From contig JAICKA010000012.1 in assembly GCA_025928185.1 (NCBI GenBank), positions 1-52,119 of the forward strand: 52,119 nt of DNA. Direction: 5' to 3'. The stretch comes from Gemmatimonadaceae bacterium (GTDB taxonomy: Bacteria > Gemmatimonadota > Gemmatimonadetes > Gemmatimonadales > Gemmatimonadaceae). Positions 1 through 52,119 of this stretch are shown here, in pieces. The notes beneath the pieces were generated by a model, which made no database searches, had not been told where the DNA came from, and saw only the letters and a list, made by a program, of their open reading frames with translations. The number at the start of each line of letters is the position of its first letter. The first letter of the stretch is position 1. Made by a program: the position numbers and the translations under genes.

Positions 1-186
1 CACGATCGGCGTGTCGCTCACCACGGCGGCCAGGTCCTGATAGGCCACCGTGAACACGCGCTGCCCGCCGCCGATCCCGATCGCGCCAAAATCCCGCGAC
101 CGATCGCTCCGCACGATGCAGTACACGTACTTGCCGCCGTCGAGATTGGCCGTGGAAGTCGACTCGCTCACGTGCGTGTCGGTCAT
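1..186 (-). CDS. GvpL/GvpF family gas vesicle protein (partial, N-terminal part)
   Basis: Only the first 62 codons are present; the gene runs off the left edge. The peptide has a short polar leader and then the GvpL/F opening: a YVYCIV strand, a G-I-G stretch and DLAAVVSDTP near residues 52-59. GvpL/F proteins are accessory or minor components of gas vesicles. The ATG at 186 is preceded by AGGA about 7 bases upstream. It lies 68 bases downstream of the epimerase-like gene and may belong to the same unit as the second GvpL/F gene at 2315-2962. GvpF and GvpL cannot be told apart from this fragment. Confidence 0.75.
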   Translation of the reverse strand, partial: MTDTHVSESTSTANLDGGKYVYCIVRSDRSRDFGAIGIGGGQRVFTVAYQDLAAVVSDTPIV

Positions 187-254
187 CGGAAAATCCTGGT
201 GGAGGCCAGCAGTGCTATCGGAACTCGAAGCATCGCACGCGTGCAGCGCAGTCG

Positions 255-1286
255 CTAGTGCTGTGTGCGCTCGGTCACACCGAGTCCGGGTCCTGATGGA
301 ATCTCGATGCGACCGCCGGCGATCGTGGCGCCACAATACGGATCGTCCGCGAGGAGCGCGGCGCCGTCGAAGTCGGCGTGATCGAGCAGCGGCGCAAAGT
401 GCGCGGCCGCGGTGATGCCGAGGCTCGTCTCGATCATGCAGCCGGCCATGACGAGCATGCCATGCGCGCGCGCCGTGGCGATCATCTTGAGCGCTTCGCG
501 CAGCCCGCCGCACTTGGACAGCTTGATGTTGATGCCATCGACGACGCCGGCGAGCCGCGGGATGTCCGTCGCCACGATGCACGACTCGTCGGCGAACAGC
601 GGCAGCGGCGAGCGGTCGCGCACGAAGCGCAAGCCGTCGAGATCGTGCGGCGGCAGCGGCTGCTCGACGTATTCGACGCCGCACTCGACCAGCACGTCCA
701 TCATGCGCAACGCACCCTTCGCCGTCCACGCCGCGTTGGCGTCGACGCGCAGGATCTTGTCCGGCGCCGCCTGGCGCACCGTGCGAACGATCTGCTCGTC
801 GTGATCGGTGCCGAGCTTCACCTTGAGCACCGGATATTCCGCCGCCTGCGCCACACGCTGCCGCAGCTCGCCGTCGGACGCCGCGATGGCGATGGTGAAG
901 CTCGACAGCGGTGCCTTGGCCGGGTCCAGTCCCCACAACCGATACAGCGGCACGCCGAGTCGCTTGCCGGCTAGATCGTGCAGCGCGGCGCTGATCGCCG
1001 ACTTGACGGAGCCGTTGAACCGCAGCGCGCGATTCAGCTCGTCCTCGACGTCCTCGAGTGCCCACGCGTTGCACGATTCGACGATCGGCGCCAGCCGTGC
1101 GAGGGCCGCGAGCGCGGTGTCGGGCGTCTCGCCGTAGAAGCGATTCGGCGCCGCTTCGCCCCAGCCTTCGTGGCCGTCGTCGTCGCTGATGCGCACGCGG
1201 ATGAGGCGGTGCTCCGTCGCGCCGCCCCGCGCGATGACGAACGGGTGCGTCGTGTGAACGGTCTTGATGTCGTGCCGGACTTTCAT
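255..1286 (-). CDS. Dipeptide epimerase-like enolase-superfamily enzyme (L-Ala-D/L-Glu epimerase type)
   Basis: 343 residues, a normal length for the muconate lactonizing subgroup of the enolase superfamily. The barrel motifs appear in order: the Lys pair of LKVKLG near 154-156, then the metal ligands in RVDANAAW, VEQPLP and FADES, then the second catalytic Lys in NIKLSKCGG, and GCMIETSLG. The late LLADDPY segment resembles the Asp-rich substrate motif of Ala-Glu epimerases. Such enzymes epimerise dipeptides, often from peptidoglycan turnover. The start is ATG, 17 bases after the kinase stop. Substrate is not fixed by sequence alone. Its position between two gas vesicle genes is unexpected and may be only transcriptional convenience. 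Confidence 0.85.
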   Translation of the reverse strand: MKVRHDIKTVHTTHPFVIARGGATEHRLIRVRISDDDGHEGWGEAAPNRFYGETPDTALAALARLAPIVESCNAWALEDVEDELNRALRFNGSVKSAISAALHDLAGKRLGVPLYRLWGLDPAKAPLSSFTIAIAASDGELRQRVAQAAEYPVLKVKLGTDHDEQIVRTVRQAAPDKILRVDANAAWTAKGALRMMDVLVECGVEYVEQPLPPHDLDGLRFVRDRSPLPLFADESCIVATDIPRLAGVVDGINIKLSKCGGLREALKMIATARAHGMLVMAGCMIETSLGITAAAHFAPLLDHADFDGAALLADDPYCGATIAGGRIEIPSGPGLGVTERTQH

Positions 1287-1303
1287 TGAATGCTCATCGA
1301 CGG

Positions 1304-2311
<1,008 letters not shown>

Positions 2312-2314
2312 CCG

Positions 2315-2962
2315 TCAGCCTCCGAACTGCATCTGCACGAAATCGTACGGCGCCCATGGCCCGGTCACGTCGAAGCGCAGGAGATGATGCGCCTCGTGCT
2401 GCTCGTCCACCGCCGTGAGGAACTCCTTCCACAGATCGCGCTCGACGAGAAACGAGGCGCTCAGTACGAGCCCCGTCACCTCCTCGAGGCGAAGCGGCAC
2501 CGCGGCCACCGATCGCCGGCGCAACGCGCGGAACGCCTCGGTCGCGGCCGCGGCGAGATCGGAGCCCGCTTCCAGATCGTCGTCGCGTCCATCACTCCGC
2601 ACGATGTGGACGCGTGCGACCGCGCGATCCTCGACGAATTGCAGGGCGCCGTTCAGCGACACGTAGTGCAGCTCCATCCAGCGTTTCAGTATGTCGAGCG
2701 TGCGAAAGACCACGCCGGCTGGCGCGGGCAGCACTGTGGCCCGCCGAAACGCCGCATCGACGACTTGCCGATGCAGGTCGACTTCGGCCGGCGTCATGTC
2801 CTCGAGCGCGAATGCACTCGTTTCAGAGACGATTGCCGACAGGTCTCGAAACGGGATCGACCGTACGCCGACTGGCACCGCGACAGCGCCCCCGCTCCCG
2901 TCGCCATCGGTCGGCTCGGGATGCGCGTCGGCCAGCGTGATCGCGTAGAGGCGCAGAGCCAA
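2315..2962 (-). CDS. GvpL/GvpF family gas vesicle protein
   Basis: 215 residues. The N-terminal RLYAIT strand, IPFRDLSAIVSE near 36-47, the VLPAPAGVVF segment near 77-86, and the closing TGPWAPYDFV near 201-210 are the family's landmarks. It is a second, complete member besides the fragment at the left edge. The frame opens with TTG at 2962 (TTG GCT CTG CGC); no ATG was found near it and no Shine-Dalgarno stands out, so the start is uncertain. The 5' side merges directly into a purine heptad repeat and then into repeat element copy 1, so any promoter must lie in or beyond that repeat DNA. The family call is firm; F versus L is not. Confidence 0.85.
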   Translation of the reverse strand: MALRLYAITLADAHPEPTDGDGSGGAVAVPVGVRSIPFRDLSAIVSETSAFALEDMTPAEVDLHRQVVDAAFRRATVLPAPAGVVFRTLDILKRWMELHYVSLNGALQFVEDRAVARVHIVRSDGRDDDLEAGSDLAAAATEAFRALRRRSVAAVPLRLEEVTGLVLSASFLVERDLWKEFLTAVDEQHEAHHLLRFDVTGPWAPYDFVQMQFGG

Positions 2963-2965
2963 AAC

Positions 2966-3002
2966 GAGAAAGGAGAGAGGAGAGTGGAGAGTGGAGCGTC
3001 GA
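2966..3002. repeat. Purine-rich heptad tract (GGAGAGT units)
   Basis: About four consecutive 7-base units of the form GGAGAGA/GGAGAGT/GGAGCGT stand immediately upstream of the GvpL/F start. Related purine heptads recur at 30399-30470 and 47715-47777, and inside rplO and rplD. Confidence 0.7.
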
Positions 3003-3060
3003 GTTCAGCGACGGATGAATAGCGGAGAGAGGACGGGTGAGATAGTGCACGAGTCACGCC

Positions 3061-3737
3061 GGTCTGGTCCGTGGTCCATTGTCCGTTGTCCGTGGTCCGT
3101 GGTCGGTGGTCCGTGGTCGTCGCGCGGGGCGAGCCGTGGCGCGCCGAATCGGGTTGGATTGAATTGGAGGACGCGGATTTTGCAGAAACTGGAACGGCGA
3201 CGAGGCGCGAATCCGTGCCGAGTGGGGTATGGGCTCCGCGCGCCGGGCAAAAATACCACGACTTTGTGGTGGTGGCGTCCCGGTCACCTTCCCACTCCGC
3301 AAACTCCGGAGCCCCCGTGCGGCTTCTGTGGCGCGGCTGGCTCCATCTCAGGGATAGCAAAGGGGTCGCGGAGAACTGCGGAGAACTGCGGAGCAGGCGC
3401 GGAGGGGCGTTGCTGGAGATGTTGATGTTCTCCGCCGTTCTCCGCCGTTCTCCGCGGCTTCGCGACTCTCTCCGGACAAGCGATGCTGACCCAATCCCAA
3501 CAAGGGTGAAACACGGATGCCACGAACGTGACGGATCGAACGGATAAAAAGCCAAATGCTTTTGGGGCCGGGCGCGACAGACTCGGCGCGCAACTACCAG
3601 CCAATCCCCGCCTCGTCGCCCTTCCAGTTTCCGTCCTCGTCCGCGTCCCCAATTCAGTCCAAGCCGATTCGGCGCACAAGACTCGCCCCGCGACAGTCAC
3701 GGTCCAAGGACCATGGACCATGGACCATGGACCATGC
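3061..3737 (-). mobile_element. Non-coding repeat element, copy 1 (inverted ends, outer GGTCCGT arrays)
   Basis: This fills the 782-base gap between the GvpL/F start and the HDAC-like gene; no convincing gene was found in it. The outer boundaries are inverted arrays of 7-base units: GGTCCGT-type at 3061-3120 and the complementary GGACCAT-type at 3701-3737. Inside are inverted ends at about 3139-3215 and 3606-3685, each carrying GGTTGGATTGAATTGG or a close variant or its complement. The core has clusters of TTCTCCGC and its complement. Read on the minus strand it lines up with copy 2 (19163-19948) along most of its length. The right boundary is only 7 bases from the HDAC stop codon. No transposase is present. 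Confidence 0.85.
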
Positions 3738-3744
3738 GGACGCT

Positions 3745-4671
3745 CTACACCAACGCCTCCATGTGCCACGCAATCGCCTCACCCAGACGCTCGGGCGCGT
3801 AGCCGCCTTCCAGCGCGCTCACGATCCGGCCACTGCACCAGCCGTTCGACCGGTCCACGAGCAAGCGCGTGAGCGACGCGATGTGCTCGTACTCGAGCGT
3901 GAACGCGCCGAGTGGATCGCCGCGCAGGGAATCGAAACCGGCCGAGATCAGCACGAGGTCGGGCGTGAAGCCGGTCGTCGCGGCGTCGATGGCGCCGGTC
4001 AGCGCGTCGACGTATGCCTCAGGTGCGAGTCCGGCGCGCATCGGCACGTTCCAGACGTTGCGGTGCGGGCCGCGATCGTCGGCCGCGCCGGTGCCGGGAT
4101 ACCACGGCCACTGGTGCATCGACACGAAATGGATGTCGCGCTCGTGCTCGACCAGCGACTGCGTGCCGTTGCCGTGGTGCACGTCCCAGTCGACGATGAG
4201 CACGCGCTCGGCGCCGTGTCGCTGCCGCGCGTAGAGCGCGCCGATCGCGACGTTGCCGAACAGGCAGAAGCCCATCGACGCATTGCGCAGCGCGTGGTGG
4301 CCAGGTGGTCGAACGCAGCAGAAGCTGCGCGACGGTTCGGATCCGAATGCCAGGTCGATGCCGTCGAGCACCGCGCCCGCGCCGGCGGTCGCCGCGTCCC
4401 ATGAGCCTTCGCTCACGACCGTGTCGGCGTCGAGTCGTCCGCCGCCCGCAGCCACCAGCGCGCGCACGCTGTCGACGTACCGCGGGTCATGCGCGATCGC
4501 CAGCTCCGCCTCGGTCGCGTGCCGCGCGTCGACATGCACCAGCTGCTCGAGGAGCGCCGGTCGCTCGCGCAGCGCGGCGGGCAGCGTGCGGAGACGGCCC
4601 GCATGCTCCGGATGGCCCCAGCCGGTGTCGTGCCGGCCCGCGTCGGCCGTGGCGATCAAGGCGAGCGTCAT
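3745..4671 (-). CDS. Histone deacetylase-like amidohydrolase (HDAC/AcuC superfamily)
   Basis: 308 residues from the ATG at 4671, which overlaps the upstream stop in an ATGA. A longer reading from 4701 would overlap the upstream gene by 34 bases and is less likely. The zinc deacylase signature is complete: GWGHPEH near the N terminus, RPPGHH (catalytic His pair), WDVHHGNGTQ (Asp and His zinc ligands), SAGFDS (third ligand Asp) and LEGGY (transition-state Tyr). Bacterial relatives act on acetyl-lysine, acetylpolyamines or acetoin-pathway substrates; the substrate cannot be fixed here. It is the last gene of the long overlapping cluster that starts with the sensor kinase at 13732. Its stop is followed almost at once by repeat element copy 1. 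Confidence 0.93.
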   Translation of the reverse strand: MTLALIATADAGRHDTGWGHPEHAGRLRTLPAALRERPALLEQLVHVDARHATEAELAIAHDPRYVDSVRALVAAGGGRLDADTVVSEGSWDAATAGAGAVLDGIDLAFGSEPSRSFCCVRPPGHHALRNASMGFCLFGNVAIGALYARQRHGAERVLIVDWDVHHGNGTQSLVEHERDIHFVSMHQWPWYPGTGAADDRGPHRNVWNVPMRAGLAPEAYVDALTGAIDAATTGFTPDLVLISAGFDSLRGDPLGAFTLEYEHIASLTRLLVDRSNGWCSGRIVSALEGGYAPERLGEAIAWHMEALV

Positions 4672-5951
4672 CGCAGGCCGCGCAGGCGCCGCGACGCCCA
4701 TTCAGAGATCAATAATATCATGATGATCGTGAGGAATATGCGACGATCGATCGGCCCGTGCGCCGGCAGGTCGGGCGCGGGCTGCGCGCCGCCGAGCCGG
4801 CCGACCATGCGCGCGAGGGGAGCGCTCGCCGGCGGCGCGCGACCCGCCTCGGCCGCGCTCACCGGCGCATGCGGAACATAGGCGACCGCGCCGACGACGC
4901 GCGACCACCAGGTACGATGCGCCGCTTCGGCGCCGGGCGCGCCGGCCATCCGCCAGCGCCACGTGTCGTCGTAGCCGACCTGGATCACGCGGCCGGCACC
5001 GTATCGCCGCGCCGCAACGCTCACGCGTCCGGCACGATGCTCCAGCGCGATCCCGTCGCCAACCAGCTGCGCCACCGGATAGAATCCGGTCGAGCCAAGG
5101 CGCAGCGTGTCGTTCGGGCCGACCGTCGGCCGCGTTCTCGCTCCCGCCGTACCGACGGCGAGCGCCGAGATCGCATCCGACAGACTCGCCGGTCCGGCGA
5201 GCACGAGTCCACCGCCCGAACGGACGTAGCGCGCGAGGTCGGGACCGAGCAGTGCGACCGTCGTGTCGATCGCGATCACCGCCGCCACGCGGCTGGTGTC
5301 GAGCACGAGCGGACCGTGGGTCGTCACGTTGACGCCCGGCGCCACGGCAAATCGCGCGATCACCGGCCAGCCGCGTTCCTCCAGCGCCGACACGACGAAC
5401 TTCCCTTCCCACCCGGCGCGCGCCAGCACGACGATCGAGCGCAGCTCCCGCGGCCGCGGCGCCGTCACCCCGACGCGCTGCCCACCGACGTCGGCGGTGA
5501 TTGCGCCGGCGGCATCGGGGAGCACGGCCGTCGCGCCGGCCCCGCTCACCGCGATTGTGTCGATGGTGCCGATCGCGTCGTACAGCGTGGCCGTTGCGCC
5601 GGCAGGTCCGCCGATGTCGACGCGCACGCCGCCGGCCGGATCGGAAACCGCTTCGGCACTGATGGCGACGGCGGGCGGCGTTCCATCCCATCCGACGATA
5701 TGACCGCTGTGCCGGAGCGCCGCGAGCCAGTCGACGATCCACGCGCGCGGCGTCGTGTCGATCGCGACGTGCAGCGCTACGGTCGGCGGCAGCCGCGTCC
5801 AGGTCCCGAGCGACGCGCCGACGTCGGTCTGACTGGCGCGCGCGATGCGCCGGCGGGCGAGCGGAATCAGACTCGTGCCGAGCAGCCAGCCGATCAGGCC
5901 GAACGTCGCGACGCGGCACGCCAGCTCGGCGCGGCTACGCAGTGAGGGCAT
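4668..5951 (-). CDS. Membrane-anchored protein of the MoxR/DUF58/DUF4159 cluster
   Basis: 427 residues with a membrane segment near 14-33 and another close to the C terminus (about 405-420), leaving a large domain between them that is probably outside the cytoplasm. The middle contains strand-loop patterns such as LARYVRSGGGLVLAGP, like the glutamine-amidotransferase-like fold found in proteins of this type of cluster. I do not recognise a catalytic residue set. It overlaps the DUF4159 gene by 17 bases at its start and the HDAC gene by 4 at its stop, so the genes are expressed together. It probably corresponds to the BatA-like or GATase-like membrane component seen in related aerotolerance-type operons; function unknown. 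Confidence 0.7.
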   Translation of the reverse strand: MPSLRSRAELACRVATFGLIGWLLGTSLIPLARRRIARASQTDVGASLGTWTRLPPTVALHVAIDTTPRAWIVDWLAALRHSGHIVGWDGTPPAVAISAEAVSDPAGGVRVDIGGPAGATATLYDAIGTIDTIAVSGAGATAVLPDAAGAITADVGGQRVGVTAPRPRELRSIVVLARAGWEGKFVVSALEERGWPVIARFAVAPGVNVTTHGPLVLDTSRVAAVIAIDTTVALLGPDLARYVRSGGGLVLAGPASLSDAISALAVGTAGARTRPTVGPNDTLRLGSTGFYPVAQLVGDGIALEHRAGRVSVAARRYGAGRVIQVGYDDTWRWRMAGAPGAEAAHRTWWSRVVGAVAYVPHAPVSAAEAGRAPPASAPLARMVGRLGGAQPAPDLPAHGPIDRRIFLTIIMILLISEWASRRLRGLR

Positions 5952-6558
5952 ACACCACGATGTTCACCGCGAAGCGCGTATCGTCGACGGTGAGAAAGCG
6001 CTTGTTGCTCGGATGGTAGTTCCATTCCGAGCTGTAGTCCTTGTTGCTGTACAACACGCCGATGCGGTTCTCGCGGAGCACGGCGAGCAGGTGTGCGTGG
6101 ACGAGATTGTCGCCCCAGCCGTTCAGCTCGTGGCTGGTGGTCGGCGGTCCATCGAAATGAAAGAATGCTGAATACAGCGGATGATCGTTCGGCAGCTCGG
6201 AGAGCGGGCCGACCGCGCGGGCGATCTCCTCGGTCGCGGTCTTGTGGAACGTGCCGTCAATGTCGTGGTTGTGATCGTCGACGAACAGCAGGCCGCCGCG
6301 ATCGACGAAGCGCCGCACGTTGTCGCGCTCGGCGTTGCTGAACCGCACCGGCAGATGGCCGGTGAGATAGAGCAGCGGGTAGCGCAGCATTCGTTCGTCG
6401 GCGAGCGGCACGACGACGCCAGTCGGCGCCACGGGAATCCCGGTGTAGCGCGCCACCGAATCGATGACGTTCGCCGGCACGAGCGGCGCGCTGTCCCAGT
6501 CGCCCGAGTCGTACTGCGCCGTGGCGAAGACGAATTCCGCCGTTGAGCGTTTGCTCAT
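5935..6558 (-). CDS. DUF4159 domain-containing protein
   Basis: 207 residues. The pattern fits DUF4159: an N-terminal FVFATAQYDSGDWDS, then YPLLYLTGHLPVRFSNAE, the glycine-rich turn VDRGGLLFVDDH near 86-97, and a late VLYSNKDYSSEWNY. No signal peptide is evident. DUF4159 proteins are commonly encoded with MoxR ATPases, DUF58 and BatA-like membrane proteins; their biochemical role is unknown. The ATG overlaps the stop of the DUF4175-like gene in an ATGA (6555-6558). Confidence 0.85.
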   Translation of the reverse strand: MSKRSTAEFVFATAQYDSGDWDSAPLVPANVIDSVARYTGIPVAPTGVVVPLADERMLRYPLLYLTGHLPVRFSNAERDNVRRFVDRGGLLFVDDHNHDIDGTFHKTATEEIARAVGPLSELPNDHPLYSAFFHFDGPPTTSHELNGWGDNLVHAHLLAVLRENRIGVLYSNKDYSSEWNYHPSNKRFLTVDDTRFAVNIVVYALTA

Positions 6559-8594
6559 GGCATGATGCCCCAGCGGGCGATCGAGTCGCGCACCACCGGC
6601 GCGCCGGCGAGCAGCCGGCGCGCGTGCGCCAACGCCGCGGCGGCATCATGCGGCCGGCGCCCGCGCATCGCCGTCGCGGCATCGCGGAGCGCGCCCGCGA
6701 ACTGCGGCGCCGCGGCCAGCGCGTCGATCCGCAGCACGAGCAGCGAGTCGATCGCCGCAGCCGGGTGCCGGCGCGCCTGCGCCACGATCCGAGCGAACCG
6801 GCGGGCCCGCGCGGCATCCGCCGTATCGGCCGGCGCGGGCGTGCGGACGCTCGACGTGCCCTTTTCCGCGCCCTGCAACCGCGCCGCACTCACGTCCACC
6901 ACGACCGGCGGCGGTGCGCCGCGCAGGTAGACTCGCTCGGCCTGCCGCGCCTTTTCGATCGCGGCGAGCGCGCGGCGCATGTGCGGAAGCGCGCGGGCCG
7001 GCTCGCCCGTGTCGAGCGCGGTTCCCGCGTCCCACATTGCGTTGTAGGCCTCGAGCAGCGGCGTGTTGACGGCGACGACGGGGCTCTCGCCGCCGCCAAA
7101 ATCGATCGGGTCCTCGTTGACGCTCGTGGCCGAATCCGCGCGGCGCAGCAGCTCCTGCATGGTTCGCGCGGCGGCCGGTGCGTCGTCGTTCAGATGCTCC
7201 TCGCCGGACGGCGCGCCGAGCCGCGCAAAGACAATGTCGCCGACGGCGCGCCGGAGCCGCTTCTGGTCCGCGGCGATGCTGCGCGATTCGCGAACCAGCG
7301 AATCGCGCGCCAGCACGGCACGCTGCCGCTCGAGCGCCTCGGCCAGCATGATGAGCATTCTCTCACTGATCAGCGTCTGGGCCTCGTCGGACGGCGCGGC
7401 CGCGTCCACCGCGACCGAATCGTATTCGCCGGCGCGCGCGATGCGGATCGTCCGCGTGTCCGACGTGCCGACGCCCGGCCCCGACACGGCATTCCGGTCC
7501 GTCGCCACGGCGCGGACGTGCACGACGTCGCCGGGCTTGAGCGCCAGCGCATCCAGCGAGAGGCCGCTCGACAGCTCGGTGCGCGACGAGGACGGCCGTT
7601 CGGCTCCAAGCGTGCCTGATCGAAAGGTGAACGTTTCGCCCTCGCCGGAGCTCACGATATACTCGAATCGCGCGGTCGCGATGCCGAAATCGTCGCTCAC
7701 GGTGGCGTCGAGCGCGACGCGGCCGCGCGGCACGCGCAAGACGCTGTCGTGCGCCGGCCGGATCAGCGTCACGACCGGCACCGCATCGGCGGTCGGCTCG
7801 ACCGCGACCAGGCGCTGAAACGTGCGATCGACGAGTCGTACGACCGCCGGCTTGTCCGCGACGTGCAGCGTGATCGACCACGTGTCGCCGCTCGTCGTCG
7901 CGGCGATGGAATCGCCCGCCACGCGCGCAAAGATGCCGCGATCGTCGCCGCGGCCGCGGAGCAACAGCACGCTGCCGGTGAGCGCCCGCACGTCGCGCGG
8001 TTCGTCTATTGTGGAATCCTCGAGATCGCTGTACGCCGGCGGCCGGAGCTCGGCGACGAGCGGCGCGAGGCGACTGTCCGCCGCCGACCGACGCGACGCG
8101 CGTGCAAGCGCATCGCCGGCGTGCGGCGAGCGGATTCGCGCGACGGCGCCCCGCGGCAGCACGAGCGTAGCGATGACCGCGGCGCCGAGCACGGCGGCCG
8201 GAATCACCAGCGCGCGGCCGATGCGCCGCCGTGCCACGCGCGACCACCGGGCGGCATGCACCTCAGCCGGCATCACGGCGCGGCCGCGCTCGACCGCGGT
8301 CACGAGGCGGTATTCGATCGATGGGAATCGCTCCTCCAGCCAGAGCGCCACGCGCGCAAGCGAGAGCACCGCGCGATCGCGCCAGGCCAACGCCAGTGCG
8401 AGCGCAACGGCGGCGGCGATGGCGACGACCAGCATCGAGCGTCGCGCGGTCACCGAGAGCGGCGAGTACGAGTCGATCGATCCGCTGATTGCGAGCACGG
8501 TCGCACCACCGACGGCACCCCACAGCACACAGCGCAGCGCGACGCCGGCGACGAGCACCGCGCGAACCGATCGGAGTCGCGCGAGCACGTTCAT
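6555..8594 (-). CDS. DUF4175-like large membrane protein
   Basis: 679 residues from the ATG at 8594, which overlaps the BatA-like stop in an ATGA. The open frame extends about 97 codons further upstream, but that part lies within the BatA-like gene and has no protein-like character. Three hydrophobic segments near 11-36, 53-70 and 128-147 are followed by a long domain rich in beta strands (about 180-440) and an alanine-rich helical C-terminal half with coiled-coil character. This is the layout of DUF4175 proteins, which sit next to MoxR/DUF58/BatA genes. No catalytic motif is visible. Confidence 0.7.
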   Translation of the reverse strand: MNVLARLRSVRAVLVAGVALRCVLWGAVGGATVLAISGSIDSYSPLSVTARRSMLVVAIAAAVALALALAWRDRAVLSLARVALWLEERFPSIEYRLVTAVERGRAVMPAEVHAARWSRVARRRIGRALVIPAAVLGAAVIATLVLPRGAVARIRSPHAGDALARASRRSAADSRLAPLVAELRPPAYSDLEDSTIDEPRDVRALTGSVLLLRGRGDDRGIFARVAGDSIAATTSGDTWSITLHVADKPAVVRLVDRTFQRLVAVEPTADAVPVVTLIRPAHDSVLRVPRGRVALDATVSDDFGIATARFEYIVSSGEGETFTFRSGTLGAERPSSSRTELSSGLSLDALALKPGDVVHVRAVATDRNAVSGPGVGTSDTRTIRIARAGEYDSVAVDAAAPSDEAQTLISERMLIMLAEALERQRAVLARDSLVRESRSIAADQKRLRRAVGDIVFARLGAPSGEEHLNDDAPAAARTMQELLRRADSATSVNEDPIDFGGGESPVVAVNTPLLEAYNAMWDAGTALDTGEPARALPHMRRALAAIEKARQAERVYLRGAPPPVVVDVSAARLQGAEKGTSSVRTPAPADTADAARARRFARIVAQARRHPAAAIDSLLVLRIDALAAAPQFAGALRDAATAMRGRRPHDAAAALAHARRLLAGAPVVRDSIARWGIMP

Positions 8595-9859
8595 GCGCGC
8601 CTCCGGACCGACCGCCGCACCGCCAGCTCGAGGAGCAACAGCGCCGCGCCCAACGCCAGCAGCGACGATGTCCACGGCGACGATTCGCTCGTCCGATCGC
8701 GCATCGTCGCCGCGGATGCGAGCGCACCGCCGCCGGCGAGAATGCGACGCACCCCTGCACCGGCCGGACGCATGGCGCCCACGCCACCGCACGGCGCGAG
8801 CAGGCCCGCGATGAATCTCTCGAACGGAGCGCGCAACGTGATATCGCTCGCCGGATCGATCAGCACGCCGACGTCGCGAATGCATCCGGCACCTGCCGCA
8901 TGCTCGACCGCCGCCGCTTCACCGTCGGACCAGCGGGCCACCGGAGTGCCGGCGAGACTCCACGCGCGCGGAAAGCGTCCAACCACCGTTCCGCTACTCG
9001 ACATCACGCCGCCGATCGCATCGATCGACGGACGCGGCGTCCACATCGCATCGCTGTCCGCCGCCGGCCAGTGCAACAGCACGCGGCTGCCCGCTCGCAC
9101 CCACACGCTGTCGTCGCGCGACGGCTCGACGCGCACGAGTCGAATGTCTCCACGCGGCGCCAAGGCGCCGCCGAGCGCCAGCGCGGCGACGACCGGATCG
9201 CTCGATGGCGCACTCGACTCTACGAGCGGCTGGAACCGTGGCGCCGGCGCCGCGCGCACCGGCACCAGCCGAATGCGCCCGCGCCACGCGTTGCGAATGT
9301 TGCGCGTTGCGAAATCGATCTCCTCGTTCGTCAGCGGTGACACGAGCACCAGCTCGAGCGAGTCGGCTTGTGGCGCGAGCAGCGCGGCCTCGCGCTCGGC
9401 CAGCGCGAGCGCCGCCGAGATGGAGCCCGGCGCGCCCGAGCGCGACAGCGCTTCCATCGGATTCAATCCGCTCGCCCGCGCGGCGACGCTGTCGAACGCG
9501 ATCAGCACGGCGCCGGAGTGGCGCAGCGCGCGCACGCTGTCCCGCACTTCCGCGAAGCTCGCCACGTCGCGCGAGCGATCGGCGGCGATGATGCGCAGCA
9601 CCCGCCCGCGCGGCGCGGCGGCCACCGGACCCGCCACCGCGAACCCGAGCGCCGCGATCGCCGCCACTCGCAGCACGAGCAGCAGCACGTCGCTCGGCGC
9701 GACCGACCGCGTTCGCGCATGAATCGTCCGCTCGGGGACGAAGCGCGCCGTCGGCAACGGTTCGGCGACGGGACGCGTCCGCGCGATCAGGTGCAGCGCG
9801 ATCGTCGCGACCGCAGCGACGGCAGCGACCCCGAGTGCGGACGGAAGCAGCCAGCTCAC
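8591..9859 (-). CDS. BatA-like N-terminal domain membrane protein
   Basis: 422 residues. Membrane segments near 4-25 and 58-80 surround a short basic loop with ARTRPVAEPLPTARFVPE, the usual BatA N-terminal arrangement. A last membrane segment (SSLLALGAALLLLELAVRR) ends the protein. The region between has a degenerate von Willebrand-A-like or amidotransferase-like pattern without a clear metal site. Families of this kind work with MoxR ATPases in envelope stress or protein maturation roles that remain poorly defined. ATGA overlaps join it to the genes on both sides. Confidence 0.8.
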   Translation of the reverse strand: MSWLLPSALGVAAVAAVATIALHLIARTRPVAEPLPTARFVPERTIHARTRSVAPSDVLLLVLRVAAIAALGFAVAGPVAAAPRGRVLRIIAADRSRDVASFAEVRDSVRALRHSGAVLIAFDSVAARASGLNPMEALSRSGAPGSISAALALAEREAALLAPQADSLELVLVSPLTNEEIDFATRNIRNAWRGRIRLVPVRAAPAPRFQPLVESSAPSSDPVVAALALGGALAPRGDIRLVRVEPSRDDSVWVRAGSRVLLHWPAADSDAMWTPRPSIDAIGGVMSSSGTVVGRFPRAWSLAGTPVARWSDGEAAAVEHAAGAGCIRDVGVLIDPASDITLRAPFERFIAGLLAPCGGVGAMRPAGAGVRRILAGGGALASAATMRDRTSESSPWTSSLLALGAALLLLELAVRRSVRRRA

Positions 9860-10740
9860 GGCGCGGCCTCCGCGCCCGTGAACGGCTCGACGATGCGCCG
9901 GACGGCGTGCGCCGTTGGTTCATCGTCCACAACCAGCGCGTACACCGCGCCCGCCGACCGCCACCGGCGCGCCTCGATGGCGCGCCACTCGCTGAATCGT
10001 CGTTCGTACTCGCGCCGCGCGCCCTCGATGAGCAAACGCTGAATCGCCGGATTTTCGGGATCGGCGGCGAGCAGCGTTCGGCGCGGCGGCTCGAGCTCGT
10101 CACGCGCCACGACGTGCACGAGCGTCAGCTCCCCGCCCGACGCGACGTGCACGTGCGCGGCCGCGAGCAGCGCGTCGGCGTCGCCGAGCAGGTCGGTGAT
10201 GATCGCGATGCGACGGGAGCGAATTCCGGCGAGCATCGGCGCCAAGGGATCGATGCCGTCCGGATCGGCGTCGTCGACGACGTGCGCGATCTCTGACACG
10301 ACGCCGCGTCGAGTTCGCGGCGGCAGCACGCGAGCGCCGCCCGCCGTCCTATCGTCCGGCGCGACGATGCCGACCGGATCGCCGTCGCCGTGCGCGACCG
10401 CGGCGAGTCCGACCGCCACGTTCTGCGCCTGGCGCCATTTCGCGCGCGTCGTCACCGGAAACGCCATCGATGCCGACGCGTCGAGCAGGATCGTCGTGGC
10501 CAGCGTCGTGCGATCGGTGGCGAGGCGGACCCAGGCGCGATCGCTGCGCGCGAGCAACCGCCAGTCGAGTCGGCGTGGATCGTCGCCCTGCCGGTACGCG
10601 CGATATTCGCTGAATTCGGCCGACGTGCCGCGCCGGCGCGATGCGTGCGCGCCGGTCGCGGCGCTCGTGACGAGTCGTCGCGCCGGCCAGTGCACGCCCC
10701 GCACGGCATCGAGCAGCGCGCCGTACGATTCGCCGGACAT
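9856..10740 (-). CDS. DUF58 domain-containing protein
   Basis: 294 residues. The DUF58 hallmark YRQGDDPRRLDW is near 49-60, preceded by SAEFSEYRAY, and a von Willebrand-like LDASASM follows near 86-92 (DxSxS metal-site pattern). No membrane segment is seen, so this is the short soluble form. DUF58 proteins are the usual partners of MoxR AAA+ ATPases. It starts one base after the MoxR stop and overlaps the BatA-like gene by four bases. Confidence 0.92.
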   Translation of the reverse strand: MSGESYGALLDAVRGVHWPARRLVTSAATGAHASRRRGTSAEFSEYRAYRQGDDPRRLDWRLLARSDRAWVRLATDRTTLATTILLDASASMAFPVTTRAKWRQAQNVAVGLAAVAHGDGDPVGIVAPDDRTAGGARVLPPRTRRGVVSEIAHVVDDADPDGIDPLAPMLAGIRSRRIAIITDLLGDADALLAAAHVHVASGGELTLVHVVARDELEPPRRTLLAADPENPAIQRLLIEGARREYERRFSEWRAIEARRWRSAGAVYALVVDDEPTAHAVRRIVEPFTGAEAAP

Positions 10741-10741
10741 G

Positions 10742-11752
10742 CTACACGTGGATATCGCTGCGCGGTGGCTGAATCCGCGCCAGCACGTCGGCGATTACGC
10801 GCTCCACGCCGACGCCCTCCGCTTCGGCCGCGAAGTTCGGCAGCACGCGATGGCGCAGCACCGGCATCACGACGCGCTTCACGTCCGCTGGCGAAACGGC
10901 AAATCGTCCGTCGAGCAGCGCGTGCGCCTTGGCGCCGAGAATCAATGACTGGCCCGCGCGCGGCCCGCCGCCCCAGCGGACGTATCGGTTCACGAGATCG
11001 GGCGCATGCTCGCCGTGCGGCCGCGTTGCACGAACGAGCGATGCGGCGTACCGCAGCACGACGTCGGTTACATCCACCTCGCGCACCATCGCCTGGAGCG
11101 CAATCAGCTCCGATGCGCCGATCACGATGTCGAGCGGTTCGGCCTCGGCGCCCGTGGTGCTGCGCAGAATCGCGATCTCCTCGTCCTCGTCCGGATAGCC
11201 GACGCGAATGTCGAACAGAAAGCGGTCGAGCTGGGCTTCGGGCAGGGGGTACGTGCCTTCCTGCTCGATCGGATTCTGCGTGGCGAGCACGAAGAACGGC
11301 TCCGGCAGGCGCATCGTGTCGCCGCTCGCGGTCACACTGTGCTCTTGCATCGCCTCGAGCAGCGCGGCCTGCGTGCGCGGCGGCGCGCGGTTGATCTCGT
11401 CCGCGAGCACGATGTTCGCGAACACCGGCCCGTGCACGAAACGAAAGCTTCGCGCGCCGGTGATCGCGTCCTCCTCGAGGATCTCGGTGCCGGTGATGTC
11501 GCTCGGCACGAGATCGGGCGTGAACTGGATGCGATGAAAATCCAGGTGCACCGCTTCGGCGAGCGAACGCACCATGAGTGTTTTCGCAAGTCCCGGCACG
11601 CCGACGAGCAGCGCGTGGCCGCCGGCCATGAGCGCCATGAGAATTTCGTCGAGCACGTGCTCCTGCCCGACGATTCGCCGCTGCATCTCCGCGCGGAGCC
11701 GCGATGCCGCGGCCACGAGGGTGTCCCGATCCTGCGCCGGCGGAGCGACCAT
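10742..11752 (-). CDS. moxR: MoxR family AAA+ ATPase
   Basis: 336 residues. Walker A GVPGLAKT at 51-58, Walker B VLADEINR, sensor 1 within FFVLATQNP, then EGTYPLPEAQLDRFLF, all typical of MoxR. MoxR ATPases act as chaperones for maturation of cofactor- or metal-containing and envelope-associated proteins, usually with DUF58/von Willebrand-type partners encoded alongside, as here. It begins 11 bases after the ubiquitin-like gene and ends one base before the DUF58 gene. Confidence 0.95.
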   Translation of the reverse strand: MVAPPAQDRDTLVAAASRLRAEMQRRIVGQEHVLDEILMALMAGGHALLVGVPGLAKTLMVRSLAEAVHLDFHRIQFTPDLVPSDITGTEILEEDAITGARSFRFVHGPVFANIVLADEINRAPPRTQAALLEAMQEHSVTASGDTMRLPEPFFVLATQNPIEQEGTYPLPEAQLDRFLFDIRVGYPDEDEEIAILRSTTGAEAEPLDIVIGASELIALQAMVREVDVTDVVLRYAASLVRATRPHGEHAPDLVNRYVRWGGGPRAGQSLILGAKAHALLDGRFAVSPADVKRVVMPVLRHRVLPNFAAEAEGVGVERVIADVLARIQPPRSDIHV

Positions 11753-11763
11753 GCGCGTGCGGC

Positions 11764-12090
11764 TCAGCGCACCGGACGTCGGCGGCGGTGCGTCAGCAGG
11801 AGGATCGATCCGTCGAGCACACCCGCGTCGGCGAGCGATGCCGCTTCGTCGAGAATCTCCCAGCCGCGCAGCTTGAGCACGAAATCCTCGTGCAGCTCGG
11901 CTTCGGGGAACAGCGCCTCGAGCGCCCGCGCCTTCACCGTGAGCACCGGCTCGCTCGGCGCGACGACGATGCGCACGACGTCCCAGACTTCCGGCATCTC
12001 GACGCGAATCGTGATCGCGTCCGTGCCCGGCGGCGCGAGCTGGATCGTGGTGTAGCGTGCGCGCAGCGTGGTGACGAATGGTCCGCTCAT
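11764..12090 (-). CDS. Small ubiquitin-like (beta-grasp) protein
   Basis: 108 residues from the ATG at 12090 (ATGA overlap with the upstream gene). Residues about 38-101 follow the ubiquitin pattern: two strands, a helix beginning LTVKARALEALFP, the strand FVLKLRGWEIL, the turn ASLADAGVLDG and a last strand SILLLT. This is close in order to ubiquitin and to YukD/EsaB proteins (LRD/LSD...GI..GD.L.I). The C terminus is HRRRRPVR, without a Gly-Gly, so conjugation is not expected unless processed. No E1, E2 or type VII secretion gene is nearby. Its place just before moxR suggests an adaptor or folding-related role; that is inference. Confidence 0.7.
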   Translation of the reverse strand: MSGPFVTTLRARYTTIQLAPPGTDAITIRVEMPEVWDVVRIVVAPSEPVLTVKARALEALFPEAELHEDFVLKLRGWEILDEAASLADAGVLDGSILLLTHRRRRPVR

Positions 12091-12374
12091 GCCGTGCCTC
12101 CCGGTGGAAGCGTGGTGAAGAACCGCGCGATCTGCATGTCGAACAGATAGGAAGAGCCGGTGACGCGCGTGCCGCCCTCGGGCGCCGGCTTCACCGCGAT
12201 GACGATCTCCTCCGTCCCCTGCCCGCGGAACGAGCAGAACTCCGGACCTTCCATGTCGAGAAACGCGGAGTAGAGCGACGGACGCGTGGCGAAAAAGGTC
12301 TTGGCGCGGGCCAGCACCTCGTCGCCGCTCAGCGTCGTCGTGGTCTCCTGAATCGGTGTTTGCGAAGTGCTCAT
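12087..12374 (-). CDS. Conserved-looking small protein of unknown function
   Basis: 95 residues, no signal peptide or membrane segment. A Thr-rich start leads into LSGDEVLARAKTFFATRP, then strands around EEIVIAVKPAPEGG and TRVTGSSYLF. The alternating strand pattern could be a small beta-sheet domain, but I do not recognise the family. It is joined by ATGA overlaps to the sensor kinase upstream and the ubiquitin-like gene downstream, so it is almost certainly translated with both. A partnership with the ubiquitin-like protein is a reasonable guess. Confidence 0.75.
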   Translation of the reverse strand: MSTSQTPIQETTTTLSGDEVLARAKTFFATRPSLYSAFLDMEGPEFCSFRGQGTEEIVIAVKPAPEGGTRVTGSSYLFDMQIARFFTTLPPGGTA

Positions 12375-13732
12375 GTACGAACCTCGATTGATGTTTCCGC
12401 CGCACGCGGGTCGTAGCGCAACGGCACCTCCAGCCGGAACGCCGACCCCTCGCCCGGCGCCGACGCCAGCGAGATGTCTCCCTGCACCAGCCGGGCGAGC
12501 CGCTGTGCCAGCGCCAGGCCCAGCCCCGCGCCGCCGTGCTCGCGCGTCATCGTCCCGTCCACCTGCCGGAATTCGTCGAATACCAGCCGGTGTGATTCCG
12601 GTGGAATCCCGATGCCGGTGTCCTCCACCAGATAGACCGCGCGATCGCCGACTACCTGCAGCGACACCCGCACCGACCCGTCATGCGTGAACTTCAACGC
12701 GTTGTCCAGCAGCGCGGACAGCGCCCGCGTGATCGTCCGGCGATCGTTCACCATCGGCTCGACCGTCTCCGGCTCCGCCACCTCGAGCGCCACGTGCTCG
12801 CGCCGCTCGCGCGCGCCGGCCACCGCATCGCGCAACGGATCGCGCGGGTCCAGCTCCGTCACCGATGCCGCGACGGCGCCGCGCTTCAGCGCCGTGAGCT
12901 CGAGCAGATCGCCGATCAGGCCAAGCAACTGCTCGCTCGAGTCCTTCACCTGCTGCAGGGTGTGCTGCTGCTCGTCGGTGATCGGACCGGCGAGCCCCTC
13001 CTGCATGAGCGAAATGTAGCCGATCACGGCAGTGAGCGGCGTCCGCAGCTCGTGCGAGATGTTCGACAGGAATTCGTCCTTCACCCGACGCGCTTCCACG
13101 ACGTCGACGTACTGGCGCTCGAGCGCCGCGTTGGACTCGAGCAATGCCATGTTCGCCGCGCGCAGATCGTCGATCATGCGCGCCTTTTCCGCCGTCGCCG
13201 CCATCTGGTCGGCGGCCAGTCGCATGAGCTGTCGGTTGTCGTCGCTCACCTCGCCGCGCGAGGCGAAGTAGAACGTCACCGCGCCGAGCACCGCGCGCGA
13301 CGTCTGCAACGGCAGCGACACGAGCGAACGGAAGCCCAGCTCCTGTCCAACTTCGCGCCATCCGGCGAGCGTCGAATCGCCGCTGATGTCCAGCACTTCG
13401 ACCGCATGACGCTCGCTCGCCGCTTCGCCACTCGGTCCGGCGCCGAGCCGCACGCGCATCTGCCCGAGGAAGGGCTTGTAGCGCTCGGGCCAGTTGTGCG
13501 CGGCCGCGAGGTGCATCAGCTCCGAGTCGTCGTCGATGAGATAGACGCACGACAGCGTGGCGCCCACCAGCGGACTGACGCGATCGAGCGCGAATTGATA
13601 GACGTCTTCCGGGCGCTCCGCCGTGAGGAAGGCGTGCGCGATCTCGCGAATGGCCACCAGCTCGCGGAGGCGGACGTCCGCGCCTTCGGGCACTCCGAGC
13701 GACGGGATGGCCGGCGTCGGATGCATGCTCAT
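12371..13732 (-). CDS. GAF-domain sensor histidine kinase
   Basis: 453 residues with no membrane segments. A GAF domain occupies about 25-180, a short coiled coil about 183-218, HisKA carries the phospho-acceptor His227 in SNISHELRTPL, and the ATPase domain has ALLDNALKF (N box), DTGIGIP (G1) and GGAGLGLA (G2). A soluble hybrid of this kind senses an internal ligand or redox/light cue through GAF. No response regulator is adjacent. It is the first gene of the overlapping unit that runs through moxR to the HDAC gene. A 15-codon frame (13729-13776) ends in an ATGA overlap with its start and could couple translation. Confidence 0.93.
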   Translation of the reverse strand: MSMHPTPAIPSLGVPEGADVRLRELVAIREIAHAFLTAERPEDVYQFALDRVSPLVGATLSCVYLIDDDSELMHLAAAHNWPERYKPFLGQMRVRLGAGPSGEAASERHAVEVLDISGDSTLAGWREVGQELGFRSLVSLPLQTSRAVLGAVTFYFASRGEVSDDNRQLMRLAADQMAATAEKARMIDDLRAANMALLESNAALERQYVDVVEARRVKDEFLSNISHELRTPLTAVIGYISLMQEGLAGPITDEQQHTLQQVKDSSEQLLGLIGDLLELTALKRGAVAASVTELDPRDPLRDAVAGARERREHVALEVAEPETVEPMVNDRRTITRALSALLDNALKFTHDGSVRVSLQVVGDRAVYLVEDTGIGIPPESHRLVFDEFRQVDGTMTREHGGAGLGLALAQRLARLVQGDISLASAPGEGSAFRLEVPLRYDPRAAETSIEVRT

Positions 13733-13776
13733 GGATGCGCGGAGAAGCCCGGGTGCGGGTCGACGACGGGCGACAT
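13729..13776 (-). other. Possible 15-codon upstream reading frame of the sensor kinase
   Basis: ATG at 13776 to TGA at 13731-13729, the TGA overlapping the kinase ATG. A TACATT box lies only about 8-15 bases upstream of the ATG, so a transcript starting there would be leaderless or nearly so. No similarity to a known leader peptide. Weak evidence; it could be chance. Confidence 0.2.
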
Positions 13777-13825
13777 GCCTACAATGTACCGCGCGGATGG
13801 GCGGGAGGGCGAGCCTCGCCGCGAG

Positions 13826-15343
13826 CTACGCCAGCGCGCGCTCGATCGCCCGGACCAGCGGCGCAAACGACAGCGCCTTGCCCGAGACCCGCTCGGCCTG
13901 TTCGTGCGCCAGCTCACGCTGACCTTCGCCGAACAACGCGGAGCAGATCCACGGACCGGCACGCGGATTTCGCCACCAGTCCACGTCGTATCGCTCGACG
14001 AGTGTCTCGGCGAGCAGCGCCTGGAGCTGCCAGGCGCGGAGGTAGCGCGCCGCGTAGTAGCGCGGATCGACGTCGACGAATGCGTCGGCGTGATGGTAGC
14101 GAAAGCCGGTCGCGGTGGAGAGCCGCTCGACATACAGCTCGGGGAGCGACTCCCAACGTACGGCACCGCCGTACAGATCCGTCTCGTAAATGAGCTTCGC
14201 CGAATACCGCCTGAGAAAGTGCAGTTCCTCGAAGCCCATCGAGCGCACGAATGCCGGCAGCGCCGACGCGCCAAGCTCCGTGTATCGCTTGAGCCACCCA
14301 CTGTCCTTCAGCAGATGGTCGAAGAGCATCGCGTAGCCTTCCGTGATCGAGTTGTCGCCGAGCCAGCGGAACTCGAACGGCAGGTCGGGCCGCATATATG
14401 CAAAGTGTAATGCGTGTCCCAGCTCGTGCAGGAACGTCATCCAGTCGCTCTGGCCGCCATGCGGGCGCAGCACGAGATAGACCTCGTCGGGGATACGCAC
14501 GGGCGAACAGAATGCGCGCGAGCGCTTGCCTTCTCGATCGCCCGTATCGAGCGTAATGCGGCCGGCGGCGAGCGGGTCGACGCCCATCTCGCGAACCTGC
14601 TTGCGGATCGACGCCTCCATTTGGTTGCCCGGGAAGTACGCGTCGAACTCGCGGGCGCGAAACAGCGCGCCGGCATCGGCGCGCGTGAGCGCCGCGGGCT
14701 CCATGTGCAACACGCGCTTGGCGAATTCGGGCAGCGTGTCGTCCCACAGCGCCTGCGTGTCGCGCAGGAACTGCTCGCATTCGGCGCGCAGCTGCGCGAG
14801 CGGCACGCCGCTCAGCAGCTCGAACGTCGCGTTGTAGCTCGCGGCGAGCCCCAGCTCCTCCGTGATGTCGCGCTCGCGCTGAAATCGTTCGCGGCGAATT
14901 GGCGCGAGCTCGCGTTGCATGAGCGCGGCGCGGGCCCGCTCGATGGCGTGCCGCTCGTCGGGATCGGTGCTGTTGGCGATCTCGATCGACGTAGTCTCGA
15001 ACTGAATGGCGCGCGTGTCCGTCACCTGCACCACGGCGGAGCTCTCCCACGCGATCTCGCGCTCGTCCAGCTCGGCGAGCTGTCGCGCGCTCTGCGCCTC
15101 CGCTTGCCACTCGACGAGCAACCGGGCCGAGCGGCGCTCCTCGCTGTTCTCCGGCGCATTGCGGAATGCGTCGACGGTGAGCGCGAGCGCGTCGGGCCCG
15201 AGCACCCCGGCATGCCGCTGGTAGATCGGCTGCAGCTCCGCGACGGGCTTCTGGCCCGAATGGGCGAGATAGTACTCGCGCGAGATCTCCTGCGAAAAGG
15301 CTTCCCCGTCTTCGCGGAGCCATTCGATGGAGAGAGGCTTCAC
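13826..15343 (-). CDS. M3-like zinc metallopeptidase (oligoendopeptidase F-like)
   Basis: 505 residues starting at GTG 15343, which overlaps the GlyRS stop as GTGA; no protein-like sequence lies further upstream in this frame. The zinc site is HELGH at 306-310 with the third ligand Glu335 in ITEGYAML, spaced as in the M3/M2 clans. The flanking helices, including the [20 protein letters not shown] region, fit an all-helical gluzincin. No signal peptide, so probably a cytosolic oligopeptidase that recycles peptides. It is somewhat shorter than typical PepF (about 600). Translation is coupled to glycyl-tRNA synthetase. Confidence 0.85.
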
Positions 15344-16674
15344 GCGCCGATGCGCTCGCGAATCAGGTCGGCCACGCGATCCGCGGCAATGCGCTCCTGC
15401 TGCAGCGTATCGCGATCGCGCAGCGTCACCGTGCCGTCCTGCATCGTCTGGCCATCCACGGTGAGACAGTACGGCGTCCCCACTTCGTCCTGACGGCGAT
15501 AACGCCGGCCGATCGCGCCGGATTCGTCGTAGAACACGGGAAATTGCTTTCTCAGATCGTGCGCGAGCTTGTCGGCAAACTCCGGCATGCCGTCCTTCTT
15601 GACGAGCGGAAACACGCCGGCCTTGATCGGCGCCAGCGCGGGATGGAAACCGAGCACGACGCGCCCTTCCGTCTCGCCTTCCACCGCTTCCTCGCGATAG
15701 GCGTTGACGAGCAGCGCGAGCAGCGTGCGATTCGGACCGGCCGCCGTCTCGATCACGAACGGGATGTACCGCTTGTTGTTCGCCTGATCGACGTACTCGA
15801 GGCGTTTGTTCGAGTATTCCTGATGGCGGCTCAGATCGAAATCGCCGCGATTGTGAATGCCCTCGATCTCCTGAAAGCCGAGTGATCCGCCGAAGTCGAA
15901 CTCGATGTCGAACGCCGCCCGCGCGTAATGCGCCAGCTCGGTCGGCCCGTGCTGGTGGTAGCGGAGCCGCTCGGGCGACAGGCCGTTGCTCCGATGCCAG
16001 TCCATGCGCCAGGCTTTCCACTTCTCGAACCACTCCATGTCCGTGCCCGGCTCGACGAAGAACTGCATCTCCATCTGCTCGAACTCGCGCGTGCGGAAGA
16101 TGAAGTTGCCCGGCGTGATCTCGTTGCGAAACGACTTGCCGATCTGCGCGATGCCGAACGGCACGCGCTGGCGCGTCGACTGCTGGACGTTGAGAAAATT
16201 CACATAGGTGCCCTGCGCCGTCTCGGGCCGCAGGTAGATCACCGCCGCGCTGTCTTCCACCGGCCCGATGTGCGTCTTGAACATCAGGTTGAACTGGCGC
16301 GGCTCGGTGAGCTGGCACTCGGAGAACTCGCCCGGATGCTTCGACGGTTTGCGTAGGCACTGCGCATCCTCGAGCTTGTCGGCGCGGAAGCGGCCCTTGC
16401 ACGTCTTGCAGTCCACCAGCGGATCGACGAACCCGCCGACGTGCCCGCTCGCTTCCCACACGCGCGGATGCATGAGGATGGCCGTATCGATGCCTTCGAT
16501 GTCGTCGCGCGAGCGCACCATCGCCTTCCACCAGCGCTCCTGGAGATTGCGCTTCAGCTCGATCCCGAGCGGCCCGTAGTCCCACACCGATCCCAGCCCA
16601 CCATAGATCTCGGAGGACTGAAAGACGAAGCCGCGGCGTTTACAGAGGGAAACGAGTTTTTCGAGGACGTCCAT
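15340..16674 (-). CDS. glyQS: Glycine--tRNA ligase (dimeric, single-chain type)
   Basis: 444 residues, the alpha2 class II GlyRS rather than the two-subunit glyQ/glyS form. Landmarks: [20 protein letters not shown] at the N terminus, a CKTC segment near 88-91, [12 protein letters not shown] (motif 2 region), the [13 protein letters not shown] region, and a C-terminal anticodon-binding domain ending the protein. It charges tRNA-Gly. The ATG at 16674 begins after a 112-base gap from the YpdA gene. The stop overlaps the M3-like peptidase GTG start. Confidence 0.95.
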
Positions 16675-16750
16675 GGGGAGGAAATGATTGTAAGACAGTC
16701 AGACGGCGGCCTGCGTCCGCGGCGCAATGGGAAGACTGGAAATTACCGAA

Positions 16751-16773
16751 TTGCGAGATTGAAGATATCGCAA
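16751..16773. terminator. Possible weak hairpin downstream of ypdA
   Basis: TTGCGA and TCGCAA form a 6-bp stem around an 11-base loop 14-36 bases past the ypdA stop. There is no clear T-run. It could separate ypdA from glyQS, but the stem is short. Confidence 0.25.
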
Positions 16774-16786
16774 CCTGGACCGCGTC

Positions 16787-17803
16787 TCATGTATCCAATT
16801 CGGCGCTCAACTTCGGCTCGGCCGGCGCCGAGCGGCCGAGCAGGCGCGCCACGATCTTGTCCCCGTGATAGCGGCCGTTCTCGATGAACACCTTGTTCGC
16901 GTCGAAGCCGGCCACCACCACGCCCGCAATGAACAGGCCTGGCACCGTCGTCTCGAGTGTGGTCGCGTCGTGGGCCGGAATTCCCGTCGTCGGGTCGATC
17001 GGAACGCCAACCTGGCGCAGCAAATCCATATTGGGCGCAAAGCCGGTCATCACGTAGACGAAGTCCGCCGGCAGGCGCTCCTCGCCGGCACCCGTGTCGA
17101 TCGTCACCGACCCTGGCTCGATCCGCCGCACACGTGCGTTCCATCGCGTGCCGATGCTTCCCTCTTTCGCGCGATTCAGAAAATCCGGCAGCACCCACGG
17201 CTTGATCTTCTTGTCGAACTCGGGCAGAAAGTGCACGAGCGTGACGCGCGCACCGGAGCGCCAGAGGTCGAGCGCCGCTTCCGCCGCCGAGTTGCCGCCG
17301 CCGACGACGACCACGTCCTGATCGAATGCCTCGTGGCCTTCGCGATACACGTGTGCAACGTGCGGCAGGTCTTCGCCCGGAACTCGCAAATAGTTCGGCG
17401 ACCCGAAATAGCCGGTTGCCACGACCACGGCACCGGCGTGCGTCACGCGATCGCCGCGGCTGCGCGACGATGAATGCACGGCGAAGCCGTCGCCGGCGCG
17501 CTCGATCGACGTGACGCGCTCGTACTGGCGCAGCGGAATGTCGAAGTAGTGCACCGCGGCGCGATAGTAGGCGAGCGCGTCGCGGCGGGTCGGTTTGTCG
17601 CCCGCCACGATGAACGGCAGCCCGCCGATCGACAGCTTCTCGGCCGTCGAGAAGAAGCGAACGTACGTCGGATAGTGCGCGATCGTGCTCACCACCGCGC
17701 CGCCGTCGAGCACCACGGTCCGCAATCCGGCCTTCTGCGCCGAGATTGCCGCCGCGAGGCCGCACGGGCCGGCGCCGACGATCAGCAGGTCCACATCAGA
17801 CAT
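16787..17803 (-). CDS. ypdA: YpdA family FAD-dependent (bacillithiol-disulfide-type) reductase
   Basis: 338 residues. An FAD-binding VGAGPCGLAAAIS at 9-21, an NAD(P)H-binding VVVGGGNSAAEAAL near 170-183, ATGYFGSPNYLRVPGED between them, and the late FIAGVVVAGFDANKVFIENG are typical of YpdA rather than thioredoxin reductase; no active-site CxxC is present. YpdA reduces bacillithiol disulfide in Firmicutes. The presence of bacillithiol in this organism is not shown by this window. It starts 3 bases after the purA stop. Confidence 0.88.
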   Translation of the reverse strand: MSDVDLLIVGAGPCGLAAAISAQKAGLRTVVLDGGAVVSTIAHYPTYVRFFSTAEKLSIGGLPFIVAGDKPTRRDALAYYRAAVHYFDIPLRQYERVTSIERAGDGFAVHSSSRSRGDRVTHAGAVVVATGYFGSPNYLRVPGEDLPHVAHVYREGHEAFDQDVVVVGGGNSAAEAALDLWRSGARVTLVHFLPEFDKKIKPWVLPDFLNRAKEGSIGTRWNARVRRIEPGSVTIDTGAGEERLPADFVYVMTGFAPNMDLLRQVGVPIDPTTGIPAHDATTLETTVPGLFIAGVVVAGFDANKVFIENGRYHGDKIVARLLGRSAPAEPKLSAELDT

Positions 17804-17806
17804 TGC

Positions 17807-19087
17807 TCATAGCCCGATGATCTGATCCCGCCGCGTGCCGACGCTCACGTAGGTGATCGGCGTCTCGATCAGCTCCTGAACGCGATCGAGATACCGCCGC
17901 GCCTGAGCAGGCAGCTCCTCGAGCCGGCGGGCGTCGCGCGTCGGCTGCTGCCAGCCGTCGAGCCATTCGTAGCGCGGCACCACGCGATCCAGTCCCGTGA
18001 TGTCGGCCGGGAATTCCGTGTGGAGCGCCTCCTCGTACTCGTAGCCGGTGCAGATCGCGATGCGGTCGAGCGTGTCGAGCACGTCGAGCTTGGTCACGGC
18101 GACGTCGGTCAACCCGTTGATGCGCGACGCGTAGCGCACGACCACGGCGTCGAACCAGCCGCACCGACGCGCGCGGCCGGTCGTTGCACCGAACTCGTTC
18201 CCGAGCGAACGCAGACGCTCGGTCATCTGCGCATCCATCTCCGTGGGCAGCGGGCCGGTACCGACGCGCGTCGTGTACGCCTTCACGACGCCGAGCACCG
18301 CATCGATCGACGTGGGCGGAATGCCGGCGCCCGTCGCCGCACCGCCGGACGTCGTGCTGCTCGACGTGACGAACGGATACGTGCCGTGATCGACGTCGAG
18401 CAGCGAGCCCTGCGCGCCCTCGAGCAGGATGGCGGCACCGCTTTTCATCGCGCGATACACCATCAGTCCCACGTCTTCCGACAGCGGAAGCAGTCGATCG
18501 GCGAGCCGGCCGAGCAGCTCGAGGATGCTGTCGGCGTCGGCGCGCGCGCTGCTGCCGAAGCCGATGAGCTGCGCGTTGGCGCGCTCGACGCCGCGCGTCA
18601 CCAGCTCGCGCAACCGATCCGCATGGCGCAGGTCGACGACGCGAATGCCGCGCCGCGCGATCTTGTCCTCGTACGCCGGCCCGATGCCGCGACCCGTGGT
18701 GCCGAGCGATTGGCTGTGCGCGCTCTCGGCGTCGATCAGCTTGTGGTACGGCAGCACGAGGTGCGCGCGGTCGCTCACATACAATCGGCCTTCGACGTCG
18801 ATGCCATCGGCCACGAGCCCGTCGATCTCGGTGAACAGCGTATCCGGATCGAGCACGACGCCGTTGCCGATCGCGCAGCGCACGCCTTCGTGGAGAATGC
18901 CGCTCGGGATCTGGTGCAGCACGAACGAGTGCTCGCCGAGATCGACGGTGTGCCCGGCGTTCGCGCCGCCCTGGTAGCGAACGACCCAATCGGCGCGCTC
19001 GGCGAGTACGTCGACGAGCTTTCCCTTCCCCTCGTCTCCCCATTGGGCGCCGACGACGACGACCGTGCGGCTGCTCTGACTGAACAT
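17807..19087 (-). CDS. purA: Adenylosuccinate synthase
   Basis: 426 residues, full length. GAQWGDEGKGK near 13-23 (phosphate loop and catalytic Asp), the GGANAGHTV motif with catalytic His, a TGRGIGPAYEDK segment, and QGSLLDVDHGTYPFVTSS are diagnostic. It converts IMP to adenylosuccinate with GTP and aspartate in AMP synthesis. The ATG at 19087 is followed upstream by about 75 bases and then the outer array of repeat element copy 2, so its promoter is probably close to or inside that element. Confidence 0.97.
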   Translation of the reverse strand: MFSQSSRTVVVVGAQWGDEGKGKLVDVLAERADWVVRYQGGANAGHTVDLGEHSFVLHQIPSGILHEGVRCAIGNGVVLDPDTLFTEIDGLVADGIDVEGRLYVSDRAHLVLPYHKLIDAESAHSQSLGTTGRGIGPAYEDKIARRGIRVVDLRHADRLRELVTRGVERANAQLIGFGSSARADADSILELLGRLADRLLPLSEDVGLMVYRAMKSGAAILLEGAQGSLLDVDHGTYPFVTSSSTTSGGAATGAGIPPTSIDAVLGVVKAYTTRVGTGPLPTEMDAQMTERLRSLGNEFGATTGRARRCGWFDAVVVRYASRINGLTDVAVTKLDVLDTLDRIAICTGYEYEEALHTEFPADITGLDRVVPRYEWLDGWQQPTRDARRLEELPAQARRYLDRVQELIETPITYVSVGTRRDQIIGL

Positions 19088-19162
19088 GGCGGCGGCTGGT
19101 GCAAGGACAAAAAAATACGCCCGGCGCGAGACGCGGGGCGTTGAGGCAATCTAGGCGGAAAG

Positions 19163-19948
19163 TGGTCCATGGTCCATGGTCCATCGTCCATCGTCCGGCG
19201 ACGGTGGAGATCGACGCGCGGGGTGAGTGTGGCGCGCCGAATCGGGTTGGATTGAATTGGGGACGCTGACGAGGACGGAAACGGGCGGACGAGGCACTGA
19301 TTGGTTGCTACTGGCGCGTCGAGTCTCTCGCGCCATACCCCAAAAGATTTGGTTTTTTGTCCGTTCGATTCGTCCCATCCGTGTCATCGCAGTTCAACCC
19401 GTTGTGGCTGGGTCGGCATCATTGCGTAGGAAAGTGTCGCGAAGCGGCGGAGAACTGCGGAGCACTGCTGAGAAGGCTTGAAATTGAATTGCGAGGGGTC
19501 GAGGATCTGGTCGCCAATCAGCGATGGCACTCCCGAAAGCGTCGGGACTTTCGTGTGTCATGTGCGGCGCGATGGTTGTTCATCATTCATCAACCCTTCC
19601 CAGCAACGCCGCTCCGCGCCTCTCCGCAGTTCTCCGCAGTTCTCCGCGACCCCGTTCCTCTCCCTGAGATTTGGCCTGAGGCCGCGGTCTTATGCCGCAA
19701 CGGGCATCGCTTCAGAGAAGGCCCAGCGGGGCTGCGGAGTTGACGGATTTACGGATGGGGGAGTTGCCCGGTACGCCACCGCCACAAAGTTGTTCTTCAC
19801 CTGGCGCACGGAGCTCGTTGCGCCACTCGGAACGAATTCGCGCTTCGTTCGCCGGTTTCCGCAAAATCCGCGTCGCCCAATTCAGTCCAACCCGATTCGG
19901 CGCACCACACTCACTGCGCGCGACATCGACCGACGACGGTCCACGGAC
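19163..19948 (+). mobile_element. Non-coding repeat element, copy 2 (opposite orientation to copy 1)
   Basis: This fills most of the 861-base gap between purA and the DUF456 gene; no gene was found. Left outer array of GGTCCAT units at 19163-19200, inverted ends at about 19228-19295 and 19832-19905 with GGTTGGATTGAATTGG or its variant complement, and a short degenerate right array at 19933-19948. The core shares the order CCCCAAAAG, CCGTTCGAT, TCGCGAAG, GGAGAACTGCGGAG, then TCTCCGCAGTTCTCCGC, CACAAAG and AAAATCCGCGTC with copy 1 read on its minus strand. It ends directly at the DUF456 stop codon. Confidence 0.85.
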
Positions 19949-20440
19949 TCAGAGCACCGTCGCCGCAATCATCCAGACTGCCATCACCAGCCCGAACGCG
20001 ACCTTGAGCGCCGCTGCCGTCACTCGGCCGACGAACGCGCCCCACGCCACCCGCGTCGCCACGCCCGTGCCGCCGTGCTGACTCCACTCGAAGATGAACG
20101 CGCCGACGAACGCGCCAACGAACGCACCGACGACCGAGCCGATGATCGGTACCGGCACGCCGACGAACGCGCCGACCATCCCGCCGATGATCGCGCCCCA
20201 GCTTGCCCGCTTCGAGCCGCCGTACTTGCGCGTGAACCGGCTCGTCAGCACCCACTCGAGCCCTTCGGCGATCACCATCAGCACGCCGATCGCGACGACC
20301 GTGGCGACGCCGATGCCGGCGTGCGGTACGAGCAGATGATAGCAAAGCGCCGCGGCAAACAGCACGAGCGTGCCCGGCATCCCGAACGGAATCATCACCA
20401 GCCCGAGCAGGATCGCGGCGATCAGGAGGACGACGGCCAT
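19949..20440 (-). CDS. DUF456 family membrane protein
   Basis: 163 residues from the ATG at 20440, with GAGGGG upstream; a GTG two codons earlier is less likely. Almost wholly hydrophobic, with about four to five membrane segments and the glycine-rich repeats GAFVGVPVPIIGSVVGAFVG and GAFVGAFIFE that mark DUF456. Function unknown. Its stop codon (19949-19951) touches the right end of repeat element copy 2. Confidence 0.85.
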   Translation of the reverse strand: MAVVLLIAAILLGLVMIPFGMPGTLVLFAAALCYHLLVPHAGIGVATVVAIGVLMVIAEGLEWVLTSRFTRKYGGSKRASWGAIIGGMVGAFVGVPVPIIGSVVGAFVGAFVGAFIFEWSQHGGTGVATRVAWGAFVGRVTAAALKVAFGLVMAVWMIAATVL

Positions 20441-20480
20441 CAGCACCCCTCGCGACGTTCGAGCATTTCGATGTGAGAAA

Positions 20481-21608
20481 TCACTTGCCCTTCAGCCAGA
20501 GCACGTAATACGTCGGATGCAGCATTCCCTCGGCCCGACAATCGCGCTTGGTGTCCATGCGCGCCGCAACGGTTTGCGTCAGCTCGCTGCCCGTCGGGTA
20601 GATCTCGACGAGTCGCACATCGTTCGCCGCGAACAGGCGCAGCGGCTCGTACAGCGCCGTTTCGCCGTTCAGGAGAATACACGCATCACCCTCGATCGGG
20701 GCAGACGGCGCCGCCCCGGATGATATGATGCTGACGGGCCGCGACGCCTGCCTCGGGTTGTACCCCGCCGCGCGGTCGAGCATGAACGTCGACGCCATGT
20801 CCAGCGGCAGCGAATGGTAGCGCGCCAGCTCCGCCGGACCGAGCACGACGCCCTGCGGCGTCTGCAATCGCAAGCGGCGATCCAGCTCGTCCCAGACGAC
20901 CTGTGACGCGCCATAGCCGCTCCGCTCGTTGACGACAACCGGGTCGAGCAGCGGGGTGAGCGGCGACAGGCGCGCTGCGACGCGATGCTCCTCGTTCCGC
21001 CGAACCGACAACTGAAGCACCACCGGCGCATATCCGAGTTTTCTGATGCGCAGCGCGTACTCGCCTTCGGGCACGGGCGTCAGGAGGAACTGCCCGTTGG
21101 ACCGAGAGAGCGCCGTGTGATCGGCGCCGATGAGCTGCACTTCCGCCTCGTCCACCGGCGCGCCTGCCGAGTCCAGCACGATGCCCCAGATCGACGAGGT
21201 GGCGTCGACCAGCTTGTCCTCGTTCGCGCGCACGATCATCGGATCGAGGTTGTGCGCGATCGTGCGCAGCGTGATCGTCACTTCGGCGGCCGTGCCGGAG
21301 GTCGCGTTCCAGCGATAGCGCGTGCTCGCGTACCCGAGCCGGCGAAACCAGACGTCGTACGCGCCCGGCGTCACGTTCGCGACCGTGAACAGTCCACGCG
21401 CATCGGTGCGTGCATCGACCCTCGCCGCGCGCACCACCACCTCGACGTTCTCCAGCGCGGCGCCGGTGGAATCGCGCACCACGCCTCGCAGCGTCGCGGT
21501 CGTCTGCCTCGCCGCCGACGCATCCTGCGCGCCTGCGGCGTGAACGGTCAGGCCGGCGGCGACGACCAGCGTCCCCAGCATACATGAAACGGCGAGTCCA
21601 CGTTTCAT
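20481..21608 (-). CDS. Secreted protein with two carboxypeptidase-regulatory-like domains
   Basis: 375 residues. Signal peptide 1-27 with cleavage near HAAGAQ-DA. Two prealbumin-like regulatory domains follow, around 42-113 (TLRGVVRDSTGAALENVEVV) and 141-212 (IWGIVLDSAGAPVDEAEV), and then a C-terminal part that resembles a TonB-plug-like segment (PVSIISSGAAPSAP, ACILLNGETALYEPL, VRLVEIYPTGSE). It is too short to be a receptor barrel. Exported, probably periplasmic or outer-membrane-associated. Proteins of this kind are numerous in Gemmatimonadota and Bacteroidota. Located 32 bases past the M28 stop. Confidence 0.75.
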   Translation of the reverse strand: MKRGLAVSCMLGTLVVAAGLTVHAAGAQDASAARQTTATLRGVVRDSTGAALENVEVVVRAARVDARTDARGLFTVANVTPGAYDVWFRRLGYASTRYRWNATSGTAAEVTITLRTIAHNLDPMIVRANEDKLVDATSSIWGIVLDSAGAPVDEAEVQLIGADHTALSRSNGQFLLTPVPEGEYALRIRKLGYAPVVLQLSVRRNEEHRVAARLSPLTPLLDPVVVNERSGYGASQVVWDELDRRLRLQTPQGVVLGPAELARYHSLPLDMASTFMLDRAAGYNPRQASRPVSIISSGAAPSAPIEGDACILLNGETALYEPLRLFAANDVRLVEIYPTGSELTQTVAARMDTKRDCRAEGMLHPTYYVLWLKGK

Positions 21609-21640
21609 ACATCCGCTCCGTCACGATATGACAATCTTCA

Positions 21641-22717
21641 TCACGACAGCTCCAACGCCGCGCGCACGAGCACGTCCGCCGCGACCGGGATGCCTGTGCC
21701 GCGCATCGCCGCCAACGTGTCGCCTCGCGTGTGGATCCTCTGAAGCGTACGCAGATCGCCCCTGCTGAGTGTCACCGTCTGCCAGCCGGCGCGCGCCAAC
21801 GCCACGCTGTCCGTCAGGATGCCGGGAATCAAGCGCATCACGCGCAACGGCTCGCCCGCCGGCGCAGCCGCCTTGCGTATCGCCGCGACCACCGGCACCG
21901 GCTCCCGGCCGGTGTACATCACCGTGAGCGAACCCGTGTCGTCGATGCTGTCGCAGTTCAGCGCGATCGCCGGCCGCGCCGCTCCGGCCCAGGCGCGCGC
22001 GCCAGCCAGCGCGAGCTCTTCCGCATCCGTGATCATGACGCCGATGGAGCGGCTGCGCGGAAGCTGCTCGGCGGCCGCGAGCACCGCGGCGACGCCGCTC
22101 GCGTTGTCGAGCGTGCCGTGATTGTCGCTGCCGACGATCGACAGCATCAGCGGAATGCCGCCGAGCCAGGTGATTCCCGCGAAGATGGGCGCTGCGTTGC
22201 CGAACGTCGGCAGGAAGACACAAATGGCCACGCCGATCAAGCCGAGGACTGCGACGACGACTCCGGCCACCCGCATCAGCATCGAGACGGGCTGCCATTT
22301 GGAATCGAGGTGCGCCACCAGCCAGACGCGCGGCTCGTCGCGCCCGTGTACTGCCTGGAGGTTGACGCCGCGCGCACGCATGATCGGCAGCCCAAGCACG
22401 CCCGCGCCCCCCACGTACCGGAGCGCCGTCACGATGACGATCGCCGCACCGACCGCGGCGAGCCCGAGCGCACGCGGCGAGGCGCCCGCCCGGGAGGCGA
22501 GCACGATCAGACTGGCGACGAGCGGCACGACGAACCCCGCCGCGGGCGCAGCCCAGCTGCCCGCGAATTGAGAATACTCGAATTGTCGTTCGCTGACGTC
22601 GAAACCGGCGTCGCGCAAGACTCTCGCGCAGTACCGCCGGGCCTCATCCGCTGCCGCACTCCCCGCCGGCCGCGCGAACGCGCCGAGCTGCGCGAGATGC
22701 GGCGCGGCCGCGTTCAC
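21641..22717 (-). CDS. M28 family membrane metallopeptidase
   Basis: 358 residues starting at GTG 22717, which overlaps the TAG of the upstream gene by one base. Zinc-site motifs follow M28 order: AHLDSK (His136, Asp138), GTLDNASGVAAVL (Asp204), TDAEELALAGAR (Glu233-Glu234), NCDSIDD and a final His near 331 in RIHTRGDT. Unusually, four hydrophobic stretches (about 58-76, 82-100, 148-170, 176-195) are present, two of them between the first and second metal-ligand motifs. No signal peptide. Probably an integral-membrane aminopeptidase-like protein. Confidence 0.85.
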   Translation of the reverse strand: MNAAAPHLAQLGAFARPAGSAAADEARRYCARVLRDAGFDVSERQFEYSQFAGSWAAPAAGFVVPLVASLIVLASRAGASPRALGLAAVGAAIVIVTALRYVGGAGVLGLPIMRARGVNLQAVHGRDEPRVWLVAHLDSKWQPVSMLMRVAGVVVAVLGLIGVAICVFLPTFGNAAPIFAGITWLGGIPLMLSIVGSDNHGTLDNASGVAAVLAAAEQLPRSRSIGVMITDAEELALAGARAWAGAARPAIALNCDSIDDTGSLTVMYTGREPVPVVAAIRKAAAPAGEPLRVMRLIPGILTDSVALARAGWQTVTLSRGDLRTLQRIHTRGDTLAAMRGTGIPVAADVLVRAALELS

Positions 22718-23619
22718 TACACCGCCGCGAGGCGCTCGGCGCCGTGGAGGAGCTGCTCGACGCGCGTGCGCTGCGCCGCGTCGAGCGGACGAAGCGGCGA
22801 CCGCGGCGGGCCGCCGGCCAGTCCGATCGATTCGAGTGCCGCCTTCACCCCCGGCACGCCGAGCTCGCCGACGATCGTCGCTCCGAGTGGCGTCAGCCGC
22901 TCCTGTGCTGCCTCGGCGGCAGCGCGGTCACCGCGCCGCATTGCCTCGAAAATCTCCAGCGCAATCACCGGCGCGAACAACGCGGCCGCCAGAATTCCGC
23001 CGCGAGAACCGACCGACAGCGCGTGCTGGAACATCTGTGCGTTTCCGGTGAGCACCGCGAACGCGTCCGACTGCGACGGCATGTAGCCGGCGAACAGCTC
23101 GCGATTGCCCGAGCTGTCCTTCATGCCGATCACGTTCTCGTGCTGCGCCAGCTCCGCCACCAGCTCGGCAGGCAGCGCGAAGTGCATGTACTTCGGAATG
23201 TTGTACAGCATCACCGGCACCGGGCTCTGGTCGGCGATGCGGCGGTAATGCGCACGCAGCACTTCGATCGTCATCGCCGAGCCGTAGTAATGCGGCGCGA
23301 CGACGAGCACGGCATCCACCCCGCGCGATGCCGCGTCCCGCGTCAACTGCAGGCAGGCGCGAGTGGATTCGGCGCCCGTGCCGGCAATGAGCATCCGCTC
23401 ACGCGGCACCATTTCGCGCGCCGCGTCGAGCAGTGCGCTCCGCTCCGCTCCGTCGAGCAGTGCCGCCTCGCCGGTGGAACCAGCCACGACGACGCCGTGC
23501 AACCCGGCCGCGATGTGCGCGCGCACGTTCGCCGCGAACGACGCAACATCCAGCTCGCCCGTTCCCGGGTAGAACGTGCTGATGACCGGTCCGAAGACAC
23601 CCGCCAGTCGCGCGGTCAT
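22717..23619 (-). CDS. DapA/N-acetylneuraminate-lyase superfamily protein
   Basis: 300 residues from ATG 23619 (ATGA overlap with pilT). The class I aldolase features are present: GSTGEAALL near 47-55, catalytic Tyr in MLYNIP, and Schiff-base Lys in NVIGMKDSSGN. The DapA substrate Arg (YNVPxRT) is missing; here the sequence reads YNIPKYM. A role as true dihydrodipicolinate synthase is therefore doubtful, and another 2-keto-acid aldolase or dehydratase activity is more likely. Context (PilT, a hydroxyacid dehydrogenase, MgtC) does not settle the substrate. Confidence 0.85.
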   Translation of the reverse strand: MTARLAGVFGPVISTFYPGTGELDVASFAANVRAHIAAGLHGVVVAGSTGEAALLDGAERSALLDAAREMVPRERMLIAGTGAESTRACLQLTRDAASRGVDAVLVVAPHYYGSAMTIEVLRAHYRRIADQSPVPVMLYNIPKYMHFALPAELVAELAQHENVIGMKDSSGNRELFAGYMPSQSDAFAVLTGNAQMFQHALSVGSRGGILAAALFAPVIALEIFEAMRRGDRAAAEAAQERLTPLGATIVGELGVPGVKAALESIGLAGGPPRSPLRPLDAAQRTRVEQLLHGAERLAAV

Positions 23620-24791
23620 GAGTTGAGAAAGTCCAGGCCGCCCGACTGCACGCCGTCGAGCGGCGCACCCGCACCCTCGCCCACCGCCTCGTCTTCCGAC
23701 GGCTCTTCCGCCGAATCGCCGGCGACACTCGAGAACACGTTGAGCCGCAGCTCGAAGTCGGACGGGTTCGACGACGCCGCCTTGGCGATGTCGAACGTGA
23801 CTTCGCCGCTGCGCACCAGATCGGTGAGACACTGATCGAACGTCTGCATGCCGTATTGCTCGCGGCCTTCGGCGATGAAATCGCGGATCTCGCCGATGCG
23901 CGTGCCCTCGAGAATGAGATCCTTGATCGACGGCGTGTTGATCATCACCTCCGCCGCTACTGCACGTCCCTTGCCCGACTTGCGCGGCAGCAGCCGCTGC
24001 GACACGACCGCCGACAGTGATTCGGCGAGGCGTACGCGGATCACGTCCTGCTCCTCCGGCGGGAACATCGCCATGATGCGGAGAATCGTGCTCTGCGCGT
24101 CCGGTGTGTGCAAGGTCGACATCAGCAGGTGCCCCGTCTCCGCCGCCTTGATCGCCGTGTCCACCGTCTCGGCGTCGCGCATCTCGCCGATCATGATCAC
24201 GTCCGGATCCTGACGCAGCGCGGCGCGCAGGCCCATCTTGAAGTCGGTCGTGTCCGAGCCGATCTCGCGCTGCGTCACCGACGACTTCTGGTCGGTGTGC
24301 AGGAACTCGATCGGGTTCTCGAGCGTGAGAATGTGCCGGCTCTCGCGCTGGTTGATGTAGTTGATCAGCGCCGCCATGGTGCTCGACTTGCCGGAGCCCG
24401 TGACGCCGGTGACGAGAATCATGCCGCGCTCGGTCTTGGCGATCTTCTCGAGCACCGGCGGCAAGCCGAGCGCCTCGAAGTTCGGCACCTGCCACGGAAT
24501 CACGCGCATGATGATCGAGAACGAGCCGCGCTGCCGCATGATGTTGACGCGAAAGCGCCCGATCCCCTGCGCGGACCACGAGCAGTCGTAGTCGAGAATC
24601 GTGTCGATCCGCGCCTTGTCGTCCTCGTTGGTCATCAGGTGCAGCGCAATCGTCCGGGTCTGTTCCGGCGTCAGCGCCTGCTTCGTGAGAGGCACGAGCG
24701 CGCCGCTGATGCGGGCGCGAAAGACGTCACCGGCCTTGATGTGCAGGTCGGATGCGCCGCGGTCGACCGCGGCCTTGATGATTTTTTCCAT
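23616..24791 (-). CDS. pilT: Type IV pilus retraction ATPase PilT
   Basis: 391 residues. PilT features in order: N-terminal RGASDLHIKAG, RFRVNIMRQRG, Walker A GVTGSGKSST near 129-138, Asp box RHILTLENPIEF, Walker B DVIMIGEMRD, and His box GHLLMSTLHT. It powers pilus retraction and twitching at the inner membrane. The C-terminal 50 residues form an acidic, low-complexity extension beyond the usual 345-370. No other pilus gene is in this window, so pilT stands apart from the machine. It starts 3 bases after the dehydrogenase stop. Confidence 0.95.
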   Translation of the reverse strand: MEKIIKAAVDRGASDLHIKAGDVFRARISGALVPLTKQALTPEQTRTIALHLMTNEDDKARIDTILDYDCSWSAQGIGRFRVNIMRQRGSFSIIMRVIPWQVPNFEALGLPPVLEKIAKTERGMILVTGVTGSGKSSTMAALINYINQRESRHILTLENPIEFLHTDQKSSVTQREIGSDTTDFKMGLRAALRQDPDVIMIGEMRDAETVDTAIKAAETGHLLMSTLHTPDAQSTILRIMAMFPPEEQDVIRVRLAESLSAVVSQRLLPRKSGKGRAVAAEVMINTPSIKDLILEGTRIGEIRDFIAEGREQYGMQTFDQCLTDLVRSGEVTFDIAKAASSNPSDFELRLNVFSSVAGDSAEEPSEDEAVGEGAGAPLDGVQSGGLDFLNS

Positions 24792-24794
24792 TCC

Positions 24795-25829
24795 TTAGTA
24801 GCCTGCCTGCTTGTCGACGACGTTGCGAAGCGGTTCCCCGCGCACGAATCGGCGCCAGTTGTCGAGGAAGAGATCGAGCTGCCGCGGCCAGAAGCGGCCC
24901 GGTGACACGGGCGACACATGTGGCGTCAGCAGAATCTGTCGAAGCTGCCATAGCGCCGTCGTCGACGCCAGTGGCTCCGTTCGAAAGACGTCGAGCACCG
25001 CGCCGCGCAACCGATTCGTGACGAGCCGCTCGACCAGCGCGTCTTCATCGAGCATGGCCCCGCGCGCGACGTTCACCACGATCGCGTTCGACGGCAGCAG
25101 ATCGAGCCGCGCCGCGGTCAGCAGGCCTGCGGTCTCTCCGGTGAGCGGCGCCGCCAGCACCACCACGTCGTGCTTCGGCAGCTGCGCATCCAGTTGATCG
25201 AGCGGCACCACGCGCTCGAAGCCCGGCGGCGCACCGAGATGCACGCGGCGGCGCACGCCCGTGCAGTGCGCGCGCAGCGCGGTGAGCCGTTCCGCCGCCG
25301 CGCCGCCGATGCCGCCCGCCCCGACGATCAGCGCGTGCACGCTGTCCATCTCGCGCAGCACGGAATCCAGCCGCACGAACGGCTGCTTGTTCCATTCCGC
25401 GCGGCGCTGCTGGTCGATCGCGAAATCGAAGCCGCGCAGAAAGTGAATGATGCCGCCGACGATGTACTCGGCAATCGGAATCGCGTGGATCGTCGCCGAG
25501 TTGGTGAGCACCACGTCGCTCGCCACCATCTCGGCATACAGCACGTTCCCCACGCCCGCTGCCGCCGAGTGTGCCCAACGCAGCCGCTTCGCCTCGAGAA
25601 AAAGCAGTCGCGGCATGCCGAAACCGAAGTACGCATCAGCGTTGCGCACGGCGTCCATCACTTCGTCGCTCGGGCGCGGCGGTCCGTCCCCGTCGGAGCT
25701 CGTCGCGGCGCGCACGACGTGCACGCGCCAGCCGTCCGGCACGTTCTCCAGGAGCCGGCGCTCGCCCTCCGGCGGCAGCGCCCAGTTTTTCGAAATGGCC
25801 GCCAGATCGACGACGAGCAGGTGGTCCAT
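24795..25829 (-). CDS. D-isomer specific 2-hydroxyacid dehydrogenase
   Basis: 344 residues. NAD-binding VGAGGIGGAAAERL, then the catalytic Arg in NVARGAMLDEDAL, Glu in FRTEPLAS and His in TPHVSPVSPGRFW, the normal triad of the family. It would reduce a 2-keto acid or oxidise a D-2-hydroxy acid; substrate unknown. The start ATG at 25829 overlaps the MgtC stop by one base, and its own stop is 3 bases from pilT. Confidence 0.92.
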   Translation of the reverse strand: MDHLLVVDLAAISKNWALPPEGERRLLENVPDGWRVHVVRAATSSDGDGPPRPSDEVMDAVRNADAYFGFGMPRLLFLEAKRLRWAHSAAAGVGNVLYAEMVASDVVLTNSATIHAIPIAEYIVGGIIHFLRGFDFAIDQQRRAEWNKQPFVRLDSVLREMDSVHALIVGAGGIGGAAAERLTALRAHCTGVRRRVHLGAPPGFERVVPLDQLDAQLPKHDVVVLAAPLTGETAGLLTAARLDLLPSNAIVVNVARGAMLDEDALVERLVTNRLRGAVLDVFRTEPLASTTALWQLRQILLTPHVSPVSPGRFWPRQLDLFLDNWRRFVRGEPLRNVVDKQAGY

Positions 25830-26551
25830 CAGTCCGTGGTGATGCTGATCACGTCCTTGCGTGTTCGAAGCATATCGCAGATGACGTCGAATTGCTTCGT
25901 CGCGCCGATCAGCTCGAGCTCGAACGTGCGATCCGTATCGTGCTCGAAGGTCCGGCGCGCAAAGATGTGCACGCCATTCCCCTGGATCAGCTCATCGTAC
26001 GTCTCGAACGGCATGCCCGGCTTGACGCGCAGCGTCGCGTGCACCCGGCGGCGCTTCGCCAGCAGCCGGCGCTCGAGTGGCCGCAATCCGATGAGCACCA
26101 GCATGATCAGAATGGTGGTGCCGAGCGCGTCGACGTAGGCGCCGGCGCCCACCGCCGCGCCGACCGCGGCGACCACCCAGATCGTCGCCGCTGTGGTGAG
26201 GCCGACGACGGCGCCCTCGCCGTGCAGGATTGCGCCCGCACCGAGAAAGCCGATGCCCGACACGATCTGCGCGGCGATGCGCGTCGTGTCGCCGAACGGA
26301 TGGCCGTCGGCGCTGAATCCGATCTCGGCCACGTCGATCGAGAGCTGCATGAACAGCGCGGCGCCGACGCAAATGAGAATATTCGTACGAAGACCGGCGG
26401 GCTTGCCGGCCATCTCGCGCTCGAGACCGATCGCCCCACCGAGCAGCGTCGCGAGCAGCAGCTTGGCGAGAACGCTGAGGCGCAGCGTGGCGGCCAGTGC
26501 GCCGACCACCTGCGGCTGCGCGTCGGCGACAACGCGCAGCAGGTCGTGCAT
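25829..26551 (-). CDS. MgtC/SapB family membrane protein
   Basis: 240 residues. The MgtC core is clear: LLLATLLGGAIGLERE near 31-46, GLRTNILICVGAALF, and IVSGIGFLGAGAILHGEG, in about four membrane segments, followed by a cytosolic ACT-like C-terminal domain (about 165-240). The family is linked to magnesium-limited growth and, in some species, regulation of the F-type ATP synthase. First gene of the tightly packed run that continues through pilT to the M28 gene. Confidence 0.92.
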   Translation of the reverse strand: MHDLLRVVADAQPQVVGALAATLRLSVLAKLLLATLLGGAIGLEREMAGKPAGLRTNILICVGAALFMQLSIDVAEIGFSADGHPFGDTTRIAAQIVSGIGFLGAGAILHGEGAVVGLTTAATIWVVAAVGAAVGAGAYVDALGTTILIMLVLIGLRPLERRLLAKRRRVHATLRVKPGMPFETYDELIQGNGVHIFARRTFEHDTDRTFELELIGATKQFDVICDMLRTRKDVISITTD

Positions 26552-26618
26552 GGCGAACGGACCGGCGGCGAGAATGATCTACGCCTCCCAGGCCGTTGGC
26601 GCGGCGTGTGCGCCGCGC

Positions 26619-26879
26619 TCAGCGCGTGTCGAGGTCGCGCACGTCGCCCGGCGCCGTGTCCGGCGACGAATCGCCGTAACTGATGCTGCGCGCTTGCTCC
26701 TCGAGTTGGGCGATCGACGCGTCATCGGGCGTGGTGGGCGTTGCGAAATTTCGAAAAACGGTACCGCCGCACTTCTCGCAGGTCACGGCGTCCGGGACTG
26801 CCCGGTCGTAGAACTTCTCGTTGCCGCAGGTCAAGCACACCAGCGTGACGAGTCCGCGTGGCCCTCTGTCGTCTGCCAT
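26619..26879 (-). CDS. Small zinc-ribbon protein
   Basis: 86 residues. One zinc ribbon, C15-x2-C18 and C34-x2-C37 (VCLTCGN, TCEKCGG), in the first half; the second half is acidic and probably unstructured. No membrane segment. A role as nucleic-acid or protein adaptor is possible, but nothing identifies it. ATG at 26879 with only a weak upstream GAGCG. Confidence 0.8.
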   Translation of the reverse strand: MADDRGPRGLVTLVCLTCGNEKFYDRAVPDAVTCEKCGGTVFRNFATPTTPDDASIAQLEEQARSISYGDSSPDTAPGDVRDLDTR

Positions 26880-26981
26880 GATTCGCTCGGATTGGATGTG
26901 CGGGCGAACCTTGCAAGAGGCATGCGGCGCTGGCGGACTGTGCGTTGCAGGCGTGCGTTGAAAATGTTGCCGCCGAGGCGC

Positions 26982-27002
26982 CGACGCCAGAGTCTGGCGT
27001 CG
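26982..27002. terminator. Strong inverted repeat after the YdjM-like gene
   Basis: CGACGCCAGA and TCTGGCGTCG are perfect complements separated by one base, 4-24 bases past the stop at 27006. A T-rich patch (CATTTTCAAC on the minus strand) lies further downstream. A terminator or RNA-end hairpin for the trpS-to-YdjM run is likely. Confidence 0.55.
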
Positions 27003-27005
27003 CGA

Positions 27006-27512
27006 TCAGCCCAACGTGGGATTCTGGATCGCGGCGAAGCCGATCTGCATCGCGATCAGGCCGAGCGGTACGAGCAACGCGATCGCGCGCCCACGCGACA
27101 CCGCTGGCAACGATCGGCGATACGCCAGCCAGCACAGCACGATCAGACCGCACTCCACGATCACATCGCCAACGGCGTGATCGTACAGCATCAGTCCCAC
27201 CCACGGACCGCCCGGCCACGTCGGCTTGATGCCGGTGATGAAGTCGGCTCCCCAGTGCGAGAGATAGGTGATTGCCACGACCACGGCGTCGCCGGGCTGG
27301 CGGGTGGCCGCCCAGTAGAGCAACGCGACGACACACGATCCGATCGCGACCGACACCAGCGAATGCGACCACATCCGGTTCTCATTGCCGAAGCCGTTCA
27401 GTACCCACTCGATCCAGTCCGGCGCGAACGCGACGGGCACGAGGAGGGCAATGGAAATCCGGGGACGTCTTGCCTTGGCGAGCGTGGCCAGCGCTACGTG
27501 ACCGGCGTACAC
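27006..27512 (-). CDS. YdjM-like membrane-bound metal-dependent hydrolase
   Basis: 168 residues starting at GTG 27512, immediately adjacent to the stop of the 41-residue upstream gene, which implies translational coupling. The N-terminal YAGHVALATL, then VAFAPDWIEW, NRMWSHSLV and YLSHWGADF give the His/Asp pattern of the YdjM/LexA-regulated inner-membrane hydrolase family (DUF457), in about four to five membrane segments. Biochemical function is unproven in the family. Confidence 0.85.
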   Translation of the reverse strand: MYAGHVALATLAKARRPRISIALLVPVAFAPDWIEWVLNGFGNENRMWSHSLVSVAIGSCVVALLYWAATRQPGDAVVVAITYLSHWGADFITGIKPTWPGGPWVGLMLYDHAVGDVIVECGLIVLCWLAYRRSLPAVSRGRAIALLVPLGLIAMQIGFAAIQNPTLG

Positions 27513-27638
27513 TCAGCGGGTCCGGCGCAACAGGCGGTCGAGCACGATCAACCAGATCCACGGCAGCACCATCGCAACGCCGACGGTGAGCCAGGCGAGA
27601 AAGTGCCGGTGAAAGGCGGGAGGCGTCGCGAGAATCAT
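27513..27638 (-). CDS. 41-residue single-pass membrane peptide
   Basis: ATG 27638 to TGA 27513. A strong GGAGG lies about 8 bases before the ATG. The peptide has an N-terminal ILATPPAFHRHF, one hydrophobic segment of about 20 residues (FLAWLTVGVAMVLPWIWLIV) and a basic end DRLLRRTR. The stop directly abuts the GTG of the YdjM-like gene. Ribosome site, hydrophobic segment and tight spacing together support a real small gene. Family not recognised. Confidence 0.65.
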   Translation of the reverse strand: MILATPPAFHRHFLAWLTVGVAMVLPWIWLIVLDRLLRRTR

Positions 27639-27657
27639 CGCGTCTGCCTCCGTTCGA

Positions 27658-27897
27658 TCAATAGGGACGCGCCGGCCGGCTCTTCTTCTGCGCGCACTCT
27701 TCGCAGAGCGTGGCGCTGGCGTTCAGGCGCGCTCCGCAACTGACACACAAGCTGAACACGCGCACTCCGTTCGCCGAGACTTCGCGGTGAATCGGTGGCG
27801 TAAAGCCGAGCGCGAGCGGATGGACGATCAGTCGCGGCGCACGGCGGCTTGCTTGCCATGCCCGCACCCGCGCGATGAGTCGATGAAAGTAATGCAT
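27658..27897 (-). CDS. Small zinc-ribbon protein
   Basis: 79 residues. A basic, amphipathic N-terminal half is followed by a zinc ribbon with C51-x2-C54 and C65-x2-C68 (LCVSCGARL, LCEECAQ). Starts 72 bases after the trpS stop; ATG at 27897. It is the second short ribbon protein in this stretch, unrelated in sequence outside the cysteines to the one at 26619. Confidence 0.75.
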   Translation of the reverse strand: MHYFHRLIARVRAWQASRRAPRLIVHPLALGFTPPIHREVSANGVRVFSLCVSCGARLNASATLCEECAQKKSRPARPY

Positions 27898-27969
27898 GAG
27901 AAACTCGGCGACGAATTCGCGTGCTCAAAATGCACGACATATGCCGCGTTTCGCTGGTGGTCGTCACGG

Positions 27970-28983
27970 TCAGAAGCCCATCCGGTCGCGAACCGCGTCC
28001 ATCGTCTCCCGAGCCAGCGCGCGGCAATGCGTCGCGCCTGCCGCGAGCACGTCATCGACAGTTCGCGGCGAGTCTGCCAGCTCGGCGGCACGACGACGAA
28101 TCGGTACGAGCTCCCGCTCCATCGATTCGGCCAGCACCTTCTTGCAATCGATGCAGCCCCAGCCCGCCGTGCGGCACTGCACGGCCACGTGCTCCACCGT
28201 GTCCGGCGGACTGAACGCCTTGTGAAGGTGATAGATGTTACAAACTTCCGGCGTGCCGGGATCGGTTTTCCGAATGCGCTTGGGATCCGTGACCGCGGGC
28301 CGCAACTTGGCCCAGATCGACTCCGGACTCTCGAGCAACCCGATCGTATTGCCCATCGACTTCGACATCTTCGCCTGGCCGTCCAGCCCCATGATGCGAC
28401 GCGTCGGCGTCAGCAGGGCCTTGGGCTCCGGAAAGAACTGCTCGCGCTCCTCCGTGCCGTCTTCGTTCGTGCTGCCGGTCGGGCGTCCGAACTGCGAGTT
28501 CCAGCGTCGCGCCACCACGCGCGACAATTCCAGGTGCTGCACCTGATCCTCGCCGACGGGCACCGAATCCGCGCGATACAACAGAATGTCCGCCGCCTGC
28601 AGCACGGGATAATTGAGCAGCCCCGCCGCGATGCTCTCCTGCCGCTGCGCCTTCTCCTTGAACTGCGTTTGACGTTCCAGCTCGCCGAGCGGTGTGATCG
28701 TATTCAGGAACCAGGTCAGTTCGGTATGTTCCGGAACCTGCGATTGTACGAACAACGTGGCGGCGTTCGGATCGATGCCGGCGGCAAGCAGCGAGACGGC
28801 CATCGCACGGCGCCGAAGGCGGAGTTGCTCCGGGTCGTACGCCACGGTAATTGCGTGGTAGTCGACGATGCAGAAGATCGCTTCGAACTCGTGCTGCAGC
28901 CGTACCCAGTTTCGAACCGCGCCGAGGTAGTTTCCGATGTGCAGTTCCCCGGACGGCTGAATTCCACTGAAGATCCGTGACAT
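27970..28983 (-). CDS. trpS: Tryptophan--tRNA ligase
   Basis: 337 residues. Class I motifs SGELHIGNYLGA near 11-22 and KMSKS (GQAKMSKSMGN), GEDQVQHLELSR, and the C-terminal GWGCIDCKKVLAESM segment identify TrpRS. It charges tRNA-Trp. Its ATG overlaps the divergent inositol-monophosphatase start by seven bases, so the two promoters must sit inside each other's coding region unless the plus-strand start is further in. Confidence 0.97.
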   Translation of the reverse strand: MSRIFSGIQPSGELHIGNYLGAVRNWVRLQHEFEAIFCIVDYHAITVAYDPEQLRLRRRAMAVSLLAAGIDPNAATLFVQSQVPEHTELTWFLNTITPLGELERQTQFKEKAQRQESIAAGLLNYPVLQAADILLYRADSVPVGEDQVQHLELSRVVARRWNSQFGRPTGSTNEDGTEEREQFFPEPKALLTPTRRIMGLDGQAKMSKSMGNTIGLLESPESIWAKLRPAVTDPKRIRKTDPGTPEVCNIYHLHKAFSPPDTVEHVAVQCRTAGWGCIDCKKVLAESMERELVPIRRRAAELADSPRTVDDVLAAGATHCRALARETMDAVRDRMGF

Positions 28984-29828
28984 CCGGTCAACATAACATC
29001 GGTCGTCAGCTCCTGGCGACCTGCGTCGCCGCGGCGGCGCGTGCCGGCGATTTCATTCGCGAGCGCGCGACCAATCGCGGCGCAATTCACTGGGAGGAAA
29101 AGGCGCGCGCCGACTTCGTGAGCGACGTCGATCGCGGCGCCGAGCAGGCGATCGCCGACATCGTCGCCGCGCGCCACGCCGACGCGCGCATCCTCGGCGA
29201 GGAGCTGTCGCCGGCGATGAACGATCGCGCCGGCCTCGTGTTCGTCGTCGACCCGCTCGACGGTACGACGAATTTTCTCCACGGTTTTCCGTGGTACGCC
29301 GTCTCGATTGCCGCGCTGGTGGATGGCGACGTCGTGGCCGGCGCCGTGCTCAATGCGGCAACGGGCGAGCTGTTCACCGCGACGTCCGGCGGCGGCGCAC
29401 GTGCCAACGGCCAACCGATTCGGGTGTCGCCGATCACCGATCCCAGGCGTTCGCTCGTCGGCACCGGCTTTCCGTTCAAGGAGGGAGCGCGGATCGATGA
29501 GTATTTGCGAATGCTCGAGCCCATCATGCGCGGCACGGCCGGCATTCGCCGGCCCGGAGCCGCGGCGCTCGATCTCGCGGACGTCGCCTGCGGCCGGTTC
29601 GAGGCCTTCTGGGAGCTGATGCTCGCCCCGTGGGACATCGCCGCGGGCATTCTGCTCGTGCGCGAAGCGGGCGGCGTGATCACCGATCTGGAAGGCAGGC
29701 CGTGCCCCGTGGCGCACACCGGCGTCGTGGCGGGCAGTCCCGCAATGCACGCCTGGCTGCTCGAGCGCGTCGCCGCCCGACACACCTCGGCTCTGGACAC
29801 CCCGGCTCCCCCTGTCCACAATCAATGA
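28977..29828 (+). CDS. Inositol monophosphatase family protein
   Basis: 283 residues from GTG 28977. All metal-site motifs are present: ADFVSDVDRGAE, ILGEEL (Glu), DPLDGTTNF and WDIAAGILLVREAGG. Members dephosphorylate inositol phosphates, 3'-phosphoadenosine-type or sugar phosphates; substrate not fixed here. The GTG overlaps the divergent trpS start by seven bases; a slightly later start is possible because the first 10 residues are not conserved in type. No signal peptide. Confidence 0.92.
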   Translation: MTSGQHNIGRQLLATCVAAAARAGDFIRERATNRGAIHWEEKARADFVSDVDRGAEQAIADIVAARHADARILGEELSPAMNDRAGLVFVVDPLDGTTNFLHGFPWYAVSIAALVDGDVVAGAVLNAATGELFTATSGGGARANGQPIRVSPITDPRRSLVGTGFPFKEGARIDEYLRMLEPIMRGTAGIRRPGAAALDLADVACGRFEAFWELMLAPWDIAAGILLVREAGGVITDLEGRPCPVAHTGVVAGSPAMHAWLLERVAARHTSALDTPAPPVHNQ

Positions 29829-29847
29829 TCCCCGATCGGAGCACGTT

Positions 29848-30378
29848 ATGCTTCGCCGCTTGTTGTACCTCGCCGCCATCGCGCTAACCGCCGCACCGTC
29901 GATCGCCGTCGCCCAGAACCCGCTCGCCGACGCATTTCGCGCCAATGCCGCCGACGAGGCGAAGAATCTCGTCGCCGCGGCGGAGGAGATGCCGGCCGAC
30001 AAGTACGGCTACAAGCCGACGCCGGCCCAGATGTCGTTCGGACAGATCGTGGTCCATCTCTCCAGCGGCAACGACGCGCTGTGTGGAGCGCTCACCGGCG
30101 TCAAGGCGCCGATGCGCAGCAAGGTGGCAGTCACCGATTCCAAGGACGTCCTCGTTGCCCGGCTGAAGGAGACTTTCGACTTCTGTCATGATGCCTTGGC
30201 GAAGCTCACCGACGCCGGCCTCGGGACCGAAGTCCCGGTGTTCGGGCGCAAGTTCACGCGTGCGCGGCTCGAGCTGGTCATCGTGGGCGACTGGGCGGAC
30301 CACTACAGCCAGGTCTCGAACTACCTGCGGATCAACGGCCTGTTGCCGCCGACGGCGAAGCGGCCCGAGAAGGAGTAG
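29848..30378 (+). CDS. Exported DinB-like domain protein
   Basis: 176 residues. Signal peptide of about 23 residues (LLYLAAIALTAAPSIAVAQN). The mature part is a helical bundle of the DinB/YfiT type with candidate metal ligands in QIVVHLSSGND and GDWADHYSQ. DinB-fold proteins are usually cytoplasmic thiol- or metal-dependent enzymes; an exported form is typical of some soil bacteria. ATG at 29848 is 19 bases after the phosphatase stop. Confidence 0.8.
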   Translation: MLRRLLYLAAIALTAAPSIAVAQNPLADAFRANAADEAKNLVAAAEEMPADKYGYKPTPAQMSFGQIVVHLSSGNDALCGALTGVKAPMRSKVAVTDSKDVLVARLKETFDFCHDALAKLTDAGLGTEVPVFGRKFTRARLELVIVGDWADHYSQVSNYLRINGLLPPTAKRPEKE

Positions 30379-30398
30379 CACCCGGGGCGCATCGGCTC

Positions 30399-30470
30399 GA
30401 GAGGACTTGTACGGGGAGGCCTTATTTTTCCTTCCAGCCTCCCCTCTCCCCTCTCCTCTCTCTCCTCTGA
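30399..30470. repeat. Purine/pyrimidine heptad tract with inverted arm
   Basis: CCTCCCC, TCTCCCC, TCTCCTC and TCTCTCC form consecutive heptads at 30438-30468; a short complementary GAGAGGA/GGGGAGG arm is at 30399-30419. The spacer contains a five-T run. The tract ends a few bases before the ftcD start, so it also forms its 5' leader; no clear Shine-Dalgarno is left. Confidence 0.65.
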
Positions 30471-30474
30471 AGTA

Positions 30475-31998
30475 ATGCGCCTCGTCGAATGCGTCCCGAA
30501 TTTCTCCGAAGGCCGACGGCCTGAGATCGTCACCGCCATCCGCGACGCCATTGCCGCCGTGGATGGCGTCGCCGTTCTCGACGTCTCGTCCGACCAGTCG
30601 CACAACCGCACCGTCGTCACCTTCGTGGTGCCGGTCGAGCGCGCGGTCGACGCGGCGTTCGCCGGCATTCACGCCGCGCGCGAGCGCATCGACCTGAACA
30701 AGCACTCGGGCGAGCACCCGCGCATGGGCGCCGCCGACGTCGTGCCGTTCATCCCGCTCGAGGGCACGACGATGGACGATTGCATCGTGCTCGCGCGCAC
30801 CCTCGGCGAGCGTGTCGGCAAGGAGCTGGGTATTCCAGTTTTCTTATACGAGCGCGCCGCAACGTCCCCGGCACGCGAGAATCTCGCCGACGTGCGCCGC
30901 GGCGAGTTCGAAGGCATTCGCGACGAGATGGCCGCCGGCGCGGCGCACCGCAAGCCCGACTTCGGCCCCGGCCGCGTGCATGCCACCGCGGGCGCGGTCG
31001 CGATCGGCGCGCGGCCGTTCCTGGTCGCCTACAACGTGTATCTCGGTCCGGTCGAGAACCTGCCCGTCGCCAAGGCCGTTGCGAAGGCCGTGCGCGGCTC
31101 CTCCGGTGGACTGCGCTACGTGAAAGGACTCGGCCTCGAGGTCGACGGTCAGGCGCAGGTGTCGATGAATCTCGTCGATACCGAGAAGACGCCGATCTAT
31201 CGCGCGTACGAGATGGTGAAGCGCGAGGCGGAAGCGCACGGCGTATCGCCGACGTGGAGCGAGATCGTCGGCGTCGTGCCCGAGCGAGCGCTGTTCGAGA
31301 CCGCCGCGCGCCACATCCAGCTGCGCGACTTCAAGCCGGAGATGGTGCTCGAGCAGAAGGTGCGCGCCGCCGTGCAGGGCGGCGAGTCGCTGTCCGGCTT
31401 CGTCGCGTCGGTCGCGTCGTCGTCGCCCACGCCGGGCGGCGGCAGCGTGAGCGCACACGCCGGCGCGCTCGCCGCCGCGCTCGCACAGATGGTCGCCGGC
31501 CTCACCGCCGGCCGAAAGAAATACGTCGCCGTCGACGCCGAAATGCGCGAGTTGGGCCTCGAGGCGGCGAAGCTCGTGAATACGCTGACGACGCTCGTCA
31601 CGCGCGACGCGGACTCGTACGGTGCGGTGTCTGCGGCCTACAAGCTTCCGTCAGAGCCGGCCGAAGCACTGGCCAAACGCAAGGCCGCGATCACCGACGC
31701 GCTGCTCGGCGCCTCCGAGGTGCCGCTGGAAACGGCGCGCGCCTGCGCGCGCGTGGCCGAGCTGGCGGCGACGTGCGCCACGAAGGGCAACACGAACGCG
31801 GTGTCGGACGCTGGCGTCGCCGCGCTGCTCGCCGAAGCGGCCTGTCGCGGTGCGGTGTACAACGTGCGGATCAACGTCGCATCGCTCGAGGACAAGTCGC
31901 GCGGCGCTGGGCTGATCGAGGAAGCAAGGCAGCTGCTGGCGAAGACTCGCACGTCTGTCGAGCGGGCGACGGCGGCGGTGGACGCGGCGATCGGGTAA
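30475..31998 (+). CDS. ftcD: Bifunctional glutamate formimidoyltransferase / formimidotetrahydrofolate cyclodeaminase
   Basis: 507 residues, the fused FTCD form. Residues 1 to about 300 are the formiminotransferase: ECVPNFSEGRR, catalytic-region SGEHPRMGAADVVPF, GPGRVHATAGA and YNVYLGPVENLPVAK. Residues about 312-507 are the helical cyclodeaminase: ASSSPTPGGGSVSAHAGAL, AACRGAVYNVRIN. It transfers the formimino group from formiminoglutamate to tetrahydrofolate and releases ammonia, the last step of one histidine-degradation route. Other histidine-degradation genes are not in this window. It follows a heptad tract in its leader. Confidence 0.95.
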   Translation: MRLVECVPNFSEGRRPEIVTAIRDAIAAVDGVAVLDVSSDQSHNRTVVTFVVPVERAVDAAFAGIHAARERIDLNKHSGEHPRMGAADVVPFIPLEGTTMDDCIVLARTLGERVGKELGIPVFLYERAATSPARENLADVRRGEFEGIRDEMAAGAAHRKPDFGPGRVHATAGAVAIGARPFLVAYNVYLGPVENLPVAKAVAKAVRGSSGGLRYVKGLGLEVDGQAQVSMNLVDTEKTPIYRAYEMVKREAEAHGVSPTWSEIVGVVPERALFETAARHIQLRDFKPEMVLEQKVRAAVQGGESLSGFVASVASSSPTPGGGSVSAHAGALAAALAQMVAGLTAGRKKYVAVDAEMRELGLEAAKLVNTLTTLVTRDADSYGAVSAAYKLPSEPAEALAKRKAAITDALLGASEVPLETARACARVAELAATCATKGNTNAVSDAGVAALLAEAACRGAVYNVRINVASLEDKSRGAGLIEEARQLLAKTRTSVERATAAVDAAIG

Positions 31999-32016
31999 TC
32001 CGATCGCCACGCGCGA

Positions 32017-32859
32017 TCAGGCGGTGCTCAACACCTTGCTGCTGCTCCAGCCGACGGTGCCCTCGCCGTCGTCCACCTTCCACCAATCGCGGTCCTTCAC
32101 CACGCGCGGCCCGTCGACGATCACGACACCAGTGCCCTTGGTCAGCGCCTTGATGATGTGTCCACCGAGTCCGGGTGCGGTGCGAACGTTCCCGTCCTGA
32201 TTGAGCAGCGCCATTCCGCCCACGGCCAGACTTCGATCGCGCAATGCATCGAGCATCGCATCGTCGCCGTGCAGGCGATCGCGGTCCACGTCCGTCGGGA
32301 TGCCGTCGACGGTGCCGTGATCGCTGTATTGCCAGAATGTGTAATCGCTCCAGCCGCCGACGAGCGTCGGTGTCGTTGCGTAGCTGGCGATCCACAGCGG
32401 GCATGTGTCTGCGAACACGCTGCTGTTGGCGGTGAGCTCCTTCCACGCGGACGGATAGGTGTAGATCGCCGGCGCGCGGCCGACGGCGCGTTCCAGGGTC
32501 TGCACGAACTCGCCGAGTCGTCGCACGACTTCCACAGCGGCATAGGAGACCGTTCCCGAGCCGTCGCCGGGAGCTTCGACGTCGAGCGCCGGCGGCAGAT
32601 CGCCCGGCTGCGGCTTGCCCACGACCCTGAGGAAGTGCGCCGCCTGCTGCTGGACGTCGGCGTCGTGATGATAGAAGTGGTATAATCCTGGGGCGACGCC
32701 GGCCGCGCGACAGCCGGCGAGATTCGTCGAGCAGGCAGGATCGGAAAACGTCAGGCCTTCCGTGGCCTTGATGTAGGCGAATGAGATGCCGGCGCGCCTC
32801 ACGCGCAACCAGTTCACGCGTCCATTATTGTGTGAAACGTCGACGCCTTCGAGTGCCAT
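32017..32859 (-). CDS. GH25 family lysozyme with C-terminal SH3-like domain
   Basis: 280 residues. The GH25 muramidase domain begins at the N terminus: GVDVSH at 5-10, FAYIKATEG, GLYHFYHH, PALDVEAPG with the catalytic Asp93-x-Glu95, and FWQYSDHGTVDGIPTDVDRD. Residues about 215-280 resemble a bacterial SH3 domain (NVRTAPGLGGHII, WWKVDDGEGTVGWSSSK). No signal peptide, although the substrate is peptidoglycan; export must be unconventional, or it is phage-like or released by lysis. Convergent with ftcD (18-base gap) and divergent from the lipoprotein pair. Confidence 0.92.
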   Translation of the reverse strand: MALEGVDVSHNNGRVNWLRVRRAGISFAYIKATEGLTFSDPACSTNLAGCRAAGVAPGLYHFYHHDADVQQQAAHFLRVVGKPQPGDLPPALDVEAPGDGSGTVSYAAVEVVRRLGEFVQTLERAVGRAPAIYTYPSAWKELTANSSVFADTCPLWIASYATTPTLVGGWSDYTFWQYSDHGTVDGIPTDVDRDRLHGDDAMLDALRDRSLAVGGMALLNQDGNVRTAPGLGGHIIKALTKGTGVVIVDGPRVVKDRDWWKVDDGEGTVGWSSSKVLSTA

Positions 32860-32990
32860 GGTGGCCTCCGGGCCGCGGGAACGGGGTTCAGGACCCTACG
32901 CCAACATACGCCATTCAGCAGGCCCGCACACGTGACGAACGGGCCATTCGGGCGGTTTACAGGTAGAACACGAGACTTGGAGATACCTTG

Positions 32991-33509
32991 GTGCGACTCG
33001 TTGCGCTGCTCGCGGTGATTGCCCTCGTGGGCTGCGACGACATCACGGCGCCTGACATAGTGTCGTCACCCGCACCGGCGAGCGCGACGAGTCCGATCGC
33101 GCTCACGACGAGTGTGAGTTCCTCGGTGCTCGCGCCCGGCGATTCGGTGACGATTACCATCACTGTGACGAACGTCGCGGATACGACGGTGACGATCGGC
33201 TGGGGCCTATGCAGCTCCCTGTTCGTCGTCAGCACACGCTCCGGACGCGCCGTTGGCCCCGACGTCGCCGGTCTGGTGTGTCCGCCGGTTCTGTTCACGG
33301 CCACCCTTGCGCCGAATGAGTCGATGTCGTTGCCGGCGACGTGGTCAGGGATGCTGAGCGGTGCCGTGTCAGCACAGGAAACCTGGTATGGCATTCTCAA
33401 TGGCGGCATGCGAGGGCGAATCCCGGCCGGCAACTACCTCGTGCGCGGCGGTGCCGCATTCGGTCCCGTCCGAAGCAATGCCGCGGCGGAGCTGACGGTT
33501 TTGCCATAG
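32991..33509 (+). CDS. Lipoprotein with BsuPI-like beta-sandwich domain (paralog 1)
   Basis: 172 residues starting at GTG 32991; GGAG lies 8 bases upstream. A TTG directly before it is possible, but the GTG start gives an N terminus (MRLVALL) like that of the next gene. Lipobox ALVGC with Cys15. The mature part, from about residue 40, is an immunoglobulin-like sandwich with SSSVLAPGDSVTITITVTN, like the intracellular proteinase inhibitor BsuPI fold. Exported to the membrane surface; function unknown. Paralogous to the next gene; both end VRSN...A.LT(V/I)LP. Confidence 0.75.
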   Translation: MRLVALLAVIALVGCDDITAPDIVSSPAPASATSPIALTTSVSSSVLAPGDSVTITITVTNVADTTVTIGWGLCSSLFVVSTRSGRAVGPDVAGLVCPPVLFTATLAPNESMSLPATWSGMLSGAVSAQETWYGILNGGMRGRIPAGNYLVRGGAAFGPVRSNAAAELTVLP

Positions 33510-33588
33510 CACCGAAGAACATCGCTCGTTTGCTGCGTGTCACTCGACAGCCGTCTATTCGATTTGGAATTCACTCGACGAGGCTTCA

Positions 33589-34074
33589 ATGCGCATAGCT
33601 CATCTCATCGCACTGCTCGGACTCGCGGCGCTCGCCAGTTGCCGCGACACGACTGCGCCGACGGACGACAGCAACGCCGCGCCAATCGATTTCATGAGCC
33701 AACTGACGCTCAGCACGACTCTCAGCTCCTCGGTACTCACGACGGGTACGCCGATCACGGTGACGGTGACATTGCGAAACGTCTCGAAGACGACGGCGCA
33801 CATCGAGGCGAGCGGGTGCCCGTCGCGGTTCGTCGTCGACTCGCGTGACGGGCACGCCGTCGCGCCGGGCGAGGAGGTATGCACCGAGGTTTACATTGCC
33901 CGCGATCTGGCCCCGGGCGAATCAATTTCGTTCACGCAGGACTGGAGCGGCATGTCGGTCGTTGGCGACGATGGGCTCGTCACGGTCCCTGCCGGTGACT
34001 ACATCGTGCTCGGAAGCTCAATGAACGGTGCGGTACGAAGCAATCCCGGCGCGAAGCTGACGATTCTGCCGTGA
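33589..34074 (+). CDS. Lipoprotein with BsuPI-like beta-sandwich domain (paralog 2)
   Basis: 161 residues from ATG 33589, preceded by GAGG. Lipobox ALASC with Cys18. Domain pattern TLSSSVLTTGTPITVTVTLRN, RFVVDSRDGHAVAPG, LAPGESISFTQDWSGM and a final VRSNPGAKLTILP match paralog 1 block for block, so the pair arose by tandem duplication. Two cysteines in the mature part (in SGCPSRF and EEVCTEV) match positions in paralog 1 and could form a disulfide. Confidence 0.78.
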   Translation: MRIAHLIALLGLAALASCRDTTAPTDDSNAAPIDFMSQLTLSTTLSSSVLTTGTPITVTVTLRNVSKTTAHIEASGCPSRFVVDSRDGHAVAPGEEVCTEVYIARDLAPGESISFTQDWSGMSVVGDDGLVTVPAGDYIVLGSSMNGAVRSNPGAKLTILP

Positions 34075-34104
34075 CATCACTGCGCGCGAATGCCACCCTG
34101 ACAC

Positions 34105-34138
34105 CACGGCCCGGCAGCGCGAACGCCACCGGGCCGTG
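34105..34138. terminator. Perfect 10-bp inverted repeat between convergent genes
   Basis: CACGGCCCGG and CCGGGCCGTG surround a 14-base loop between the lipoprotein stop (34074) and the M14 stop (34172). No T-run on either side. A bidirectional 3'-end hairpin is likely. Confidence 0.6.
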
Positions 34139-34171
34139 AGAACTCTCTAACACGCCGTCATTCGACCTGGC

Positions 34172-37006
34172 TTACGGCACCACGGTCGGCGTCTGCGATG
34201 GCGCGTAGATCCCGTTGAACAGGAACTTGAACGTGCCGTGCGGCTGGCCGCGGAACGTGATCTCCGGGCCGAACAGATAGACCGTGCCCTTGCCATACTT
34301 CGCCTCGACCGCGGTCGCGCCGCCCTCGAGGTAGTTCTCGCCCCACGCCCAGCCGCTCCGCAGCGGCGTCGCGCTGTCGAACCACGCGATCGCGTGCGTG
34401 CCCTTGAGCGCCGCATCCGGATGCAGGCGGAAGACCGGGTTGTTGTTGAAGAACACGTCGACGTGCTGCGACAACCCCGCGGCGATCGGCGCCGTCGTGT
34501 CCACCGCCACGCTGAGGATCGAGCCCGGCACGTAGTACTCCTCACCCGTCAGCGGCCGATCCGGCTTGCCCGGCGCTTTCACGACCATCTGATCCTCCAG
34601 CGGCAGCCCGAGCTCGTACGCCAGCGACGCGGCCGAGCCGACACTGATGATCGTCCCGCCGTCGTTCAGGAACTGCTCGAGCTGCGGCAGCGTCTTCTCC
34701 GCCGTCATGCTGCCGAGCATGTGCTGATACTGCGCCGGCACGTTCGCCGTCGAGCGCCCACCGCCACGGCCGCCGAAGCCGCCGGCGCCGTTCGCACCGC
34801 GGATCTGCGCGCCCGAAGGCAGAATCAACACGTCGAACTTGCTCTTCAGGTTGCCCGCATCGAGGTCCTTCGGATAGACGAGGCTATATGGGAACTCGAA
34901 TTGCTCGAGCTCGTACCGCGTCCAGCCCGACGGCATCGAGCCGCCGTACTGGTCGTACAGCGCAATGCGTTCCGGCTTGAGCTTCACCGCGCCGGCCGGC
35001 ATCGCGCTCGTGCCGACGAAGCTGACGCCCAGATCGGCCGCCGACTTCTCCAGCACCGGCAGCGACGCGGCGGCGACGTAGAACGTACCGGCCGGATACA
35101 CCGTGCCGTTCACCGTGGCCGGCGACTCGAGCCAGTACACGCTGCCGCCGTTCTTGAGAACGCGATTCACCACCGTGAACGCGTCGTTCTCCGCGTGCGA
35201 CATCAGGTAGCCCGTCGCGCCGCCGCGGTTCGCGATCGTGCCCGCCGGCGGCGTGGCCAGACCCTGAATCCGCTTCGTCGGCGCGTCGAACGGATCGAGA
35301 ATGCGATCGAACTTCACGCCCATCTGATATGCCAGCGTCCAGCCGGCGTTGTCGTACGGGCGCTTCGGCGGGCCGCCCGGAAAGGCGAAGTCGTTCGGGT
35401 GATCCTGCGGCTCCATCATGTCCAGCACCTGTCCGCGCGCCGCCTGGTTGGTGCGGATGACGTACGAGTTCGCGGGATAGTGCTTGCCGTTCACCGTGAA
35501 CGGCGCCGTCGCCTGATCAACGTACACGTTCACGTAGCGCAGCGCGTTCACGAACTTCGTGGCCGTCGGGAAATCCGGCTGATCGGCCGAAATGATGTAC
35601 CCGCGCGGATCGCGCTTGTCGCGCGCGTGCAGGATGTCGTTGTACACGTGCATCTGTTCCTCGACGCTCGCGCCGCGCCCACGGCCGCCGAAGGCGCCGC
35701 CGCGTCCGCCGCGGCCCGCCGGCGCACCGGCCTGCTCGGCGCCCTCGTTCAGCGCCGCTTCCGCCGCCGCGATGCGCTTGCCTGTGATCGTCCAGTGATC
35801 CTCGTTGCCGGCATCGATGGCGTGCTTCGCCATGAGATATTTGTTATACAGCAACGTTTCGCGGTAGCGCGACGCCAGATCGAAGATCGCGTAGTTCGCC
35901 GACACCGAATAGTCGATCGACTGGCGGAAGTGCCAGATGCCCGGCGTCACCGGGGCCGGCAGGTCGCCGTGCGGCAGCTGCTGCTCCGGAATGAACGGAA
36001 TCCGCTCCGGCGTCGGGTTGCCGATCGTCTCCGTGAGAATGCCGATGATTCCCTGGAAGTAGCCGATCGTCCGCAGGCCGCCGTTCCACCACGTCGAGTA
36101 GTTCGAGCCCGAGCGCATCGTGAAGCCCGGCTTGTTCTCCTCGAGCAAACGCTGATGGATCGCCGCGCCCACCTGATCCAGCCCGATCACGATCATCGGA
36201 TCGAAGTTGTAGTTGAACGGATCGCGGAAGGGCGGCGAAAACATCACGGTGCCGGCCGGGCCGGTCTGGTGATGGTTGTACATGATCACCGGATGCCATT
36301 CCCAGAACATCAGCTTGTTGATGTTCCGCGTTTCGGCGAGGTTCGACATGTACGAGTCGCGGTTGTCGTCGTGCCCCGCGTACTTGTTGTAGAGATACGG
36401 AATGTTCTCGTTGCGCTTGAGCGAATCGGGCTCCTGCATGTACCAGTTGGACACGAGCTGCATGCCGTCCGGATTCGCGTGGACCGCGAGGATGATGTCG
36501 TCGTGCAGAATGCGATTCGTCTCGTCGTCGGTGCGGCTCACCAGCTGAAAGCTCGTCTCGATCAACTGGCTCGCGCCGAGCACTTCGGTGGCGTGCAGGC
36601 CGCCGTCGAACCAGACGACCGCCTTGCCTTCCTTCGCCATCTCGTGCGCCTGTGCATCCGTGAGGCCTTCGCCCTTGGCGAGCCGCATCGAGATGTCCTT
36701 GTATTTCTGCAGGAGCTTGAAGTTTTCCGGGGCCGTGATGATCGCCGCGAGCTGCGGACGTCCTTCGGACGTCTTGCCCATCTCGATGACCTGCATCCGG
36801 TTCGACTCGGCGTCGATCTTGTGCCAGTACGCCATGAACTGGTCGTAGTTCGGCAGCCAGTAGTCGTCGCCGATGTTGTGGCCGAAGAACTCCTTCGGCG
36901 TCGTGATGTGTCCCTGCGCACTCGCGATGCTTGCGGTGCTCGCGACGAAGGCGAGCGGCAGCAGGACACCAGCAGCGCGCCAGGAACGAAGACCGCGCGT
37001 GGACAT
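34172..37006 (-). CDS. Large secreted M14 family zinc carboxypeptidase-like protein
   Basis: 944 residues from ATG 37006, which has GGAGG 6 bases upstream; the open frame continues 102 codons further, but that part is repeat DNA. Signal peptide to about residue 30 (ASIASAQGH). The M14 domain follows: GLHATEVLGA gives zinc ligands His138 and Glu141, EWHPVIMYNHHQTGP gives the third at His238, and ILTETIGN carries a candidate catalytic Glu. The C-terminal half has an amidotransferase-like region (LEQFLNDGGTIISVGSAA). Two Gly/Arg-rich linkers (GRGGRGGAFGGRGRG and FGGRGGGRS) are unusual for this family. A secreted peptidase or amidase of unknown substrate. Confidence 0.9.
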   Translation of the reverse strand: MSTRGLRSWRAAGVLLPLAFVASTASIASAQGHITTPKEFFGHNIGDDYWLPNYDQFMAYWHKIDAESNRMQVIEMGKTSEGRPQLAAIITAPENFKLLQKYKDISMRLAKGEGLTDAQAHEMAKEGKAVVWFDGGLHATEVLGASQLIETSFQLVSRTDDETNRILHDDIILAVHANPDGMQLVSNWYMQEPDSLKRNENIPYLYNKYAGHDDNRDSYMSNLAETRNINKLMFWEWHPVIMYNHHQTGPAGTVMFSPPFRDPFNYNFDPMIVIGLDQVGAAIHQRLLEENKPGFTMRSGSNYSTWWNGGLRTIGYFQGIIGILTETIGNPTPERIPFIPEQQLPHGDLPAPVTPGIWHFRQSIDYSVSANYAIFDLASRYRETLLYNKYLMAKHAIDAGNEDHWTITGKRIAAAEAALNEGAEQAGAPAGRGGRGGAFGGRGRGASVEEQMHVYNDILHARDKRDPRGYIISADQPDFPTATKFVNALRYVNVYVDQATAPFTVNGKHYPANSYVIRTNQAARGQVLDMMEPQDHPNDFAFPGGPPKRPYDNAGWTLAYQMGVKFDRILDPFDAPTKRIQGLATPPAGTIANRGGATGYLMSHAENDAFTVVNRVLKNGGSVYWLESPATVNGTVYPAGTFYVAAASLPVLEKSAADLGVSFVGTSAMPAGAVKLKPERIALYDQYGGSMPSGWTRYELEQFEFPYSLVYPKDLDAGNLKSKFDVLILPSGAQIRGANGAGGFGGRGGGRSTANVPAQYQHMLGSMTAEKTLPQLEQFLNDGGTIISVGSAASLAYELGLPLEDQMVVKAPGKPDRPLTGEEYYVPGSILSVAVDTTAPIAAGLSQHVDVFFNNNPVFRLHPDAALKGTHAIAWFDSATPLRSGWAWGENYLEGGATAVEAKYGKGTVYLFGPEITFRGQPHGTFKFLFNGIYAPSQTPTVVP

Positions 37007-37154
37007 CCAGAACCTCCGGATCGATGAAAGGAAGCGGTACATCTGGGGCGCGCTGTCGAGAGTGGGACGCCGCGCCGGTGGGGGCCAAAGCTTTGGAAGC
37101 TTAGCTGTCGGAACTACGTGCCAACAGAGGGAACCGCTGTCCGCCGCGGTGCCG

Positions 37155-37812
37155 GTCCGGCGACGGAGGGTACCGCCGGGTGAGTGCGTTCCGCCGAGTA
37201 TGGTTGGACTGAATTGGTGACGCGGATTTGGCGGAAACTGGCGAACGTGGCGCGAAATGACTGCGCCTTTGGAAAAGCCGCTCCTCGAGCAAGAGCTCAC
37301 CAAGTCGATCATCGGTGCGTTCTACGCCGTCTACAATGCTCTCGGCTTCGGCTTCCTCGAGCATGTCTACGCGGCTGTTCTGGAGAAGGAGCTCTCGATG
37401 CGCGGATACGAAGTAGGCCGCGAAGTCCTCGTGCCAGTCTACTACCGCGGCGAGCTTGCCGCATATCAGCGGCTCGATCTCCTGGTCGGCGGCCGCGTCG
37501 TCGTCGAGGTCAAGGCCTCGGAGCACCTTCCTCCCATCGCTGAGCGACAGCTATTCAACTACCTGCGCTGCACAAAGCTGGAGGTCGGACTCCTCCTGCA
37601 TTTTGGTGCAGAGGCAAAGTTCAAGCGCCTGGTTCACACGAGCGCACACAAGCGGCCGATCTTTGCCGATCAGGGCGGTTCATTCGCGCCTCGTCCGTCA
37701 AAATCCGCCAACTCCGCGTCCCCAATTCAATCCAACCTGACCCGCCCGAACGACCCCGACGCGCAAACCGAATCCAACTCGACCGCGCCGTACGACCCCG
37801 ACGCCCACACGA
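37155..37812 (+). mobile_element. GxxExxY-carrying element with inverted ends, copy 3 of the repeat family
   Basis: From GTCCGGCGACGG at 37155 the left end matches copy 2 (19193 on) for about 75 bases with a few changes. Inverted ends lie at 37195-37258 and 37681-37740, each with GGTTGGA(C/T)TGAATTGG or its complement and the ATCCGC or complement block. Instead of the non-coding core of copies 1 and 2 it holds one complete gene. The gene's ATG sits at the inner edge of the left end, and its coding sequence continues across the right end. The element is immediately followed by the map stop codon. No transposase, no clear target-site duplication. Confidence 0.8.
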
Positions 37813-37820
37813 AACTTTAG
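37257..37820 (+). CDS. GxxExxY protein (PD-(D/E)XK nuclease-like fold)
   Basis: 187 residues. The signature Gly32-x2-Glu35-x2-Tyr38 sits in GFGFLEHVYAAVLEKEL; the nuclease-like core has RLDLLVGGRVVVEVKA with Asp74, Glu84 and Lys86, the spacing of a PD-(D/E)XK site. Typical family members stop soon after KLEVGLLLHFGAE, near residue 125. Here about 60 more residues follow that are a reading of the element's right inverted end and of a 42-base tandem duplication (SNLTRPNDPDA then SNSTAPYDPDA). The stop TAG overlaps the convergent map TAA. Function of the family is not established. Confidence 0.85.
   Translation: MTAPLEKPLLEQELTKSIIGAFYAVYNALGFGFLEHVYAAVLEKELSMRGYEVGREVLVPVYYRGELAAYQRLDLLVGGRVVVEVKASEHLPPIAERQLFNYLRCTKLEVGLLLHFGAEAKFKRLVHTSAHKRPIFADQGGSFAPRPSKSANSASPIQSNLTRPNDPDAQTESNSTAPYDPDAHTKL
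37729..37812 (+). repeat. 42-base tandem duplication at the right end of copy 3
   Basis: Two adjacent 42-base units, 37729-37770 and 37771-37812, begin AATCCAAC and share CGACCCCGACGC. Being a multiple of three, they keep the GxxExxY frame open to the map stop. Confidence 0.8.
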
Positions 37821-38569
37821 GCCGCCGTCAGCACGCGCGCGCCGGTGTCGGTCATCGCGATCGTGTGCTCGAAGTGCGCCGACAATGATCCATCGACGGT
37901 GACGATCGTCCACTTGTCCTTGAGCGTTCGCGTCGCCGGACCGCCGATGTTCACCATCGGCTCGATCGCGATCGTGAGGCCGGGCACGAGCTTCTCGCGC
38001 CGCTTCGGCTTGCCGTAGTTCGGCACCTGCGGATCTTCGTGGAACTGCACGCCGATGCCGTGGCCAACGAGATCGCGCACCACGCTGTAGCCGGCCGCTT
38101 CCACCACCGCCTGCACCGCCGCGCCGATGTCGCCGATGTGATTGCCCGGTTGCGCGGCGGCAATGCCGGCCGCGAGCGACTTCTGCGTCACGTCGAGCAG
38201 GCGCTGCGTCTCCGGGCTGATCGCGCCAACGGCGACCGTCGTCGCGCTGTCGGTGAAGTAGCCCTTGTACCCGACGCCCACATCGATCGAGATGATGTCG
38301 CCCTCGGCCAGCACGCGCCTCTTCGACGGAATGCCGTGCACGATCTCGCTGTTCACCGACGCGCAGATGCTGCCGGGAAACCCGTACAGTCCCTTGAACG
38401 CCGGCGTCGCGCCCTCGTGGCTCCGAATGAAGCTCTCGGCGATTTCGTCGAGCTGGCCCGTCGTGATGCCCGGCTTGACCGCGGCGCGCAGCGTTTCGAC
38501 CGTGGCGGCGAGGATCCTGCCGCCCTGCGCCATGATCTCGATCTCGCGCGCCGACTTGAGCTGAATCAC
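37817..38569 (-). CDS. map: Methionine aminopeptidase, type I
   Basis: 250 residues starting at GTG 38569, which overlaps the adk stop in a GTGA. Metal ligands and motifs are in place: HGIPS, DVGVGYKGYFTDSA (two Asp), LVGHGIG (His), IAIEPMVNIGG (Glu), and a final Glu in HFEHTIAMTD. It removes the initiator Met from nascent chains. It ends the ribosomal-protein unit; its TAA stop shares bases with the stop of the convergent GxxExxY gene. Confidence 0.96.
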   Translation of the reverse strand: MIQLKSAREIEIMAQGGRILAATVETLRAAVKPGITTGQLDEIAESFIRSHEGATPAFKGLYGFPGSICASVNSEIVHGIPSKRRVLAEGDIISIDVGVGYKGYFTDSATTVAVGAISPETQRLLDVTQKSLAAGIAAAQPGNHIGDIGAAVQAVVEAAGYSVVRDLVGHGIGVQFHEDPQVPNYGKPKRREKLVPGLTIAIEPMVNIGGPATRTLKDKWTIVTVDGSLSAHFEHTIAMTDTGARVLTAA

Positions 38570-39201
38570 CGGCCGAGCGCGCGCAGCGCGCGTTGGGTGA
38601 CGTCCTCCACGGCGCCGACTGCGTCGATCACCGTGACGGGCTCGCCGTGTTGCAGATACCAGTCGAGCACCGGCGCCGTCTGCTCGTCGTACACGCGGAG
38701 CCGTGTGCGAACGGCGTCCGGCTCGTCGTCCTTGCGACGCACCAGTCCACCGCCGCAGCGCTCGCAGACACTGCCTACCTCTCGGCCCGTGTACGGCGTC
38801 TGGCAGCGCTCGCAGACCGTGCGTCCGCTCAGGCGCCGCACGATCTCTTCGTTGTCGATGTCGAACGCGAGCACCGCGTCCACCTTGCGGCCGCTCACCG
38901 CGAGCATGCGCTGCAGCCCTTCGGCCTGCGGCACCGTGCGCACGACACCGTCGAGGATCGCGCCGCGCGCGTACTGCGGCTCCGACAACTCCTCGCCGAT
39001 GATGCCGAGGATCACCGAGTCGGGCACCAGCTCGCCGCGCTCCATGCACGTCTTCGCCTTGACGCCTAGCACCGTGCCGGCGCGCACGGCGGCGCGCAGC
39101 ACGTCGCCCGTGGCGAGCGTCGGCACGTTCAGCTCGGAGGCGAGCAGCGGCGCTTGCGTGCCCTTGCCAGCCCCAGGCTTGCCGAACAGAACGATGATCA
39201 T
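38566..39201 (-). CDS. adk: Adenylate kinase (zinc-binding lid)
   Basis: 211 residues. P-loop GKPGAGKGTQ at 7-16, and a LID with four cysteines C130-x2-C133 and C146-x2-C149 (zinc lid). Residues 85-89 read GVVRT where most adenylate kinases have GFPRT: Phe86 and Pro87 are both Val, while Arg88 is kept. It interconverts ATP, AMP and ADP. Standard position between secY and map, 36 bases from secY. Confidence 0.95.
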   Translation of the reverse strand: MIIVLFGKPGAGKGTQAPLLASELNVPTLATGDVLRAAVRAGTVLGVKAKTCMERGELVPDSVILGIIGEELSEPQYARGAILDGVVRTVPQAEGLQRMLAVSGRKVDAVLAFDIDNEEIVRRLSGRTVCERCQTPYTGREVGSVCERCGGGLVRRKDDEPDAVRTRLRVYDEQTAPVLDWYLQHGEPVTVIDAVGAVEDVTQRALRALGR

Positions 39202-39237
39202 GGCGGTGTCAGTCGAACCGGACGAGGCCGAGCGGCG

Positions 39238-40587
39238 TCAGTAGCCGCCCGGAGCGCCCTGCCGGCCGCGGAACCGCACGCGGCCCTTCTTCATGAATCC
39301 GTCGTATTTGCGCAGCAGCAGATGCTGGTTCATCTGCTGGATCGTGTCGAGTGCGACGCCGACGACGATGAGGAGCGACGTGCCGCCGAAGTTGAACTGG
39401 ATGTTGATCAACGTGCTGATCCAGATCGGCAAGAGCGCGATGATGGTCAGGAAGATCGCGCCCGGCAGCGTGATCTTCGAGACCACGTCGTCGATGTACT
39501 CCGCCGTGCGCGCGCCTGGCTTCACGCCCGGGATGAATCCGCCCTGCTTTTTCAGGTTCTCCGCCAGGTCGACCGGATTGAAGATGATCGACGTGTAGAA
39601 GTACGTGAAGAAGAGAATCAGAATCGCCAGCAGGATGTAGTTGAGCGTCGCGCCGGGGGCGAGATAGTCGGCGAAATCGCGCATCTTCTGGCCGCCCATG
39701 AACTGCGCGGCCGCGCCGGGAATGACGATCACCGACTGCGCGAACACGATCGGCATGACGCCGGACGAGTTGATGCGCAGCGGAATGAAGCTCCGCGACG
39801 CTTCGCGCATGCGCCCGCGGGTCATCGTGCGCTGGGGAATCTGGATCAGCACGCGGCGCGCCGCGAGCGTCACCGCCACGATCGCCGCCGTGACCGCGAT
39901 CATCAGCGCGATGAGGACGATCAGTGAGAACGCGCCGATCGCGCCCGTGCTGACGAACTGGAACGTGGCGCCGATTCCCGGCCAGATGCGCTCGACGATC
40001 GAGAAGAAGATCATCAAGCTCGCGCCGTTGCCGACGCCCTGCTCGGTGATCTGCTCGCCCAGCCACATGACGAACAGCGCGCCAACGGTGAGGAAGAACG
40101 TCATCGACACGCGGAACGCGAAACCCGGGTGGGTGACAGCGCCCGGCAACGATTCGGCGAAGATCGCGAAGCCCCATCCCTGCACCGCCGCCAGGGCCAC
40201 CGTGGCGTAGCGCGACCACTGGTTGATGGTTTTCCGCCCTTCCTCGTCCTTCGACATCTTGTCGATCTGCGGAATCACGGCCTGGCCGATCTGCTGGAAG
40301 ATGCTGGCCGAGATGTACGGCATGATCCCGAGCGCAAAGACCGTCGCGCGCTCGAGATTACCTCCGGTGAACAGGTTGTAGAGGCCGAGCAGACCGCCGC
40401 CGTTCTGCTGCTGGTTCATGAAGTCGGCGATCGCCTGGGGATTGATTCCTGGCGCCGTCACCGCCGCTCCGATCCGGTAGATCAGAAGGCACAGCAACGT
40501 GAACAGAATCTTCTCCTTCAGCTCCGGCGTTCTGAAGAGATTCTGAACCGCACTTGCCGCGGCGTTGGTTCCGGTGGATTGAGCCAT
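39238..40587 (-). CDS. secY: Protein translocase subunit SecY
   Basis: 449 residues with about ten membrane segments. Characteristic stretches: ELKEKILFTLLCLLIYRIGA at 18-37, GIMPYISASIFQQ, WLGEQITEQGVGNGASLMI, the cytosolic loop RRVLIQIPQRTM, and the C-terminal QQMNQHLLLRKYDGF. It forms the Sec protein-conducting channel with SecE and SecG. Normal position after rplO (9-base gap). Confidence 0.97.
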   Translation of the reverse strand: MAQSTGTNAAASAVQNLFRTPELKEKILFTLLCLLIYRIGAAVTAPGINPQAIADFMNQQQNGGGLLGLYNLFTGGNLERATVFALGIMPYISASIFQQIGQAVIPQIDKMSKDEEGRKTINQWSRYATVALAAVQGWGFAIFAESLPGAVTHPGFAFRVSMTFFLTVGALFVMWLGEQITEQGVGNGASLMIFFSIVERIWPGIGATFQFVSTGAIGAFSLIVLIALMIAVTAAIVAVTLAARRVLIQIPQRTMTRGRMREASRSFIPLRINSSGVMPIVFAQSVIVIPGAAAQFMGGQKMRDFADYLAPGATLNYILLAILILFFTYFYTSIIFNPVDLAENLKKQGGFIPGVKPGARTAEYIDDVVSKITLPGAIFLTIIALLPIWISTLINIQFNFGGTSLLIVVGVALDTIQQMNQHLLLRKYDGFMKKGRVRFRGRQGAPGGY

Positions 40588-40596
40588 GGCAGCCGA

Positions 40597-41088
40597 TTAC
40601 TCCTCGACGCGGCCTCCGGCCGCGACAATCTTGTCGCGAGCGCCCGCGCTGACCTGCAGCCCGCGCACCGTGATCGCCTGCGTGATCGAGCCGTTCGCCA
40701 GGATCTTGACGCGCCCCTTGTTGGCGCGCGCGAGCCCCGCCGTCACCAGCGACTCGCGGGTGATTTCGGTGCCCGCGGGCAAGCTCGCCAGCTCGTCGAG
40801 ACCGACGACCTGCGATTCCTCGCGGAATGGATTCGTGAAGCCGCGCTTGGGCAGGCGACGCGTGATCGGCATCTGGCCGCCTTCGAAGTGCGGCTTGCCG
40901 CCGCCGGGACCGTGATGGCCCGCGCGCGCCTTGATACCCTTGTGACCCTTGCCCGACGTCTTGCCGGTGCCGGATCCGGGACCGCGCCCGAGTCGCTTGC
41001 GATCCTTTGTGGAGCCCGGAGCCGAGTGGAGATTGTGCAGTCCGAGCTTCTCCCCTCTCGCCTCGCCCTTCTCCTCTCTCGTAGCCAT
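40597..41088 (-). CDS. rplO: 50S ribosomal protein L15
   Basis: 163 residues. The L15 core starts at about residue 17 ([20 protein letters not shown]) with the [14 protein letters not shown] loop and PKRGFTNPF. The preceding part [13 protein letters not shown] is a translated purine repeat, the same kind of GAGAGGAGA heptad tract found between genes. Assembles into the large subunit. Confidence 0.96.
41049..41085. repeat. Purine heptad tract inside the rplO 5' end
   Basis: CTCCCCTCTCGCCTCGCCCT and adjacent CTCCTCTCTC (purine-rich on the coding strand) encode the non-core N-terminal residues of L15. It resembles the tracts at 30438-30468 and 47756-47777. Confidence 0.6.
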
Positions 41089-41349
41089 TTACTTGCCCTC
41101 CTCGACCAGCGCCACCTCGACGAGATGGCGCACCTGCTTCAGTTGACCCTTGAGGCCCGGCGTGATTGGCTTGACGACCACGTCCTGGTGGTGCTTGAGA
41201 CCGATCGCCTCGAGCGTGGCGCGCATGCGCCACGAGTGCCCGATCTCACTCCGGACCTGCTTTATCCGTACGGTGCCCGACTCGGGCAGGTTCTGCTTTG
41301 GTGTCGTGGCCGGTCCCTTGGTGGGATGCCACACGAACGTGCGTGCCAT
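41089..41349 (-). CDS. rpmD: 50S ribosomal protein L30
   Basis: 86 residues against a usual 60. The L30 core VRIKQVRSEIGHSWRMRATL starts near residue 27; the first 26 residues are an extension rich in Pro/Thr (TKGPATTPKQNLPESG). The ATG overlaps the rpsE stop by one base, and its TAA is directly followed by the rplO ATG. Confidence 0.93.
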   Translation of the reverse strand: MARTFVWHPTKGPATTPKQNLPESGTVRIKQVRSEIGHSWRMRATLEAIGLKHHQDVVVKPITPGLKGQLKQVRHLVEVALVEEGK

Positions 41350-42134
41350 CAGACTGTCTCCTTCTCGGCGCGCCGCACGCCGGCTTCACGACCGCGCGCG
41401 CGCGAACGATAACCCACGCTCGATGGCTCGATCCCGCGCTCACGGGCGATCTGCTCGACCGTGGTGAGCTGACGCAGCCCGTCCATCGCCGCCCGCACCA
41501 TGTTGTGCGGATTCGTCGAGCCCAGGCTCTTGGTGAGAATGTCCGCGATGCCCGCGCATTCCATGATCGCGCGCACCGCACCGCCGGCGATCACGCCGGC
41601 ACCCGGCGCCGCTGGCTTCATGAGCACCTTGCCCGCGCCGTGCTGGCCGACGATCTCGTGCGGGATCGTGCCGCCGGTGAGCGGAATCGTCACCATGCTG
41701 CGGCGCGCCGCGTCCACGGCCTTGCGGACCGCTTCCGAGACTTCGTTCGCCTTGCCCGACGCGAAGCCGACCTTGCCCTGTCCGTCGCCCACCGCCACGA
41801 GGGCGTTGAACGAGAAGCGCCGGCCGCCCTTTACGACCTTGGCCACGCGATTGATCGCGACCACGTTCTCGACGAGCTCACTGCCCTCGCCGCGTCCGCG
41901 CTCATCGCCACCGCGGCCGCCGCCTGGTCCGCCGCGCCCGCGATCGTTGCCACCGCGCTCGCCGCCGCCACCGGGTCCGCGACCGCGGCCGCCACCTGGG
42001 CCGCCGCGTCCGCGATTGCCGCCGCGGCCACCGCCGCCGCCGGAGCGCGCACCGCCGCCCCGGCCGCCGCGCGCCGAACCGCCCGTGGATCCGCCGGCCG
42101 CGCCGGGACCCGCTGCCTTACGTGAGTCTTCCAT
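41349..42134 (-). CDS. rpsE: 30S ribosomal protein S5 with long Gly/Arg-rich N-terminal extension
   Basis: 261 residues from ATG 42134, which has GGAG 10 bases upstream and begins just after the rplR stop; an ATG at 42158 would overlap rplR. The S5 core begins near residue 86 ([20 protein letters not shown]) and continues with [18 protein letters not shown] and [16 protein letters not shown]. Residues about 11-85 are almost only Gly, Arg, Asn, Asp and Pro in RGG-like repeats. Most S5 proteins are about 165 residues and lack this. S5 contributes to decoding accuracy near helix 34 and the mRNA entry side. Confidence 0.95.
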
Positions 42135-42138
42135 AATA

Positions 42139-42492
42139 TTAGAACTCCAACCCGCCATCGCGGGCGCCGTCGGCCACTGCCTTCACGCGGCCGTGATACT
42201 GATATCCCGCGCGGTCGAACACGACCTTCGTGATGCCCGCGTCCTTGGCCCGCGCGGCGATCCGCCGGCCGACCTCGAGCGACTTCTCCGTCTTCTTGCC
42301 TGTCTCCAGATCGGTGCTCGTCACCGTGAGCAGCGTCCGGCGCGCCACGTCGTCGACGAGCTGCGCCGTGATGTGCTTCAACGACCGGAACACCACGAGC
42401 CGCGGCCGCTCGGCCGTGCCCGTCACCTTCTTGCGGACGCGCAGGTGGCGGCGATGCCGCTGCTGCTCGCGAGTCTTTGGAATGGCTGGCAT
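42139..42492 (-). CDS. rplR: 50S ribosomal protein L18
   Basis: 117 residues; [40 protein letters not shown] and the ending [11 protein letters not shown] are typical L18. Binds 5S rRNA in the central protuberance. Two bases from rplF. Confidence 0.97.
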
Positions 42493-42494
42493 GA

Positions 42495-43034
42495 TTACTT
42501 GCCTCCTGCCTTACCGGCTTTGCGGCGAATCTGCTCGCCGGCGTAGCGAATGCCCTTGCCCTTGTACGGCTCGGGAGGACGGAGGCCGCGCAGCTCCGCC
42601 GCGACCTGTCCAACGAGCGCCTTGTCCGAGCCGTCGATCACGATCGACGTCGGCTGCGGCGCGGTGAGCTTGATTCCCGCCGGCGCCCGATACTCGATCG
42701 AGTGCGAGAAGCCGAGCGCGAGCTGCAGACCGTACGGCCGCACCTCCGCCTTGTAGCCCACGCCCGTGATCTCGAGCTGCTTGCGATAGCCCTGCGTCAC
42801 GCCCTCGACCATGTTCGCCACGAGCGAGCGGCTGAGGCCGTGCAGCGACTTGTGATTCGATTCGTCCGAGGCGCGCGTGAGATTCAGCGTCTCGTCCGTG
42901 CGGCTGATCGAGATCCCGGCCGGCAGCGTGTGCGACAGCTCGCCCTTGGGACCCTTCACCCGCACCACATTTCCATCGATCGTCACGGTCACGCCTTTCG
43001 GCACCGTGATCGGAAGTTTGCCAATTCGCGACAT
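42495..43034 (-). CDS. rplF: 50S ribosomal protein L6
   Basis: 179 residues; [17 protein letters not shown] start, the duplicated L6 domains and the C-terminal [11 protein letters not shown] motif. Located near the sarcin-ricin loop region of the large subunit. 14 bases from rpsH. Confidence 0.97.
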
Positions 43035-43048
43035 GCGTCGTGTCTCCT

Positions 43049-43447
43049 CTACCAGACGACGGCCACGAGCTCGCCGCCGGTGCGCGACTGCCGCGCTTCC
43101 CGATCCGACATCAAGCCCTTGTTGGTGCTCAGAATCGCCAGGCCGAGGCCGTTGCGAACGCGCGGAATCTCGCCGACGCCGACGTACTTCCGCAGCCCGG
43201 GCGTCGACACGCGCTGCAGCTCGCGGATGACCGACTGGCCCTCCGCGTACTTGAGCCGCACGCGCAGCACGCGCCGGCCGTCGTCCGTCTCGAGCGTCTG
43301 GTAATCCTGAATGTAGTTGTTCTCCTTCAGGATCCGCGCGACTTCGGTCTTCATTTTCGACACCGGCATGTCGACGCGGCGGTGCTTCGATCCGCAGGCG
43401 TTGCGGATCCGCGTCAGCATGTCGGCGATCGGATCGGTCATGCTCAT
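43049..43447 (-). CDS. rpsH: 30S ribosomal protein S8
   Basis: 132 residues; DPIADMLTRIRNACGSKHRR, LKENNYIQDYQ and the ending GGELVAVVW identify S8, a primary 16S rRNA binder. In E. coli S8 represses the spc operon; no such site was identified here. The upstream gap to rpsN holds the CTAG heptad structure. Confidence 0.97.
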   Translation of the reverse strand: MSMTDPIADMLTRIRNACGSKHRRVDMPVSKMKTEVARILKENNYIQDYQTLETDDGRRVLRVRLKYAEGQSVIRELQRVSTPGLRKYVGVGEIPRVRNGLGLAILSTNKGLMSDREARQSRTGGELVAVVW

Positions 43448-43492
43448 GGAATCATCCTTGGCTCCCCGTATCCTCGCGGACGTGGAAACCTT

Positions 43493-43633
43493 CTAGGTGC
43501 TAGGGACTAGGTGCTGGGTACTAGTGGGTTGCTAGGTACTAGGGGCTAGCTGCTACGAGATCGGGAAAGTGAGCTGGTCGGCACTAGTGACTAGTCACCA
43601 GCCCCCCACTAGCTCCCAGCCTCTAGCGTCTAG
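43493..43633. repeat. CTAG heptad array folded as an inverted structure (rpsN-rpsH gap)
   Basis: Left arm: CTAG at 43493, 43500, 43507, (CTGG 43514), 43521, 43532, 43539 and 43546, mostly exactly 7 apart. Right arm: CTAG at 43584, 43591, 43609, 43623 and 43630 with complementary unit orientation. Twelve CTAG tetramers in 141 bases. The arms can pair as a long imperfect hairpin with a 30-base spacer. It begins 7 bases past the rpsN stop. Confidence 0.85.
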
Positions 43634-43639
43634 CGCCTT

Positions 43640-43825
43640 CTACCAACTCGCCTTGCGCACGCCGGGAATCATCCCGGAGAGCGACAGCTCGCGGAAGCAG
43701 ATCCGGCAGAGGCCAAACCGGCGCAGGAACGCGCGCGAACGGCCGCACCGGCCGCACCGATTGTGGACCCGCACCTGGAACTTCGGCTTCCGCTTGCTCT
43801 TCTCGATCATGGCCTTTCGAGCCAT
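43640..43825 (-). CDS. rpsN: 30S ribosomal protein S14, zinc-binding type
   Basis: 61 residues; [20 protein letters not shown] carries the four zinc cysteines (CxxC, CxxC), and the end [17 protein letters not shown] is standard for type Z. Its TAG stop leads into the CTAG array. Confidence 0.97.
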
Positions 43826-43863
43826 TGCGTCTCTCGTCTGTGACTGGTGACTGGTGTACTGCT

Positions 43864-44526
43864 TTACTGCGCCCGTCCGCCCTTCTTGTCGTCCGAGCGG
43901 AACGGCATGCCGAGCTCCTTCAACAGCGCGTACGCCTCGTCGTCGCGATTGGTGCTCGTGACGAACGTGATGTCCATGCCGTGGATCGACTCGATCTCGT
44001 CGTAGTTGATCTCCGGAAAGATCATCTGCTCCTTGATGCCGAGAGAGTAGTTCCCTCTTCCATCAAACGAGCGCGTGCCGAGCCCGCGGAAGTCGCGAAT
44101 GCGCGGAATCGACACGGTGATGAACCGGTCGAGGAACTCCCACATCCGCGCGCCGCGCAGCGTGACCGCCGCGCCGATCTCCTGGCCCGCGCGCAGCCCG
44201 AAGTTGGCGATCGACTTCTTCGCCTTCTTGCGGACCGGCTGCTGCCCGGTGATTGTCGCCAGCTCGTCGACCACGACGTCGAGCGCCTTCGGCTGCTTGA
44301 TCGCTTCGCCGACGCCGACGTTGATCACGATCTTCTCGAGCGACGGCACCTCGTGCGGATTCGTGAACCCGAACTGCTGCATGAGCCGCGGGCGTACCGC
44401 GCTCTGGTACTGCTCCTTGAGTCGCGGCGGCGGCGCAGGCAGCTCGGCGCCGGCGTGCGGCCCCCGCTGTCTGGTCTCGCCCTTCTTTCCGGCTTTACCG
44501 CCGCTCTTCTTTTCCTTCGTTGCCAT
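43864..44526 (-). CDS. rplE: 50S ribosomal protein L5
   Basis: 220 residues. The L5 core starts near residue 36 ([20 protein letters not shown]) with [34 protein letters not shown] and [19 protein letters not shown]. Residues 1-35 are a basic Gly/Lys/Pro-rich extension not usual in L5. Contacts 5S rRNA and the P-site tRNA region. Confidence 0.96.
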
Positions 44527-44556
44527 GGTCTCTAGTCCTCAGGCCTCGCGCGCCGG

Positions 44557-44958
44557 TCAGCGCGCCCGGGGAATCGCGTCCCCGTTCTTCACGCTGATGC
44601 GCTCCTTGGTTCCGTCCTCGTCGATCCGCCGACGCGTCCGCGTCGCGTCGCCCTTGGCGTCGACCAGCATCACGTTCGATGCGTGAATCGGCGCAGGAAA
44701 ATCGACGATGCCGCTCTGCTCGTCCGCGTTGCGCGCGCGGCGGTGGCGCTTCACGATGTTCACGCCCTCCACCGTCACGCGTCCCGTTTTGCGGTACACG
44801 CGGATGACCTTCCCTTCCTTGCCCTTGTCGTCGCCGCGCATGACGCGAACGGTGTCGCCCGCGGTCACGTGCACCTTGCCGCGCGCCGCGTTGTCCGCGT
44901 GGCGCTTGCGGTTCACCGCCGTGGAGCGGTCCGCGACCCGATGTTTGAGAACTCGCAT
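44557..44958 (-). CDS. rplX: 50S ribosomal protein L24
   Basis: 133 residues. The KOW region [20 protein letters not shown] and [10 protein letters not shown] are diagnostic. An N-terminal extension of about 30 residues ([20 protein letters not shown]) and a charged C-terminal tail are longer than in most L24. Assembly initiator protein of the large subunit. Confidence 0.95.
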
Positions 44959-44959
44959 A

Positions 44960-45328
44960 TCAGATCACCTCGGGCGCCAGGGACACGATCTTCATGTACC
45001 GCTTGTCGCGCAGCTCGCGCGCAACGGGACCGAAAATGCGGGTCGCCCGGGGCTCACCCTGGTCGTTGATGATCACGACGGCGTTTTCGTCGAACCGGAT
45101 GTAGCTCCCGTCCTTCCGCCGCGTCTCCTTGGCCGTGCGCACCACCACGGCGCGCGCGACGTCGGACTTCTTCACGGTGCCATTCGGCAACGCGTTCTTC
45201 ACCGCCACGATCACGACGTCGCCCAGACCGGCGTAGCGCCGGCGGGTGCCGCCGAGGACGCGGATGACCTGCGCCGTCTTGGCGCCGGAATTGTCCGCGA
45301 CCTTCACCATCGACTCTTGCTGAATCAT
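44960..45328 (-). CDS. rplN: 50S ribosomal protein L14
   Basis: 122 residues, usual length; [20 protein letters not shown] start, [12 protein letters not shown] and the ending [11 protein letters not shown]. One base from rplX. Confidence 0.98.
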
Positions 45329-45340
45329 CGGCCGTCTCCG

Positions 45341-45625
45341 TTACCGCGCCCGATCGACGATCTCGACCACGCGCCAACGCTTGTCCTTCGACAGGGGGCG
45401 CGTTTCCGCGATCCGCACCGTGTCGCCGGTCTTGGCGGTGTTCTCCTCGTCGTGCGCTTTTACCCGCTTGGTGCGGGTCACCATCTTGCCGTACACCGGA
45501 TGCGGCACACGACGTTCGATCGCCACCACCACCGTCTTCTGCATCTTGTCGCTCACCACGAGGCCCGTGCGCGTCTTGCGCGTGGCCCGGGTCTCGGCGC
45601 CGTTCGTATTGGTCATCTCAGCCAT
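45341..45625 (-). CDS. rpsQ: 30S ribosomal protein S17
   Basis: 94 residues; [46 protein letters not shown]. Standard length with a short N-terminal polar extension. 12 bases from rplN. Confidence 0.97.
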
Positions 45626-45641
45626 TGGTCAGTCGCTCCTC

Positions 45642-45863
45642 TCACCCGCGCGCCGCGCCGGCGCTCGCCGGCGAGCTCGATTGCTGCTCGCGCTGTACCG
45701 TCTTCAGGCGCGCCAGGTCCCGGCGAATCACCCGCAGCCGCAGCGGATCGTCCAGCGGCTCCGTCGCACTCCGGAACTTGAGGCGGAACTGCTCCTCCTC
45801 CAGCTCGCGAATGCGGGTCTGGATGTCTTCCACCGTCATCTCGCGAATCTCGTCAGCCCGCAT
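45642..45863 (-). CDS. rpmC: 50S ribosomal protein L29
   Basis: 73 residues; [20 protein letters not shown] start and [18 protein letters not shown] end fit L29, at the exit tunnel. Overlaps rplP by 11 bases. Confidence 0.96.
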
Positions 45864-46281
45864 TGGTCGGCGCCTCCTCGCGGGCCACGAACTTGGTACG
45901 CACCGGCATCTTCGCGGCGGCCAGCGCCATCGCCTTTTCGGCGATCTCGCGCGTGACGCCTTCGAGCTCGAACATCACCCGGCCCGGCTTTACCACGGCC
46001 ACCCACATCTCCGGCGAACCCTTGCCCTTACCCATGCGGGTCTCGGCCGGCTTCTTCGTGATCGGCTTGTCGGGGAACACGCGGATCCAGACCTTGCCAC
46101 CGCGCTTGATGTGACGCGTGAGCGCCACACGGGCGGCCTCGATCTGACGCGCGGTGATCCACCCCGGCTCGAGTGTCTGCAGGCCGTAGGTGCCGAACGA
46201 GATCTCGCTGCCGCGATGCGCCAGGCCCTTGGTCCGGCCCTTGAACCGCTTGCGGAATTTGACGCGCTTTGGACTCAGCAT
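45853..46281 (-). CDS. rplP: 50S ribosomal protein L16
   Basis: 142 residues; [19 protein letters not shown] start, [20 protein letters not shown] and [20 protein letters not shown]. Near the A-site tRNA elbow of the large subunit. Confidence 0.98.
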
Positions 46282-46295
46282 TGGTCAGTCGCCTC

Positions 46296-46955
46296 CTACA
46301 TGCCGGAGGAATAGGTGGTGCCACGGCGATCCTCGACCTTCTCACCCTTGAAGATCCAGACCTTCACGCCGATGGTGCCGAACGTGGTCTTCGCGGTCGA
46401 CGTCGCGTAGTCGATGTCGGCGCGGAGCGTGTGAAGCGGAACGCGTCCTTCGTGATAACCCTCGACGCGCGCGATCTCGGCGCCGCCGAGGCGGCCGCCG
46501 CACTTGATCTTGATGCCCTGCGCGCCCATGCGCATCGAGCTCTGCACCGCGCGCTTCATCGCGCGGCGGAACGAGATGCGCTGCGCGAGCTGGCTCGCGA
46601 TGTTGTCCGCGACCAGTTGCGCGTCGAGCTCCGGACGCTTGATCTCCTCGACGTTGATGCCGACCTCCTTGCCGGTGAGGTGCGCCAGCTCGTCGCGCAG
46701 CTTGTCGACTTCCGCGCCCTTCTTGCCGATCACCACACCGGGACGTCCCGTGTGCAGCGTGACGACGACCTTGCCCGGCTTGCGATCGATCACGATGTCG
46801 GCAATCGCCGCGTGGCCGAGGCGCGCCTTGAGATACTTGCGCAGCAGCTCGTCCTCACGCAGCAGCGTCGGCAGCTCGCGACCCGCGTAGTAGCGCGACT
46901 TCCAGTCCTTGGAGATGCCGAGCCGGAACCCGACCGGATGCGTCTTCTGTCCCAT
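46296..46955 (-). CDS. rpsC: 30S ribosomal protein S3
   Basis: 219 residues; [20 protein letters not shown] start, [20 protein letters not shown] (KH domain), and [20 protein letters not shown]. The start overlaps the rplV TAA by one base. Confidence 0.98.
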
Positions 46956-47365
46956 TAGCGTCCTTCCTTCTCGCCGACCACGATTTCCACGTGGCTCGTG
47001 CGCTTTTGAATTGGCGTCGCCCGTCCCATGGCGGCCGGGGTGAACCGCTTGAGCTTCGGCCCTTCGTTGACCACCGCGCGCTTGACGTACAGCGCGTCGA
47101 CATCGAGCGGCGTGCCGTTCTCACGCGACGAATGCTCGGCGTTGGCAACCGCGGAGCGCAGCGTCTTCTCGATCTGTCGCGCCGCGTGCTTCTTCGAGAA
47201 CGCGAGATACGCGAGCGCCTCGTTCACGCTCTTGCCGCGTATCTCGTCGATCACGAGACGCATCTTGTAGGGCGACTGACGCGCCGACCGTTGCGTCGCC
47301 TGCGGGCCGATCGCCTGTCGCTCGGTGCGCCGGCGTTCGGCGCGCTCTCTGCTCTTCGTGCTCAT
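46955..47365 (-). CDS. rplV: 50S ribosomal protein L22
   Basis: 136 residues from ATG 47365, six bases after a clear GGAGG; a GTG one codon earlier overlaps the rpsS stop as GTGA but is too close to the ribosome site. Core: [60 protein letters not shown]. Lines the exit tunnel. Confidence 0.96.
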
Positions 47366-47691
47366 CACCTGCCTCCGCGCGCGGCCGGCGCCGAAGCCGC
47401 CGGCGTCGCCGTCGTCTTCTTGTCGACCGCCTTCTGGCCGGTGTGGCCGCGGAACAGGCGCGTCGGCGCAAACTCGCCGAGCTTGTGGCCGACCATGTTC
47501 TCGGTGACGTACACCGGGATGAACTTGTTCCCGTTGTGCACCGCGAAGGTGTGGCCGACGAACTCGGGCAGCACCGTGCTCGCCCGCGACCAGGTCTTGA
47601 TCACGCGCTTCTCGTTGCGCGAGTTGAGCGCGTCGACCTTCTTGGTCAGCGCCTCCTGCACGAACGGCCCTTTCTTTACGCTACGTCCCAT
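47365..47691 (-). CDS. rpsS: 30S ribosomal protein S19
   Basis: 108 residues; [54 protein letters not shown] short Ala/Thr/Pro-rich tail extends the usual end. Confidence 0.97.
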
Positions 47692-47714
47692 TGGAGAATC
47701 TCAGGTCGAGTTAT

Positions 47715-47777
47715 GAGAGGATAGAGGATAGAGGATGCACAAGCTGCTGTGTCCTCCCCTCTCTCCTCTCGCCTCTG
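47715..47777. repeat. AGAGGAT heptad hairpin in the rplB-rpsS gap
   Basis: Left arm of three AGAGGAT units from 47716, right arm TCCTCCCC, TCTCTCC, TCTCGCC ending near 47777; a GCACAAGCTGCTGTG spacer of mixed sequence lies between. The arms are complementary in orientation and can pair. It begins 3 bases past the rplB stop (47780) and leaves about 24 bases before rpsS. Confidence 0.75.
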
Positions 47778-47779
47778 CT

Positions 47780-48610
47780 TTATTGCGTTGCCTTCCCGCG
47801 CTTGCGGCCACGGACGATCAGCCGCTGCGAGGACTTGTTCTTGTTGCGCGTCTTCACGCCTTCCTTCTTGCCCCACGGGCTGACGACGTTGCGTCCGCCG
47901 CGCGTGCGGCCGCCGTGCGGGTGGTCGACGGGGTTCATCACCTCGCCGCGCACCTTCGGGCGCCGTCCCTTCCAGCGCGTCTTGCCGGCCTTGCCCCACG
48001 AGATCAGCTCGTGCTCCTCGTTGCCGACCGTGCCGATCGTCGCGTAGCAGCGCGCGTGCACCAGCCGCATCTCGCTCGACGGCATGCGCAGCGTCACGTA
48101 CTCGCCTTCCTTGGCGACGACCTGCGCCGACATGCCCGCCGAGCGGCAGAGCTGGCCGCCTTTCCCGATCTTCAATTCAATGTTGTGCACGGCGGTACCG
48201 AGCGGCATTTCGGCCAGCGGCAGCGCGTTGCCCGTGCGGATGTCCGAGCCCGGGCCGGCCATGATCGTGTCGCCGACGCTCAGTCCCTTGGGATGCAACA
48301 CGTACCGCTTCTCGCCGTCCTCGTACGTGACGAGCGCGATGCGCGCCGAGCGGTTCGGATCGTACTCGATCGTCGTGACCGTCGCCGGCACGCCGTGCTT
48401 GTTGCGCTTGAAATCGATGACCCGGTACTGGCGCTTGTGACCGCCGCCGCGGCGGCGCATCGCGATGTGCCCGTGGTTGTCGCGCCCGCCGCTCTTCTTG
48501 ATCGGCTCGAGCAGCGACTTTTCGGGCGTCGTCCGCGTGATCTCGGCGAAATCCGAGACGCTGCGGAAGCGCGTGCCCTTGGTCACCGGCTTGAATTGAC
48601 GAATTGGCAT
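47780..48610 (-). CDS. rplB: 50S ribosomal protein L2
   Basis: 276 residues; [20 protein letters not shown] start, [20 protein letters not shown], and the C-terminal [20 protein letters not shown] with the conserved His. Needed for peptidyl transfer and subunit joining. Confidence 0.98.
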
Positions 48611-48627
48611 GCTGTGGGCTCTCCGGC

Positions 48628-48915
48628 TCAGCCTTCGAAGATCTCGATCGTGTCACCTTCACGCAGCGTGACGATCGCCTTTTTCCACGTGGGACGGCGT
48701 CCCACGTTCTTGCCCATGCGCTTTTCCTTGCCGCGGACGTTGGACGTCCACACGCCGGTCACCTTGACGCCGAAGAGCTGCTCGATGGCCGAGCGGATCT
48801 GCGGCTTGGTGGCCTCGGGATGCACCTGGAAGGTGTACTCGTTGCGCGCCTGGTAGGCGGCGGAGCTCTTCTCGGTGATCAGCGGCCGTACGACGGTGCG
48901 ATGGAGTGTCGGCAT
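48628..48915 (-). CDS. rplW: 50S ribosomal protein L23
   Basis: 95 residues; [20 protein letters not shown] start, [20 protein letters not shown]. Exit-tunnel docking protein. 17 bases from rplB, 3 bases from rplD. Confidence 0.97.
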
Positions 48916-48918
48916 CGG

Positions 48919-49764
48919 TTACTTCCCCTTCTTCTTCTTGGCCGCCGACTTGGCCGGCGCACGCTTGGCGGACTTTTTTGCCGTGGCGGTCGACTTCTTC
49001 GCCGCCTTGGCGGTGGTCTTCTTCGCAGCAGCCTTCTTTGCCGGCGCGGCTTTCTTGCTTGTCGTCGCGCTCTTGGCCTTCGCGCTCGCCGCTGTCCTCC
49101 CCTCTCCTCTCTCCTCGCTCCTCTCTTCCACGGGCTCCAGCGTCTGCCCGATCGCACCCGCCTCGATCAACACCACGTCCGACCAGAGGATGTGGTACGT
49201 CGAGACGTCGCCGTACGGCATCACGTGCACCGTCGGGAGATTGCGGCCGCTCAGGAACACGTTCGGCTTGGCGCCGTCGGTGAGAATGAGCACTTTCTGA
49301 TCGGCGACGCCGAGCCGCTCGACGAGCGACTGGAGGCGCTGTGTCTTCGGCGCGTCGTAATCGAAACGGTCGATGACGACGATCGCATCCTCGCGGGCAC
49401 GCGCATTGAGCGCGGACTTGCGCGCCAGCGCGCGAACCTGCCGCGGCACGTACTGCGCGTAGCTGCGCGGGAGCGGCCCGAAGACCGTACCGCCGCCGAC
49501 CCAGTGCGGGGCGCGGGTCGAACCCTGACGCGCGCGGCCGGTGCCCTTCTGCTTCCACGGCTTCTGATTGCCGCCAGTGACGTACTTGCGGATCTTCGTC
49601 GACGCGTTGCCCTGGCGCTGGTTGGCGAGATACGCCTTCACCGCCTGGTGCATCACGGGCATGTTGATGGTGCCGTCGAACAGCGCCGTGGGAAGCGGCA
49701 CCGCGTCGCGGGCCGTTCCCTGCGCGGTGTACGCCGCCGCCTGGAATGTGGTGTTGTCAGCCAT
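48919..49764 (-). CDS. rplD: 50S ribosomal protein L4 with long Lys/Ala-rich C-terminal tail
   Basis: 281 residues from ATG 49764; a start 13 codons earlier would overlap rplC. The L4 core (AVKAYLANQRQGNASTKI, KQKGTGRARQGSTRAPHWVG, GPLPRSYAQYVPRQVRALA) ends near residue 208. After it comes VEERSEERGEGRTA, a translated purine heptad tract, then about 55 residues of AAKK/TAKK repeats that look like histone H1 or bacterial Hc-type tails. L4 usually is about 205 residues. A spermidine- or nucleic-acid-binding role of the tail is inference. Confidence 0.96.
   Translation of the reverse strand: MADNTTFQAAAYTAQGTARDAVPLPTALFDGTINMPVMHQAVKAYLANQRQGNASTKIRKYVTGGNQKPWKQKGTGRARQGSTRAPHWVGGGTVFGPLPRSYAQYVPRQVRALARKSALNARAREDAIVVIDRFDYDAPKTQRLQSLVERLGVADQKVLILTDGAKPNVFLSGRNLPTVHVMPYGDVSTYHILWSDVVLIEAGAIGQTLEPVEERSEERGEGRTAASAKAKSATTSKKAAPAKKAAAKKTTAKAAKKSTATAKKSAKRAPAKSAAKKKKGK
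49094..49136. repeat. Purine heptad tract inside the rplD 3' part
   Basis: CTGTCCTCCCCTCTCCTCTC and following CTCCTCGCTCCTCTCTTCC encode the EERSEERGEG linker between the L4 core and its basic tail. Similar to the intergenic heptads at 30438-30468 and 47756-47777. Confidence 0.6.
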
Positions 49765-49774
49765 GGGAGTGTCG

Positions 49775-50461
49775 TTACGCCTGCTTCCGCACGACCACCA
49801 CACCGCCGGTCGGGCCGGCGACGGAGCCGCGGATGTAGATCAGATTGCGATCCGCGTCGATCTTCTCGATGCGGAGATGGGTCTGCGTGTGCTGCTCCGC
49901 GCCGTAATGGCCAGGCATCTTCTTGCCCTTGATCACGCGCGACGGATCGGTGCCGGGTCCGATCGAGCCGGGACGCCGGTGCTTGGTGTTGCCGTGCGTG
50001 TTCGGACCGCCGCCGAAGCCATGGCGCTTGACGACGCCCTGGAAGCCGCGGCCCTTCGTGGTGCCCGTGACCTTCACCGCGTCACCCGGCGCGAAGATGT
50101 CGCACTTGATGACGTCGCCGATCGCGTAGCTCGGGATCTCGATCTTCGCGTTGCCCGGCTCGTCGAGCCGAACGCTGCGCACCACGCGCGGTGGCGCGTC
50201 GAGCCCCGCCTTCTTCGCGTGGCCGATCGCCGCCTTGTTCGCCCGGTGGCCCTTTGGATTCTTGCCCTCGCCCTTGGCCGACGCGCGACGGATGCGCGAC
50301 GTGCCGTAGCCGAGCTGCAGCGACGCATGGCCGACCTTGGCCTTGTCCGTCACCCCGAGCACCGGATTCGGCACGGCTTCGATCACCGTCACCGGAATCT
50401 GTTGTCCCTGTTCATTGAAGATCTGGGTCATGCCCAGCTTCTTCCCGATCATGCCAATCAT
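49775..50461 (-). CDS. rplC: 50S ribosomal protein L3
   Basis: 228 residues; MIGMIGKKLGMTQIFNEQGQ start, VKVTGTTKGRGFQGVVKRHG, GSIGPGTDPSRVIKGKKMPG with the methylatable Gln region nearby. GGAG lies 9 bases before the ATG, just past the end of the CTAG array. Confidence 0.97.
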   Translation of the reverse strand: MIGMIGKKLGMTQIFNEQGQQIPVTVIEAVPNPVLGVTDKAKVGHASLQLGYGTSRIRRASAKGEGKNPKGHRANKAAIGHAKKAGLDAPPRVVRSVRLDEPGNAKIEIPSYAIGDVIKCDIFAPGDAVKVTGTTKGRGFQGVVKRHGFGGGPNTHGNTKHRRPGSIGPGTDPSRVIKGKKMPGHYGAEQHTQTHLRIEKIDADRNLIYIRGSVAGPTGGVVVVRKQA

Positions 50462-50474
50462 TGAATCGAGCTCC

Positions 50475-50614
50475 CTAGGTGCTAGGTGCTAAGTGCTAGC
50501 GGATAGCTAGGTACTGGTTGCCAGGTGTCACGTTGCCGTGACGGTGAGCCGCTGGGTGCTAGTTGCCAGTCTCCAGCATCCCACCAGTCGCTAGCAACTA
50601 GCCACTAGCGACTA
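50475..50614. repeat. CTAG heptad array with central hairpin, in register with the rpsJ stop codon
   Basis: Left arm CTAG at 50475, 50482, (CTAA 50489), 50496, then CTAG 50507, CTGG 50514 and CCAG 50521. Centre GTCACG-TTGC-CGTGAC (50527-50542), a perfect 6-bp stem with a 4-base loop. Right arm CTGG 50552, CTAG 50559, CCAG 50566 and 50573, CTAG 50591, 50598 and 50605, and then CTA at 50612-50614, which is the rpsJ TAG stop on the minus strand, exactly in the 7-base phase. Confidence 0.85.
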
Positions 50615-50920
50615 TTCCACCTTGATCTCCACGTCGACACCGGCCGGCAAATCCAGCTTGGTCAACGCGTCCACCGTCTGCGCGCGGGAATCGAGAATGT
50701 CGATGACGCGCTTGTGCGTCTTCAGCTCGAACTGCTCGCGCGACTTTTTGTCCACGTGCGGCGACCGGAGCACCGTCCACCGCTGCGTCTTGGTGGGCAG
50801 CGGAATCGGACCGGACACCTGCGCGCCCGTCTTCTCCGCCGTCCGCACGATGTCCGCCGACGCCTGATCGATCACCGCGTGATCGAAGGCTTTGAGACGG
50901 ATTCGAATTCTACCGGCCAT
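50612..50920 (-). CDS. rpsJ: 30S ribosomal protein S10
   Basis: 102 residues; [59 protein letters not shown]. Also a transcription antitermination factor (NusE). Its TAG stop is part of the CTAG heptad array. Confidence 0.98.
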
Positions 50921-50943
50921 GCTGATTGCCTGATGAAAGAGGT

Positions 50944-51059
50944 GGAACGGTAGTGCGCTGGAACGCTAGTACGCTGGAACGCTGGAACGCTCTCAGGTCC
51001 GAGATCTCGAGCCTGGGTAGTTCGCGTTCAAGCGCTCGAGCGTTCTAGCGCTCATGCGT

Positions 51060-51062
<3 letters not shown>
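50944..51062. repeat. GCTGGAAC octad array with inverted arm, containing the tuf stop codon
   Basis: Left arm: CTGGAAC-type units at 50958, 50966 (CTAGTAC), 50974 and 50982, 8 bases apart. Right arm: GTTCAAGC, GCTCGAGC, GTTCTAGC, GCTCATGC, GTTCAAGC, also 8 apart, from about 51025 to 51064. The tuf TGA (51060-51062 complement) is inside the last right-arm unit. It fills the tuf-rpsJ gap. Confidence 0.8.

Positions 51063-52119
<1,057 letters not shown>

Follow-up and report, generated by a model that had tools for sequence, protein, structure and literature searches.

GxxExxY genes as candidate nuclease partners of dispersed palindromic elements in bacterial genomes

The GxxExxY gene of the window (the whole stretch of 52,119 nucleotides analyzed, i.e. 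contig C217 of the Gemmatimonadaceae genome G000; 3.71 Mb in 288 contigs, ~90% complete) is part of a repeat family in which many copies lack a gene, in line with what the first-pass annotation had proposed, and the same applies to most of the other GxxExxY genes tested. The favored interpretation, to which a probability of about 0.5 is assigned, is that GxxExxY proteins are nuclease partners of dispersed palindromes, in an arrangement resembling that of RAYTs and REPINs, with a PD-(D/E)XK enzyme that would be responsible for the movement.

Results

Ends of the gene-bearing element

The features identified in the window are summarized in Table 1. The predicted protein scored above the curated cut-offs of both TIGR04256 (GxxExxY; 111 bits, cut-off 35) and PF13366 (PDDEXK_3; 113.6 bits, cut-off 22). 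Comparison of the left end of the element with the reverse complement of the right end revealed 56 identical bases out of 70 (score 42, compared with a maximum of 20 for a background of 2,731 random window pairs). Both ends were also compared with the four ends of the gene-free elements, and each of the eight comparisons gave a score (24–53) exceeding the background maximum. The start codon of the gene (ATG at 37257) is placed immediately inside the left end, and its reading frame crosses the right end, terminating at a stop codon at 37818–37820. The inverted ends, their presence in both gene-free elements and the position of the reading frame relative to them had all been pointed out in the first-pass annotation, and all three are borne out by these data.

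Table 1. Coordinates of the GxxExxY gene, its ends and the related gene-free elements in the window.
Feature	Position	Strand	Remarks
Left end (array) of gene-bearing element	37187..37256	+	Inverted match to right end; repeated in genome
GxxExxY / PDDEXK_3 gene, 187 aa	37257..37820	+	Profile matches
Right end, inverted copy of left end, within reading frame	37683..37752	-	End comparison
Gene-free element	3061..3737	.	Ends 3122-3212 and 3623-3692; C184-type inner arrays 3336-3410 and 3427-3471; GGTCCGT-like 7-mers outside
Gene-free element	19163..19948	.	Ends 19215-19304 and 19835-19922; C184-type inner arrays 19404-19474 and 19606-19663; GGTCCAT-like 7-mers outside

The ends of each gene-free element are likewise inverted with respect to each other (108 of 136 bases identical in the first element of the window and 93 of 121 in the second). 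Variable tandem runs of 7-mers (GGTCCAT, GGTCCGT) are located just outside the ends (3061–3120, 3700–3734 and 19163–19197), in inverted orientation at the opposite side, and GGTCCAT-like tandems were seen by eye outside the ends of many other copies of the element. A separate set of 12-bp direct repeats (CGCCGACGAACG-like) is present at 20089–20197.

Copies across the G000 genome

The window gene region gave 101 BLAST matches in G000. The ends were found at no fewer than 41 places, as 25 inverted pairs (425–755 bp) and 16 single ends; this count covers the window and 40 fetched loci, some of the single ends lie close to contig edges, and additional copies on contigs C231 and C43 are outside it. 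Of the three full GxxExxY genes and the single fragment present in G000, only the window gene is located within such a pair of ends, i.e. in one of the 25 inverted pairs. No gene other than GxxExxY was identified between the paired ends. The first-pass annotation had considered that the end sequence might be confined to this locus, which is not the case, and that other GxxExxY genes might lack it, which is true, but each of them has a different array.

Indeed, the two other full GxxExxY genes (on contigs C184 and C88) are devoid of window-type ends, and each has its own arrays. Upstream of the C184 gene lie 163 bp containing CTCCGC(A/G)GTT arrays, and this stretch is the source of most of 112 matches obtained in G000. 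Of the 24 gene-free paired elements, 22 contain the C184 array as well (scores 72–115, compared with 20–27 for a control region downstream of the C184 gene). Moreover, seven of these 24 elements match part of the 5′ coding end of the C184 gene (score 35–45, above every shuffle maximum, the highest being 31), and two others do so above their own shuffles only; no match to the GxxExxY HMM was obtained for any of the 24. The gene-free elements of G000 are therefore nested, with the ends of one GxxExxY family placed around arrays that belong to another, in some cases together with a remnant of its coding sequence. The view of the gene-free copies as dependent or decayed relatives is supported to the extent that such derived forms exist, both here (22 of 24 with the C184 array, seven of 24 with a piece of the gene) and in the seven copies of genome G072 described below.

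On both sides of the C88 gene, short motifs can be recognized by eye; its flanks are single-copy. A GxxExxY fragment on contig C199 (L012, 1501–1626), apparently a decayed copy, lies beside short GCGAAT-like repeats.

Distribution of GxxExxY genes and their flanks

Matches to TIGR04256 were detected in 17 of 40 genomes (G000 included) and in 44 of 198 genomes of the class; GxxExxY also occurs in records of four other phyla. The G000 element itself matches only four of the 40 genomes.

Flanking sequences were analyzed for 57 GxxExxY genes of the 17 genomes, i.e. 63 ORF matches minus five weak or split ones at L123, L127 and L128 and the duplicate L129. Control windows taken at these loci defined the threshold (their 98th percentile), which was passed by 2.3% of 220 control windows and 2.1% of 341 control pairs. 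A flanking hairpin or inverted repeat above this threshold was found for 39 of the 57 genes (upstream hairpin in 14, downstream hairpin in 12, inverted repeat across the gene in 25), and 18 genes passed none of the flank tests. The similarity of the arrays followed protein identity no better than that of control flanks did (52 of the 57 genes used), and repeated 7-mers were equally common in GxxExxY and control flanks. The motif C[AG]CAGAG occurs at least three times in the flanks of five of 14 genes whose products contain a GPG[LFY] motif and in none of the 43 others, a post hoc observation; one control flank has six. At locus L214 of G019, two palindromes of the same family (175–305 and 1928–2045) enclose a GxxExxY gene together with a divergent neighbor gene, whose product has CxxC motifs.

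Copies of the flank repeats in other genomes

In genome G020 (7.5 Mb, 4 contigs), the palindrome located downstream of the GxxExxY gene of locus L114 has at least 34 additional full-length solo sites (~140 bp, 85–94% identity; 40 candidates scored) and one partial site. The L114 gene is itself placed between two copies of its palindrome. Alignment of 19 sites revealed ends GACTCCACGTACG and CGTACGTGGAG, with arms consisting of three GGACTGAAGAA-like units. In the 17 of these 19 palindromes examined, a mean of 5.6 of the six reading frames contain a stop codon. The two palindromes bracketing the L114 gene fold with z of −15 and −17. Among the matches listed, the other four G020 genes tested gave self-matches alone, and the control flanks gave self-matches plus weak partial matches for one control.

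Upstream, downstream and control segments were used for each of 12 GxxExxY genes from nine other genomes. Among the matches listed, ten of the 12 genes have flank repeats elsewhere in the genome, at a distance of over 2 kb from the nearest GxxExxY match. The minimum number of such distant sites was 31 for L058, 8 for L117, 5 for L056, 4 for L064 and L104, 3 for L070, and 2 for each of L067, L054, L110 and L062. Among the same matches, L066 had no extra copy and L109 had one, at a second GxxExxY fragment. None of the 12 control segments recurred in its own genome among the matches listed; three of them matched other genomes, probably within orthologous genes.

A wider set comprised nine loci (three of Gemmatimonadaceae or Roseisolibacter, one each of Vulcaniibacterium and Isosphaera, two near-identical ones of Saprospiraceae and two of Chloroflexi), and seven genomes were searched with flank segments. 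Inspection by eye showed, at all nine loci, either a hairpin or short repeated motifs that flank the gene in inverted orientation. The flank segments matched at least ~20 sites in Roseisolibacter, 12 in a Gemmatimonadaceae MAG, 19 in Isosphaera, four in Saprospiraceae (one of which consists of two matches at the distance expected for the ends of an element with the gene) and one in Vulcaniibacterium. The two Chloroflexi genomes contained no site beyond the gene's own flanks among the matches listed (a further 4 and 1 matches lay outside the list), and the seven control segments gave self-matches alone among those listed. One test segment, overlapping a neighboring gene, matched that gene elsewhere, and these matches were excluded from the counts.

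Filled and empty sites, and derivatives

The joined flanks of 12 G000 elements were sought in five genomes of the same genus, and six of the 12 were inspected. At L013, where the G000 site measures 701 bp including margins, the flanks are separated by 24 nt in G003 and by 34 nt in G002; at L022 (811 bp in G000), the gap is 44 nt in G005 and 42 nt in G004. The comparison of empty and filled sites recommended in the first-pass annotation has thus identified two elements missing from the matching sites of sister species; since the comparison is between species, the difference may also reflect loss of the elements. Other sites showed gaps ranging from 75 nt (L027 site, G002) to ~340 nt, as well as large unrelated inserts. 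At the site of the window gene, a counterpart gene is present in G005, and other sequence (1.6–4.5 kb) in G002, G003 and G004; in G002 (L209, contig C2), several copies of another repeat, TGTCATCCTGAGGGAGCGCAGCGACC, lie between the flanks. A different inverted array, GACTCGGCGACTCGGCGGC, was noted by eye in G001 (L203, contig C248) at the position that corresponds to the window element at 19163–19948.

In G072, seven dispersed copies (L253–L259) match only the first 28–50 positions of the GxxExxY family. These MITE-like copies have common arrays and a 15-bp terminal repeat, GTAGTGGGTCAGTTT, with 10 exact ends. All three copies in which both ends are exact have 8–9 bp direct repeats 0–2 nt outside them (by eye). 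No signal of target duplication was detected in 17 G020 and 25 G000 elements.

Predicted GxxExxY protein

The residues E, D, ExK and QxxxY constitute the RecB/Cas4 motif. In an alignment of 66 sequences (two rows of which, L145 and L146, are shortened by frame breaks), the corresponding positions are conserved as follows: D74 in 63, E84 and K86 in 62 each, Q98 in 61 and Y102 in 58, with E35 falling within 61–64 and Y38 within 58–64. Comparison of the window gene with its G005 counterpart gave dN 0.16 and dS 1.7, i.e. a dN/dS of ~0.09, which is a rough value because dS is near saturation.

An AlphaFold2 model, based on 8 sequences, has block means of at least 85 over residues 11–130 and an overall mean of 77.2; for the last ~57 residues (from ~131), encoded through the right end and beyond it, the prediction confidence is low. 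Foldseek matches were weak, the best being to chains of 4ic1, SSO0001 (E 3.5e-4, TM 0.36–0.41). SSO0001 is a Cas4 protein. The next matches (E > 0.001) were a tRNA splicing endonuclease, an alkaline exonuclease and Hjc resolvases. The Cas4b profile gave weak matches for two relatives and none for the window protein. A PDB sequence search returned two methylases (E near 1), which were rejected as unrelated. Judging from these conserved residues and substitution rates, GxxExxY keeps a predicted Cas4/RecB-type PD-(D/E)XK active site under purifying selection, and the product under selection is a probable nuclease.

Discussion

According to the favored interpretation, GxxExxY genes belong to small palindromic elements. 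Inverted arrays delimit the DNA of such an element; their short motif appears about once per helical turn (~8–12 bp, by eye) and is specific to each gene. Palindromes of ~60–750 bp that consist of these arrays without the gene are found dispersed over the same genome. In the most probable mechanism, the protein may bind its own array, either as duplex DNA or as an extruded hairpin, and may cut at or near the palindrome, the element then being copied or inserted elsewhere with the help of host repair. The gene-free palindromes would be dependent copies that have retained the binding arrays. This interpretation draws on the flank structures of 39 of 57 genes, the dispersed copies, the conserved active site, the two elements absent from sister species, the derivatives with a 5′ gene remnant and the lack of Y1_Tnp matches in 11 of 16 genomes. 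It is weakened by the 18 genes without such flank structures, the single-copy flanks of the C88 gene, the few or no extra copies listed for L066, L109 and the two Chloroflexi genomes, the array and 7-mer comparisons with control flanks, the lack of an HMM match in the 24 gene-free elements, the weak fold matches, the DDE-like features of the G072 copies and the lack of a duplication signal in G020 and G000. A broader proposal, offered tentatively, is that these elements represent a cross-phylum class of palindromic mobile DNA, in which a Cas4-like enzyme alone might recognize inverted, turn-spaced arrays, cut the palindrome and spread both gene-bearing and gene-free copies.

The main rival is that the palindromes are MITEs of ordinary DDE insertion sequences, with GxxExxY and its arrays amplified along as nested passengers. 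Its best support comes from G072, where the copies, with their 15-bp terminal repeats and short direct repeats, look like an ordinary DDE element; the nested composite nature of the G000 elements also fits. We nevertheless regard it as unlikely. One gene family is tied to unrelated arrays in many genomes, and a chance passenger is disfavored by this recurrence; furthermore, the 25 pairs of G000 enclose no other gene, and neither G020 nor G000 provided a duplication signal. More doubtful still is a domesticated nuclease that has ceased to move the palindromes and uses them as sites, be it in replication, repair, regulation or the stability of the genome. Such a role would agree with the purifying selection (given the roughness of the dN/dS of ~0.09), the retention of a counterpart at the same place in G005 and the divergence of the palindromes (85–94% identity). 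On the other hand, the families differ among related genomes (as does the G000 element, confined to four of 40), the sites vary between species and some derivatives carry gene pieces, all of which is expected of mobile DNA and therefore counts against domestication.

A very improbable alternative is a REP nature of the palindromes, in which a RAYT (a Y1 transposase) would move them and GxxExxY would be a bystander. Their hairpins, dispersal and size resemble those of REPs and REPINs as presented in PMC3733652, but Y1_Tnp had no match in 11 of 16 genomes, including G020 and the ~90% complete assembly of G000, and matches were found in five of 14 control genomes. An artefact of chance or low complexity in G+C-rich DNA, for which the equal frequency of repeated 7-mers in control flanks might speak, has a negligible probability and is ruled out by the controls of the flank, dispersal and end comparisons, as well as by the ~140 bp copies with 85–94% identity.

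The proposed partnership of GxxExxY and palindromes combines features of several known systems. In IS200/IS605 elements, a small nuclease gene has a hairpin on either side, as is seen around GxxExxY; in contrast, most of the GxxExxY hosts searched lack a Y1 enzyme, and the hairpins described here are arrays of repeated motifs. Like MITEs, the gene-free elements are short and have terminal inverted repeats, and some are internal deletions of the gene-bearing form, whereas their ends have retained GxxExxY, and not a DDE transposase, as the enclosed gene, and putative target duplications were seen in G072 only. The Cas4/RecB nucleases share the E, D, ExK and QxxxY residues, and the best fold match (4ic1, SSO0001), with GxxExxY. 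Unlike Cas4, GxxExxY is a single-domain protein of ~125 aa within its own element, and its conserved columns do not include the Cas4 cysteine cluster. In REPIN/RAYT (TnpA-REP) systems, according to PMC3733652, the RAYT gene is flanked by palindromes that also occur dispersed. GxxExxY similarly constitutes one nuclease-like gene flanked by palindromes with many gene-free copies in the genome. The differences are that the partner is a PD-(D/E)XK protein (PF13366) rather than a Y1 HUH enzyme (11 of 16 hosts having no Y1_Tnp), and that the palindromes are arrays of short motifs of 60–750 bp, in families private to few genomes, instead of 20–40 bp GTAG or CGTC repeats.

If the broader proposal is correct, bacterial miniature mobile DNA would have a further route of movement beside those provided by DDE and HUH enzymes. 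The favored interpretation would place a Cas4-like nuclease among the enzymes living with mobile palindromes, and would suggest a possible origin for many intergenic palindromes with no assigned enzyme. GxxExxY is a curated family of unknown function; the flanking arrays offer each protein a predicted DNA target, so that its function is directly testable. In the literature searched (without preprints and most subscription journals), no such system was described for REPIN/RAYT and nucleases, palindromes and RecB-like nucleases, or Gemmatimonas and REPs; within the same scope PDDEXK_3 was not found, and GxxExxY and PF13366 were rarely named. In PMC8934634, GxxExxY is mentioned in passing beside a possible cas4.
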